From Isoetes taiwanensis (taxonomy: Eukaryota; Streptophyta; Lycopodiopsida; Isoetales; Isoetaceae), in NCBI GenBank assembly GCA_021234155.1, contig JAJEKV010000049.1:9588292-9652291 (forward strand): a DNA stretch of 64,000 nucleotides, given 5' to 3'. The notes beneath the pieces were generated by a model that worked only from the letters and a program-made list of their open reading frames with translations, was not told the origin of the DNA and ran no database searches. The position numbers and the translations under genes were made by a program. Shown here piece after piece: positions 1-64,000 of this stretch; position 1 is the stretch's first letter, and every line of letters begins with the position of its first letter.

Positions 1-536
1 GCCTTTACGGCTTTGGCCTTCGTCTTCTTGGGCCCGCTGGCTGTGGTCGGATCGTCCTCTCGACTCTTTGTCCTTTGCTCCTGGCGGCGCTCTTTGGCTT
101 CATACTTGTGGACGAAGCGTGCAAGGTCGGCCTCTTCTTCCGGGGTGAGTTCCGGCGGCTGCTGCTCCTCTCTTCCCTGCTCCTCCTGCAGGTGGATCTC
201 AGCCTGGGGTTGCTCCTGGGCTGTTGATGTGTCCGCTTTGCTCCCTCTGCTCCCCTCGTGGGTTGGCGTCCTCGAGGTTGCTCTAGCTTTGCAGCTTCTT
301 CCCTCCTCCTGTGCAATTTCGTCGAGGATCTGGTTCATGACATCCGGCCGGTCGTCCTCCAAGAGCTCTGTGTGGTCGCTCCTGTCCGAACCCGCATCCT
401 CGCTCGAAGAAGATTCGCCTTCTGGGAGAAGGCGTTCTTGAAGGATTCTCCGAAAGATGCCTGGGGCCGCTGGTATTTGGAGGATTCGGCTTCCCGCCTA
501 GGCTTCGAAAGCGATCTGTTTGGTGCGTGCCATCAT
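1..536 (-). pseudogene. ORF with histone H3-tail-like N-terminus, one in-frame stop, runs off the left edge
   Basis: Reading the minus strand from the ATG at 536, one frame stays open to the window edge except for a TAG at 500-498. The product begins MMARTKQIAFEA, then the stop, then continues in the same frame as an acidic, low-complexity protein. Later stretches include RPDVMNQILDEIAQEEG and PPELTPEEEADLARFVHKYE, followed by a basic tail rich in Lys and Arg. Residues 3-9 match the conserved histone H3 tail (ARTKQTA) except for Ile in place of Thr. There is no histone fold in what is visible. A TATA box lies about 100 bases upstream. The rest is not a family I recognise; the acidic/basic composition would fit a retroelement gag-like or chromatin-associated protein, but that is inference. 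The stop suggests a decayed copy, unless it is read through or translation starts downstream. Confidence 0.55.
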
Positions 537-633
537 CTTACGGTTTGTCGATCGAGCTAAGCGCCGTAAGATCGCCTTGCCGATCCACGGCGAAGTTCTA
601 GGGAAGAACAGGAAAAATGGGAGGGGTCTGGGT

Positions 634-643
634 CTATTTATAG
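634..643 (-). promoter_or_regulatory. TATA box for the minus-strand H3-tail-like ORF
   Basis: The minus strand reads CTATAAATAG, a near-ideal plant TATA box, about 98 bases before the ATG at 536. That spacing fits a start site 30 bases downstream and a 60-70 base leader. No other TATA box near this ORF is as good. Confidence 0.6.
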
Positions 644-717
644 GGCCAATTTTTAGGTCAACTTTTAAACTACCTTTTGGGTTGTCTAAGGCATCTAAAA
701 CACCTAATTAAGCAAAG

Positions 718-990
718 GTCTCACACGTTCGCCCAGCCCCATTTCTAGAATCTAGAAACCATCCCCGGGCGACGCAGGGAGACATGGTGGGGCCCACTAT
801 TAAATTAACATGTAACATCCTAATTCTACTGATTCTTAGCTTAAAATAAGAATTATCAAGTTATTTTACTGTAATTTACAACTTTTTTTTTTTTTTTTTT
901 TGGTGACAAAAGTTGAATGTCTCACACGTTAGCCAGCCCGATTCCTAGAATCTAGAAATCATCTCTCGGCGCGACGGTGAGACCACCCTA
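718..990. repeat. Two direct copies of a 70-bp motif
   Basis: Bases 718-790 and 919-985 share TCTCACACGTT, then CCAGCCC, then TAGAATCTAGAAA, then a GC-rich GACG segment. The spacer holds a poly-T run (about 883-901). Both copies lie upstream of the minus-strand TATA box at 634-643. Each holds a TTCTAGAATCTAGAA-like word that resembles a weak heat-shock element. Confidence 0.6.
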
Positions 991-1188
991 CTTTTTGGAT
1001 GTTGGCTCATCAATTTTAGTCTTTTTACATTTCTATTCATTTTAAGCGTTACTAGCTTAGCATAAACTACAAAAAATGAGAAAAAAATTTTTCCCATTTT
1101 TTGGGGTTTAAGGATCCTATCAAGTTAGTGCTATTGGGAACATGGCGGTGCTTTGCTCTTGGTCTCCAAGAACATAGCTCGATACCTT

Positions 1189-4100
1189 TGTGGCGTCCCC
1201 TACTGTATATCACGGTGCCCTCACAGGTATACAAACAGGAGTTCATCCCCATACCAGCTCCATGCTATCTGGGGCCCTCCACATGACACCGCAACCGTGA
1301 CGAAGTTCCAAAGTGGGAAGAGTGGAAGGGTCATTGCACCAGATCTCCTCGGGGCCTACCTAGCCGCGGGAAGCGTAAACATACATGTCGGTAGCACATA
1401 CATCAACATCATATGACCATCACGAAGGATGGTCCTCCACATATCTGCATAGACAAAGATCAAGACATCACATAGGAATCCTACCCAAGGCTCGGACTCA
1501 AAGGGATGATCGACGGCTTGGGTCTCCGAGTTCATTTGCGGCATGAATTCATGGCAATGGATTTGGCTGGCATATGAACATGGCTTAGGGTTGTCCACTC
1601 CATCCGCCCCTCCTGTGCACACTTTGCAGAGTGGTCTGAAAAGTGTCGGGACCTGACTGTAGCCCGCCGGATGCATAGCCAAAGGGGCTATTCCTGGGTT
1701 CATCCTCCCAGTTCCGATGGGGCAGGTAGGGATCACTCCCTCCAGAGATCTACATGCTGACTCAAGGTGACTAGAGGGCCACTGCCCGTATTCGGTGAAC
1801 CCATTTGGAAAGTGAACACCACTTCGCGGTGCAGCCGAGCCCATGCCTTGCCCACACGCAGTGGCAAGGCATTAGACCTAGTCACAATGATCCCTGGTAG
1901 GCTTTACACACCAGAGGGATCGTTCAAGAGTCAGAACATGAACCTCCTTCTTAGCCAGTCTGGCCCCTCCACCCACATCCCGGTGTGGCTCTTGTGCACA
2001 GGCCGAATCTACAGTGTGCTAGAGAGGCTACTCTAGGAGCATCAACTACAAAGCTTTAGGTCTCTACCCCCCTTCCCAATACAAGGAGTACATAGAGATA
2101 CCTCATCCATATACTTCACAGAGAACTAAAGAACTAGATCTAATCTACAACATAGAGTTAGGTTCTTTAGTTAGAATCTGCTATCTAGGGATCTAGAGGG
2201 CTGCTATGGGCAATCTAATAGGCTAAACCTACTGATTCAATGACTAAAATAGGGTTTAGACTATCTAATTGGCCAAATACCGATCCTTGAGGGGCTCCTC
2301 GACTGAGCTCGACCATCCTATTTGGCTTTCGAGTCAAGAGAAACTAAGGATGCAATTCTCCCAGGCAGAGTCTGGGATGCGGTTTTGGCTGTTGAGGCAG
2401 CCAAAACAGAGTTCTAAAGCCCTAAAATCGAAAATTGGGCTAGCTAGGGTTTCCTACCCTATATAGACAAGGGGGTTGGCTAGGGTTTCCAATTATCCCC
2501 TTTTGGCATGTGGGATAATTGGAAATGGGCCCACTTGCCTTTAAGGGCTAGGTGGCCAAATGTGCACACATGGAAATGTGTGCCCATTTTAATGTGTACA
2601 TTGGAAAATGTGCACATTAATTGCACCTATGGGTGTGGCCCACTTGGCATGAAGTGTCCACTTGGGAATGTGTGCCCACATTAATGTGTACATTGGAAAA
2701 TGTGCACATTAATAGTTGCACATATTTCTGGCACGTTGCCCCCTAGGGCTACTCGCCTGGCTACACGCTAGCGTACACGTCAGCTGGAGTGGCGGTAATG
2801 CGGCGTGTGTGAGCGATGCGGTATACGCCCCGGGGCATTATCGTCTGGAACGTCACAGCCACCTAGCCATTAAAGGCAAGTGGGCCATTCCCAATTATCC
2901 CACATGCTTAAGGGGATAATTGGAAACCCTAGCCCTAACCCCTTGTCTATTTAGGTAGGAGGGAACCCTAACTTGCCATTTTCGTCCATAGGGTTTTAGG
3001 GCTCTGTTTTGGCTGCCTCAGGAGCCAAAACCGCCTCCCAGACTCTGTCTAAGCGAATTGCACCATTAGTTTTCCTTGATTCGAGCAGTTCAGCAGGATG
3101 GTCGAACTCAGGCCAGGAGGAGCAACCCAAGGATCAGGTATTTACTCAATTTAATAGCCTAAACCGTCTTTCAGTCATAGAATCAGTAGGTTTAGCCTAT
3201 TAAATTGCCCATAGCAGCCATCTAGATCTCTAGATACCAGACTCTAACTAAAGAACCTAACTCTATGATATAGATTAGATCTAGTTCTTTAGTTGTTCTG
3301 TGATGTATATGGATGATGTATCTCTGTGAACTCCTTGTATTGGGAAGGGGGGTAGAGACCCCAAGCCTAGTAGTTGATGCTCCTAGTTAGCCTCTTTAGC
3401 ACAATCGTAGATTCGCCTGCGGTACAAGAACCACACCGGGTTGTGGGTGAAGGGCCGACCGCTAAGAAGGAGGTTCGTGTTCTCGACTCTTGAATCCATC
3501 CCTCTCGGGTGTGTAAGGCCTACCGGGATCATTGTGACTAGGTCTAATGGCTTACCACCGAAAGTGTGGGTAAGGCATGGGCTCGACACCCGCGGAAGTG
3601 GTGTTCACTTTCCGTGGGTTCGGGCCAATAAGGGCGGTGGCCCCTAGTCACCTTGAGTCACAAGATGTAGACCTCCGGAGGGAGTGATCCCTACGCGCCC
3701 CATCGGAACCGGGGAGATGCAACCCGTGAATAGCCCTCTTGGCTATGCATCCCCGGGCTACAACAGTCCCAACACTTTTCACCTACCGCAAAGTGTGCAA
3801 TGTGAGGGGCGGATGGAGTGGACAACCCTATGCCATGTTCTTATGCCGCCCAAATCCATTGCCATGAATTCTCTCGGCGAATGAACTCCGGAGACCCAAG
3901 CCGCCGGCCACCCCTTCGAAGTCCGGAGCCTTGGGTAGGAACCCCTATGTATGATGCCGATCATTGTCTATGCAGAGATGTTGATGCACCACCCTTTGAG
4001 GTGGATTTGTGACTATGTTGTATCTTCGACATGTATGTTTTACGCCCGCAGCCTAGGTAGGCCCCTCGAGGGAGAGGGGTAAAATGACCCCTTCACTCTT

Positions 4101-4229
4101 CCCACCGGGGACCCGTGACGGTCCACGGTGATATGTGAAGGGCCCCAGACAACATGGAGCCGGTATGGGGATGAACTCTGTTTTGTATACGGTGAGTGCA
4201 ATCGTATAACAGTAGGGGACGCCACATGG
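1189..4229. repeat. 3-kb fold-back element with arms of about 1.4 kb
   Basis: Bases 1189-2557 and 2860-4229 are inverted copies of each other. The outer ends both read GTGGCGTCCCCTACTGT on the inward strand. Matching internal landmarks include the GTCACAATGATCCC segment near 1880 against its complement near 3530, the TACCCCCCTTCCCAATACAA segment near 2065 against its complement near 3350, and the AATTATCCC pairs near 2490 and 2900. No convincing protein is encoded in the arms. It could be a fold-back transposon, or two LTR-like units joined head to head. Diverged relatives of the arm sequence occur at 5110-5718 and 60340-61040. Confidence 0.8.
2575..2722 (+). repeat. Direct duplication in the fold-back spacer
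   Basis: A unit with ATGTGTACATTGGAAAATG followed by TGCACATTAAT occurs at about 2590-2622 and again at about 2682-2713. It lies in the 300-bp loop between the inverted arms. Confidence 0.7.
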
Positions 4230-4314
4230 GGCTGGGCGGACAATGGAGGAGCATGATCGAGGAGGTGGGGGCTGCAAATGAATGGGCGGGAGGGTCTGCG
4301 GCAAAGAACATTCT

Positions 4315-4745
4315 GGGTGAGCAAAAATGTGCATCTTGCCTCGAACTAGTCCTGCAGCTCCTCCTTGACGGCGGATGCCTCGAACCTTGGTGAGCTCATG
4401 CCTGCGGGACTCTTGTTGCGCTGGGGTAAGGTCTCGGTCCACATACAAGGATGTTCCCTTCAATTGCTTGCCCTGGCGCAATATGGCATCCCGTACTTGC
4501 ATATCTGCTACTGTGAAGAGACCATGGTGGTCGTTCTGTCATTACGATTACACGCTCTTCACACATGAATCACCTAGTGCGAATGTCGTGTGGAGCACTC
4601 TCCAAGCCACGAGAACAACTTACAGATGATAGAAATCTGTATGAGGTGCTTCATCGGCCACGCGCCCGTCTGTCTAAATGATCACCAACCTCTTCTCGCC
4701 TGCTTTCTTCAAGGAACAGGTCTTCCCATTAATCCTAAGCATGTA
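4315..4745 (-). pseudogene. LINE ORF1-like fragment
   Basis: Minus-strand translation from about 4502 gives MQVRDAILRQGKQLKGTSLY, then VDRDLTPAQQESRRHELTKV and RGIRRQGGAAGLVRGKMHIF. The pattern 'KGT-(x)-hydrophobic-(x)-D-DLTPxQ...R...L...GxxAxLxRGK' resembles the C-terminal region of plant LINE ORF1-type proteins. The reading frame degrades on both sides and there is no start region, so it is a fragment. The upstream non-coding part (about 4550-4745) recurs inverted at 62270-62480. Confidence 0.45.
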
Positions 4746-4854
4746 CTATCTGGTCGAGATAAGGATTGCAAAAGACGGAATCAAGTTAGTCAATTGATGC
4801 TATAGGTAAGAAAAATAAAATAAAAACCAGTTCTTGAAGGCCATATTGAAAAAT

Positions 4855-5070
4855 GGAGATCTGAAAGTCTTTCTCGACTGGTGAGTAGAGAAAGGCAGCT
4901 CAGAGTGAAAAACGTAGGTCTGAGGGCATTTCTTAATGAATAATGCGAGCCTGAGGGCCTTTCTCGACTCGCGAGTGGAGAAAGGCAGCTCAGAGTAAAA
5001 AATGTAGGTCTGAAGACCTTTCTCGATGAAAAACGCAGGTCTGAGAGCCTTTCTCGACTCACTATGACGC
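4855..5070. repeat. Degenerate minisatellite with CTTTCTCGACT units
   Basis: Repeats of a unit containing TTTCTCGACT, GAGAAAGGCAGCTCAGAGT and AAAAAACGTAGGTCTGA occur four or five times between 4855 and 5065. The ORFs seen on the minus strand here (for example SRERLSDLRFS) are simply translations of the repeat. Confidence 0.75.
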
Positions 5071-5109
5071 TCCCTGAACCTATATGATGCTCCCATCAAT
5101 AAGGGAAAT

Positions 5110-5718
5110 TCCCTTCCCATGGTGACTCCATCACCATAAAAAGGCCCTCCATCTAACTCGAACCTCTTGTGATGGACAAGTGTTCGGGTGAAGTACACGG
5201 AGGTGTCATTCGCCCCACGCTTTCTATGGGAATCCTATATAGTAGAAGCGTACATACATGTTAGCACTTGGCAACAATACAAATAAATAATTTATCACCA
5301 CGAAGGGTGGGCCATCATCATCAATATGAATACAACAGAATACCAACATAACAAAGGAAATGCACCATAAATGAGGCTTCTATCTGAGGCTCAGACTCAA
5401 GGGTGTCGACTGATGGTCAAGGCCTCCGGATAACAACAAACAGAGGTATAACATGGCGTTAGCTGGCATAGAACAATGGTTAGGATAGTCCACTCCATCC
5501 GCCCCTCCTATGCACACTTTGCAGATAGGCTGAAACATGCTATGATATGGATGTAGCCTTCCGGAGACGTAATCTCATATAATCACCCTATGAGACTACC
5601 TTGGGTTACATCTCCCCGATCCGATGAGGCAGAAAAGGAGATATCCCTTCCAGAGCACGATGCTTCCATCAGCGGCTAGAGGATCGTGGTTCCGTGGTCC
5701 CCATGGTAATGACGACGT
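5110..5718 (+). repeat. Dispersed repeat R1, copy 1
   Basis: This stretch shares segments with 60340-61040 in the same orientation: TATGGGAATCCTATATA, AGCGTACATACATGT, ACGAAGGGTGG, GCATAGAACAATGG and CCTTCCGGAGACGTAATCTC. Distant similarity to the fold-back arms near 1360-1760 includes GTCCACTCCATCCGCCCCTC. No protein is encoded. It may derive from LTR or UTR sequence of a retroelement. Confidence 0.65.
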
Positions 5719-6165
5719 TTGGGGGGTGACTCCGGGCAACGAGAGCTGTTGGATAGGCATATTCACCCCTTATTCCTTAATCTATACCGTACGTAAAGTT
5801 CCTCGTTTGTGGAGTATGCAAGTATAAAATTTGCTATACTGTATACAAGATTCGCAAAATACTAAAAGATTTCAAGCGGAATACTATATGGTGTTGATTT
5901 CGTACGTGCAAAATACAATTATGAGGGCTCTCGCTGCCCTACGTCACCCCCCGTGTGAATATGCACCCAAACCAAAGGGGGTTTAAGGGGGATTTTAATT
6001 TAAATGTGTTGAATCTAATGGTTGTGTTAATGTCAATGGTAGTTATGTGTTGGTTGTTAATGTCAATGGTTGTTATGTGTTGGGGGATTTAATTTTTATA
6101 TGTTGGATGTTAATGGTTTGCGTTTCAAAAAAAAAAATTTGGCCCTTTAATGGCCTAGGGGACGC
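5719..6165 (+). mobile_element. Palindromic MITE family A, copy 1 (left inverted repeat missing)
   Basis: It starts inside the element at GGGGGGTGACTCCGGGCAAC. It ends with the conserved right arm, which contains GTGAATATGCACCCAAACC, AAAGGGGGTTTAAGGGGG and ATTTTAATTTAAATGTGTTG, followed by minisatellite-like GTTATGTGTTGG units and a terminal GGCCCTTTAATGGCC. The left arm seen in the copies at 15925 and 38433 is missing. Confidence 0.7.
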
Positions 6166-6842
6166 CCCCCTTCATCACCTGTAGCTTTTGAATTTGATCA
6201 CAATAAAATAAATAGAACATAAGTAAAAGTTACCATAAAGATAGAGCAGATTGAACCCATTATTCTGAAAGTCATAAAGTTTGCAACACAAAGAAAACCC
6301 CCTGTTATTATGCTACATATTGTTACTTCCGCTACAACTATTTCTCTTTCACAATGACATCATTGTTTATCAATCCATATGATTTTGGATGCTCCATCTC
6401 TAGCTTAAAGGTAATGCATGATTCACCTTATGGTTCGATTAAAGTTCCAAACCTACAATATAAATGCATTCTTGTGGCCACTGTTTGACTGATCTGCGTG
6501 ACATGGAGAAGGGCGTGGAATAATCCGCATGTTCTGTGCATAAGAATCCATTTGTTGATTGAAGCTAAAGGCTGGTTGCTATGAACAATCAAGAGCCCGT
6601 GAATATCCAAGAGTTGGAAGCAAACCGAGGGCTAAACTTGAATCTGCAAAGAAATCTTAGGAAGGAAACAAAAGGGGGTTTTGCAGCACTACATTGTAGA
6701 ATCAGGAAACCAATACCTTGTAAAAAAAACATTATGCTAACTGAAGAAACATTAAAAAACAAATACCTTTGTAAGTGTGAGCAAAAACTCCATCTCGTGG
6801 TAGTAAAATCCACTCCGGTAATAAGAATCCAAGAGGGCAAGT
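6166..6842. other. No recognisable gene
   Basis: AT-rich unique-looking sequence. Short ORFs on both strands show no family signature. A short piece near 6295 (CCCCCTGTTATTATGCTACAT) matches the R3 repeat end described at 7065. Confidence 0.5.
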
Positions 6843-7016
6843 AATGCATATGCACACATGCACGCACATGCATATGCACTTGCACTTGCACTTGCACTTG
6901 CACTTGCACTTGCACTTGCACTTGCACTTGCACTTGCACATGCACATGCACAATATACATGCACATGCACATGAACATGCACATGCACATGCACGCGCAT
7001 GCGCAGTGTTCATGCA
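6843..7016. repeat. Compound hexamer microsatellite (CACTTG)n and (CACATG)n
   Basis: About a dozen CACTTG units run from 6870 to 6940. They are flanked by CACATG and CACGCATG variants up to about 7010. Long ORFs here in several frames (His-Leu, Cys-Lys or Ala-Ser repeats) are by-products of the 6-bp period, not genes. Confidence 0.95.
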
Positions 7017-7064
7017 CAAACACATGCAGAGAAAGACAACAACCCTCGGATTGTTCCAACCAAA

Positions 7065-7195
7065 GAAAATCAACGGCCCATAAAGGGTGCACTCTAGAAA
7101 TACTATTTAGTACACCTCAACGAATACAACAACGAAATCATAGAAAAACCATGTGAAAAAACGTATAAAAATCTAAAAGTAACCCCCTGTTATTG
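7065..7195 (-). repeat. Dispersed repeat end R3, copy 1
   Basis: The segment from GCCCATAAAGGGTGCACTCTAG to AACCCCCTGTTATTGTGCTACAT is the inverse of sequences at 13587-13705 and 36195-36315. Shared words are ATAACAGGGGGTTTTTT, TACGCTTTTTGGCATGGTTTT and CTAGAGTGCA. It looks like one end of a DNA transposon family. Confidence 0.6.
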
Positions 7196-7439
7196 TGCTA
7201 CATATTAAGTCCATTGGCAAAGCCAATTCACAAGTTTCTCTGTCATAATAGTTTTGGCATGTCATCATTACCCTTGCCACATCATCATATTCTTGCCATA
7301 TCACCTTGGAGGCTTTTGCCAAAACAACCATTACCAAACTTTGTAACTTTCCGCATTTCCTTACGCTAATGACATCTTGACACATAGCATGTAATTACAC
7401 CGTAGTGACTCATATGGATGAGTGGGGCATGATGATATA

Positions 7440-8065
7440 GTCATGCTTGTAAAATCAGCTATAAAATCACACCACTTCAATACCTCCTTAAAAACAACTA
7501 TTTAAAAACTACACCTGGTTATAAACCACGCCTCAAAAAACCATATTTCCTTTAAAAGCAACTAGTTATACATTAAAGCCATACCTCAAAAAATAACTCC
7601 TCGACTTAAAAAATCACACCACTTCATAAAACCATACTTCCTTGAAAAACAACTGCTTAGAAGCTACACCTGGTTATAAACCACACCTCAAAAAGACCAT
7701 ATGTTTTTAAGAAATAGCTACTTAAAAACTACACCTAGTTTTAAACCATACCATTTTAGAATTATACTTCCTTAAAACATAGCCACTTACACCTCAAAAA
7801 AACCATATTTCCTTAAGAAAACAACTACTTAAAAACTACACGCATTTATAAAAAACACCTCAAAAAACAACACCTCAACTTAAAAAATCACATCACTTCA
7901 AAAAATCACACTTTCTTAAAAATAGCTACTTAAAAACTACACTTGTTTATAAACCACACCTCAAAAAGCCATACTTCCTTAAAAAACAACTACTTAAAAA
8001 CTACACCTAGTCATAAACCACACCTCAAAAAACAACACCTTCTTAAAAACAACACATCTTCAAAC
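7440..8065. repeat. Degenerate tandem array of AAAACTACACCTNGTTATAAACC units
   Basis: Units containing CTTAAAAACAACTACTTAAA, AACTACACCTGG, TTATAAACCACACCTC and AAAAAACCATATTTCC recur at least six times with a spacing of 60-110 bases and many indels. No coding potential. Confidence 0.8.
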
Positions 8066-8173
8066 AAAAAAAAAAGGGAAATTTACCAAAATAACCTTAA
8101 TTGTTGACTTAATTCCCAAAAAGCCCTTCGTATTTCTGAAATTCCCAAAATGCCCTTAATTTTTAAGTATTTT

Positions 8174-8600
8174 TCCAAATAGCCCGTTGTATTTTAAAAA
8201 TCATCAAAAAGCGTTATTCACAAATGTGAAGATCGCCTTCTGGTCATGCATTTGTTATTATTCTTTTTCGACGACAAGGTCCAGAGCTTTACACCCATCC
8301 AAATTACTTGTTGACCTCATTTTGCTATTCATATGGTGGAGCTATTTATTCATCAAATATTCAACTTCTTAAAAATAATGAATGCTATCTCCTGCAACAT
8401 GTCCTCCTCTTGGCAGGCCTAAAAGGAAACAGGATAGGACAGAAGACAATAGACAAAAATGTGTGTACAAGTGCACATGTTGTGGTAATGGCGGCCATAG
8501 CAGTTGAAGAAATTGTATAATAAAATGACGGTGAAACTATTAATGAAATGATGAAACGAAGCTTTTTGGTGATTTTTAAAATGCGAAGGGCTATTTGGGA
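8174..8600. mobile_element. MITE with terminal inverted repeats of about 40 bp
   Basis: 8174-8212 (CCAAATAGCCC ... ATTTTAAAAATCATCAAAAAGC) pairs with 8560-8600 (GCTTTTTGGTGATTTTTAAAAT ... GGGCTATTTGGGA). The element is about 430 bp and encodes nothing recognisable. The preceding 90 bases carry two more degenerate CCAAAATGCCCTTAAT-type words, so the outer boundary is uncertain. Confidence 0.65.
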
Positions 8601-9122
8601 ATCACGTGGTCCTTCTACTATTGGTTTTAAGTGTGGATCCAGAATTGGGGTTGTTGTGAAACAGAAATGGGATAACATTGTAACAATGCAACATGGATTC
8701 AGAACGCTCCATGGGAAGGAAGGCTGCCCCTTGCGATTGTCCGTTGATCCTGTTTTACACCCACATTGACTCCAGTGTTTGCAAAGCCGGTCAGCCATCT
8801 GACCGATGGTCAGACCTGCCATCTCAGGTCCATTTCGATCCTTGTGGTTGACCCTTGGCCACAACGCAGCTTTGCTGCTTGTTATGGTTGACTTCAGCCT
8901 AAGGCAAAAGCTTCAGGCCCTTTTAATTTTCTTCCCAACCAACCGAGTAGTGTCACCTCAACAATTTCATACCAATAATTATTTTAGTTTAATCTTGCTC
9001 CCTTCTAATCATGTTCATAACACCAGATGTTACCTCTTGGGATATTTCCTAGATTATTATGAATGTAAGAGTGTCCTACAAATGGAAAAATCCAAAAGAA
9101 GAAATGGGTAACAAGAAACAAG
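8601..9122. other. No recognisable gene
   Basis: ORFs of up to about 100 codons exist on both strands but show no domain, composition or splice-site support. I see nothing else here. Confidence 0.5.
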
Positions 9123-10012
9123 AAGGATTGGTTTGTATTCTAAGAACGAACAAATGGACTCAGTCTCAAATGCGTAATTGACTTTCCTACCTATTACAAA
9201 ACGTCTCTAAGTTCATCCTCCAATGGTTCTAGGAAAGTATGTAGGCTCTTAGTGTTAGAAGTATGCTCTCCTTCGAAACAAAAGCTGGAATGTAATATCT
9301 CTAACCTTGGCATCAACATACTTCTCACCATTTAACACTATAAGTTAGACATTAATCTAGAGGAAGAAGAATGGATTGATGACCTCTCATAACAGGTAGT
9401 TGCCTATGGCAGCATGCGTGGTTTATGAAACATGCCCGCACCAGTTGCACCACATGTGGTTGTCAGCTATCAGGTGCATAAGGTACTCCAAACTAAAGAA
9501 GATCACCATCACTTGAAGCAGTACTTTTATGCTTTCCCTCTTAACAAACTTTAGGTTGTGGGCACCCTCGAACAGGTTAAAACAACACACTACCAACAAC
9601 AATTTAATCCCATGCTCACACGAGACCTACAATGCTACCTGCATGCTTATAAGGATTGATTTGTATTCTAAGAATGAACGAATGGAGTCACTCTCAAATG
9701 CATAATTGACCTTCATACATATTACAAAACATCTCTAATTTCATCCTCCAGTGGTTCTAGGGAAGTATCTAGGCTGTTAGTATTGGAAGTAATGCTCTCC
9801 TTCGAAACAAAAAGTACTGGAATGTAATATCCCTAACCTTGGCATCAACATGCTTCCCACCATTTAACACTATAAGTTGGACATTAATCTAGAGGAAGAT
9901 GAATGGATTGATGCTCTCTCATAACAGGTAGTTGCCTATGGCAGCATGCATGGTTTATGAAACATGCCTACGCCAGTTGCACCACATGTGGTTGCCAACT
10001 ATGGGCTTAAGG
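9123..10012 (+). repeat. Two direct copies of a 350-bp sequence
   Basis: 9123-9475 and 9650-10012 are closely similar direct repeats. Both begin GGATTGRTTTGTATTCTAAG and include ACCTTGGCATCAACAT, CTCATAACAGGTAGTTGCC and TTGCACCACATGTGGTTG. The copies differ by scattered substitutions and short indels. Neither encodes a recognisable protein. Confidence 0.85.
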
Positions 10013-11865
10013 TACACCGTTGCAATTTTACTTTCCACATTGACTCTTCTCTAGACTATGCAGTTACGAATGCTATCTTCTAGACTTCAAATTGAATGGA
10101 GTACTTAGAAGATGTCTAAATAAAACTTATTTCTAATTTGTTTCTCAAGCATGCTTGCCTAAATAAAATGCCACATCTGAATGAATGAGCATATCATTAA
10201 TATGGCTTTATTCCTTAATCCTAGCAAATAAACCCTCTCCAAGTTTAGGCATAACTTTAACCATATGTCTTCATTTCCAATGTTGCGAATCAGTCTTGCT
10301 TCAATATGTGTTGACAAGGTTATAAATCAAAACATATGCTTTAGACGGATTCCTTAAGTCAAGTATTAGCATTCCCATAAGACAATGTATTTGAAAAATC
10401 AACAGCACTACTTAAAATTCCAATGCATAATAGGGCAATAAATACCAAACAATTTTAAAATTCTTTCTCCTTTTGTGTAACCCATAGCTCTAGCTTTGGA
10501 TATCATGGGAATTACTTTAGATGGTCGTGTCCTTCTAATTTTCATGTACTGACAAGGTGATAAATCAAAATTATACTTAGAACGATTTCTCAAGCCCATA
10601 ATCAGAATTCTTTCTATACCACCAAACTTGACACATGAAGCACTATTAGACACCCATATTCAAAATCAGGTATACTTACTAGAGCTGCCCGGCATATCAT
10701 CAGATCCGAGCACGCTATGCACTCTTGGTCAGGCCAGACCAACCGCTACACATGATACTGAGCACGACCTCCACTCACTAGGATCATACATTCAGAAGGT
10801 AATGGAAGTAGGGGCTCGCATATGCCCCTGGACAACCATTTGATGGGCAGGAAATATTCCATGATTTGTACAGCTTGTCAGCAGTCTTATTGCTGCTACG
10901 GTTTTTCCCTCGAAAACCCTTCGGGGGGAGGGGTTATTCAATTCAATTCTATAACTACTTTGGTATTATGAGGAAAAAAAACATACTAGTTTTTAACATT
11001 CAAAACCACATATATTTACAAGCTTCTATAATTGTATTGGTATCATTGAAAAAAACGCATACTAGTATAACTAAACCAAGCATAGCTTTATTGATGATTA
11101 ATCACTATAAAATATCATAATAACTATGCATTTAAAATCATCGAAGTTAGGATCTTTTGATCCTGCTTACCTACATTATCTATTGCTTATGCTTTCAGAG
11201 TTTTGGAAGATATGCTTGCAAGACATGCAAACTAGATATGCTTTCAAGATATTCAACAAGATAGGTTTTGGTGGGTTCACCCACATTCTTGTCTGCAACA
11301 GAGCTTCTTATTGTACTTCGTGAAAGGTTATGATCCATTAGTGAGTTCACAGATGTGTTGCACTATTGCAAAATCTCTGCGATTCATTCTTCGAACAATT
11401 TTTCAAAGGGGGCCTCTCTAATCATTGCACTACTTAAGAATTTCCAAACTTTATTGGGTTAGAGCAGGCAGGATTAGTGGTCTTACAACCAGTTTTCAGT
11501 CGATTTGCAATGGATTCTATTTATACCCATTTCAAGATATGCAAACTCTAAATGTTATCGCTTTGCTTGACACGGCTTGTTTGAAGGCATAGGCAACAGC
11601 AAGGTAATTGTTACGAGGAGAGAAAATGGTCACGTGGAAAAGGCCAGTTTTTACAATTGGAAGTGCCAATTAAGTTTTAGACAGAAAAACTGGGAGCATT
11701 GATCTGGCACAAATAGAGAATATTTCCTACATCAAGGGCCACAAATGAAATGCGAAAATAAGAGCCATAAAGTATCACATGTAATGGTGGGACTGTGCCA
11801 CCGGCTAGAAATAGTTCTAAGATTGCTTAGGATATAAGATATTGACATTAAGAACCAAACGGGTA
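10013..11865. other. No recognisable gene; weak internal repeat
   Basis: A segment near 10300-10380 (GACAAGGTTATAAATCAAAA) is echoed near 10550-10615 (GACAAGGTGATAAATCAAAA). An 81-codon minus-strand ORF (10653-10408) overlaps these units and has no family signature. The rest is unique AT-rich sequence. Confidence 0.45.
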
Positions 11866-11869
11866 AGAA

Positions 11870-12895
11870 AAGTTGTTATTTAAATAGGAAGGAAAGGACT
11901 CGAAAATTGGGAATGCGAATTTATTTAGGACAACATTTTTGAAAATGTCAATGCGACCCTCGCCGCATTGGCTTTGTCAAAATGACGAGGCCAGCCCAAC
12001 AGTGAGACATACACCGTTTCGAAATTTTACTCACCTTAAAATTTCGGCCTTTTTTTACCCATTTTTACATAACGAAAAACAGAGTTGAACTCTGTGGGCA
12101 TTTTTTGGGCGGCACCGCTTCTATCCTGTTTCTGCACAACCTCGTCGCATCCATTTTCTCTCTCTAAGGCTTCTTCCGACTGTCTTTCCTGTTCCCGCTG
12201 GCTTCTATGCCTGGCTATGCATTTGCATCCCTAGCTTCTGGCCTTAATGGCATGAGCAACCATTTTTCTTCTCAAAGGCTTCTTCTGGCTGTCATAGACA
12301 GAGTTCCAGAATGACCTAAATAAGGTTTCGGTTGCATCAAAATTCAAGCGATCCTCATAAGTTCAAGAAACACAGAGTTCCGGCTGCATCCAGTTCTTCG
12401 ACGACCTAAATTTTAAGGTGAGTAAAATTTCGTTGGAGAATTTAACTCAGCATTGAAACTTCCTTCTGAAATTTCAAGCTGAGTGAAATTTCTCCTTCCA
12501 AAATCCAACCAAGAAGCTTCTAAACGAATGGGTTCCTCCTCCATTATATAAGTTGCAAACGCTAGCAATTGAGCCATCGATAAATCTGCAATATATTTTC
12601 TTTTTCACAGGCCCTACAACTAGTATGGCAAAACCCTGATGTTTAGACCTATGGCTCTTGCAGTCCTTTTCCTAGGCTCCTTTGCTCTGGCAGACCTGAG
12701 TACCAGATGCAAGCTCATGTGCTAATATATCAAACATTGTGAAAAGTGTGGTGTATGATGCAATAAACTCAAAAGCTCGCATGGGCGCATCAAGCTCATG
12801 TGCTAATATATCAAACATTGTGAAAAGTGTGGTGTACCATGCAATAAACTCAAAAGCTTGCATGGTCGCATCAATGTCCTGCATCAATGTTATGC
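11870..12895 (+). pseudogene. Truncated class III peroxidase copy with its promoter
   Basis: The sequence parallels the functional peroxidase upstream and exon 1. GGAAGGAAAGGACTCGAAAATT at 11889 and ACAACATTTTTGAAAATGTC at 11930 match 22300-22360. The TATA-containing stretch ATTATATAAGTTGCAAA near 12543 matches 22436. The signal-peptide coding region CCTATGGCTCTTGCAGTCC near 12645 matches 22564. Differences are a ~400-bp insertion in the promoter, loss of the codons between ACCAG and GCAAGC, loss of the distal-histidine region, and an 81-bp tandem duplication (12711-12791 and 12792-12872). It ends where a Helitron-type 3' end begins. It has no exons 2 or 3 and cannot make a peroxidase. Confidence 0.85.
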
Positions 12896-12902
12896 TTAGG
12901 AA

Positions 12903-13275
12903 CTAGTAACGGTGCCCAGCATTGCTGGGCATAAGTTGGATGTTTGTAAACGTCTTGACTGCAAAGAGTTTATTATAACAAAAATATCCAAAGATAGAAA
13001 ATTGCCACCTTTGGTGGGCATTCCCTGAGATTGTAGACAAATAGTTAGAACATATATAGGAGTTTAGTTGAAATAATGCACCTATACATTTTCATCCTTT
13101 GCCGTATATTTTGCTATGCCATGGTAGAAGCCTGGAGCAATTCATAACAATCAAATGATAGCACAAACACTGCATGGGATTCCTTTGCCGTATGTTTTGC
13201 TATGCCATTGTGTGATGGATTATCGGTTCGTGGATAAACCGATAAGCCATCATACGCAAATGACATGTGTTTTAG
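12903..13275 (-). mobile_element. Helitron family H2 3' tail, copy a
   Basis: On the minus strand the tail ends ...GCCCAGCAATGCTGGGC, then ACCGTTA, then CTAG, followed by T. This is the Helitron 3' signature: hairpin plus CTRR, inserted before T. The stem is 7 bp (12914-12920 with 12924-12930). A second, subterminal hairpin-like word (GCCCACCAAAGGTGGC) lies near 13004-13019. The 373-bp tail is shared with copies near 18184, 20314 and 58524. Directly upstream on the same strand is the TMEM19 exon-1 fragment. Confidence 0.75.
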
Positions 13276-13586
13276 AAATGAAATGAAATGAAATGGGCAC
13301 CTGATACAAACTGATATGGAGAGGGCCATTACAAGAAACCCAACTAATGCTCCATAAGGTGAGAGAGATTTGTGGGAGAAGCCTCGGAATGCTAGAACTG
13401 AGGAGATAAGCAAGCCCATGGCTGATCGAAGAAGAAAGTACTATACTACTGTCTTCCCATAACTGCCATGTACAAAATGTCTCTTTCCAAGTGAACTTAA
13501 CAATGCAACAGGATGTCCTTTCTGAGCAAAATATCATTGAAATCAGACAATTGTTCACACAGTCATGCACTTTGTTTGCTATATGT
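13276..13586 (-). pseudogene. TMEM19/DUF92 exon-1 fragment next to the Helitron tail
   Basis: Minus-strand translation from 13419 gives MGLLISSVLAFRGFSHKSL then SPYGALVGFLVMALSIS. This is the N-terminal membrane segment of the DUF92/TMEM19 family and almost identical to 55271-55388. The splice donor region (CAG then GTGCCCATTTC) follows, and within the intron the sequence switches to the Helitron 3' tail at about 13275. Bases 13420-13586 match the non-coding sequence upstream of the 55-kb gene. Only exon 1 is present, so this is a captured or rearranged fragment, not a gene. Confidence 0.75.
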
Positions 13587-13705
13587 ACCATTATAACAGG
13601 GGGTTTTTTTTGTGTTTTTGTACGCTTTTTGGCATGGTTTTCCTATGATTTCGGTGCTGTATTCATTGGGCCATACTAAATAGTATTTCTAGAGTGCAGC
13701 TTTTC
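13587..13705 (+). repeat. Dispersed repeat end R3, copy 2
   Basis: Starts ATAACAGGGGGTTTTTTTTG and ends near CTAGAGTGCAGC. Parallel to 36195-36315 and inverted relative to 7065-7195. It abuts the TMEM19 fragment exactly, which suggests an insertion or a recombination breakpoint. Confidence 0.6.
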
Positions 13706-14034
13706 TGGAGCGTTGATGTGGATTAGCTTTTACAATCTAACGGTTCTTATGCCGAGCTCCTTATTCATATGCATGAACCCAGCAAAGCTCTGTTCTCTCA
13801 GAAGCTCTTGTGGTGGTTTTATCCGTCGTGCCGTCGCGCTGATCCGTCTCCCTCTATCCTCATCCAACAGTTGTGGTATGGAAGTTTGTGTTATAATGCT
13901 ACATATTCATGACAGACAATCTTCCATGGCAGAGATTGGAACAATGCATGATACGGTGTTATTGTGTTTTGTTGTTTTTTTGCTTTTTTATGCTACATAT
14001 TGCATTCATCTTTTTTTAAACATTCGCGAAAGTG

Positions 14035-14575
14035 TTGTGTTGTTTGGTTTTGGTTGTCAAGATTGTAACGCGCGGGAGATTTCTAGCATGGTGAAGTGGA
14101 GATGGAAAAAGATCGAGGCTATAACATCCCCAACTTCCCTCCGCTTAGCATCCGTGCCTTAGTACGGGCCTGAAGCCAGAACCGCATGCCGGACCCAAAC
14201 ACATTTAATTGTTTAATCCGAAAACACGCATGGCGAGGGCCAAATCCGAAACCTAGCAATACACCTAGCATTAGAATCTGCATGCGGGCCCAATCCTTTC
14301 CTTTGAATCCAAAACATTCTAATTGTATTCATCTTCTTTAAACATTTTACAGAAAGTCTTGTGTTATTTGCTCTTGGTTCACAGGATTCAAACGTGCAGG
14401 GAGATTTCTAGGATGGTAAAGTGGAGATGGAAAAAGATCTGGCTAAAACATCCTCAACTACCCCTCTGCTTACCATTTGTGCCTTAGTACGGATCGCGCA
14501 AATCCGGACCGCATGCCGGACTCCAATCTTGTTGCACGCAGTTCAATCCGGACGTGACGAAGTCCTGCATGGCGA
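14035..14575 (+). repeat. Direct duplication of about 300 bp
   Basis: 14035-14225 and 14345-14545 share GGGAGATTTCTAG, ATGGTRAAGTGGAGATGGAAAAAGATC and GTGCCTTAGTACGG followed by ACCGCATGCCGGA. The downstream part (to about 14930) is rich in CCGAAACCCTAAC-type words. No coding support. Confidence 0.75.
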
Positions 14576-14941
14576 GCCAAAACCGGGACCTTGCATTCTT
14601 TTCTTTGAATCCAAAACCGCATAAAACGCATGGGCGTGAATCCAAGCTGCAATCCACTGTGTTACTCTTGAAACCGAGACTCCTGCACGATTCAGCATGC
14701 CAGAACCGAAACCCTAACAAGAAAAACTTTGATGATACCCTGCTGGCTTGCTCACCCGGCAAACGCAACTGCAATCCATGGCATGGCCAATCCGAAAACC
14801 CTAACCTCCTGCAAACGCAACTCCAAAGGAAACCCTAACCCTGCCCCAACAAATCTGCCTATCCATTTTCTAAACAACTCGAAATGGCGACCTTCGCGGA
14901 CCATCCTTTATTCCTAGAAAATAAAAATGGAACCCCTCCTC

Positions 14942-15140
14942 TCAAAAACCAACCATTGCTTAGATTAATATCCAAGTACAATTACAAGCTTGTGTTATTC
15001 TTACTATAATGCTATATATTCCTTCTAACCTTGTGTTGTCTAACGTGACCAACCATTGCTTAGGTTAATATCCAATTACAATTACAAGCTTGTGTTATTC
15101 TTATTATAATGCTATATAAAACTTTTAACCTTGTGTTGTT
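14942..15140 (+). repeat. Tandem duplication, about 100-bp unit
   Basis: CAACCATTGCTTAG, TTAATATCCAA, ACAAGCTTGTGTTATTCTTA and ATAATGCTATATA occur twice in a row, at about 14948-15045 and 15050-15138. Confidence 0.85.
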
Positions 15141-15924
15141 TTTTTAATGGTCGCAGCTATTACAATGAGACAATGGCACTAAAACAGGGCTAGGCTCAAC
15201 CTCAACATCACTTAATGGGAGTTATACAAGCGAGTAAGGCATCACGTACTCAAACTCAAACTCATGAAATTGTTTGGTTAACATGCAGTTATAGAACCCC
15301 CAAATGAATCACCTCCACTTGACACCGTAATCATTCCCGAAATAAGCAATAATGTGGAGCCCAAATTATCGTGAGTACCGTAAAGCCCAACGATTTGAAG
15401 TTCAAGTTCGTTAGTTCCTCCGCCATCGACACAACCACCACCTCCACATGGCGAGGATCCTTTTTTGACGTTATGTCGTTATGGATAGTTGGATACATCA
15501 ATGACATGCGATCGTCTATGCAACAAACCGAACGACCGAGCTCAATTGAGAACTTCATGCTTGATGCAGATATCCGTTTGGACATAGATCAGCAAAGGCA
15601 ATTACGCGGCGCAAATAAACAAAGCTAATCGCTCTCTGCAGACTATTTGATAGGCAAATCAACCAAGATTTGTATCGATCTTAAACCACTATCCACTTTA
15701 AGTGCTCCAAAACTATTATAATACCTTGGCTATTTTCAATAACTCAATAAATTTCTAAATAAAATGCTTTTTATAGCATATATAATTATATTACATTATG
15801 CTTTGATATTATAGTTAGTCATGTTTCATTTTACTATATTCCCTTTTTTTTCTTAATGCTGCATATTACATAACACATATTGCTACATGTTTTAGATGTC
15901 TTTTATATTCTCCGCCCCTTTTTT
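15141..15924. other. No recognisable gene
   Basis: Overlapping ORFs of about 85 codons on both strands at 15331-15628 have no domain signature. The right part is AT-rich. Nothing else seen. Confidence 0.45.
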
Positions 15925-16436
15925 TTTATGGCCCAAGGGCCAAAAATTTTTTAGTATAATAACCAACACATAACTACCATTGACATTAATAAATATAACC
16001 ATTGAATCCAACACAATTAAATTAAAATCCCCCTTAAACCCCCTTTGGTTTGGGTGCATATTCACACGGGGGGTGACGTAGGGCAGCGAGAGCCCTCATA
16101 ATTGTATTTTTGCACGCATCTGAAATCAACACCATATAGTATTAGGTTGAAATCTTATAGTATTTTGCAAATCTTGTTATACAAGATAGCAAATCTTGTG
16201 CTTGCATACCCCACAAATGAGGAACTTTTACGTGCGGTGTAGATTAAGGAATAAGGGGCTTAATATGCCAATCCCGGCTGACTCTCGATGCCTGAGTCAC
16301 CCCCTGGAATATGCACCCAAACCAAAGGGGGTTTAAGGGGATTTTAATTTAATTGTGTTGGATTCAATGGTTATATTTATTAATGTCAATGGTAGTTATG
16401 TGTTGGTTATGTGTTGGTAGTTATGTGTTGGAGAGC
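15925..16436. mobile_element. Palindromic MITE family A, copy 2 (both arms)
   Basis: The left arm near 16010-16066 reads AAATTAAAATCCCCC, TTAAACCCCCTTTGG and TTTGGGTGCATATTCACAC. The right arm at 16309-16360 is its complement. Between them lie a GTAGGGCAGCGAGAGCCC segment, a TACAAGAT-rich core and a GACTCTCGATGCC segment. Outside the left arm is a short palindromic end GGCCCAAGGGCC. The element is non-coding. Copies also lie at 5719, 38433, 48606 and 62485. Confidence 0.8.
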
Positions 16437-16443
16437 CCAACAT

Positions 16444-17105
16444 ACCTCCAGCATCGAAATGCAAGAAAGCAGATGGATTCAAATCCCTAGAGGAGTCTCC
16501 GCCTTCCTCTTTGCAGCCCACCAGATCCCTCCCTTATGAACCGCCAATGAAACCGGCATGGTAGATGGTGACCCTCCCCTACCACATTAGAGTGTTTTAA
16601 TTTCAGCTCCAATACCTATTCCAGTGCTCTCTGTTATCAGCCGTGTTCCTCAATACCATGAACGGGAGCACCGTAGCAGCAAGGTTTTGAGCCTTCATAA
16701 GCCTAATCCTTTGCTGGCGGAAAAGAATCCTCTTCAACAGAGAAAACCCACTCTACTCCTTAATCTAGATCTTGATCTAGAAGCTGGAGCTACAGCAGCC
16801 CATCGACAGAACTGCCACTTTGCACATTTCTTCGATCTAGGTATGCTTGCTTTGACCGCCAGTTTACTGGCAACAACCAGTTTGGAGCACTCACCAGCAT
16901 ATCCTAGGCATATGCTGGCATATGCTTGGATATGCCACAAACCCACATAAACAAGGGTTTGCCCCCTAGGGGCAACCCAAAAAAACAACACACATAGAAA
17001 AAGGGAAAAAAAAACTGTCTTTTTTTCAGTTTTCCATGTGTACTAGTGTTCAAACTTACATGTGTTATTTAAAAGACAAACAAGCATAGCTCCTTTAAAA
17101 ACAAC
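16444..17105 (-). repeat. Inverted copy of the region upstream of the TMEM19-like gene
   Basis: 16444-16990 is the reverse complement, with few differences, of 54400-54965. It contains the same ORF starting MLSVISRVPQYHEREH as an antisense shadow. It includes repeat R4 (about 16880-16985): GGGTTGCCCCTAGGGGG ... TTATGTGGGTTTGTGGCAT with several ATATGC words. In the 54-kb copy this lies just 5' of the TMEM19-like exons. Confidence 0.8.
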
Positions 17106-17628
17106 AGTTAAGTAAAAACAACCACGTTGATAAAAATTCCCTAAAAATAATAATGAAAAAGAAGAACACGTTGACAAAAAAAAAGGTGCCAAAAAAAAAC
17201 TATGGAATCTTTCTGCCAAAAGTCAACTGATACTTCTAGCAAATTTGGATAAAATGACCACGTGGATTTTTGGTGCCATTTTGATGTTGTTTTTTGCATA
17301 AAATAACACTTAAAAACAATTATGGACCAAAAATTGGGGTCAATGTGACTATCCACGTGCATTTCGAGCAATGCCAGCAACTCAGGAATCAATTCAACTT
17401 ATGGTCGCCCAAAGAAGGGGAAACGCAGACAATCAACTAGGGATGCCTATTTGGTATGTATGGGTTCAATTCTTATCCCTCATGTCTATGTCCAAATCGG
17501 CCAATCGCCTGATTTGAAGCAGCTTGGCATGCTAAGGGTGGATGAAATTCCTATCAAATTAGGCTGACAAATTGGGCTGCCCAATTTGGCAGGAAATCTA
17601 ACTGCAAAACACTAGATAAGCTTACGGT
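17106..17628 (+). repeat. Duplicated sequence upstream of fragment U1
   Basis: This stretch matches, inverted, 53790-54260 and 59640-60070. Landmarks are AAAATGACCACGTGGATTTT, TTTTTGGTGCCATTTT and GACAATCAACTAGGGATGCC. A weak open stretch reads STYGRPKKGKCRQSTRDAYL in the 59.7-kb copy. I do not recognise it. Confidence 0.6.
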
Positions 17629-18120
17629 TTGGGGTCATTGCCATGTTGCAAAGAGTGCTTTGATACGTACCAAGTTTCTGAAATCGGACAATCATACAAT
17701 TTGGCCGTCGTCACATCTACAAGACTAGTTGGTTGTGACTTCAAGAACGCGAAGAAGTGGAGCATGGAAGATTACCAAAAAATTCTTGATCAGATAAGCA
17801 TCGTGAAAGACCAACAACTCTATTGGGTTGTGGCATTTGTGTCTCTGCAATGAAATCTATAGATGGGGGTAGCCGAGTGTGGATTCGCAATTATCAGGAT
17901 CCAATATTGAAGAGCTCTGCCTTCTCTAGCGTTAAAGAGGTACATGCGCTAATTGTTATGATGTCCATTTCAAGAGTGCTGGTTACTAGTGATGTACCTG
18001 AGATCGACCTTTGCTTTAGCAATCCAAGAGTATGTAAAGCTTCCTGCCTATCTAAGTACTGCATATGAAGTTTTGAAAAAGACTCCCGATGTTGACTGCG
18101 AGATAGGTATGTCTAAAACC
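17629..18120 (+). pseudogene. Unidentified conserved gene fragment U, copy 1
   Basis: Translation gives GSLPCCKECFDTYQVSEIGQ, SYNLAVVTSTRLVGCDFKNA and KKWSMEDYQKILDQISIVKD. After a break it gives MKSIDGGSRVWIRNYQDPIL and MSISRVLVTSDVPEIDLCFSN. Four copies exist in the window (here, 19790, 53209 and 58600). Across them the amino-acid sequence is kept better than random drift would suggest, but each copy carries different frameshifts or deletions: this one lacks the stretch coding HLDQLNQC. I cannot name the family. Each copy is followed by the same ~80-bp sequence and then a Helitron H2 3' terminus. Confidence 0.55.
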
Positions 18121-18183
18121 ATGTGTGCCTCACATGCATAACAAAGTTTATGAATAAGTTTTTACACGCGTTATAATTAGGAA

Positions 18184-18582
18184 CTAGTAACGGTGCCCAG
18201 CGTTGCTGGGCATAAGTTGGATGTTTGTAATTGTCTTGACTTGCAATGAGTTTATTATAACAAAAATATCCAAAGATAAAAAATTGCCCACCTTCGGTGG
18301 GCATTCCCTAAGATTGTAGACAAATAGTTAGAACATAATATTTGGACATTCTGTGAATTATATAGGGGTTTTGGTTGAAATAATGCACCTATACATTTTC
18401 ATCCTTTGTCGTATGTTTTACTATGCCATGGTAGAAGCCTGGAGCAATTCATAACAATCAAATGATAGCACAAAACACTGCATGGGATTCCTTTGCCGTA
18501 TGTTTTGCTATGCCATTGTGTGATGGATTATCGCTTCGTGGATAAACCGATAAGCCATCATACGCAAATGACGTGTTTTAGA
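18184..18582 (-). mobile_element. Helitron family H2 3' tail, copy b
   Basis: The minus strand ends GCCCAGCAACGCTGGGC, ACCGTTA, CTAG, then T. The terminal hairpin pairs 18195-18201 with 18205-18211. A second 7-bp hairpin, GCCCACC-GAA-GGTGGGC, lies at 18286-18302. The intact tandem pair of hairpins makes this, with the copy at 58178-58524, the best preserved tail. Confidence 0.75.
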
Positions 18583-18689
18583 TAGGACAAGAGCCATGCT
18601 AACCATGTAAAGACAGGTTTTTCATATATTTGTAAGCAAAGAATCTCCATCTATTCCATTGGCTGGTGATATTGGTCCTCTATTGGTCC

Positions 18690-19060
18690 TCATGTTGAAG
18701 AAGCATACAACCTAATGCATGAAAAACCTGTGAAAGAAACATAAAACTTAATGCATGAAAAACCTCTGATACTATAAGGTGCTAAAGAGAAGCAAAAAAT
18801 GGCGAAGCTGCATACCTTCACTTGCATCCATGTTGTGCTAATCAATTGAAATCGGCTTCCATCTAACAATGGCCTTTCTGCAAAAACCACATACCTTAGG
18901 CAATCATTGGCTTCTTGCTTGGAAGCAGCAGCTATAAGATATATCCAACCATATTTCCCATGCATTTGCAATATTCCTTCAATATTGACACTGTAGAGAG
19001 AAAGTATGCAAATAAATGAATTTAAGCTCAGCTTTCTGGCTATGGCTTACCCGGCATGCT
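18690..19060 (-). pseudogene. Unidentified exon fragment K, copy 1
   Basis: The minus strand shows an acceptor-like TCTCTCTACAG near 18990, then coding for SVNIEGILQMHGKYGWIYLI, AAASKQEANDCLRYVVFAER and PLLDGSRFQLISTTWMQVK, ending in AAG|GTATGC, a good donor. It is open across about 60 codons with splice-like ends, as an internal exon would be. I do not recognise the family. Copies lie at 20870-21110 and, badly degraded, at 57290-57430 and 57590-57760. Confidence 0.5.
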
Positions 19061-19782
19061 TTAAATCTAGCAATCATTTTGCACCATTAGTTGCAAGAAG
19101 AGCTGTTTTGAATGGAAGTCTGTCTCAAAACTATGATTTGAAGGGACTACTCAAAAAATATCAACCCGAGTTGTCTAAACTGCCAGCGCCAATTAATCCT
19201 AATGTTAATAGACACTGCCAATTTCTTTTACTTCTATGCTTACATATACAACATATGCTTACAGGACTTGGTAGCAAGCAGGCAGTATACCTAGATATTC
19301 AACAGCTTCAATATCATATTCATGGCTTCCATTACATTAAATATGAGACAAAAAGAAAAAGGAAATGTACCATTCTTGAATTCTTCATGGCAAATAATTT
19401 GATCTGCTCCAAGCCGATAAAAAATTAAAAAGATCTCAGATTATGAAGGAAGCTAAAATCGTTCAGAGGTGTATATGCACAACTGCTCTAGATGCTCCTG
19501 CATTTATAGAACCCTAGTGCGGTTCTCTGCTCTGGTGATGGTCTGTTGCAGAAAACTCTACTCGGATGATGGTCTGATGCAGAGATGTAGAATATTCTAT
19601 TCTGGTGATGGTATGATGCTATCCCATTAGAGAAAACAGAGTTCCGCTTATCCATTAAGGGAGTGCCGCTTGTCCTATTTTGCTTAGAAAGACCGCTTCT
19701 GGTGATGGTGTAATGTTATCCGTCAGTGCAAAGAGAGTTTGTGGCCCCTTCTCCATTCTTGTACTGTTTTTGTATTTTGGAG
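19061..19782. other. Duplicated non-coding sequence within unit 1
   Basis: Contains a segment repeated inverted at 56370-56640 and a run of TCTGGTGATGGT words near 19520-19710. The ORF near 19006-19428 (plus strand) is antisense to the fragment K upstream sequence and has no domain. Confidence 0.5.
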
Positions 19783-19789
19783 CATACAA

Positions 19790-20225
19790 TTTGGCCGTCG
19801 TCACATCTACAAGACTAGTTGATGTGACTAGTTGGTTGTGACTTCAAGAACGCGAAGAAGTGGAGCATGGAAGATTACCAAAAAATTCTTGATCAGATAA
19901 GCATCCTGAAGGACCAACAACTCTATTGGGTTGTGGCATTTGTGCATCTGGACCAACTTAACCAATGCCTCTCTCCAATGAAATCTATAGATGGAGGTTG
20001 CAAAGTGTGGATTGGCAATTATCAGGATCCAATATTGAAGAGCTCTGCCTTCTCTAGAGTTAAAAAGATGGTGTCCATTTCAAGAGTGTTGGTTACTAGT
20101 GATGTACCTGAGATCGATCTTTGCTTTAGCAATCCAGACCATCCCCAGAGTATGTAAAGCTTCCTGCCTATCTAAGTACTGCAGATGAAGAAGACTCCCG
20201 ATGTTGACTGCGAGATCATGTGTGC
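19790..20225 (+). pseudogene. Unidentified conserved gene fragment U, copy 2
   Basis: Translation gives MEDYQKILDQISILKDQQLY, WVVAFVHLDQLNQCLSPMKS and IDGGCKVWIGNYQDPILKSS, then MVSISRVLVTSDVPEIDLCF. This copy keeps the HLDQLNQC segment missing from copy 1 but has lost about 20 bases before MVSISR and has a duplicated GACTAGTTG near 19820. It is followed by the decayed Helitron end at 20314. Confidence 0.55.
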
Positions 20226-20313
20226 CTCACATGCATAACAAAGTTTATGAATAAGTTTTTACCAAATGCCCAATTTGGTATGCTTTGTCCTGCACCAATG
20301 CTATAATTAGGAA

Positions 20314-20690
20314 CTAATAACGGTGCCCAGCGTTGACTGCAATGAGTTTATTATAACAAAAATATCCAAAGATAGAAAATTGCCCACCTTCGGTGGGCAT
20401 TCCCTGAGATTGTAGACAAATAGTTAGAACATAATATTTGGACATTCTGAGAATTATATAGGGGTTTTGGTTGAAATAATGCACCTATACATTTTCATCC
20501 TTTGCCGTATGTTTTGCTATGCCATGATAGAAGCCTGGAGCAATTCATAACAATCAAATGATAGCACAAAACACTGCATGGGATTCCTTTGCCGTATGTT
20601 TTGCTATGCCATTGTGTGATGGATTATCGGTTCGTGGATAAACCGATATAAGCCATCATACGCAAATGACACGTGTTTTTGATAGGACAA
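20314..20690 (-). mobile_element. Helitron family H2 3' tail, copy c (decayed terminus)
   Basis: Same tail as copies a and b, but the terminus reads TTAG instead of CTAG on the minus strand. About 37 bases that include the right half of the hairpin are deleted next to GCCCAGCGTT. The subterminal hairpin near 20383-20399 is intact. Confidence 0.7.
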
Positions 20691-20729
20691 GAGCCATGCC
20701 AGCCATGTAAAGACAGGTTTTTCATATAT

Positions 20730-21120
20730 TTCTAAGCAAAGAATCTCCATATATTCCATTGGCTGGTGATATTGGTCCTCCTGTTGAAGCAGCATACAAC
20801 CTAATGCATGAAAAGCCTGTGAAAGAAGCATACAACTTAATGCATGAAAAAGCTCTGATACTATAAGGTGCTAAAGAGAAGCAAAAAATGGCGAAGCTGC
20901 ATACCTTCACTTGCATCCATGTTGTGCTAATCAATTGATTCTACCATGACTTCTTTGTAAAATCGGCTTCCATCTAGCAATGGCCTTTCTGCAAAAACCA
21001 CATACCTTAGGCACTCATTGGCTTCTTGCTTGGAAGCAGCAGCTATGAGATATATCCAACCATATTTCCCATGCATTTGCAACATTCCTTCAATATTGAC
21101 ACTGTAGAAAGTATGTAAAT
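20730..21120 (-). pseudogene. Unidentified exon fragment K, copy 2
   Basis: Minus-strand translation gives VNIEGMLQMHGKYGWIYLIA, AAASKQEANECLRYVVFAER and PLLDGSRF, then a 17-base insertion (ACAAAGAAGTCATGGTA) breaks the frame before STTWMQVK. Nearly identical to copy 1 apart from that insertion. Confidence 0.5.
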
Positions 21121-21820
21121 AAAAGAATTTAAGCTCAGCTTTCTGGATATGGCTTACCCGACATGCTTTAAATCTAGCAATCATTTTGCACCATTAGTTG
21201 CAAGAAGAGCTGTTTTGAATGGAGGTCTGTCTCAAAAAGGACTACTCAAAAATTATCAACCCGAGTTGTCTAAACTGCCAGCGCCAATTAATCCTAATGT
21301 TAATAGACTCTGCCAATTCTTTTACTTCTATGCTTACATATACAACATGTGCTTACAGGACTTGGTAGCAAGCAGGCAGCATACCTAGATATTCAACAGC
21401 TTCAATATCATATTCATGGCTGCCATTACATTAAATATGAGACAAAAAGAAAAAGGAAATGTACCTTTCTTGAATTCTTCATGGCAAATAATTTGATCTG
21501 CTCCAAGCCGATAAAAAATTAAAAAGAGCTCAGATTATGAAGGAAGCTAAAATCGTTCAGAGGTGTGTAAGCACAACTGCTCTAGATGCTCCTGCATTTA
21601 TAGAACCCTAGTGCGGTTCTCTGCTCTGGTGATGGTCTGTTGCAGAAAACTCTACTCCGATGATGGTCTGATGCAGAGATGTAGAATATTCTATTCTGGT
21701 GATGGTATGATGCTATCCCATTAGAGCAAACAGAGTTCCGCTTATCCATTAAGGGAGTGCCGCTTGTCCTATTTTGCTTAGGAAGACCGCTTCTGGTGAT
21801 GGTGTAATGCTATCCGTCAG

Positions 21821-22436
21821 TATCTACAATTCCTTCACCAGAAACATCAATACCTGCAAGAATCCAAAAAACCCCTTTGCACTGGAGTAACCTGGCCCCT
21901 AAAAAACAGATTTGAACGAAGGCCTTTTTGCGGACGAACTGTGGCACCTGCTTATGGTAATGAATCCAGGGCCAACAGAGGAAATCAAGTAGCTACAAGA
22001 CGTGGTCGGGCAAGAACAGGCCCCAACTTAGGCCTGGCCCCGAGAGATGAGCAACCGGCATTACCAATCAGGCATAGAGATGAGGAGCAGAGGTGCGAGC
22101 AAAATAAAGATTTCTTTGCGCAGGATTCTAGAAATCTGCTCCCTGCTACAAGTGTGCAATTTGCATGCTATTTAAATGTGTTTGTCAATATCAATTTCGT
22201 TCAAATTTTGCATGAGGTTGTAGAGGTTGATCTCAGCAGACTGCCTTGCAATGGTCCAAAGTTTTATTTTCGGCACATGACTCTATTTAAATGGGAAGGA
22301 AAGGACTCGAAAATTGGAATGCGAATTGATTTAAAACAACATTTTTGAAAATGTCAATGTCAAAATCACGAGGCCAGCCCAACACCGTTTCAAAATCCAA
22401 CCAAGAAGCTTCTAAACGAATGGGTTCCTCCTCCAT
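21821..22436. other. Unique spacer and peroxidase upstream region
   Basis: 21830-22280 has an ORF (21941-22348) without a recognised domain. 22280-22436 is the upstream region of the peroxidase, with a counterpart in the 11.9-kb pseudogene. Confidence 0.5.
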
Positions 22437-22444
22437 TATATAAG
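22437..22444 (+). promoter_or_regulatory. TATA box of the class III peroxidase
   Basis: TATATAAG lies 104 bases before the ATG at 22548. The same word in the same context occurs in the pseudogene promoter near 12545. Confidence 0.7.
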
Positions 22445-22547
22445 TTGCAAAAAGCTAGCAATTGAGCCATCGATAGCTTCTAAATCACAGGCAGGCTTCC
22501 ACAGGCCTCCTAGAATCAGCTCTACAGCTAATACGGCAAAAACCGTG

Positions 22548-23680
<1,133 letters not shown>

Positions 23681-23746
23681 GTATGTGAAGTTAAGGAATT
23701 TGTACTGTAGAAGCATTTTATAAACAACATTTTTAATTATTTTAAA

Positions 23747-23777
23747 CTAGTAACAGGTGCCCAGCGTTGCCTGGCGT
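23747..23777 (-). other. Helitron 3' terminal hairpin and CTAG
   Basis: The minus strand reads GCCAGGCAACGCTGGGC followed by ACCTGTTACTAG. The stem is imperfect, with one mismatch and a 3-base loop. The same terminus occurs inverted at 62107-62135. Confidence 0.8.
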
Positions 23778-25867
23778 TAATACAATTTTATTCTAGTTCT
23801 ACTAGAAAAGCGGCCGCCCTCTTTTCTGTGTGTGAGATGTGCTTTCACGTTAAGCATAGTCCATATGTGCAAGTTTTGTTCATATCTTTTTGAATTGTAT
23901 GTATAGTTTATTCAATACCTCCATATGGATGGGTTAATACTCAATTAAAAAACAAACCATATACATATAGTCCTTCTGCGGATCTTGTTAATATAATATT
24001 GCTTTTGCTAGAATTATCATCTTCCTTGCTTCGAAGCGTTCATTGTTTACCTGCCTCTTAGTGTCATTTCCTGTCTCATGCTGAAAATTTGGAAAAATCT
24101 ACAATCTGACTCTTTTGTTTATTTGGTTACCTTACGTCATCCTTATTAAGTTTGGTGTATTCTTCTACCATTTTTGGTACATGGATTTGAGGTTTGCTAG
24201 TTCAGTAGAGGTCAGTATTTAGGAAGTTAAAAGTTGCTGAGAAGTTAGGAAGTCTTCCATTCTTATATTATGTGGTAAGCGACAACTAAACCTGTTGCTG
24301 TATCTTTAATACTACAGATACTAATATCTTTCAACCATTATGAACATGCTAAATTGGATTTAGGTGACTTTTGTTAGCCACATATTTCCTCTATTGTATT
24401 ATGCCGACTATCATTAAATTAAGTGTCTTCAAGACTGTAAAGCGCTTATTGGCTAGAGAAGTGCCTAGATATTGCAGGGAAGGCACTGCTATGGAGAACT
24501 CAGCCTTTTCGCTGCTGATGGTGCCGGTTGGGCAGTGGTGCAGCTGGGTTTTTTTGTTTACTTGGCCCCTTCTATTTATTGCCGGCTCGAAGCCTGTGTT
24601 TGGGGTATGCATGCTTCACAGACAGAAAAGAGGCCAAAAGAGCAGCATCTGGGCCTGTACATGCTGAGACTCACAGCACCCCTGTTGAAGCTCCTTTGGA
24701 TTAGAAGTTTAGGTTCTACGTATTCAAGGCAACACAGAGCAAAAGAATGTATAGAGATTAAGGAAGAGTTGGGTGCTAGATCTTAAAGCCTGAGCAAATC
24801 CACGCCTATGTGTTGCCTGTTGCCCAAAAGTTAAATGCAGGTATTCTGATAAACATGAACAATCTTAAACAGCCATGCTAAATTGGCATTTGGGCAATCT
24901 TGGCTACGGCTAAGAATAAACTGCTGAACATTTTGAAGACATCCACTAAGCTGAACAATACTTCAAAATCAAACTCTGCAATAAATCGTAAGCTTGGCTA
25001 TGGCAAATACAAATGCATGGTAAAACAAAGATGTAAACCGGCACTGATTTCCAATGAGTTGGGCCGCAAATTTTACCTTTGAACCGCTTTCTTAGTGAGT
25101 GGAATGGGCAGTGATCGTATAGAAGCAGAATAGAATGGCTCCATAGCAGACTGTTAGGTGCTGAACCTTGTTATCTGATGAGCCCGAAATCTAAGTACTG
25201 GATCCCCCTAAATGACTCAGTCCCCAGTGCTCACAAATCTGCCAGATATTTCTGTATACAGTGAAGAATGCAGAAGCTTCCAGATTTTTGCGTTACCTCA
25301 AATCTATGTTCTCGAAGGAGCTAACATCTCCAACAGGTCAGCAGTCGCTGCTAAACTTGGATCAACCATCTATTATAGCGCCGATACCATCCGGCTATCA
25401 CACAACATAACCTTGAATCAACCATCTTTTTATATTATAGCTTCCGGATGCTCGTGATCTAGAACACGGGAAGCTTGAACCAAATCCTATCACACAACAT
25501 AGCACAGGTATATGTTTAGAATTTATCCATTTTCAAAGATTCATTGCTAAATCCATGCATGAGGAGTACGTACTACCATGCAAGTGTACACACACATCAC
25601 CTATGAGGAGGTTACTTTAGAATATTTTCCATTCTTATTCATAATACAATCCTCATTTGTTCAAGGAATTTCTCATGTTACTCGGTATCCATGCCTATTA
25701 CTAATTGTAAAAGTATCATTCATGAGGAGCCTACTCACACTTACTACCATGTAAGTCCATACACACATCTTACTACTACTTCCAAAGTATCACGCATTGG
25801 GAGCTTAGTACATCTACTATGAATTTTAAAGTACAACCTCTGTATGTTCAAGGAATAGACCCTTTAT
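23778..25867 (-). other. Helitron 3' non-coding region
   Basis: No ORF with family support. Bases 25230-25475 are shared with 43125-43445 (for example GTATACAGTGAAGAATGCAG, CCTCAAATCTATGTTCTC and CTATCACACAACATAAC), which ties the 43-kb Helitron relic to the same family. Confidence 0.6.
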
Positions 25868-28800
25868 TTATATGAGTGCCTCTTTATATACAACATTTGG
25901 GGTATATATGCGGTGGTCGTTGCGCAATGCACCCTGACGCGATGTCTCTGTAATAGCGATTTTGACTCCATCCTGTGAAGTGCACCTCGAGAGGGCGACA
26001 TAAAGTTGTCCATGCGCGAAAACTGGCGCTGGCAAGTAAAGCCCGACAGTCTCCAGAGATTGTCCTTGCGACTTATTGATCGTCATTGAGAATGCTAATC
26101 GGATCGGGTATTGTCTCCTGGTGAAGGGTATGTGCGAATCAGATGGCGTCAAGTTGATCTTTGGCAATAGGACCGGGTGCCTCTCGACCGCCCCGCGACT
26201 ATCTCCGCCCGTAGGATTCTCTGTGTTGCATGTGTGATGCGCAGACGTGTTCCGTTGCATAGACCACCTTGAGGATACATATTCCTAAGCAACATTACTA
26301 TTGCTCCCACCTTGATATTGAGTTTGTGAGGCGGCAGGCCGGAAGGTGTGAGGTGATTGATAAATTCAATTGGGAAGTTTCTGATATCCTCTTCATCCTC
26401 CATGTTGAGAGTATCAATACCGATATATGAGTGCAAGTCTCCATGCAACCTTTGCAAAGTCTTATCACTAAGACTCAATGTATCTTCATTTTTTGGAGAT
26501 AGTATAGATTTCTCGAAGAGGTATTCCATGTTTGCTGGGTCGATACTCGTTCCAAACACCTCATCGATAATGTTATTTTTCTTAACACACTTGCTCGGTA
26601 GCTCAACGACGTCTGCAGGAAGCGTAGGCTCGTCATTCATACGTTCTCCATCTCCAAGCTTTAGCAAGTATTCAGACCATTCCTTTTCGCCTTTGTGGAC
26701 ACGTAAGTTCGTTGTCAATTTAAAAGTCTTAAAGTGCTTCCATAGGGGGTTGCTCTTGACGCATTTTGAAAGAATCTCCATTTTTCTGGCTCGTTTGATT
26801 ACAGGTAGTTGCTGCCTGAAATCGCCGCCAGCTAATACTATCATTCCTCCAAATGGTCTAGGGTCCCGTCGTATTTCTTTCAAGACAAGTGTCATCGCCG
26901 TGGAGTGCATCGGAATGCGTCATGCTTAACTCATCCCACACCAGAAGCGTTGCTTTTCTTAGTCTATCCGCCTGCTTGCTCGTGGGACGCAGGTCAGATG
27001 TTGCTTCAGGTGTTAGGTTTAGTGGGAGCTTGAATGTAGAGTGCACTGTTTGGGCTCCTTTGAGCAAAAGGCTTGCTATGCCTGTCCATGCGACTGCGAC
27101 AACACCGAGTTCTCTTCCTCTTAACATGGTGATAATCGTATTGAAGACGAATGTTTTCCCAGATCCTCCAGGACCATCCACGTTTATGCACGAATCCGAT
27201 GGTTGTCCCCCGTCAATTGCAAGGAGAACGGCATCAGCTATTTCTTTTTGGTCTGGAGTTAATTTGCCGTATCGCTCATCTCCTTTAGCTTTTTCGGAGG
27301 CTACATCGAATGTTTGGCTTATTGTTGCATCATGGTGCTGGGTTAGCCTTGGTTCTGGGAGTTGATTTGACTGACAATTCGTTCCATTTGCAAGGAAGAT
27401 TTCATTCATGGATAGCAATGCTGCATTGTATGCATCTTCCTCTGGCATGTCACGGGCGTAATCTTCTGCTAAATGGCGCTTAAATTTCTCCCATAGCTCC
27501 AGTGGATCTGAGGGAGGTCCATATATGCAGATAAAGGCGAATGTTTGGCGCAATTGAGCAGGCATTTGAAAAGTAACTGCATCGTTGAGCGTCCTTTCCC
27601 ACTCTGCATCATCTGCCAATAGTCCGAGTTCTTTTGCCGTGTCGTGAAATGTATTGCATTGCTTTCCATTAACATTCTTCATGTCTTCGAAGCTGGTGAT
27701 CCCTTTTCTGTGTAGCAGCAACAGGCGCAAGTAATATCTTTCCATGTCTTTTGGGCTCACATTATACATCCTTGAAATCAGCTTATATTTGCCCTCTCTT
27801 ATTTTCCAAATGCCCTCGCCTTTTATGAATGTATAGTGATGGGGAATTTCTGGATATGTGTATTGTCGAGCGGCCATGTCTATTTTATTCAGCTCGAACC
27901 AAGCAGTGAGCATCGTGTGTTTCGTTGCAGCACGTTCTAAGGCAATCCGTTCCTGGCCCTCTTCATAGTATACCATTTGTCTGTTAGGCAGGTGAACAGG
28001 TAACCTATGCACAGTGTGGGAGGTGTGGTGCATTTTGTAACCATACGTTCTCCACATTGCTTCTGGTGCAGAAATGTATCTGGTATCGAGGAATTCTTGT
28101 ACCTCATCCCAATTATATGTGGGCAGCGTATTTGCATCTGGGTGAGCAGTCAACTTAATGCTTGCTCGATCGTGGCCCTTATGAATATATTTGAAAATAT
28201 ATTTTATGCTTGCAACACTAAAACACTGCTCCACATTTATATGGCAGTCGTATTTCTGCAAGAGGTAGGGATTGTATGGGACAACCATGCTGTTGTCTAT
28301 CGTTCGATTCCCTTGCTCATATTGCATGCCAGCGCGTCGTCTGTACTCTGGATACCCATTCTCTTTGATTGACGTGCTTTCGGTAAAAGGCTTTGGAAAA
28401 CCTTTGGAACATTCCATCATTCCATTTTTTTCATTTAATTTCATGCACCGCGGGCCACATGGTCCATGCACCATGCACTTCTTCACAATTTCGTGCAACT
28501 CAGGGTTCTCCAATGGGTCTGGTATCTCTGCACTTGTGATCTTATCAATGTCATCGCTATCACGTATTTTATCTGCTTGTTCCATTATTAGGAGCATATG
28601 GCAGTGTGGCAAACCTCGCTTTTGATACTCAATTGTGTATGTATAGGCTTTAACTTTTCCAAGAATATCTCGTTCTAAAATATCATAGAGGATTGCCATC
28701 AATTTCATGTGGTATACACGGGCGACCACGTCTGGTCTATCCTCTGGTGATTGGCCTCTTTCTAAATTGTCTTTTATCTCAGGCCAATTCGCGTTACATG

Positions 28801-30244
28801 TAATTGTAATGAATATATCAGCCTTCCCAAATCTCCTGACCAGTGCCATAGAGTCTTGATAGTTTTGTTCCATAGCCCGTTTGCCACCAATGAACGATGA
28901 CGGTAAGATGATCAATTTCCCAGACCCCAGGCCCTGTGCCTCTGCCTCATGGTTCACGTAGTCGATGAGACCATCGTACATCTCAGCTCGGAATTTCTTT
29001 TGGTTGAGTCTGTAGAAGTTCAAGGTGTTGGCCTCTATCCTTGCATAGGCGTCGACTATGAACTGTTGTGTCAATCTCCCCCCGCTCAATAGGGGATTGA
29101 AAGCAAATTTAAGGTCCTCGGCGCCTTCTGTATTCGTCCGTGTGCTTAGTCTATACAAATAGTACTGCAACATGGACACATTTTGCCTCGATCGACTTGA
29201 GGAAGTGTTTGTTTCATTTCTCATGTTCATTTCCCATCCCTTGTCACCAGAGGGCAGTAACAACGGGTAAGTCAGAGCATCGATGTACGGGTCGGTGATG
29301 GGAATATTTCTTAAGCCGCCACCTCTTTGATGGATGCATATATCTCTGTTGAAAGGTGGCTCGCCATCCGGATTTACGAAGATCACAGCGACTTCATTAG
29401 CATATGCAGGATTATATCTTCGCAAGTCCAGCCCTGTTCTATCGTCACTAAAATACATCTTTACTTCTGCATGCTCATTTAGTCGACGTGCATTGTCTTC
29501 CACCTCGTGCATCATATGCAAGGCTTGCGCAAATGGGTTCACAGTCCTTATTTCTAAGTCAAGTTGCCCCATAAGGTCCATGTCACACTCTGCATTGTGC
29601 ACATCTTGTGTACGCTCCTCATTCGCATACTCCATATCTAGGATGTACAATTGAGCATATTTCGGTGGCACATTATCATCGGGGTGAGCAGGCCCAGATC
29701 TATGATACACCTGGCCATGGATCTTAAAGCAATATGGGCCCGGTGTGCTGAAATGTTGTATGTCTGCTCCAAATGATACAAATGCCAATGCATTATTGTA
29801 AATTCTGATGTGGGACTTGAACTCTTTGCTTTTTGGGTGATCCCCAATGAGCAGGTGGTATAGCAAGTACGGCATTGTTGTCAAAGGCGGGAGGCTAACT
29901 TTGCCATCATAACAACACTTTGTATCATCGTCTTTAAATGCTAGAGCATGGCAGTGCTTGCACTCCCGGTCCAGTTCTCCGCAGTGATGGGGCTTGACGT
30001 GCATTGAATGGTCAGTTCGGGCTATTCTATAAGTTGAAGGATTATCTCGGTTTGCCCGTCTTTGTTGAGCCTCTACAGCCAACCTTTCAACATGTTCCTC
30101 CTCTGTCTCCCCTTGTTGCATCATGAGCCTATTAGTTGCCACTTGTTCTGCGTGGTGGGCCAGCCTAGCAGCACGCTCCTCCTCTGTCTCTTCTTGTCGC
30201 GCCATGAACCTGCTGGCCGCCACTTCCTCTGCATGGTGGTCCAA
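25868..30244 (-). pseudogene. Helitron Rep/helicase (RepHel), two frameshifts
   Basis: The first frame (30244-26858, 1128 codons) has a Cys-rich region near residues 88-99, a Helitron-like N-terminal domain and the HUH motif LPHCHM (His547, His549). It also has the catalytic tyrosines in KYIFKYIHK (Tyr682, Tyr686), a Walker A GPGGSGKT ending at Lys1030-Thr1031, and a Walker B LVWDELSM (Asp1104-Glu1105). Just after HSDALH the frame breaks (about 26875-26900). The helicase continues in a second frame with GGMIVLAGGDFRQQLPVI up to LRAEIVAGR, and breaks again near 26170-26190. The third frame supplies [20 protein letters not shown] and YVALSRCTS and ends at 25868. RepHel nicks and unwinds DNA for rolling-circle transposition. 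All motifs needed are present, but not in one frame. No RPA or endonuclease domain is seen. Confidence 0.93.
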
Positions 30245-30926
30245 CCTAGCAAAGACGCTCCTCTTACAATGCTCCCTGCGTTAAACCATGAACCTATTGC
30301 GTTTGCCACTTCTACTCGTAGATGGTGCGCTTGAGCCTAGCATTGCCGCGCTCCATCTTCGCTCTCCCCCAATGCAGTGCTATGGACACCAATGGCGCCT
30401 TTGCCACCACATGCGGTGGGCGGAATCCCTAGCGGCCACCCGCTGCTCCTCGTCTCCCCGTGTTTCCGTGCTCACGGACTGGCGGCGCCATTGCCTGCAA
30501 TGCGGTGGGCCCGCCCTGGCGACCGCGCTCCTCCTCTCCTTCCCCTGTCGTCTTTTGTGGACTCGCTGCCGCCTTTGCCTAAATGCGGTGGGCCTAGCCT
30601 AGATGCATGCCTCCTCTTCTCGTTTCCCTTTGTCGTGCGGGCCATGCATCCGCGGGTCAGCAAATCCCCTCTGGACGTGGTGGGCCGCCTTTAACAGCAT
30701 ACTCCTCCTCTGTTTGTTTATTCTTTATTTGTGCTCTTCTATTTCTTTGTGCTTCGGCAGCTCTGTCTAACCTTGCTTGTCGCTCCTCTGCTGTCTCTGT
30801 TGCGAGCAACCGTTGTCTTCTAGTTTGATATCTTTCTCTATCCCGGGCACGCCTAGCTTCTTGCTCCTCTAATGTCTCCTCTTTCCGTTTGCGTGGCATT
30901 GTTTTATTTTTAGCTTCTTTTATCAA
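30245..30926 (-). pseudogene. Degenerate N-terminal repeat region of the RepHel gene
   Basis: A minus-strand ORF from 30926 (a second Met at 30899) encodes MPRKRKEETLEEQEARRARD, then RQRLLATETAEERQARLDRA and AEAQRNRRAQIKNKQTEEE before leaving frame near 30700. Between there and 30250 the DNA is made of diverged units that resemble the 28-residue repeat at the start of the long frame (EETEEERAARLAHHAEQVAT). The likely original N-terminus was therefore a basic stretch followed by several Glu/Arg/Ala-rich, coiled-coil-like repeats, now scrambled by indels. Confidence 0.7.
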
Positions 30927-31736
30927 CTATATGTTCTGCACAACCAATATATAAAAGCATAGTTAAAACAGGGAGCTTGGACCATTTTAAAAACCTTTTA
31001 ACCAAAAAAGGTCATATGCTTGCATAAAGCTCTCTATGTAGAACTATTCAAATCATTACACAATATCACAAAATTCTTATTCTAATCACATCCTAATACT
31101 TTCTATTTTAGGCCTCTGGAGCGTACTGAGGCTCCCAAAACATCAAAAAATGTTTATTCTAACTACGCGCCTAAACTTTCTATTCTTGGCTTCAACCGCT
31201 GTCAGGGCACTATTCTAACAAAGTTTCTATTTCTGGATCATTGAAACCATTGCAAAGTATCAAGAAAATACTATGAAACCTTACAAAATGCTTATTCTAA
31301 CAATATGCTTAAACTTTCTATTTTGGATTAGAGGCAAGTTTCTATTTTTAGACATTCTATCTATCTACAATCATTCAAAACACTGCAAAACATCAGCAAA
31401 TGCTTATTGTAACTACATACTAAAACTTTCTATTTTGGGCCTTAGTCTCTAAAACTTTCTATTTTGGGCCGTAGTGACTGTCAGGGATGCACTAAACGTT
31501 AGTTGTTACTCGGACGGGCGCTAGAGAACCAAAGCGTCAAATGGAGCACCTCTGGGTGTTCTTCCGCTATATTCCGGACACTTTTGATTCAATCAACGCG
31601 CTCCCTTCTACTATCCCGCAGGGTTTGTGAATGCCACCCCACACTTCCTTATAGAAAAGTAGGGCCCCCCGCATAGATAGCCATAAAATTCGCCTGACCT
31701 TAACTATTTGTGAAGTTCCAATTGCTTAATAAATTG

Positions 31737-31805
31737 GTGCTTGGCCTAGTGGTAAGGATGAACGTCTTGGGGGGCAATGAGCAGGGTTCGAAACCCCCAC
31801 AAAAT
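31737..31805 (+). repeat. tRNA-like Pol III module 1
   Basis: TGGCCTAGTGG at 31742-31752 fits the A-box and GGTTCGAAACC at 31785-31795 fits the B-box consensus exactly, 32 bases apart. There is no tRNA acceptor stem pairing. It is best read as the head of a tRNA-derived SINE or a tRNA pseudogene. About 45 bases before it (CCTTAACTAT ... TGAA) are shared with module 2. Confidence 0.6.
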
Positions 31806-32159
31806 AGGAGACATTTTGAAAAGCGCTAAGAACATTTTAAAATCTAAAACATTCTAGAACATCTTTCCTTTTACTCATTCCTATTTCATAAATTTTGAAT
31901 TTTGGTATTATTCTTTGGCATCTCCCCCCTCCCTAAAACATTCTCTTTCTGAGCTCTCTCAAAAGCTCTCTCTCATTCTCTAGATTTTCCCTTTATTCTA
32001 GAACATCTCTCTCTTGAGTATCAACAAACTCTCTCCTCTCCCTATTTTCCCCAAAAAGTTCTCTCTCTATCTTTCTCATCTAGAGCATCCTTGAATTTTC
32101 TAAAACTTTGCTTTTATTTTTCTCTCTCCCATCTTTCAAAAAACTTGCTATTTTTTTAT

Positions 32160-32990
32160 TTTGCAAAGTTTCAAAAAGATATTTTTATTTAGGTTTGGCA
32201 AAAGAACATTCTAGAAGATTATAGAGCATCTAGAACATTCTAGAACATCCTAGAGCATCCTTCAATTGTTTGCAACATTCTATTATGAGTTCTTGCAAAC
32301 TTTCAAAAAACTTTCTATTTTTAGATTTGATACTCATGAGTATTTAAAATACCCCAGAACATTCTATCTTGAGCATTTACAAAGTCTCAAAAAATCTTAA
32401 CATTTTATTATGAGTTCCTACAAACTTTTAGATAACTTTCTATGTTTAGATTATGGTACTTTCTATTTTTAGACTGAGGTGCTTATCCGTGAGCATCTGA
32501 AACATTCCAAAACATTCTATTTTGAGCATTTGCAAAGTTCTGAAAACTTCTATTTTTAGATATTCTAGAAGATTCCAGAAGGTCTGAAACATTCCAGACC
32601 ATTCTATTTTGAGCATTTGTAAAATTTCAAAAAATTTCTATTTTTAGACATTCTAGAAGATTGTAGAAGATCCTAGGACATTCTAGAAGATTCTAGGACA
32701 TTCTAGAAGCTTCTAGAGCCATCTAGAACATTCTAGAACATCCTAGACCATTCTTGAATTATTTGGCCCTAAAAAAACTTCTATTTTTAGATATTCTAGA
32801 AGATTCCAGAAGGTGTGAAACATTCCAGACCATTCTATTTTGAGGATTTGCAAAATTTCAAAAAACTTCTATTTTTAGATATTCTAGAAGATTCTAGAAG
32901 ATTCTAGGACATTCTAGAAGATTCTAGGACATTCTAGAAGCTTCTAGAGCCATCTAGAACATTCTAGAATATCCTAGGCCATCCTTGAAT
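32160..32990. repeat. Array of TTCTAGAA / heat-shock-element-like repeats
   Basis: At least a dozen exact TTCTAGAA words occur between 31850 and 32970, most between 32200 and 32970, with many near-matches (ATTCCAGAAGGT, TTCTAGAGC). At 32882-32902 five consecutive 5-bp units alternate TTC and GAA with 2-base gaps, a perfect extended heat-shock element. Two longer blocks (about 32520-32745 and 32770-32975) are near-duplicates of each other. The array lies about 1.3-2 kb upstream of the RepHel start, inside the Helitron. Confidence 0.85.
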
Positions 32991-33040
32991 TATTTGGCAC
33001 CACCCTTAACTATATATGAACTTCCTATTTTTTCAAGAAA

Positions 33041-33110
33041 CCAGTGCTTGGTCTAGTGGTAAGGGTGGGGGGTTTGGGGGGGCAATGTCCAGGGTTCAAG
33101 TCCGTGGTAA
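33041..33110 (+). repeat. tRNA-like Pol III module 2
   Basis: TGGTCTAGTGG at 33049-33059 is an A-box and GGTTCAAGTCC at 33093-33103 a B-box-like word. The module and its preceding CCTTAACTATATATGAA are parallel to module 1 at 31737. The pair brackets the TTCTAGAA array. Confidence 0.55.
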
Positions 33111-33254
33111 ACCAAAAAAATTTTGTCCACCAAACTTGGGAGCTTTTGAGAGGCCAAGGCCCACGGACGGCCCAGATCAAGCCACGTGGCGCCTCCTTCA
33201 CCGTCGATGGGGGTGGAGTTACTCACAGACTAACCGACTCACTCACTCACGGAC

Positions 33255-33282
33255 GGTATTCTTTTATTATATTAGAGGAGGA
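33255..33282 (-). other. Helitron 5' terminus
   Basis: Reading the minus strand from 33282: TCCTCCTCTAATATAATAAA, then AGAATACCGTCC and GTGAGTGAGTGAG repeats. The preceding base is A. A close relative is at 43585. Confidence 0.8.
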
Positions 33283-33283
33283 T

Positions 33284-33475
33284 TATTATAGGTAGACATG
33301 AAGTTGTAGGCATAAGTTCAGAGTTCTCTGATTGTCCCTCCCTTCCCCCCCCCTCGTTTTTGGGTTGCCTCTAGGGGGGCAATCCCTTGTTTATGTGGGT
33401 TTTTGGCATATTCATGGTATATGCTAACATATGCCTAGAATATGCCAAAAACTGCTAAAAACCTGATGTAAGCTG
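33284..33475 (+). repeat. Helitron flank plus repeat R4
   Basis: 33284-33345 (GGTAGACATGAAGTTGTAGG, CATAAGTTCAGAGTTCTCTG) also flanks the Helitron end at 43585 and lies inverted at 62030-62090. From 33358 it changes to repeat R4 (GGGTTGCCTCTAGGGGGGC, TTATGTGGGTTTTTGGCAT, then ATATGC words), which also occurs near 16880, 42755 and 54400. Confidence 0.75.
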
Positions 33476-33805
33476 TAAATGCTAGGTCGTCTCTATTGGC
33501 AAGCGGCTGCTGTGCATACCGGCTAACCGGAAGTTCGGATGCATGGAGGCCATCGGCATGAGAATAGAATCGAAAAGCGGGAGCCGACGTGAGGATGGAT
33601 ATTCTACCTCTCCTCCATCCCTCCCTTTCATCCTTCGTTCCATCTTATTCTAATTCGATTCGGGCTCTCAAGATCCTAATTAAATATTCTATTGATGCAT
33701 TATTTTATCAAGCTGATTTGGGTCCAGATCTGATTTGATCTGGCTCAACTTCGCTATAATATGAAAAACGAGTGATCGTTTTCCTGCTGACTGACTTCCA
33801 TGTAG

Positions 33806-34521
33806 GTATGCCCTTGGCGGTGGCTGTGAGCTTGCTATGAGCTATGATATTATTTTGGTGGGGGATAAGGCAGTTTTCGGTCAACCTGAGATTAATTTGG
33901 GAACTATTCAGGAATGGGAGGCACTCAACGACTCATTAGAGTGATTGGCAAATCTCGTGCTATGGAAATGATATTATCAGGGCAAAACTTTATCGATGCA
34001 GATGAAGCTGTGCAGAAGGGGCTTGCAAGTTGTCTGGCAAGACTCTAAACTGAAGCCCTTTGAATTTATTGGATTTTTCACTGTTCATTATTTCTTATAC
34101 ATTCACTACGTTGTCTAATGGCACATGAATAGTGAGAAGAGTTATGGCCTTCTCTTTCTCGTTGCATTAGCCATGATGTTGTCCGAACTTTTTACAAAGC
34201 TACCCTACCTAGGTTATGAAATAGGTTATGAAATACCCCCAAGGGACTAAAGGTTTACTATTTGCGGATGTGTTTCAGATTCAAGGAACAGATGGGGAAT
34301 TGCTTAAAGAAACGTTAAAGCTTGCAAAACGGATCTCAGAGTTGTCACAGCCAATAATTGCCATGGCCAAGGCTGCTATAAATGCAGCCTATGAAACTGG
34401 GCTGAAGGAGGGCATAAGCAAAGAGCAGGCTCTATTCTTTACCACATTCGGTTTTGAAGACCGGAAGGAGGGGATGACAGCATTCCTTGAGAAGAGGAAA
34501 CCCAATTTTCAGCATAAATGA
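33806..34521 (+). pseudogene. Enoyl-CoA hydratase/isomerase family, 3' half, frameshifted
   Basis: An acceptor TTCCATGTAG precedes an exon coding [20 protein letters not shown] and [14 protein letters not shown]. This has the two crotonase catalytic glutamates, in GGGCEL and QPEI. One base is then missing, and the next frame gives [20 protein letters not shown] and [19 protein letters not shown]. After a gap, 34275-34521 codes GELLKETLKLAKRISELSQP and IIAMAKAAINAAYETGLKEG and ends FLEKRKPNFQHK-stop. The family normally has about 260-290 residues. The N-terminal half with the oxyanion-hole region is absent upstream. In plants the protein hydrates enoyl-CoA in beta-oxidation or branched-chain amino-acid breakdown. 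This copy is a truncated, frameshifted relic. Confidence 0.88.
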
Positions 34522-35395
34522 TTGTTAAATGCAGTAGCATAGACTGCGAAAGGGGAAACTGACATTTATTTGTCTGCCTGTTCCAATTTGAAAGATTCAA
34601 TCTTCAAAAACAAACTGAGGCAATCCTTTGAACAATCTCTTCCTTTCAGGCAGTTTATATCATTTTCTGCCATGATTTGTCCAAGGTCATAGCTGTTTGG
34701 GAGTGGAAAGGTAATGCAAACAATATCATAATGAGAGGAACGAGGGCTCTTAACAAAGCTGGCATGGCGCTTTCATTGTATCAGAGAATCAAGGAGTTAC
34801 ATTTACAGCGAAGGAAACCATCCGCTTCTGCGCAGGGCAGTCACAAACAACCATCTGCCAATTACACAATGTGATCGGTTCATGGTTCTGTTAGTTTATC
34901 AAAATCTCTCAGCAACAGCCCTCTGAGGATACTCCTTTCTTTTTGCCCTTTCTTGATGACATATGCACCTGGCAAAGTATCAATTTGTACATATATAGCA
35001 CTTATAGATGCATAAGTTATATGAAGCAGGATTTTCTTACCTTGGAAACAAACGCCATGCCCCAGCAAGTTTTGGTGCTGAGGTTAGCACGGGCTGTCTT
35101 TTCTTCGATTCCTCTCATGATTCTTGCATCATTACTACATATCACATTTTATTCATTGTTTCGTGTGCTATGCAGTAACTGATCTCTGTCTAACCGCAGC
35201 TTTTGGAAGCATCCTTCCGCAAAAATTTCTGGACATATGAAATTGCGGTAAGTTCTCTCTGAACTCTCAATGGTAGGGCCCTTAGTTTTTACCTTGCATT
35301 TCATTCTTCTAAAACTCGAACCTATCCTTGTTTATCCCAACTTTAATGTCAGCAAATGAATGTGAAGGCCTCTCTTGGCATCTATGTAGACTTCT
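34522..35395. other. No recognisable gene
   Basis: Possible remnants of splice sites (for example GCG|GTAAGTT at about 35247) but no identifiable protein. It may be degenerate upstream sequence of the carrier pseudogene that follows. Confidence 0.4.
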
Positions 35396-35397
35396 TG

Positions 35398-35880
35398 CAG
35401 GTAGTGCAGTTGGGCTCATAGCAGCATCCTTGACATATCCTCTTGACCTTGTCAGCACGCAGTTAGCCGCACAGTGAGCTGGGCATGATGAGGTCTGACT
35501 GAGAGAGCACGCATCCACGAAAATGCAATAATTGGCCTAGTATGTTTAAATAGGTGTAAGACTTATTTGAAGCATATTCATTGGCAGGTGGAATGACCCC
35601 TGTGATTTGGAAAATGCTGACAAACGTTGCATAAGGCATCACACATGCCCTTATCCAGATTTATTGCAATGAGAGCTTCAGAGGACTATACAAAGGACTT
35701 ACAACCACGCTACTGGTAGAGTAATCTGTGGGTTTGTTTTCATTCAGATCTAAACATCCAGTTAATAATAATGACTTATAACACCTTATTTTTACTGTAA
35801 TAGTGTGTGGGGCCAAACATTGCCATAAATTTCTGCGCATATGAGACCTTGAAGTCCTCTTGGATTTCTCAGAGGTTTGT
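35398..35880 (+). pseudogene. Mitochondrial carrier (SLC25) C-terminal exons
   Basis: After CTTCTTGCAG, bases 35400-35477 code GSAVGLIAASLTYPLDLVST followed by QLAAQ. This is a mitochondrial carrier signature (Px[DE]xx[KR]) with Ser where the basic residue should be. 35630-35712 code ITHALIQIYCNESFRGLYKG then LTTTLL, preceded by an in-frame TAA. 35808-35876 code GVGPNIAINFCAYETLKSSW then ISQR and a donor-like AG|GTTTGT. The pattern GLYKGL...GVGPxIAIxFxxYE is typical of plant adenine-nucleotide/CoA-type carriers of the inner membrane. The stop codon, the changed signature residue and the missing first two repeats mark it as a pseudogene. Confidence 0.85.
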
Positions 35881-35994
35881 CAAAGCCCTATATATGTTGT
35901 GTTAAAAATGCATCAAATGCCAAGAGAGCTTTGACAGATGAAGATTTTGACAAACTTAGGGGCTAGGGGCTGTATAGATTTAGAATAGGAATAA

Positions 35995-36190
35995 TCCAGA
36001 GCTGTGTAATACTTTGCTTGCACTTGCATATTATTATGTGATTTCAAGGCAAGTTCAGCTATTGCAAGTTGATATGTCTTCTCCAGCCTCTGCTTCTTCT
36101 TCTTCATCTACAGATCAAGGATCTATCTGCACCTGTTTCTGCAACAGAGTCTTCAATTTTTGAAGAATGGAGAATATCTAGTCCAGATAA
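35995..36190 (+). pseudogene. Downstream part of the carrier duplicate, Ser-rich fragment
   Basis: An open stretch codes LALAYYYVISRQVQLLQVDM followed by a Ser-rich run and SIFEEWRISSPDNSP. The same stretch at 39176-39360 is open without the 4-base insertion found here. The protein is not recognised. The parallel duplication shows it belongs to the same ancestral segment as the carrier exons. Confidence 0.45.
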
Positions 36191-36194
36191 TTCT

Positions 36195-36315
36195 CCTAAT
36201 ATGTAGCATTATAACAGGGGGTTTTTTTTGTGATTTTATACGCTTTTTGGCATGGTTTTTATATGATTTCATGGGCGTATTGCACGAGGCATACTAATCA
36301 GTATATCTAGAGTGC
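36195..36315 (+). repeat. Dispersed repeat end R3, copy 3
   Basis: ATTATAACAGGGGGTTTTTT ... TACGCTTTTTGGCATGG ... CTAGAGTGCACG, parallel to 13587-13705. It interrupts the Ser-rich fragment right after AATTCTCCTAATATGTAGC. Confidence 0.6.
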
Positions 36316-38432
36316 ACGCTGGATTCATATATTTAAATGGCATTTTATCTATGGTTTTGCAATGGTTTTGCCTTGCATGTTTTTGTTCCTTAAAAAATTT
36401 AATTTTATGAAGTCCATGCAAGCAACGAGGCATTGAACTTTAGGGTTCAACTTTAGGGTTCGTGGAATGAAGGGGATTTAGAGGAGAGATACGGTGAAGG
36501 GGATTTAGGGATTTCCGCAAGATTTTCTCCTCTCGCTATGGCTTCCACAGTTCTCTCATAGCTAGATTAGTAGCCCCGATCCATCCCCCAGAAAATTTGA
36601 AAAGGTGTCAAACGCTAACGGACTTTGGGGAGCACAATCCTCGATGTTGCTAGGCCATGCGGTTTTGCTCCATGGAATCGCCCAAATCCGCTATTTTGTA
36701 TACCATAGCTTTGTTTACGGCTATGGCAAAGGGATCGCAAGCCAAGACCTTTCCATTTGTTCATATCCAAGGTGTTACATTCCACCATGGTCCGTTTCGG
36801 TGAACAATAATGCATGTGGCGGATAATCCTTCCAGAGCAGGTTTTGTGGATCGCTAATGCGCACCGCCCTCTCTCAACACGGGGAGATCCGATTGACTCG
36901 CAGGGTCTTCGCCAGGTTTGAACAAATCACATGATGTAGCCGCAGACATGAAAGTGGAAGCAAAGATGAATGGTGAATCTGATTTAATGAACAGGACAAG
37001 GTCTGTTGAAATTGACATGTTTGTGGCTCAAACCCATCTAATCGGAAGGTTTGGAAAGCAGTTGGTATTGTTGGGGAGTCCCGGCGATAGGTGGAAGTGA
37101 GCCTCGTGATGAAGATGGTTCTGCGGCTAGATGTTGAGGAACCGGTGAACAGAAAAAAAGAAATGAGAACGAGAGGCCATCTTCAAAGATGCCTTTCCAA
37201 GGAATTGTCTTCACATGGGATCTTTTCGCTTGTTGTTTATAACATATGATTCTTTTTTGCTTGTGCGTAGGATGGCTCGCAAAGTGCATTGGTGAAGCAC
37301 TATCTACAGAGTCAGCTTTTTAAAATGGTCATGGAATGACAGATGCAATGTTTTTGGAGCGTATGCATGCAATTGTACAAGAAGTGAATACAAGCAATAC
37401 GCCAAGTGAAGAAGATTTCCGTGATGAAGTCGATTGAAGCTCAAAAGGCATCTAAGTGTGTCCGCAGAGTTTCAGATCCTCGTTGCAAATTGTGGCCGGG
37501 ATAAGCGCCCGGAACTCAAAAATGGCGTTACAAACTTATTAGGCATGACGGGTGGCAGAGAACTCCAAAAGATAGATTTCGAGCAAAGATACTTGCCAAG
37601 GCGACCTTCCATATAAAGGTTTACACTTGAATACTTTGGTTTAAACTATGGTGTAAATGTCGGCTTACCTCGTGGTTTTTTTGTTTCTGATTATTTCCAT
37701 TGGCATTGCCATTGCGATGACCGGATGTGGTAATACAAGCTTGGTGGAGGGTCCTTAGTCCTTCTAAGCAATGTTTCGTATTTCACAGAACGGTAGCCTT
37801 TGAATGTCCTGAATTTGCCTTTTTGTAATATATGGTAATGCAAAATGGTAGAAGATGCTTTAAAAAGAAAATAAAGTTGTTTCAAGCATAGAGATTTCAT
37901 GAAATGCGTGGTAATGCATTTGAGATAAATGCTTCACAAGCCCAAAGCATTATAGCCTCTCTAATGCCCCGGATGAAAGGTGAATCTATTTAACTATTTA
38001 TGTAATGACTAACCTTCACATCTTTGAATACATGATACTTGGGATATTTGTTTGATGAAATAGGATATTTGAAATTCATAAAGAGTTTCGCCAAGTTCAA
38101 TGTTTTTATGTATCATATACATTTGCTACATGTTCTTTGATCTCAATATTTAATGGTGCAAATGCCTCTATGAGATTGTGGTGCTAAAATAAGATATTTA
38201 TATCCATGCATTTTCTACATATCCTTTGTTATTTGTTCTTACTATTTGATGGTCGATTCTCAGATAGTAAATGTCAAGATCGCCACTCCATTTTCGGGGA
38301 CAAAATTTGCGATCTTTGTAAAACGATGTCGATATGGGATTAAAACTTTTATTTGTATATTTCTTGGCACTTACATACTTACATAAACAAAGCTAACGGC
38401 CCATAAAGTTCACTCATGTTTGCTTTTAGTTA
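36316..38432. other. No recognisable gene
   Basis: Several ORFs of 60-80 codons have no domain signature. The stretch 36900-37620 has coding-like composition in places, but no continuous frame. 38395-38415 (AACGGCCCATAAAG) matches the outer edge of repeat R3. Confidence 0.4.
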
Positions 38433-38888
38433 GGGGCCCGAAGGGCCCAAAATTTTTTTTAATATAACAATCAACACACAACTACCATTAACATTATTAA
38501 CACAAACCATTGCATTTAACACATTTAAATTAAAATCCCCCTTAAACCCCCTTTGGTTTGGGTGCATATTCACCGGGGGTTACGTAGAGGGCGAGAGCCC
38601 CAAAAATATATTTACAATACATGTACAAAATTAACACCATTAAGTACATTCGCTCAAACCTTATAGTATTTTGCAAACCTTAATATACAGTATACAAAAA
38701 CTTGTACATGCATACCCCACAAACGAGGATTGCTATGTACGGTCCAAATCTTAGAATAAAGGACAAATATGCCCATCCGACAGCTCTCGTTGTCCGGAGT
38801 AACCCCCCGTGTGAATATGCACCCAAACCAAAGGGGGTTTAAGGGGGATTTTAATTTAAATGTGTTAAATGCAATGGTTTGTGTTAAA
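38433..38888. mobile_element. Palindromic MITE family A, copy 3 (complete)
   Basis: The clearest copy. The left arm at about 38505-38580 (CATTTAACACATTTAAATT, AAAATCCCCCTTAAACCCC, TTTGGTTTGGGTGCATATTCAC) pairs with the right arm at about 38808-38882. The outer end is GGGGCCCGAAGGGCCC. The core contains GAGGGCGAGAGCCCC, ATACAGTATAC and a GACAGCTCTCGTTGTCC hairpin. Total about 450 bp, non-coding. It sits between the two copies of the carrier segment. Confidence 0.85.
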
Positions 38889-38892
38889 AGTT

Positions 38893-39365
38893 AGAGCACA
38901 TGCCCTTATCCAAATTTATTGCAATGAGAGCTTCAGGGCACTATACAAAGGACTTACAATTTACTGTAATAGTGTGTGGGGCCAAACATTGCCATAAATT
39001 TCTGCGCATATGAGACCTTGAAGTCCTCTTGGGTTTCTCAGAGGTTTGTCAAAGCCCGATATATGTTGTGTTAAAAATGCATCAAATGCCAAGAGAGCTT
39101 TGACAGATGAAGATTTTGACAAACTTAGGGGCTGTATAGATTTAGAATAGGAATAATCCAGAGCTGTGTAATACTTTGCTTGCACTTGCATATTATTATG
39201 TGATTTCAAGGCAAGTTCAGCTATTGCAAGTTGATATGTCTTCTCCAGCCTCTGCTGCTTCTTCTTCTTCTACAGATCAAGGATCTGCACCTGTTTCTGC
39301 AACAACAGATTCTTCAATTTTTGAAGAATGGAGGATATCTAGTCTAGATAATTCTCCTATTATTT
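38893..39365 (+). pseudogene. Second copy of the mitochondrial carrier segment
   Basis: Repeats 35640-36190 with a deletion. It has the CNESFRALYKGLT exon, then directly ACTGTAATAG and the GVGPNIAINFCAYETLKSSW exon, then the Ser-rich fragment ending SIFEEWRISSLDNSP. About 70 bases of the first copy's intron are missing. Gly is replaced by Ala in FRALYKGL. It cannot encode a carrier. Confidence 0.8.
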
Positions 39366-40051
39366 TTCGATTGCTTCGTTATTCATTGCTACAATGGTTA
39401 AGCAGGATTTTTCTTTCGCTTTTGCATAATTCATGGTGGCAATAGTACATTGTCACGCTTTACTCAGAATCTGCACAAAGTTAAAAGTTAGAGCACTGTT
39501 TCCAGCTACCATTATTTGATCGTTTGCTGCACCTTTTCTATGGCAGGTTCTATTTTTTACTAGATATAGTCTGTAGTAAGCTATCGGTATTGTGTTCTAG
39601 ACACCTTTTCTGCTATGGATTGGAAGCTACATTCTTTTTTAAGGAATGAGCAAAAGATCTGAGCTTTTGTTGGATAGGTGATAGGCCTCAGGAGGTGAAG
39701 GAAAAGTTGAGCCACTGGGCTATCCCAAAATTTTATCATTTTTGAAAAGGAACACTTACCTCGCTCTTCTCAAGGTTGGTTATTCTCTGCACAATTCTGT
39801 TTGATATACTGCCTTGGTACTTGAGGCTAAAGAAATTTGCATATTTGTGCTTTCTTCCAGCAGATGTGGAGCAATATGCAACCTCGCTTGTGGCCAGCAA
39901 GGTAATATTAAAAGTTTACCTGACAATTTGGTCTTCTTATTAATGAGGAGTAGAAGAGTATTTACAGGGATTGTTTTTGTGTTGGATTTCTACTTGGGAA
40001 TCTTCAATTCACTCCTTGCATTCTCCATGACAACGCTTTAGTTTTTTGCAG
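39366..40051. other. No recognisable gene; possible upstream exons of the Ulp1-like relic
   Basis: Splice-like sites occur (for example TTCTATGGCAG|G near 39547 and CAAG|GTTGG near 39776), but I cannot assign protein sequence. Confidence 0.35.
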
Positions 40052-40800
40052 CTGTATACCAAGGGCACACATTTTTAATAACTTCTTTTACACAAAATAT
40101 AAATCCAGTGATTACGAAGGAGTATCAAAGTGGACAAAGCATATTGTAAGCTCTGCCATATTACAGATTTATCATTTTCTATACCAATATGGACCTTGAC
40201 TGACCTATACAATAACATCCATTGGTGAGTACCTGATAGACCATGTTCTATTTAAAGCTGGAAGGTACAAATAGGATAAGTACATTTCCCTTTAGAGTGC
40301 ATATTTTTTCCAGGTCCATAGTTGCGGTTGACTTCAAGAGTCGGCAAGTCAAGTATTATGACTCTCTGCAGATATCAGATGATATTACTTAAGCATTACA
40401 CGTACAGTTAAGCATTAAATCTAATGCACAACCACTAGATTCCTTGAGCTAATAAACATAGATCCATTTTTCGTGTTTCATGTTACCAGATATCTAGATG
40501 AAGAAGCAACATAAAAGAATGAGTTGTCACAAATTGGTCACATGTGGGAACACTGTATCATGGATGCCCCTCAACATGTATCATGGATGCCCCTCAACAG
40601 GTACCCATGATTAGTTTGATTCTAATTAAGTGTACATATTCTAAAATATTTACATGCTTACCAGGAGGACATGACAAGTTGTGACATCTTCGCCTGTGCA
40701 TTTGCTGATCTTATATTACAAGGAGTGGATCTCCTCTTTTACTTTTCACATGGAGATATTCCTCATCTTCAAATTGGGATGACTGCAAATATTCGGCGCG
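40052..40800 (+). pseudogene. Ulp1/SENP-type (C48) SUMO protease relic, several exons
   Basis: Exon pieces in family order are as follows. 40052-40145 codes IPRAHIFNNFFYTKYKSSDY then EGVSKWTKH, matching the (R)CHxFNxFFYxK...Y.GVxxWTK block. A piece ending at 40224 codes YNNIHW and carries the catalytic His. 40314-40390 codes SIVAVDFKSRQVKYYDSL with the catalytic Asp. About 40490-40600 codes YLDEEAT, an in-frame TAA, then KNELSQIGHMWEHCIMDAPQ. 40665-40800 codes EDMTSCDIFACAFADLILQG with the catalytic Cys near 40680. GT-AG borders fit at 40146, 40225, 40313 and 40664. Family members cut SUMO or similar modifiers from proteins. The stop, a 21-base tandem duplication near 40555-40600 and the change of DCG to SCD show decay. 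Confidence 0.75.
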
Positions 40801-42123
40801 GTTATATTTGTTTATATTTGTTGAAGGCTGCCTTAGGTTAAATATTCAAGTGTGTGGAAAATGCATTATCTAAACTGGAGCATTTCTTATTGGTTGTAAG
40901 CATACTTTCCTACTATCAACAAAGAAACCTGTGCTCGTGTTGCCATGTCTGAGGTACCTTCACCTCGTATTGCATTATTTCTCGTGGAAGGTCTTTAGTT
41001 CTTGGGTAATTCTTTCCTTAGATTCAACTAAGATAATTATACTTCCAATTCTTTTGGGAACAATAAATGGGCTTCAACAATTTTCCGAAGCAAAGCTTCT
41101 TTAGGTTCATTTGCCTATGTAATAATCCTAGACTATAACCCCTTCAAACCTGCAAAACTGTCTGAATCCAAGTAGAGATACAATTGTACTCATGTATCAT
41201 AGCCACATCCTTATCAATGTATATCGTGTTTGTGTCCACTGCATGGTGACATTAAGATTGTACTAGATGAAATGTAAATATGTTGTGCATAGGTAGGGAT
41301 GTGTATTAATTTGATTTCTTAGTAGTAGTTACAAGCGTTTTGTTACCTATACATAGGTAAATACTATGCTTGTATATAAATCTCCATTTCTTAGGGCACA
41401 GCTATGGCTATTCTATGAGAAACTCTGCAGACTGGCTATGGCAGATAGAAAGTTGGGTGCTACCTCTTGGAAGACTTGACTTGGTTCAATATAACCTATA
41501 TTAATACAGAGAGTAGAGGGGAAAAGAATGGCAAAGAAGGTCTTGGAATTGAATCCAGGAAATCCTTTAGCTTCCGATTGAGATAGTGATGGTGAGAGAT
41601 TTTACAACATGTGAAGATCAACATTCATACCTTCTTATAAAGTACTCGGAGTTTGATGCTATGCTTGAAAATTATGTGCCTCAACTTTCCAGATGCTTTT
41701 CCTTGGCTTTGAACCAGATGCTTTGCCTTGGCTATGACCATCTTTTCTTCCTTCTCCCTCTGTTCTTAAGTTGCTAGCAGGTATGATGGCTTCGCATTTA
41801 ATGGCAGATATAGCTACTTTCTAGGTTTCATCGTATCTTGTATTTCACATTTTGTATTTTCCTATGACATTCTGCACTGCTTCGACTTAAAATATAGTCT
41901 CTCCTAATATCTTTTCTTGAAAGCTAGAAACAAAAAGCATAGACTGGACACAGTCAAAACTAAAAGAAGACTAGGAGAATCTCATGCTCGCCTATAAAGT
42001 GATCAATATCATACAATCGTTATCAAAACGAATTGGCTAACTAGCTGCACATGGTCAGCTTCAAAGGGTTAGGATCAGCACATACACTTCATTAGCAGAG
42101 ATTTCGTGGATAGCTCGAAAGCT
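40801..42123. other. No recognisable gene
   Basis: AT-rich. An open stretch at 41586-41777 (for example CEDQHSYLLIKYSEFDAMLE) has no family signature. It may be remains of host gene exons between the Ulp1-like and thioredoxin-like pieces. Confidence 0.4.
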
Positions 42124-42319
42124 ATATTTATTGGCTTTGCAAGGTTTTGCTTCTGAAGCGCTTGCAAAACATTACAAGACCAAGGCTTGGTTTCCTGTAG
42201 TCAATGAGCCCTCGGAGAAGATAATGGAAGAATACGACTTTGACAAAGTCCCAGCACTAGTGGCTTTGCATTTGGATCACAATGAGCAACACGTTTTTTA
42301 TGGTTCTTTTGAAGGTAGT
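42124..42319 (+). pseudogene. Single exon resembling a thioredoxin-fold (PDI/DnaJ-type) protein
   Basis: An open frame codes LALQGFASEALAKHYKTKAW, FPVVNEPSEKIMEEYDFDKV and PALVALHLDHNEQHVFYGSF, then EG and a donor GAAG|GTAGTT. The pattern 'F...A..Y.....F..V......I...Y.....PALV......DG...YxG.F' fits a redox-inactive thioredoxin-like domain as found in ER PDI-like or DnaJ-thioredoxin proteins. No CxxC is present. No neighbouring exon was found, so its status is uncertain. Confidence 0.45.
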
Positions 42320-42739
42320 TATTTGTTGAGCTTCTAGTACGCATACAATTTTTAAGATTTGGAGATCTGGCAGGCCAATATTTGCTGAATTTATTCATCA
42401 AAATCTTGGCGGGTGAAACTTTTTGATATTTTCTCATATGAATATTCCCTAAATGTGATTTAAACTGTAATTAATGTTCATATTTTTACAGCAAATAATC
42501 ATGCCATGAGTATGGGAACTTATACCTTGCTTTTATGTCAAGTATAGCATTAAAAAACATAATCAATCAACATAATCATCATACAATATTGCAACAGATA
42601 ATCTATTATCGCTTGGACTTCTTAAAGGATGGGAATTTCAGATGATCTACTCGAAAGTGTTGTTACGTTGATCTACTCCAAAGTGTTGATGCGATGTACT
42701 GGAGAGTCCATGTTTCAAGAGATTCCAATATTGTTTCCA

Positions 42740-42895
42740 AAACAGAAACTACCCCTTTTTGGGTTGCCCCTAGAAGGCAATCCCTTGCTTATGTGGGTTT
42801 TTGGCATATTCATGGTATATGCTAGCATATGCCTAGAATATGCCAAAAACTGCTCCAAACCTGTTGTAAGCTGTACTCTCGGTCTTGGCCATCCA
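42740..42895 (+). repeat. Dispersed repeat R4, copy
   Basis: GGGTTGCCCCTAGAAGGCAA, TTATGTGGGTTTTTGGCATA, TTCATGGTATATGCTAGC and ATGCCTAGAATATGCC match 33358-33475 closely and 54400-54500 and 16880-16990 more loosely. Confidence 0.75.
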
Positions 42896-43009
42896 CTGGT
42901 TCAAACTTAAAACATAGAAATTTCACCGCACCCCTGCATCAATGCTCATATATGGCTATGATTCCTAAAGGTGTCAACAAAATAAAAATCAAGCAGACAT
43001 ACCCTCAGC

Positions 43010-43585
43010 TCACAGAAGGGCAACCCTCCGTGCGCAGCACCTTGTTTACTTCTTCTTTCTCCCCGGGAAAAGGCCTTAGGGTGTTTTTTTTTGTTGTCAA
43101 TGATTTGGAATAGGGGTTAGATATTTCTGTATACAGTGAAGAATGCAGAAGCTTCCAAATTTTTGCACCGAACTGATGGGTTACCTCAAATCTATGTTCT
43201 CAATGGAGCTGACATCTCCAACAGGCCAGCAGTTCCTGCTAAACTTGGATCAACCATCTGTTATGGCGCCGATACCATCTGGCTATCACACAACATAACG
43301 CCATGTTCGAGAATCTGGAAACCCTAAAGAATCCTAATCCGTTTTGATTTTGCCCCGAAACTGTTCGCCGCCAGCTCTTTTTATATGATGCAGGGACAAT
43401 CCAGAAGCTTCTGGATGCTCACATCTAGAACACATGCGAAGCTTGAACGCCAAGCTTGCAAGGAACTTCGAGAAGCCCATCTACCGTTCAGATTGGCCCA
43501 CGTGGACGAATATGTGCACAATTACACGTGGCATGTGAGTGGAGTTACAGACAGACAGACAGTAGTTTCTTATTATATAGGAGGA
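43010..43585 (-). mobile_element. Helitron relic with intact 5' end
   Basis: The minus strand starts TCCTCCTATATAATAAGAAA at 43585 after A, followed by CTGTCTGTCTGTCTG and AACTCC. It is a sister of the 33282 terminus. The body (43125-43445) matches 25230-25475 in the 3' part of the big Helitron, so most of the interior is deleted. No clear 3' terminus is seen to the left, where a TTGTTGTCAATGATTTGGAA repeat also found at 43720 begins. Confidence 0.65.
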
Positions 43586-44275
43586 TTATAGGTAGACATG
43601 AAGTTGTAGGCATAAGTTCAGAGTTCTCTGATTGTCCCTCTCTCCTTCCCCCCTCCGTTTTTTACTTCCTCTTTCTCCCCCAGGGGAAAAGGGCCCCGGG
43701 GGAGGGCCCGGGGGTGTTTTTTGTTGTCAATGATTTGGAATAGGGATTAGATGGTGATCAAAAGACTGCTTGTTCGTGCCTTGAATGGATATGGTGATGA
43801 GCAAAAGCAATAATAGTAGCACCGGCACAAGACTCATGGCTCGCCACTTTTTGCGCCCCAGCCTAGTGACGTCGACTTAAAAAATTCCTAATTTAAAAAT
43901 CCTTGAATCGTTGATCCCCTAGTACATTATGTTATTAGTCAGGCGACTATAGTGGCACTTTCAAATTGTGGTTGCATAAGTACATTAAAATTACTATATA
44001 CGCTTTATTGCATGTTACAGAAAATCTTCGGACCATTGATTCCCTATGTTATTAGTCCCTTTAGAATGAGGCGACTAAAGTGGCACTTTCAAACTGTGGT
44101 TGCCGAAGTACATTAGAATTGCTATATACACTTCAATTGCATATTACACTGAATTAAGATTTAGGTTTAAATTTCTGACTCTATGGAATTTCAATTGCAA
44201 TATTACTGCAAAAATTGGACTTTTTAATTTTATTTTTATATCCTTTGCACCTATCGTATAATTCTAAACATGGGA
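43586..44275 (+). repeat. Helitron-flank segment, inverted copy of 61617-62095
   Basis: Starts TTATAGGTAGACATGAAG. It includes two ~170-bp sub-repeats (CCCTTTAGAATGAGGCGACT, GTGGCACTTTCAAA) and ends CCTTTGCACCTAT. The whole stretch recurs on the other strand at 61617-62095, apart from extra CCCCCAGGGGAAAAGGGCC sequence. Confidence 0.85.
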
Positions 44276-44619
44276 GTCATTTTTACGGAGTGCAATGTTA
44301 CTGCAAATTGTACACATTAATTCTATTTTTATGTATCTTTTGCACCATATATAGTGATGTGTGTGTATAATGTGTGAGTTCTACAAAGTGCCTAACCAAT
44401 TGTAGAGTATAAATGAGATGATGAAATGCCAGACACATTATTTGATCTTAGTGACTTCATGACCTTCAAATACTGACGGGGAACTTAAAAGGCAACAATG
44501 TTAATCCCGTGTTGTACCAATGGAGCAACAAAAGAAAAGAAATGTAATAAAAATGTTCTTCAGGTCCCATATTATGATGTTAAAACTGGCACCATCTGCA
44601 AGAAATTTAAGTAAACATC

Positions 44620-44795
44620 AACGTTACGAGCAGGCATAAGGAAGGCAATATACTAAGGATTAGAAAAGAGGCAATGTGGCAACTTGTAATATCCTCATTT
44701 CTAAGTATCAACGTTATGAGCAGGCATAAGGAAGGCAACAGATAAGGATTAGAAAAGAGGCAATGTGGCAACTTGTAATACCCTCATTTCTTTAT
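44620..44795 (+). repeat. Tandem duplication, about 87-bp unit
   Basis: ATCAACGTTACGAGCAGGC, AAGGATTAGAAAAGAGGCAA and GTGGCAACTTGTAATA occur twice in a row with three small differences. Confidence 0.9.
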
Positions 44796-47700
44796 GCCAT
44801 TGCAATAGTATGACCACATCAGCTATAGAACCACATCCTAGCTTTTTCATTACATTTAACACAGAAGAAACATCCGTAGCATCAAAAGTAGAGCCTTTCC
44901 ACCTTCCATTCTAAGACTCTCCTATAATGGAAACCTCAGTCCAATATATATGGACCAAAGGTTATCAACATAAACCTCCTTGTTGCGTATAGCTATAATA
45001 TCCTTTTCCAGATGTCCGGACACACATTTTTTTCAGCTTGGACAATCCAAAACATGGAAGAATACATGCGTTTTATAGGGATAAGCTAAGATTAAGACAT
45101 CTTCTGTATAACAATCAATGTTCTAGAAGGCCATGTAATGGCAGGAATATGGTTCCAAAATAGAGGGGTTCACCCCGAAAAATCCAGCCATCAAAAAATT
45201 ATCCGAATGGGTAAAATAGTTTCCGGTCTACATTTCCGGGAAAAAATAAAGTAAAGGAAAATATAAGGGCAATTTATTAAAGGTCGGCAAATATTTAGAC
45301 AGAAATTTTGCAGGGGAGATTTTTTTTTGTTAGAGTTACGTTAGTTTGGTTAGTTTTCATTTTTAGGGTTTCAGCTATAATTTAGCAATTTGCAGATAAG
45401 AAAGTACACAAATTTTTCCACTTCTGACATTTTGCACTAACTCTGATAGACTTGTAAATTGTTTGCCAAAAAATCATGCTAATTTGCTCAGAAAATTAAG
45501 TTTTTTTGCAAAAGACTATTATAATGCAAGAACTAGCAAGTAGATTTTTGCAAATCAAGTTCTAACAATTTTTTTTCAATTCTGATAACTTCTGAGAACT
45601 CAGTTGCAAGCAAGGTGCATCAATTTTTTGGACAAGAATTCATGCTCAGATTGTCAGAAAACTCGATATTTTGCTAAATAAAGTGATTTCTTGAGAGAAA
45701 TCACATACAGTAAAATTCTTCAATCCCAAGCTCTATAATCTTGAGCACAGGTTCAAAAGTAAAAAATAGAGGAATTCTTGCGATTTGCCTCAATAATCCA
45801 TGGATTTGTAAAGCAAAAAAGGCAGATTTCAGCATTCAAAGGTCAATCTCGCATGTATCACAGGTATCCAATCAATTCTGACGCCCAAAAACTTCAAATT
45901 TTCTGTAACAAAAAATCCCTTTCTGAAAATCCACTATTATGTTCAAATCTTGGCAAATCCGGCATTCTAAATTGTCTTTTTGCTTTGTTTTGGGTTTCTT
46001 GGCTTAGAAAAGGTTGATTGGGGATGTTTTAGTCATGATTGGCCAGCCAGATCGAGCAAAAAATGCCGGATCTTGGCATGACCCAGATTTAGGATTCTTG
46101 AAAAGGCTCGAAATATCCCACAAAGATTTTTTGCAAAGGAAGCCCTAGGTATATAACAACCGGTCCACGTAGATAATTAAAATGCCTTGCTGTCTCCACG
46201 TGGGTATTGGCCTATTGCCACCCCACACGCCCGGAGGCACCACACGTCTGGAGGGGTGATTGGCGGAAAGAGTGACTAGGCCAAGGGGGGTAGATAGGAA
46301 ACATTTTTTTTTTTCAAATTTGGCACAAATCCCAAGAAATGGAATATGAGGGTTGTAACAAGGTCTTTTTCAAAAATTCTTTTTTCCACATGGAATCTTT
46401 TTTGATGCTCTACAAGATGGAGAATCTTTTTACAAAAATAGGCATCTTGATTTTTGGCTAAAAATGAGGCTAGTTTTGATGAGGTGGCAAGTCTATGGAG
46501 GGATGTGGCAAATGGGTGATGACATGGCACAATGAGGTAATGATGTGTCAAGCAAGGTGGCAAAAGGACTTTTTTCTAGTCAAAACTTTTTGTGAAGTCG
46601 TGATGAGGTGGATGACACGTGCATGATGATGTGGATGTACTTGGATGATGATGTGGATGATATTTGACATTTTGAAGATGATGTGGATAATTTGGCATCA
46701 TATTTGGCACTTGGCACATACACATTAGAACTTTGTGCAATGACTTGGAATTTGCTTTTTCAAAATTGTTTGGAGAAAATGTGCACTTTCTTTCTCTAGT
46801 TTTATTTTTAGAGATAGAAAATGGTCTTAGACGTTAGGAGTAGCCAAATTTGGTGAAGTTTTTTGCATTTTCTCGAGATAGCGGATGAACGATTGGTTTG
46901 TGATGTGCTTTGACTAGAAAAAAGACTTTTTGCCAACTTTGGCTCGGGAACATGGTGATCGGGCATGGAAATATAAATTCTGAAACATGAAAGGTGTTTC
47001 TTAGATAGGATCAAGATGGTAAAAACAGAAAGAAGCCTTGGGAAATAGGATTTCATACAAAAATAACTTGGATCTAGCCACATACCAATGAATCTTGAGG
47101 GGTCTTCCAAACTCTAGCAAAAGGGTCTTCAACTTTAAGCTCAATTCTTCTTGCTTGAATCTCAACCTCCTTGCCATACTTGTATGATGTCCAATGAATG
47201 TCCTTCCCTTGGTTTTTCATCATAGGTGTCTCCTTGCGGTCTTCAAAGATGGAACTCTTCAAACTTGTTGCGTGTTTTGCTCATGCACATATGTACTAGT
47301 AAAATGTTAGCCAAATGTGCAAATTATGTGCATAGCTCTTCTATGCTGCAAAATGTGGCAGCATCATGCAAAACAAAGAAGGATAGGGTGGTCCTCCAGC
47401 CTCTAGTTCTTCATATAAGTTCTCAAAAGTTCTTGATGGTTGCCAATATGGAAGAATGGTTGGCAACGTGGGCTTTTGCAAGAAATGGGAGTAAGGTAGT
47501 ATGGTAGGCAGGCCAAATGATGTGCAAATTGTCATGGAAGCATAAATCTGATGAACCTGCACGACATGTGATTGTGTGGTTAGCAAAATGGACTTGCCAT
47601 ATGGAGATGTGATGGCAACTTGATAGATATGGTTGGGTATGATGATATGGAAGAGGTTTACATGGGTAAGGACAACTCTTGAGCAGATTATCATGTTATG

Positions 47701-48065
47701 GAGGTATGAAAGGTGACTCTGCATGTGACAAAGCACTTTTAATATGAGGGGCTGCTGTTATAGCAGGGATGGCAGCAGCACAACATGAAGAGATGTATGA
47801 ATGAATGCATGATATGTAAATGAGAGTGAGATGTATGAATAAACATGGAAAATGCTCCTACATGGAAATCAAGCACTTTAGTAATCAGAATCCAAGAGAA
47901 TGGCCTTGTACGTATTGCAAACTGCATGTAGTTAAAAAAAACTATTCTATTCTATTCTATTCTTGGATTAATTACAACAGTAGACTTCTTAAAACACATG
48001 AGACAGTTTAGATCTTTCAAGAAAGATGCCTATTTGTTGCAAACTTTCAAAACAATTTACACTGC
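44796..48065. other. No recognisable gene
   Basis: AT-rich sequence with ORFs of up to about 130 codons and no family signature. The region 46280-46760 on the plus strand is a run of GATGATGTGGATGA-like and GATGAGGTGGCA-like words. Because a Ty3/gypsy integrase end points into this region from 48.6 kb, part of it may be that element's 3' UTR or LTR. I could not find paired LTRs. Confidence 0.35.
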
Positions 48066-48240
48066 TTCGTAGCATGCCTAAGCTTGTGTTTTGTCTTTTT
48101 CTTTTTCTATTTTTTAGATTTTAGTATAATCAGCAACTCAATGATAAATCTAAGCTAATGTATTGTCTTTTTCTTTTTCTGTTTTTTAGATTTTAGTATA
48201 ATCAGCAACTCAATGACAAATATAAGCTAATGTACTTACT
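48066..48240 (+). repeat. Tandem duplication, about 82-bp unit
   Basis: TTGTCTTTTTCTTTTTCT, TTTTTTAGATTTTAGTATAA and TCAGCAACTCAATGA occur twice in a row. Confidence 0.9.
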
Positions 48241-48287
48241 AAATGCAATCTAATTCTACCCAAACAAACTTAAGGCAACATATCTCT

Positions 48288-48602
48288 TCAAATGTAAGAT
48301 GTTGATAGGATTAGGTAGCTCTCTATCTTCAATTTCAGCCAATAAGAATCCTTATCTGCTGCTTCAAGCACTTCAAAGGGACCTTTCCATAAGCTCTCAA
48401 ACTTGGCAACAATATCTTCCCTTGCTTTGTTCCACTTAAGCACCAATCCTCCACTTTGTAGAGTATCTTGAAGTTTGCGAGCAACCTTGAAGGCTGCAAT
48501 ATCTTCGGATTTCTTGATAAGAATGGCATTTTCAGCCTCAAACATATGCTCCTCTAGCTGCATTAATCTCACACATCTTTCCTTTAATGCATCCTCCATT
48601 TC
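48288..48602 (-). pseudogene. Ty3/gypsy-type retrotransposon integrase C-terminus
   Basis: The minus strand codes MEDALKERCVRLMQLEEHMF, KVARKLQDTLQSGGLVLKWN and KFESLWKGPFEVLEAADKDS, then YWLKL and a stop at 48288. The LVLKWN ... LWxGPFxVLE ... SYWLK arrangement is the usual integrase C-terminal domain. The frame runs 5' into MITE A copy 4, so the rest of the polyprotein is lost. Confidence 0.75.
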
Positions 48603-48605
48603 CAG

Positions 48606-48735
48606 GAATAAGGGGTGAATATGCCTATCCAACAGCTCTCGTTGCCCGGAGTCACCCCCGTGTGAATATGCACCCAAACCAAAGGGGGATTTTAATTTAA
48701 ATGTGTTGGACCCAATGGTTGTGTGAATATGCACT
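48606..48735 (+). mobile_element. Palindromic MITE family A, copy 4 (right end only)
   Basis: AATAAGGGGTGAATATGCC, AACAGCTCTCGTTGCCCGG, GAATATGCACCCAAACCAAA and GGGGGATTTTAATTTAAATG match the last 130 bases of copies 1 and 3, with the GTTTAAG part deleted. Confidence 0.75.
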
Positions 48736-48737
48736 TA

Positions 48738-48860
48738 TAGTCATTTATGATTGAGGCATCTATGATTTTGAAATATGAAATACGATTTCGCCTAAGGTTT
48801 TGAGGGAATATTGAACCTCTATACGACTTTGCCTAAGATTTTAGAATATAAAATACTTTG
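48738..48860 (-). repeat. Truncated copy of the SINE-like element at 59085
   Basis: The reverse complement matches 59165-59285: AAATCATAGATGCCTCAATC, GAAATCGTATTTCATATTTC and GTATAGAGGTTCAATATTCC. The tRNA-like head is missing. Confidence 0.7.
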
Positions 48861-50270
48861 AAGCAGAGGTCCAAAATCTATGGCAAACTTTGAAGCAGAA
48901 ACTGGAGCTAGATTACATGTGCCACCTAAAGCTGAACCTGTTGTAGAACTCAGAGCAGAAACTGGAGAAGATGCAAGTTGTGACTGCATCTAAATAAAGC
49001 AGTTCTTTGGTTGGATTCACATGGAACATCAGGACATTGTGGATGCTTATCATGAGCGGACACAGAAAGAAAGAAATGCCAATGAGGGTTGCATGCATTT
49101 ATATTTGTAACAATATTTCAAAATGTAACTACAATCAACACTTGCTCTTCCGCTGCATTGTTGTTGGGTCAGTATCTTTAAGTTTAAGAATCTCCATATG
49201 TGAGCCTTGATATCTGATAGATTTAGAGAACTGACATATGGAAGGCAGGTGTCTTTGACTCTTATACAGTTGTTAACCAAAACTAGTATTTAGACAAGAT
49301 ACTAGTTTAACGTAGACTTTCTCTATTTTAACTCATAAAACTCAACATTTAGATATGCAGTCATGAACAATAAGCTCATTGCTTTTTGAAAGATTACCAA
49401 AATATACAATCTTGCATGTGAGTATCTTGTTCTAAAATCAACAAGAGTGTTATGAAAAGACTGAAATGGGAATTGAAGATAGAGTCCAATCAAGGAAACA
49501 AATTTGAAACCTTAGAAACTATTTGGAACTTGAAGTAAGTTAGGATCTTAAGATCCTAATGTCCCGCTTAATGTTAGCAACTTATAAAAATATTTGAAGG
49601 AAGCTTGCATCAATGGGATTGATGCATCAAGGGTGATGTTCGAGACCGTTAGATATTTAGAATGCCCCATGCGTTGTTCTATTGCCCTTTTTGTAAATAT
49701 GTAGTGGTGCATGCAACCTTAAACTAGGGAATCCGCAGGTGCCATGCATGATATCCTCTTTAGGAATGATAACATTTTGCATGCTTCCTAACGTGCACAC
49801 ATTCCATTCCATATTAACCTTCCTTATTCCATAATCCATTTAGACATTCCTAAACCCATATGCACCATGTTCAATTTTTATTCAACGTAAGGGACACATG
49901 CAATGAAAATTCTTGCATCTTAAGAGATAGATGCAATAGAGTCTTAACCAATGAGACCAGTTTAGACCGAGAATGAAGATGCGAGAAATGTCTATTAAAC
50001 ACATTGTGAAATTTTTTTCCTTCTCCACAAACCATTTTTTCTCTGAATAAGGCTACAGCACAAACTCAAGTACAAGATCGGGTAGGGGTATATAAAACGT
50101 AACATAGTCCGGACGTATATCTACGGTAAGGGGCAGGGAAACTGGGTTTTCCTATTTACGTATGTAGGGGTTTTCGACCTCCAAAAGTCGTATACAAGGG
50201 GTTTTCTGGTGACCCCTTGCACGCACATGAGGTATCCCCATGTGCCTAGGTGAAATCCCCGGGGGCATGC
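48861..50270. other. No recognisable gene
   Basis: AT-rich, with no ORF that has family support. 50080-50230 contains GGGGTTTTC and CCTCCAAAAGTCGTATAC words that look like transposon debris. Confidence 0.4.
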
Positions 50271-50271
50271 T

Positions 50272-51115
50272 GAGGAAATGCCATAGATTATACCTCACGG
50301 ATTGGGGGCTGAAAAAAATGTTATTTAAGGCTTTAGTACAGACTGTAATACTGTATGGAGCGCCAATCTAGGGGCCAGCCACCTCAAAAGAAAATTGGGA
50401 CCAAATAGAAGTTGTTCTGAAGACTTTTCTGATGGAGGAATTGGGCATCAAACGACAAACCCCATATGCAATAATGCTGGCAGAGGCAGGATTGATCCCA
50501 CTGAAAGCTGAGGCCTTAAATCTTACAATAAATTTTGTAAATAGGTTGCAAAAACAAGATGATAGCCGCATATCCAAGGAAGCAATGAACCAATCAGTGG
50601 AATCGGGCTGGTATAAAGATGTTATGAAATGGGCTGAGAAATGGGGAATCACAACAAATAACTGGCCAGATACAGATGTGGGAGCGAGGGATTTGGTGCA
50701 GACACTAGCTGTAAACAAAATGTGGGCCAAATCAGGATTTCGGATGAATTATTACAGTGAAGAAGTCAATGCAATGGTTGTGTACACAACCCAACCCTAT
50801 TTGGGATCGAAGGTACCAAGATGTACAAAACAGATTATCGCCCGGTACAGAACCAGTTCTCACCGTTTGGGAGTCGAGACAGGGCGCTGGGCAAAGATTC
50901 CAAGGGAGGACCGAAAATGCATGTTCTGTGACTCAAACGCAGTGGAAGATGAACCACATGTCTTCCTTCATTGCTCAGCATACCAGCACTTAAGAGATAT
51001 ATTCGACATCAGTTTCAGCAGTTTTCACTCATTGTTAGAGATGTCGCCTAATGCTTTAGGCACGTCCATGAAGAAGATAGAATCTCATAGATTATTCTTG
51101 TTAAAAGCACCCTAA
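50272..51115 (+). pseudogene. LINE ORF2 C-terminus, 5'-truncated
   Basis: The frame codes GLKKMLFKALVQTVILYGAP then I and an in-frame TAG where the family has Trp. It continues GPATSKENWDQIEVVLKTFL and MEELGIKRQTPYAIMLAEAG to a stop at 51115. A zinc-binding block reads KCMFCDSNAVEDEPHVFLHC (CxxC...H...HC), typical of the C-terminal part of plant non-LTR retrotransposon reverse transcriptases (zf-RVT-like). The reverse transcriptase catalytic core (FADD) is not present upstream, which is normal for a 5'-truncated insertion. Confidence 0.85.
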
Positions 51116-53034
51116 ACAACATATTCTAAAATCTCAAAGCACTTACAACATTTGTTGAAGGTTGTATCCTTATTCCTTAGGCTTCGATCACTGTAGGAAC
51201 GCTCTCAAGGCAGGGAAATGTTATGTTTGACCATATTCAACAGCATACATGCATATCATTCTAAAGTATTCAAGATCAAGTTCAATGTGGCCCACGAATC
51301 AGCCTCCAATGATCCACATCATTGCAGTTGTCCAGCCTCCAAAAAGAAGAACATGCAGAAAGAAAGAGAAAATAGGTGGACAAAGTCTTTGAACGTCCCA
51401 CAAAATAGAAATAAATAAGAACTGTGAACTTTCTGTTTACCTTGAACTGTGAACAGTGGCAATTGAATTGCAAACAACAGAATTTTTTAGGTTTGCTCAT
51501 GTCCTAAACTCCAGCAGACAACCCGACATATGGCTTCTTATGGTGCTCTATTCCATCTAGCACAAACTGGCAGGCATCAGACCCATGTTCGAAATATAGA
51601 AGTCCCCTTTTGGGGCTGAAAGTATCAAGGTACCTGCAGAATAAATATGGTATGCTTCAATCCAGTAGCATAATGTAAAACATATACACGCAGAATGAAT
51701 CAAAGTACCTCTATCTTATTTTCTGTACTGGAGCTCTTTCGAAAGCCCTAATTTGATGATGCCGGAGCAAGTATTAACATAAAGAAAGGTAAAATATCAA
51801 GCAGAGTTTCAATGGATCATGCAACTCACAGAAGTGGTCCTACTTCAGTAAATATAGCTCTCAATGTAATTCGCAAAGTTAGTCTGCACCAAAGAACTCG
51901 ATTATAAAGTATAGCTTCATATCCAAGACCGCTTCTTGTAGATCTACCTATAAGCCGCTCCATCAAACATTGTTTTAGAGCACGGAGATAATCTAAGCCG
52001 AACATCCACTAAGAAGGAAAATTCATTGCAAAAACTCCATAACCGCACAATAATCTTGACAGTAATCTTGAATAGATGGCTCTGCAGATGGAAACAAGCT
52101 TTGGGCGGCAAGACTTTGCACAAAAATAGGGCAGAATAGCTCTGCACTGAAGTACCACGATCTAGCTGCAGCCATAGAAATTCCGCTAAAACACCTTAGT
52201 AATTCGAAATGGCAAGCAGTATGGAAAAATCTTTCACATCCATCAATGGCAGATTGCATGGCAACATAATCCGTGATATTGGCCTAACAACTATGAGCCT
52301 TTCTGCAGCTTCACCAAGTTTTCTCAAATGCCCGACCACCTTATCATTGGCTGAAAAATCCCACAAATGATTTAACGGATTTCAAGTAAGAAAAAGAGAA
52401 ATGAAGGTTGAAAAACAGAGGCCTACTTGATCCCTGACAGTGCCTCTAATGTGGTAACCATGCTGAAGAAGGCGACAGACAATCACAAAGCTACATAATC
52501 ATTTGCTCCGATAATGGAGATAATCGATCTTATAAATATGTGTATGCTCTTCAAGTGGAGTGCATAAGATGACGGGATTTCTTAAACTGTGTATACTCCA
52601 AGGATGGTTCCATAATAAAGAGATGGAACCGCTGTGCCAGAAATAAACTCGGGTATCCTAAAAGAGAATGAATGGGAACCTAGAAAGGCAGCAACTATGC
52701 AAACGATCTTCAAAATCCAAATACCCACATTGTCCACCAAGATAGAATGGATTGTATACAACCAAAAAATAAGGGGCGATTCAACCAAATATCTGTAGAT
52801 CTATTGAAGAACCCCGGGCGATTACCTACGATCTTGCTATCATAAGCAGGGCGATTGATGTGGGCGATTGATGTCGAGGCGGGAGCCTCATCTGTAGATT
52901 TGGTTCGACAGGGCAGGGCATTCACCTCGTTCTGCCATGCATTAACCTAGTGAGAAAAAATAATAACTAATTATTTAACGGCTTAGAATGAAAGTTTTCA
53001 CACAACAAAATCAACGGCCGAGATGCTCTGCACA
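51116..53034. other. No recognisable gene
   Basis: AT-rich. ORFs of up to about 80 codons on both strands lack family signatures. A possible Helitron 5' terminus at 53070 points into this region from the right. Confidence 0.4.
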
Positions 53035-53070
53035 CACTACATTTTGCTTTTATTACTATATATAGATAGA
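53035..53070 (-). mobile_element. Candidate 5' end of a third Helitron
   Basis: Reading the minus strand from 53070: TCTATCTATATATAGTAATA, then AAAGCAAAATGTAG, preceded by A. It has the TC start and AT-rich ...TAATAAAAG character of plant Helitron 5' ends. A matching 3' hairpin plus CTRR to the left was not found. It abuts the H2 tail relic at 53078. Confidence 0.45.
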
Positions 53071-53077
53071 TAATAAA

Positions 53078-53133
53078 TTTATTGCAATGAAGACATTTAC
53101 AAATATCCAACTTATGCCCAGCAACGTTACTAG
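53078..53133 (+). mobile_element. Helitron family H2 3' terminus, copy d (short)
   Basis: ATTTATTGCAATGAAGACA, AATATCCAACTTATGCCCAG, CAACGTTACTAG, then T. The right half of the hairpin (GCTGGGCAC) is deleted and only about 55 bases of tail remain. The CTAG at 53130-53133 is in the same context (TTCCTAATTATAAC) as copies b, c and e. Confidence 0.65.
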
Positions 53134-53208
53134 TTCCTAATTATAACATTGATGCAGGATAAAGCATATCAAATTGGGCATTTGGTAAAAACTTATTCAT
53201 AAACTTTG

Positions 53209-53760
53209 TTATGCATGTGAGGCACACATGATTTTAGACATACTTATCTCGCAGTCAACGTCATTCAGAACTTCATCTGCAGTACTTAGATAGGCAGGAA
53301 ACTTTACATACTCTTGGGGATGGTCTGAATTGTTAAAGTAAAGATCGATCTCAGGTACATCACTAGTAATCGGCACTCTTGAAATGGACATCATAACAAT
53401 TAACACATGTACCTCTTTAACTCTAGAGAAGGCAAAGCTCTTCAATATTGGATCCTGATAATTGCCAATCCACACTCTGCTACCTCCATCTATAGATTTC
53501 ATTGCAAAGGGGCATTGGTTAAGTTGGTCCAGATGCACAAATGCCACAACCCAATAGAGTTGTTGGTCCTTCAGGATGCTTGTCTGATCAAGAATTTTTT
53601 GATAATCTTCCATGCTCCACTTCTTCGCGTTCTTGAAGTCACAACCAACTAGTCTTGTAGATGTGATGACGCATTGTATGACTGTCCTATTTTAGAAGCT
53701 TGGTACGTATCAAAGCACTATTTGGAACATGGCAATGACCCCAAACCGTAAGCTTATCTA
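53209..53760 (-). pseudogene. Unidentified conserved gene fragment U, copy 3
   Basis: The longest open version of U. The minus strand codes MEDYQKILDQTSILKDQQLY, WVVAFVHLDQLNQCPFAMKS, IDGGSRVWIGNYQDPILKSF and MSISRVPITSDVPEIDLYFN, then EYVKFPAYLSTADEVLND and CEISMSKIMCASHA. It has 134 codons without a stop, and the N-terminal part (53620-53760) continues in degraded form. Function unknown. A Helitron H2 end lies 76 bases beyond its 3' end. Confidence 0.55.
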
Positions 53761-54399
53761 GTGTTTTGCAGTTAGATTTCCTGCCAAATTGGGCAGCCCA
53801 ATTTGCCAGCCTAATTTGATAGGAATTCCATCCACCCTTAGCATGCCAAGCTGCTTCAAATCAGGCGATTGACCAATTTGGACATAGACATGAGGGATAA
53901 GAATTGAACCCATATATACCAAATAGGCATCCCTAGTTGATTGTCTGCATTTCCCCTTCTTTGGGCGACCATAAGTTGAATTGATTCCTGAGTTGCTGGC
54001 ATTGCTCGAAATGCACGTGAATAGTCACACTGACCCCAATTTTTGGTCCATAATTGTTTTTAAGTGTTATTTTATGCAAAAAACAACACCAAAATGGCAC
54101 CAAAAATCCACGTGGTCATTTTATCCAAATTTGCTAGAAGTATCAGTTGACTTTTGGCAGAAAGATTCCATAGTGTTTTTTTTGCACCTTTTTTTTTTGT
54201 CAACGTGTTCTTCTTTTTCATTATTATTTTTTAGGGAATTTTTTATCAACGTGGTTGTTTTTTCTTGACTGTTGCTTTTAAAGGAGCTACGCATTGTTTG
54301 CCTTTTAAATAACACATGTAGGTTTGAACACTAGTACACGTGGAAAAGTGAAAAAAGACAGTTCTTTTTTCCCTTTTTCTATGTGTGTTGTTATTTTGG
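53761..54399 (-). repeat. Duplicated sequence upstream of fragment U (copy 3)
   Basis: Inverted relative to 17000-17620 and parallel to 59640-60220. Contains CACTGACCCCAATTTTTGGT and CACGTGGTCATTTTATCC. No gene recognised. Confidence 0.6.
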
Positions 54400-55270
54400 G
54401 TTGCCCCTAGGGGCAAACCCTTGTTTATGTGGGTTTGTGGCATATCCAAGCATATGCCAACATATGCCTAGGATATACTGGTGACTGCTCCAAACTGGCT
54501 GTTGCCAGTAAACTGGCGGTCAAAGCAAGCATACCTAGATCGAAGAAATGGGCGAAGTGGCAGTTCTGTCGATGGGCTGCTGTAGCTCGAGCTTCTAGAT
54601 CAAGAACAAGGACTAGATCAAGATCTAGATTAAGGAGTAGAGTGGGTTTTCTCTGTTGAAGAGGATTCTTTTCCGCCAGCAAAGGATTCGGCTTATGAAG
54701 GCTCAAAACCTTGCTGCTATGGTGTTCCCGTTCATGGTATTGAGGAACACGGCTGATAACAGAGAGCACTGGAATAGGTATTGGAGCTGAAATTAAAACA
54801 CTCTAATGTGGTAGGGGAGGGTCGCCATCTACAACGCCGGTTTCATTGGCAGTTCATAAGGGAGGGTTCTGGTGGGCTGCAAAGAGGAAGGCAGAGACTC
54901 CTCTAGGGATTTGAATCCATCTGCTTTCTTGCATTTCGATGCTGGAGGTATGTTGGGCTCTCCATTATGTTTTTTCTTGAGCTTTTTTTATTTGCTTCTT
55001 GTGAGCCATAAAACTGTTCTCTTTCACATCTGTTCTTTGATAAACCAAGATGCCTGTTCTAGTGTTAAGCAGAGGAGAGTGCATAACTTGTATTGGATTG
55101 CTTGTGTTAAGCAAACAAAGTGCATTACTGTGTGAACAATTGTCTGATTTCAATGATATTTTGCTCAGAAAGGACATCCTGTTGCATTGTTAAGTTCACT
55201 TGGAAAGAGACATTTTGTACATGGCAGTTATGGGAAGACAGTAATGTAGTACTTTCTTATTCGATCAGCC
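54400..55270 (+). other. Upstream region of the TMEM19-like gene, with repeat R4 at its left
   Basis: 54400-54500 is repeat R4 (GGGTTGCCCCTAGGGGCAAA). 54500-54965 is the inverted twin of 16444-16900. 55110-55270 is the inverted twin of 13420-13590. It could hold the 5' UTR and a first intron. ORFs here (54429-54659, 55120-55350) show no family match and are shadows or chance. Confidence 0.5.
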
Positions 55271-56143
55271 ATGGGCTTGCTTATCTCCTCAGTTCTAGCA
55301 TTCCGAGGCTTCTCCCACAAATCTCTCTCACCTTATGGAGCATTAGCTAAGTTTCTTGTAATGGCCCTCTCCATATCAGCTTTATCAGGTGCCCATTTCA
55401 TTTCTTTCAATTTTTTCTTACTGATTCTCCACATTGATGAATTTGATGCTTTGTTTCTAGGATCCAGATTTGGAGCTCTGATTATTGTTTTATATGAGTT
55501 CCTCAATGCTTACCAAGTATAAATCTGAAGAAAAAAAGGTTGTGGAGGATGGTTTTAAAGAAGGTGGTCAAAGAGACTGGTAAGGCTTCCTTTTGTTTTT
55601 TGGTCCAACACACTGTCCGTCTTTGTTAAAAGACAAGGGATGCAGGGTGCAGGTGTTTGCAAATAGTTTGGCAGCAACTTTGTTGTCTTTATTAGTTGCC
55701 TATATTACTGGGGCCCGGGATCAGTGCTTGAACAAGAAGAAAAACCCTCTTGTCACAGGATTATTGGGTGCTATTTTTGGATACTATGCCTATTGTAATG
55801 GGGATATATGGTCAGTTGAGCTCGGAGTTCTCAGCAAGAGCCAGCCTCGTCTAATTACAACAATGCAGGCACGGCTTAGTATGCGGCATTTTCTACTTTA
55901 CTTTATACGATGCTCTTGGCATGATTATGCTATCTTACAGCTAGGGGCACAAATGGTGGAGTCACAACTCTCGGACTTCTTGCAGCATTTGCCGCTGGTG
56001 GTTTTATTGTGCTGGTGTTTTTCATCGTTGGTTTATTCTCTACAACTTGCCATGGAAGTATTTGGAGTTACCAAATTTTGGTAATCCCTTTGGGTTGCAC
56101 AACTTTGGCTCGGCTCAAAATCCTGTTAATAAGCCCCCAGTAA
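55271..56143 (+). pseudogene. TMEM19/DUF92 membrane protein gene, frameshifted and 3'-truncated
   Basis: Exon 1 (55271-55388) codes MGLLISSVLAFRGFSHKSL then SPYGALAKFLVMALSIS. Exon 2 (55461-55579) codes SRFGALIIVL, then after a 2-base loss continues in another frame as MSSSMLTKYKSEEKKVVEDG and FKEGGQRDW. Exon 3 (55646 to about 55870) codes VQVFANSLAATLLSLLVAYI, KNPLVTGLLGAIFGYYAYCN and GDIWSVELGVLSKSQPRLIT. A last exon (55941-56143) codes RGTNGGVTTLGLLAAFAAGG then FIVLVFFIVGLFSTTCHGS. GDxWSxELGxLSxxxPRLIT and RGTNGGVT are hallmark motifs of this polytopic membrane family (PGR/VTE6 relatives in plants). The frameshift, the poor donor after exon 3 and loss of the C-terminal SGSLxDSxLGATxQ part indicate a decayed copy. 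Confidence 0.85.
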
Positions 56144-57160
56144 TCCTGCCACTCCATGGGTGTGGAATATTGCTAGAGTGTCATCAATGTGTTGTAGCCA
56201 AATTAATCTTTTATGTAACACCATCATGGTGAACCATGGTATGCTTCCTGACAAAAAAACCCATTATTATGGCACTCCAACCTTGCACCATATTTGCAGT
56301 CAATTTTCTATATGTAGATTAGTTCATATAAAATATGGCCTCCAGAATGGGTGTTCTGAATTTTAAACTATGGCATAGAAGTAAAAGAAATTGGCAGAGT
56401 CTATTAACATTAGGATTAATTGGCAGTTTAGACAACTCGGGTTGATAATTTTTGAGTATTATCTTCAAATCATAGTTTTTGAGACAGACTTCCATTCAAA
56501 GCATTTTAGCTTCTCAGTTGGGTGTGAAATACAGCTCTTCTTGCAACTGATGGTGCAAAATGGTTGCTAGATTTAAAGCATGTCGGGTAAGCCATAGCCA
56601 GAAAGCTGAGCTTAAATTCATTTATTTACATACTTTCTACAGTGTCAATATTGAATAAGTGTAACCTTATCGCTAAGTGTAACCTTTTGTATTTCTTTTT
56701 TTAAGTTTGAACCATTGTTAAACCATTGAATTTCCACGTATAAACATTGAATACACCAAAATGTGCAAATACATGCACATTTCAGTGGTTCGTTCAAGCC
56801 TGAGCAGCACATGCAGCCCAAATTTAACAAGCAGGCATCGCTGCTTGCAGAGGCAAAAGAGAGCAGAGAAAGAGGCAAGCTGCAGAGCAGAGATAGACAA
56901 TGGATGTGTAAGAACTAACAGACTCTGAAGGGCGAAAATCGGCTGGATCCGCTGTCCGATATGATCAGAACTCTGAGGAAACAACGAGGAGAGCAAGATT
57001 TTAAAACTAAGTGAAATATGATATTGAAAGAGGAGAAACAACAGGATAAAATCCAATCAACAGACATAGGGAGATGATGGTGACGTCTAGCAAAGGGGCT
57101 CGCCACAGAAGGGCGAGGTTAAGGATGGGCTTAGCGCGAAAACCAGCGGGCGGGAAACCG
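56144..57160. other. Mostly unrecognised; contains an inverted copy of 19000-19235
   Basis: 56370-56650 matches the fragment K upstream sequence at 19000-19260 on the other strand (ATGGCATAGAAGTAAAAGAA, GACAACTCGGGTTGATA, AAGCATGTCGGGTAAGCC). 56650-57130 has several minus-strand ORFs of 60-110 codons without family support. Confidence 0.45.
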
Positions 57161-57770
57161 TCGTAAAAAAAGGCAACAAAGGGCTTTCAAAAATTTACTA
57201 TGTTCAACAATTAAAAAAAAAAAAGCGTTAAAAAAAAAAAGGGATAATCACCAACCCAACCTTTGGCCAAAATCTTATAAACATCTACAGCAAACCTTCT
57301 GGAAGGAATGTTGCAAATGCATGGGAACTATGGTTGGATATATCTTATAGGGCCGGTTCAAAGGCGGGCAAAGCCGGATAAGGTATGTTTCTGAAAGGCC
57401 ATTGTTAGAAGGCCGATTTTACAAAAGAAGTCATGGTAGAATCAAAAGGCAACATGTCGCTTTCAAAAATTTACTATGTTCAACAATTAAAAAAAGGCTA
57501 TTTTTAAAAAAAAAAAAGGGGATAATGAAAAAATAAAAACCCAACTTTTTACAAACAAAATCTTATAAACATCTATGGAAAGAAACTCATTCTCGAAGAA
57601 GGAATGTTGCTTCATAAAATGCATTGGGAATCCATGGTTGGATATATAATTTTTAGTTGTTTTTGTAGCTATTGTGTTTCAAATACTTCAAGGCCAAGCA
57701 AGAAGCCAATAGATTGCCTACAAGGTATGTGGTTTTTTGCAAAGGTTAAGTTGTTAGATGCAACTATAGT
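57161..57770 (+). repeat. Tandem duplication carrying degraded fragment K pieces
   Basis: CTTTCAAAAATTTACTATGTTC followed by poly-A, AAAATCTTATAAACATCTA and GGAAGGAATGTTGC occurs at about 57182-57325 and 57460-57610. Both are followed by decayed fragment K sequence (GGTTGGATATAT..., GCAAGAAGCCAATAGATTGCC). Poly-A runs inside each unit suggest retro-derived material. Confidence 0.6.
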
Positions 57771-58177
57771 TATAATGTGTTTGTGTTTTGATTAAATATA
57801 GATCATGAATAAAATTTGGTAGAATCAATTGAAAATAAAGACACTTAAACAAAATAATATTGGCCAAGCCTGATTTCTATAAAAAGCATTCATGTAGAAA
57901 ACATTCGCCAGCATAGCTAACCTTGCAACTCTATTATTCGCCCGACCTTCTAAATTATGCTTAGACAAATTTGGCCTTAAGGGCAACCCTGCTTATAATA
58001 TTAGAGGTTTTTCATGCATTAAGTTGTATGCTTCTTTCAGAGGTTTTTCATGCATTACGTTGTATGCTTCTTCAACAAGAGGACCAATATCACCCGCCAA
58101 TGGAATATATGGAGATTCTTTGCTTACAAATATATGAAAACCCTATCTTTACATGGTTGGCATGGCTCTTGTCCTAT
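57771..58177. other. Duplicated sequence preceding Helitron tail e
   Basis: 57990-58177 is the inverted twin of 18585-18780 (TTTTTCATGCATTAAGTTG, GGAGATTCTTTGCTTACAAA). It includes a 48-base tandem duplication of GAGGTTTTTCATGCATTA. The left part has no recognised content. Confidence 0.5.
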
Positions 58178-58524
58178 CTAAAACACATGTCATTTGCGTG
58201 TGATGGCTTATCTTATGATGGCTTATCGGTTTATCCACGAACCAATAATCCATCACACAATGGCATAGCAAAACATAGGGCAAAGGATGCAAAGGATGAA
58301 AATGTATAGGTGCATTATTTCAACCAAAACCCCTATATAATCCCTATATGATTTGCAGAATGTCTAAATATTATGTTCTAACTATTTGTCTACAATCTCA
58401 GGGAATGCCTACCGAAGGTGGGCAATTTTCTATCTTTGGATATTTTTGTTATAATAAACTCATTGCAGTCAAGACATTTACAAACATCCAACTTATGCCC
58501 AGCAATGCTGGGCACCGTTACTAG
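58178..58524 (+). mobile_element. Helitron family H2 3' tail, copy e
   Basis: A plus-strand copy ending GCCCAGCAATGCTGGGC (58497-58513), ACCGTTA, CTAG (58521-58524), then T. The subterminal hairpin GCCTACCGAAGGTGGGC lies at 58407-58423, with one base changed in the left stem. Parallel in content to copies a-c, but in inverted orientation. Confidence 0.75.
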
Positions 58525-58599
58525 TTCTTAATTATAACATTGATGCAGGACAAAGCATACCAAATTGGGCATTTGGTAAAAACTTATCCATAAACTTTG

Positions 58600-59640
58600 T
58601 TATGCATGTGAGGCACACGTGTCTAAAAACTTTGTTATGCATGTGAGGCTACCTATCTCGCAGTCAACATCGGGAGTCTTCTTCAGAACTTCATCTGCAG
58701 TCTTTACATACTCTTGGGGATGATCTGGATTGCTAAAGCAAAGATCGATCTCAGGTACATCACTAGTAACCAGCACTCTTGAAATGGACATCATAACAAT
58801 TAGCGCATGTACCTCTTTAACTCTAGAGAAGGCAGAGCTCTTTAATATTGGATCCTGATAATTGCCAATCCACACTCGGCTACCCCAATCTATAGATTTC
58901 ATTGCAGAGAGGCATTAGTTAAGTTGGTCCAGATGCACCTATGTAGCAAAATAACAGGGGTTCCAGGGGGATTTGATATGGATGTAAAAATAACAATTCC
59001 TGAAACCATAGACCATATATTCCTAAAACAATTGAATGGGTTGTTATAAAAAAAAAAACATAGATTCAAGATAAAAAATAATCACATTAGCTCATTGGGT
59101 ACATTGGTTAAAGTAGTTTTCTTAGGACATTGAGTTATTTTGGTAGAGGTTCGAGCCCCCGTATTTCATATTCTAAAATCTTAGGCAAAATCGTATAGAG
59201 GTTCAATATTCCCTCTAAACCTTAGGCGAAATCGTATTTCATATTTCAAAATCATAGGTGCCTCAATCATAAATGACTATAAGCAAAATGAGAGGTGCCC
59301 AGAGTCCCCAGCATACGATCTGGGTCGTAGGATCGACGAATCCGACGACTGTGGTTGTCCAGAATGCACCTCGTTTAGAATATGTAGCAAAATAACCCAA
59401 TAGAGTTGTTGGTCCTTCAGGATGCTTATCTGATCAAGAATTCTTTTGTAATCTTCCATGCTCCACTTCTTCGCGTTCTTGAAGTCACAACCAACTAGTC
59501 TTGTAGATGTGACGACGGCCAAATTGTATGATTGTCCGATTTTATAAGCTTGGTACATATCAAGGCACTTTTTGCAACATGGCAGTGACCCCAAACCGTA
59601 AGCTTATCTAGTGTTTTGCAGTTAGATTTCCTGCCAAATT
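58600..59640 (-). pseudogene. Unidentified conserved gene fragment U, copy 4, interrupted
   Basis: The right part (59390-59640) codes GSLPCCKKCLDMYQAYKIGQ, TSTRLVGCDFKNAKKWSMED and RILDQISILKDQQLYWV on the minus strand. The left part (58600-58935) codes MKSIDWGSRVWIGNYQDPIL, MSISRVLVTSDVPEIDLCFS and NPDHPQEYVK. A 441-bp insertion at 58956-59396 separates them. A partial tandem repeat of TTTGTTATGCATGTGAGGC lies near 58605-58650. Confidence 0.55.
58940..59396 (+). mobile_element. SINE-like insertion with 16-bp direct repeats
   Basis: TATGTAGCAAAATAAC occurs at 58940-58955 and again at 59381-59396 and looks like a target-site duplication. Inside are a poly-A run near 59050, an A-box TAGCTCATTGG (59088-59098), a perfect B-box GGTTCGAGCCC (59148-59158) and a body also found truncated at 48738-48860. 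The poly-A before the tRNA-like head suggests two nested or fused elements. Confidence 0.65.
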
Positions 59641-60339
59641 GGGCAGCCCAATTTGCCAGCCTAATTTGATAGGAATTCCATCCACCCTTAGCATGCCAAG
59701 CTGCTTGAAATCAGACGATTGGCCGATTTGGACATAGACATGAGGGATAAGAATTGAACCCATACATACCAAATAGGCATCCCTAGTTGATTGTCTGCAT
59801 TTCCCCTTCTTTGGGCGACCATAAGTTGAATTGATTCCTAAGTTGCTGGCATTGCTCGAAGTGCACGTGAAAGTCACACTGACCCCTATTTTTGGTCCAT
59901 AATTGTTTTTAAGTGTTACTTTATGCAAAAAACAACACCAAAATGGCATCAAAAGTCCACGTGGTCATTTTATCTGAATTTGTTAGAAGTAACAGTTGAC
60001 TTTTGGCAGAAAGATTTTATAGTGTTTTTTTGGCACCTTTCTTTCTGCCAATGTGTTCTTCTTTTTCATTATTATTTTTAGGTGGTGGTTTTTTCTTGAC
60101 TGTTACTTTTAAAGGAGCTACGCGTTGTTCGTCTTTTAAATAACACGTGTAGGTTTGAACACTAGTACACGTGGAAAACTGAAACAAGACAGTTCTTTTT
60201 CCCTTTTTCTATGTGTGTGTTTTTTTTTCTATGTAATTTTTAAAAGTTGATATTGTTTTTCCAAAAAAAAGATACGTATTTTTCAAGAAATCCACATGTA
60301 TTGTTTAAAAAGTAATTGTTGTTTATTGCCCTCTCATGG
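59641..60339 (-). repeat. Duplicated sequence upstream of fragment U (copy 4)
   Basis: Parallel to 53761-54399 and inverted to 17000-17620. A minus-strand ORF (59952-59608) codes STYGRPKKGKCRQSTRDAYL and CMGSILIPHVYVQIGQSSDF. This stretch is kept in three copies but I do not recognise it. Confidence 0.5.
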
Positions 60340-61040
60340 CAACTCAATCACCACGAAAAGGCCCCCCATGCCTTCTATGGGAAATCCTATATAATGGAAG
60401 CGTACATACATGTCAACACCTAGCAACAATATACATAATAATATGCCACCATGAAGGGTGGCCCATCCATCAACAAGACAACATCATATAGTATCAATAT
60501 ACATAATAAATGCATTAGAAATGAAAGGTTTGAACTGGGGCTCATACGTAAGAATAGAATAGAATAGAATAGAATAGAGGGTCAACTAACGGTCAAGGTC
60601 TCCAGATAACAACAGACGAAATCATGACATCAGCATTGGCTCGCATAGAACAATGGCTAGAGTAGTCCACTTCATTCGCTTCTTCTGTATATAATTTGCA
60701 AATAGGCTGAAACATGCTATGACGAGAATGTAGCCTTCCGGAGACGTAATCTCATAGATTCACCCTATGAAACTACTCCGGTCCGATGAGGCAGGTCAGA
60801 TATGAATCCCCTTCCGGAGCACAATGGTTCCATGGGTGCACTAGAGGATCGTGGCACTACGGGCACCCACGCATTCGTACCCGACTTACCCCCTAAATCT
60901 ATAGGTTGGCTCACTGCCTAGCGAGTCCAGGGCGTCCTGCGGGACGTTACTTGCAACCCAGGGTGTCAAACCGATACCCGGCCCACACACAGTGACTAAC
61001 TATAAGCCTAGCATACTATTGACATTGTTGTGGGGGTTTC
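60340..61040 (+). repeat. Dispersed repeat R1, copy 2
   Basis: Parallel to 5110-5718 (see there) and longer at its 3' side, which resembles the 1780-1900 part of the fold-back arm (CCCACACACAGTG and preceding). It contains an (ATAGA)n microsatellite at about 60551-60579. No protein. Confidence 0.65.
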
Positions 61041-61616
61041 AACACAAGCAATCAGTATGTCTCATAGAATATGTCCCGTGATCTAAGGGAATGGTCTATA
61101 AAATAAGCATGATCATTAAGAAGAAGTATTGAAGGGTGATAGTATTAAAGCTAGATCCAAGGTCTAGAGGGGGTATTCGTGACAGTCCCTAACTGGCTAG
61201 AACAACAAAATTCCCTTTTCTAAAAAGTGAGACGAGTCAATGCTTACAAATTATGGAAAATAGCGTTAGCTACGATCATCTCTTTAAATTCTACTTAACC
61301 CCAGTATATGGAGTCGAATAATGATATGGAATATATGGACTTAGTGTAGATTAAACCAAGGCGATGTGAAAGGGAATCGCTATCCAAACATCTGTTGGGG
61401 AAGAATATTTAAAGCTCTGGGTTTAAAATGCCAATAACTTAACATTATTACATTCGCCTATAGAAATATCAGAGGTAATAGTGGATGAGAATCCAACTTA
61501 AAAGTTTCCATCTCGCTCAGAGGAGTTCCCTTCCATCGCTGATCGTCAAAGTTCGATAATATGGGGCGCAACCCATGTCAGAATGACAATTAATAACTGT
61601 TAGAAGAATTACACTA
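61041..61616. other. No recognisable gene
   Basis: No ORF or repeat relation noticed, apart from weak similarity of its left edge to repeat R1. Confidence 0.4.
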
Positions 61617-62089
61617 TAGGTGCAAAGGATATAAAAATAAAATTAAAAAGTCCAATTTGCAGTAATATTGCAATTGAAATTCCATAGAGTCGGAAATTTA
61701 AACTTAAATCTTAATTCAATGTAATATGCAATTGAAGTGTATATAGCAATTCTAATGTACTTCAGCAACCACAGTTTGAAAGTGCCACTTTAGTCACCTC
61801 ATTCTAAAGGGACTAATAACATAGGGGATCAATGGTCCGAGGATTTTCTGTAACATGCAATAAAAGCGTATATAGTAATTTTAATGTGTTATGCAACCAC
61901 AATTTGAAAGTGCCACTATAGTCGCCTCATTCTAAAGGGACTAAATAACATAGTGTACTAGGGGATCAATGATTTTTTCCCCAGGGAAGAAAGAGGAAGG
62001 AAAAACGGAGGGGGAGGGAGGAAGGGAGGGACAATCGAGAGAACTCGAACTTATGCCTACAACTTCATGTCTACCTATAATAGAACTAT
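61617..62089 (-). repeat. Inverted copy of the 43586-44275 Helitron flank
   Basis: From AGGTGCAAAGGATATAAAAA to TACAACTTCATGTCTACC, this is the reverse complement of 43586-44275. The two ~170-bp sub-repeats are present in both. Confidence 0.85.
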
Positions 62090-62262
62090 AATAAAATTGT
62101 ATTAACGCCAGGCAACGTCGGGCACCTGTTACTAGTTTAAATAGATTAGAAATGTTGTTTATAAAATGCTTCTACAGTACAAATTCCTTAACTTCACATA
62201 CTTAGGAATTCACAGATCGACAATTGGATCGGATCTCACCACTACTACCAGTAAGGGCATCT
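62090..62262 (-). pseudogene. Inverted peroxidase 3' end joined to a Helitron footprint
   Basis: 62136-62262 on the minus strand carries the last peroxidase codons (GEIRSNCRSVNS, stop) and 3' UTR of the 23.6-kb gene. It is followed by CTAG (62132-62135) and the Helitron 3' hairpin region GCCAGGCAACGTCGGGC. Only about 45 bases of Helitron remain before the same flank that lies outside the 5' end at 33282. The rest of the peroxidase and nearly all the Helitron are missing. Confidence 0.85.
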
Positions 62263-62482
62263 ATGTGTGTACTTCTTCTGGAATATTGAATAAGAGTTTG
62301 TCGTCCTTCAAAAAAAAAAAAAAATGCTTAGGAGCAATGGGAAGACCTGTTCCTTGAAGAAAGGAGGCGAGAAGAGGTTGGTGATCGTTTGGACAGGCCA
62401 GCGCATGGCCCATGAAGTACCTCATACACATTTCTATCATCTCCACACGACATTCACACTAGGTGGTTCGTGTGTGAAGAGG
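62263..62482 (+). repeat. Inverted copy of 4550-4745
   Basis: GGGAAGACCTGTTCCTTGAA, GGCGAGAAGAGGTTGGTGAT and CACACGACATTCACACTAGG match the minus strand at 4550-4745, next to the LINE ORF1-like fragment. It is preceded by a poly-A run at 62310-62324. Confidence 0.7.
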
Positions 62483-62484
62483 GT

Positions 62485-62885
62485 GTGATTTGGGTGCATA
62501 TTCACACGGGGGGTTACTTCGAGCAACGAGAGCTGTCGGATGGGCATATTTGCCCAATATTCCAAGACCTGGACCGTACATAGCGATCCTTATTTGTGGG
62601 GTATGCATGTACAAATTTTTGTATACTGTATATTAAGGTTTGCAAAATACTATAAAGTTTGAGAGAATGTACTTAATGGTGTTAATTTTATACACGTATT
62701 GTAAATTTTTTGAGGCTCTCACTGCCCTACGTAACCCCTCGTGTGAATATGCACCCAAACCAAAGGGGGTTTAAGGGGGATTTTAATTTAAATGTGTAAA
62801 ATGCAATGGTTTGTGTTAATAATGTTAGTTGTGTGTTAATGGTTTGTGTTAACTAAAAATTTTTTTGGCCCCTTCGGGGCCTTAA
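62485..62885 (+). mobile_element. Palindromic MITE family A, copy 5 (left arm truncated)
   Basis: Starts within the left arm (TTTGGGTGCATATTCACAC), keeps the core with ATACTGTATATTAAGG, and has the full right arm (ATGCACCCAAACCAAAGGGG to CAATGGTTTGTGTTAA) and the GGCCCCTTCGGGGCC terminal palindrome. Confidence 0.8.
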
Positions 62886-63125
62886 GGATGGTGTAGGGGT
62901 GTAGATATAGACATTACCTAATACTCTAATGATGGATGGTATATCATAGCCTCACAAATCTAACAAACTAGAGGTGCTCAAATTATGGAAACAAAAACAC
63001 TGCATAGAATTAGACATATAATATTATACCAATACCAATATTAATAAATGAGGTAGCATGTAATAATAGAATTTATTAATAATGAACAAACAATTAAATC
63101 CTCGTTGTTTTTTCTCCAAGTTCGA
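62886..63125. other. Likely 3' UTR / downstream region of the DUF393 gene
   Basis: Lies just beyond the stop of the minus-strand gene. AT-rich with no other feature. Confidence 0.35.
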
Positions 63126-63424
63126 TCATACTGCTGCAAGCTTTCCGTTATTTCCTTCTTGGACTGCTCGTCGACATACTTCTGATAATAAGCAACCAAA
63201 GCCTTGGCAATGCTCCTGCTCTTTCTTAAGCCTTTGTTCTAGCATCTCCTCCTTGTCAATGAATTTATCAAGCACCTCATCTGATGGAACTATGCATTTC
63301 TCTGTCCGTCCAAACCAATGATAACGATTGTCTGCCACAAAATCGTAGATGAAGTCCCGGACTGGTGCAGGTATAAAGAGGAAAACACTTAATGCCGCAT
63401 ATGGAAATGGCAGATATGAGGCAG
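63126..63424 (-). CDS. Last exon of a DUF393 (DCC family, thiol-disulfide oxidoreductase-like) gene
   Basis: A minus-strand acceptor TTTTATGTCCAG at 63436-63425 precedes an exon open to the stop at 63126 (about 99 codons). It codes [60 protein letters not shown] and [20 protein letters not shown]. The signature (LPxPY...PxPVRDxxYDxVAxNRYxWFGxxxxC) is the conserved C-terminal half of the DUF393 family. The family's N-terminal DxxCxxC redox motif would be in upstream exons, beyond the window or past a long intron. No frameshift is seen, so the gene may be functional. The tail after KKEQE is plant-variable. Confidence 0.85.
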
Positions 63425-64000
63425 CTGGACATAAAACAGTTAAAAACCAAAGTGAGAAAAGGACTTTGAACACTAACATTATAAAAGCTTGCTTTCCTTC
63501 TTAAATATGCTACTTTCAGCTGAACAGTAGAAAAGAGGCTCATTTCAGAAAACTTTAAATTTGGCTTACCAAACAATTTAATGAAAGAAAAAGATAGCAT
63601 TTTCCTGTGTCTTAAATAAAAAGCAGCATACACATACCGGTATGCACATTATCTTCTAATGGAAAAGAAACCAACACAAATTCATTCCTCTGCCCCAGAA
63701 TGATGCAACTACCAAATGCATGCAAGAATTCATTAATTAGAGAAATTTGGAATTCTCGTTTGACTTGAAATAGGTTGTAGTGCCCATATAAATCGCTAAA
63801 TACCGTCCATGTGGACCTCATTGGTCAAGAAAAAACATGCAAAAAAGGTTGGACAAATCGCCATTGCAATCTTCTTTATCATAAAAGACCATCATATGAA
63901 CTTTTTAAGGCATTTTCATACAACACAGTGTAACAATTGTCACAAATTTTAGGCATAGAGATCGCCATTGCGATTTATTGGAATAGAAATGTGTGCATAT
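63425..64000 (-). other. Probable intron of the DUF393 gene
   Basis: AT-rich sequence 5' of the acceptor. Short ORFs (63633-63277, 63821-63612) have no match to the family. No upstream exon was identified before the window ends. Confidence 0.45.

Follow-up and report, generated by a model that had tools for sequence, protein, structure and literature searches.

The Helitron and its gene

The window, by which we mean the whole 64-kb stretch of Isoetes taiwanensis DNA that was analysed, contains a Helitron on its minus strand, and this Helitron carries an array of heat shock elements (HSEs) near its 5' end. The element and its coding part are laid out as follows.

23,802-33,282, minus strand: Helitron of about 9.48 kb (3' end at 23,802; 5' end at 33,276-33,282, the exact base being uncertain by 6)
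25,868-26,910, minus strand: remaining helicase in other ORFs (26,149-26,910, PIF1 and Pif1_2B; 25,868-26,260)
26,858-30,244, minus strand: RepHel, with Helitron_like_N (Rep) and the first part of the PIF1 helicase (Pfam, 1.2e-58 and 5e-28)
30,657-30,899, minus strand: short ORF at the gene start, 80 codons (frame by eye), ATG at 30,899
30,946-30,953, minus strand: TATA box predicted for RepHel (TATATATT), with the next start codon 54 bp further on

The original prediction that this is a plant Helitron was borne out by the Pfam matches to Rep and helicase, by the 3' terminus and by a 5' end that is common to the copies. Two hallmarks of a Helitron are present, namely a Rep with a PIF1-type helicase and a 3' hairpin with a CTRR end. 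The CTAG at 23,802 is preceded by the hairpin (AGAAAAG..CTTTTCT, recognised by eye) and followed by a T. At the 5' end are TCTAATATAATAAA-like letters that are common to the copies of the subfamily, whose alignment starts there. The 5' TC is present and an insertion between A and T fits with a 5' end at 33,282, yet the copies align only from about 33,276. In three copies (L001, L009, L017), another Helitron-like element ends in CTTT(T)CTAG immediately before the 5' end, in head-to-tail order; at L009 and L017 the end of this preceding element has a GGCC-rich hairpin.

The helicase of the window's copy is split over several ORFs, and its reading frame is thus broken; two other RepHel copies have open frames of 1,512 and 1,516 codons. 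The short ORF at the gene start is within a block common to the subfamily copies. Read by eye in the 13 subfamily copies of the first batch, the predicted TATA box is TATATATT in seven and a one-base variant in four, with neither in the other two (L012, L013).

Outside the Helitron, the window has two 100-bp repeats (33,378-33,477 and 42,776-42,875) that are 95% alike with a nearly palindromic core, and that perhaps represent a small inverted-repeat element. On the other side of the Helitron, the ORF of a peroxidase exon ends at 23,680, 121 bp from the 3' end. The array had been proposed to make this gene heat-responsive; at a distance of 8.5 kb, and beyond the 3' side of the gene, such an effect is unlikely, and we have rejected it.

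The heat shock element array

Because RepHel, and hence the Helitron, is on the minus strand, the region of the array is called the leader. The array starts about 280 bp inside the 5' end of the Helitron, and between it and the RepHel frame there are a GA-rich tract, a second tRNA-like unit, the TATA-like box and the start codon at 30,899. The features of the leader are the following.

31,342-32,878, no strand assigned: seven MEF2-type CArG words, CTA(A/T)4TAG (CTAAAAATAG)
31,742-31,795: second tRNA-like A-box/B-box unit (pattern match only)
31,852 and 31,996 (span 31,852-32,003): two outlying TTCTAGAA words, around a tract that is GA-rich on the sense strand
32,203-32,998, no strand assigned: HSE array, TTCTAGAAnn with a 10-bp period, comprising 15 HSEs of three units, 4 of four and 1 of five
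32,543-32,767 and 32,774-32,998, no strand assigned: two higher-order copies, spacing 231 bp, 95-96% alike
32,882-32,904, no strand assigned: five-unit perfect HSE TTCTAGAAGATTCTAGAAGATTC
33,049-33,103, plus strand: tRNA-like A-box/B-box unit near the 5' end (pattern match only)

An HSE is made of at least three adjacent, alternating nGAAn/nTTCn units, and the array consists of such runs. The TTCTAGAA word occurs 18 times in the 64 kb, compared with a mean of 1.6 and a maximum of 7 in 100 shuffles; 15 of these words are at 31,852-32,969, and 13 are within 32,160-32,990, where the original prediction had placed them. All 15 three-unit HSEs of the window fall at 32,204-32,969, against a mean of 0.06 and a maximum of 1 in 200 dinucleotide shuffles of the leader, and no HSE of three, four or five units was found in the 64 kb outside 31,837-32,998. 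The five alternating units that had been singled out are indeed in perfect register, but the run extends to 32,904, two bases further than first thought. The module CTnGAAnnTTCnAG, listed as HSE in the plant database PLACE according to PMC2746236, has 11 matches in the window, and every one of them starts within the array, at 32,230-32,954.

The repeat structure of the array is equally clear. Tandem Repeats Finder detected a period of 10 at 32,203-32,258, 32,650-32,758 and 32,881-32,977, that is, a minisatellite (a short tandem unit of fixed period) with 75-80% matches, together with a higher-order repeat of 231 bp (32,543-32,998; 95% matches). A minisatellite with a 10-bp period had been suggested as the alternative to heat shock sites. 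However, when TTCTAGAAnn is repeated every 10 bp, its triplets fall into HSE register by geometry alone, and the two descriptions are compatible.

The array in other copies of the Helitron

The genome has at least 63 RepHel matches, the best 41 of 4,026 candidates having been scored. The comparison was based on the 32 matches, besides the window's own, whose alignment starts no later than residue 85 of the query, using a uniform 4,000 bp upstream of each; assembly gaps take up part of this stretch in L010 (1,516 N) and L013 (600 N). The check that came with the original prediction, whether other family members keep the array, turned out in its favour for the close copies. Among the copies with an identity of at least 84%, all 18 have two or more three-unit HSEs upstream (range 2-19), and 15 have a four-unit HSE; the other three (L011, L015, L016) have two three-unit HSEs each and no longer run. 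A three-unit HSE is present in neither of the two copies at 80-81% identity and in two of the 12 copies below 70%, L019 and L093. The former has two three-unit HSEs and no TTCTAGAA; the latter has 20, and since its downstream pieces match RepHel at 83-88%, it belongs to the subfamily by that part. In nine of the 12 copies below 70%, both TTCTAGAA and three-unit HSEs are absent within 4 kb upstream. The difference between the copies of at least 84% and those below 70% has a Fisher p of 2e-6, to be read with the kinship that makes the copies non-independent. The expectation from shuffled loci is 0.04-0.15 three-unit HSEs (all loci but L091-L094).

The size and place of the array vary among the copies. 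Only the window's leader has more than 10 three-unit HSEs per kb, and the 13 other copies of the first batch have 1-10 (by the three-unit pattern). The array adjoins the tRNA-like unit in the window, but not in several copies (e.g., L009, L011, L014 and L017). Neighbouring TTCTAGAA words in the window and in 19 copies give 42 distances that do not exceed 60 bp, and 40 of these are multiples of 10. The simplest reading of this distribution would be a single gain of the array in the branch of the close copies, with growth and shrinkage afterwards. What can be regarded as firm is that the array exists, that it is in register and that the close RepHel copies have it.

CArG words and tRNA-like units

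The leader has other repeated modules besides the HSEs. The seven CArG words start at 31,342, 32,315, 32,463, 32,550, 32,638, 32,781 and 32,869, most of them interleaved with HSEs. In the 18 subfamily loci, the window's included, CTAAAAATAG makes up 154 of the 156 A/T-only CArG matches; L016 has three CArG words over its whole locus. With nearly all matches being one single sequence, copying accounts for CTAAAAATAG without selection. It appears to be a single word that was multiplied, and the reading as a CArG box under constraint was rejected. If these words were nevertheless bound, the leader would join heat control with gametophyte control, which is the boldest reading of the locus and only a lead.

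The two tRNA-like units flank the array. Ten of the 13 subfamily copies of the first batch match the same pattern, as do four of the eight loci of a second repeat family, element B, described below; this suggests a module that is shared or was captured.

Other carriers of HSEs in the genome

The exact 23-bp word TTCTAGAAnnTTCTAGAAnnTTC has 4,775 matches in the genome (2,412 forward and 2,363 reverse), with overlapping matches, and matches on both strands of one array, counted separately. The same word read backwards has 3 matches (1 + 2), and the word with three-base spacers, which has an 11-bp period and is out of HSE register, has 4 (2 + 2). Twenty places of TTCTAGAAnnTTCTAGAAnnTTC were sampled, non-randomly, all from low-numbered contigs of 0.29-1.8 Mb. 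Five of them are leaders of the Helitron (L023, L028, L029, L035 and L036, the last placed there by its likeness to other members more than to the 5' end). Eight are element B (L022, L024-L027, L030, L038 and, more loosely, L040), three are a longer element C (L021, L034, L037), three are an LTR element D (L031, L032, L039), and one is ambiguous (L033). Thus 15 of the 20 sampled places are outside a recognised leader of the Helitron.

Element B is about 1.2 kb long with an HSE array and one sharp end (L022:1049-2277; 40 of 4,186 first-look candidates were scored), and in places it forms head-to-tail runs (C1082:3,313,940-3,321,202). The letters before its tRNA-like pattern resemble those of the Helitron, and element B is a candidate derivative of the latter. 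A terminal inverted repeat was looked for in nine 3.5-kb loci, and no second, inverted copy of the known end was found there (in L025, L033 and L040, none at all). Element C (L042:2443-6000) is longer than 3.5 kb and has an HSE pair; 40 of its 1,061 first-look candidates were scored. The four ORFs of at least 150 codons in L042 gave no Pfam match up to an E-value of 0.01.

The fourth carrier is an LTR retrotransposon (group D, L041:777-6750) with an HSE in both LTRs, an arrangement like that of ONSEN in a different superfamily. It has matches to gag, RNase H and the integrase zinc finger, and can be read as Gypsy-type from these domains. Its LTRs are 522 bp long and 93.8% alike. In the sense of the matching ORFs, the LTR has a five-unit run GAAggTTCtaGAAtgTTCtaGAA followed, about 71 bp on, by a TATATAAG TATA box (by eye, in one LTR); the site has only two TTCTAGAA words. 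A four-unit HSE is kept in 21 of 22 LTRs, the exception being L065; the 22 comprise the two of L041 and 20 of 42 listed matches, mostly from the less similar half, with 40 of 2,778 first-look candidates scored. The mean identity at the 23-bp site is 0.992, versus 0.967 for the whole LTR, and 12 of 500 windows of the LTR, its own included, are at least as conserved as the site. As the family was found through TTCTAGAAnnTTCTAGAAnnTTC, the presence of an HSE is unsurprising; its place and its conservation, however, were not chosen. This LTR family is the nearest thing to a positive control found in this genome.

Signs for and against a function driven by HSF

If the binding of heat shock factor (HSF) had acted on the array once it existed, less variation would be expected in the triplets than at the nn positions. 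Conservation is 0.837 in the triplets, 0.852 in the TA core, 0.855 in other columns and 0.680 in the spacers among 25 aligned copies of the 225-bp unit, which came from 10 of the 18 loci supplied. The 447 in-register units from 19 loci show agreement, position by position, of 0.84, 0.78, 0.84, 0.88, 0.85, 0.83, 0.83 and 0.83 in the eight bases of the unit, and of no more than 0.51 and 0.36 in the spacer bases. As two tests gave no signal, we dropped the idea that the triplets of the HSEs are conserved to excess in the Helitron through selection. The module CTnGAAnnTTCnAG also fixes the core T and A when units overlap, which weakens the comparison, and many substitutions in transposon copies postdate insertion, where selection need not act.

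The position of the array relative to the gene also speaks against a function. In the window, 1.25 kb separate the predicted RepHel TATA box from the closest three-unit HSE upstream of it; for the 11 other copies with such a box the distance is 0.6-1.4 kb, and L004 has an additional three-unit HSE downstream of it. A single TTCTAGAA word comes nearer to the box of the window, at 0.9 kb. An HSE close to the core promoter, as in ONSEN, is therefore not seen at the predicted TATA box, a result that another start site or an intron in the 5' UTR could alter. The distance of 1.25 kb is not prohibitive in itself, since the comparison described by Garrigues et al. (2019, PMC6927752) took in HSEs within 2.5 kb upstream of start sites.

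The host probably has the means to recognise such sites: the HSF DNA-binding domain gave 16 matches in the genome, a number that includes exon pieces and a few matches with a stop. Three-unit HSEs were found upstream of HSP20 genes in six of 20 regions, compared with 0.66 in shuffles (maximum 3; n = 100). These regions were drawn from 76 matches, and their 1.5 kb may miss the promoters of genes with an early intron; the 14 without a three-unit HSE include the first 12 taken. Three of the six sites have nearly identical letters and may go back to one event.

Interpretation

With about an even chance of being right, the reading that we favour takes the array as an HSE enhancer specific to the subfamily, located in the 5' leader of an autonomous-type Helitron, with HSF-driven activity. 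Judged from its letters, it looks like the enhancer array of a heat-responsive transposon, short of having an HSE close to the promoter. It would have arisen by amplification of the TTCTAGAAnn unit in 10-bp steps and through the 231-bp duplication, and because the unit is palindromic, every unit added lengthened a perfect HSE. HSF trimers of the host would bind the runs of three to five units, and heat would raise the transcription of RepHel. Such elements would copy themselves during stress, as ONSEN does, and the RepHel RNA of Helitron1_CE rises in C. elegans; the heat response may in this way have helped the element to spread. With its helicase frame broken, the window's copy can at most respond, and cannot move itself.

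Quite possible, although somewhat doubtful, is the neutral alternative, a minisatellite whose unit spread through slippage and unequal exchange and was carried along passively, its register being a by-product without transcriptional effect. The spacing in multiples of 10 fits well with this origin, as do the similar decay of all eight unit positions, with no excess conservation of the triplets, and the separation of the array from the tRNA-like unit in several copies. The word CTAAAAATAG, which is no HSE, was also amplified in the leaders, as mere repeat expansion predicts. Against a purely passive role stand the presence of the array in all 18 close copies and the recurrence of the same kind of site, with two TTCTAGAA words, in a promoter-like position in the LTRs of an unrelated family. 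Furthermore, perfect HSEs of this strength would be expected to bind HSF whether they were selected or not.

The repeats could also be iterons for transposition, the HSE likeness being coincidental. Iterons in rolling-circle replicons are binding sites of Rep, and an array of palindromic words that starts so near to the 5' end, and is present in the close copies, would fit with binding by the element's own Rep. But most copies below 70% identity lack both TTCTAGAA and three-unit HSEs even though they match the same Rep-helicase, and the word is also found in an LTR element, for which no Rep is required; we regard this explanation as improbable. The least probable is an outward promoter, in which the array and TATATATG at about 33,011 would drive heat-induced transcripts out of the 5' end into the flank: the last three-unit HSE of the window is about 40 bp from TATATATG on the plus strand, but this TATATA motif, kept in the window, in one of two L003 units and partly in L012, is AAGCATGG or similar in most of the Helitron copies compared, and we have rejected a promoter at that end because of this loss.

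Returning to the enhancer reading, it can be extended to the genome as a whole, in a form that is rather unlikely to hold in all its parts. In a seed-free plant, and independently of the nematodes, transposons would have captured heat shock control: a Helitron with a composite enhancer of HSEs and CArG words, active in heat and in the gametophyte, where new copies are inherited; a parallel LTR family; and two further high-copy families. Thousands of the genome's strongest HSEs would then be borne by transposable elements and able to put neighbouring genes under the control of HSF. A case in a plant would mean that heat shock sites have repeatedly been taken up by rolling-circle transposons. 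With carriers of both kinds, Helitron and LTR, in a single genome, one can also test whether responding to heat aids the spread of an element.

Comparison with known systems

Short-period tandem arrays inside Helitrons are known in animals, and the array in Isoetes is alike in its short period; what sets it apart is that its unit is a transcription factor site in exact register. The closest comparison is with the Helitrons of Caenorhabditis (Helitron1_CE, HelitronY1_CE and others), in which, according to the relevant passages of Garrigues et al. (PMC6927752), the HSEs fit tandem overlapping repeats and autonomous elements are included. The Helitron here resembles these in both respects, and also in having several HSEs across its copies, as in all 18 of at least 84% identity. 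The parallel with nematodes drawn in the original prediction stands only in part; the same passages report an enrichment of HSEs in Helitrons for Caenorhabditis alone among the metazoan genomes scanned, and consider that the association may be restricted to this genus. There are other differences: one host is a nematode and the other a plant; HSF binding and heat induction were shown there (PMC6927752), while the case here is built on sequence; and the 13 other first-batch copies of Isoetes reach 1-10 HSEs per kb by the three-unit pattern, which is not the motif scan of that paper. With these reservations, the array is probably a plant counterpart of the Caenorhabditis Helitron HSEs.

In the titles and abstract openings of the open-licence literature, we found no report of an HSE array in a plant Helitron, and in titles and abstract openings none of Helitrons in Isoetes. 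The idea of the former is already in print, though the passage in question describes no array.

Among plants, the best-known systems are ONSEN/COPIA78 and the heat-responsive COPIA elements of the Brassicaceae (PMC3907296, PMC5059998), which are like the present case in being plant transposable elements with at least four adjacent nGAAn units. In PMC5059998, the strongest heat responsive elements (HREs) are said to be those that have four adjacent nGAAn units, with induction of up to about a thousand-fold in ONSEN and TERESTRA, and HSFA2 is described as binding the ONSEN LTR in vitro (PMC3907296). ONSEN and its relatives are, however, LTR retrotransposons with the site in the LTR, unlike a Helitron with a long, distal array. 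In its architecture, the nearer match to ONSEN in this genome is the LTR element L041, rather than the Helitron.
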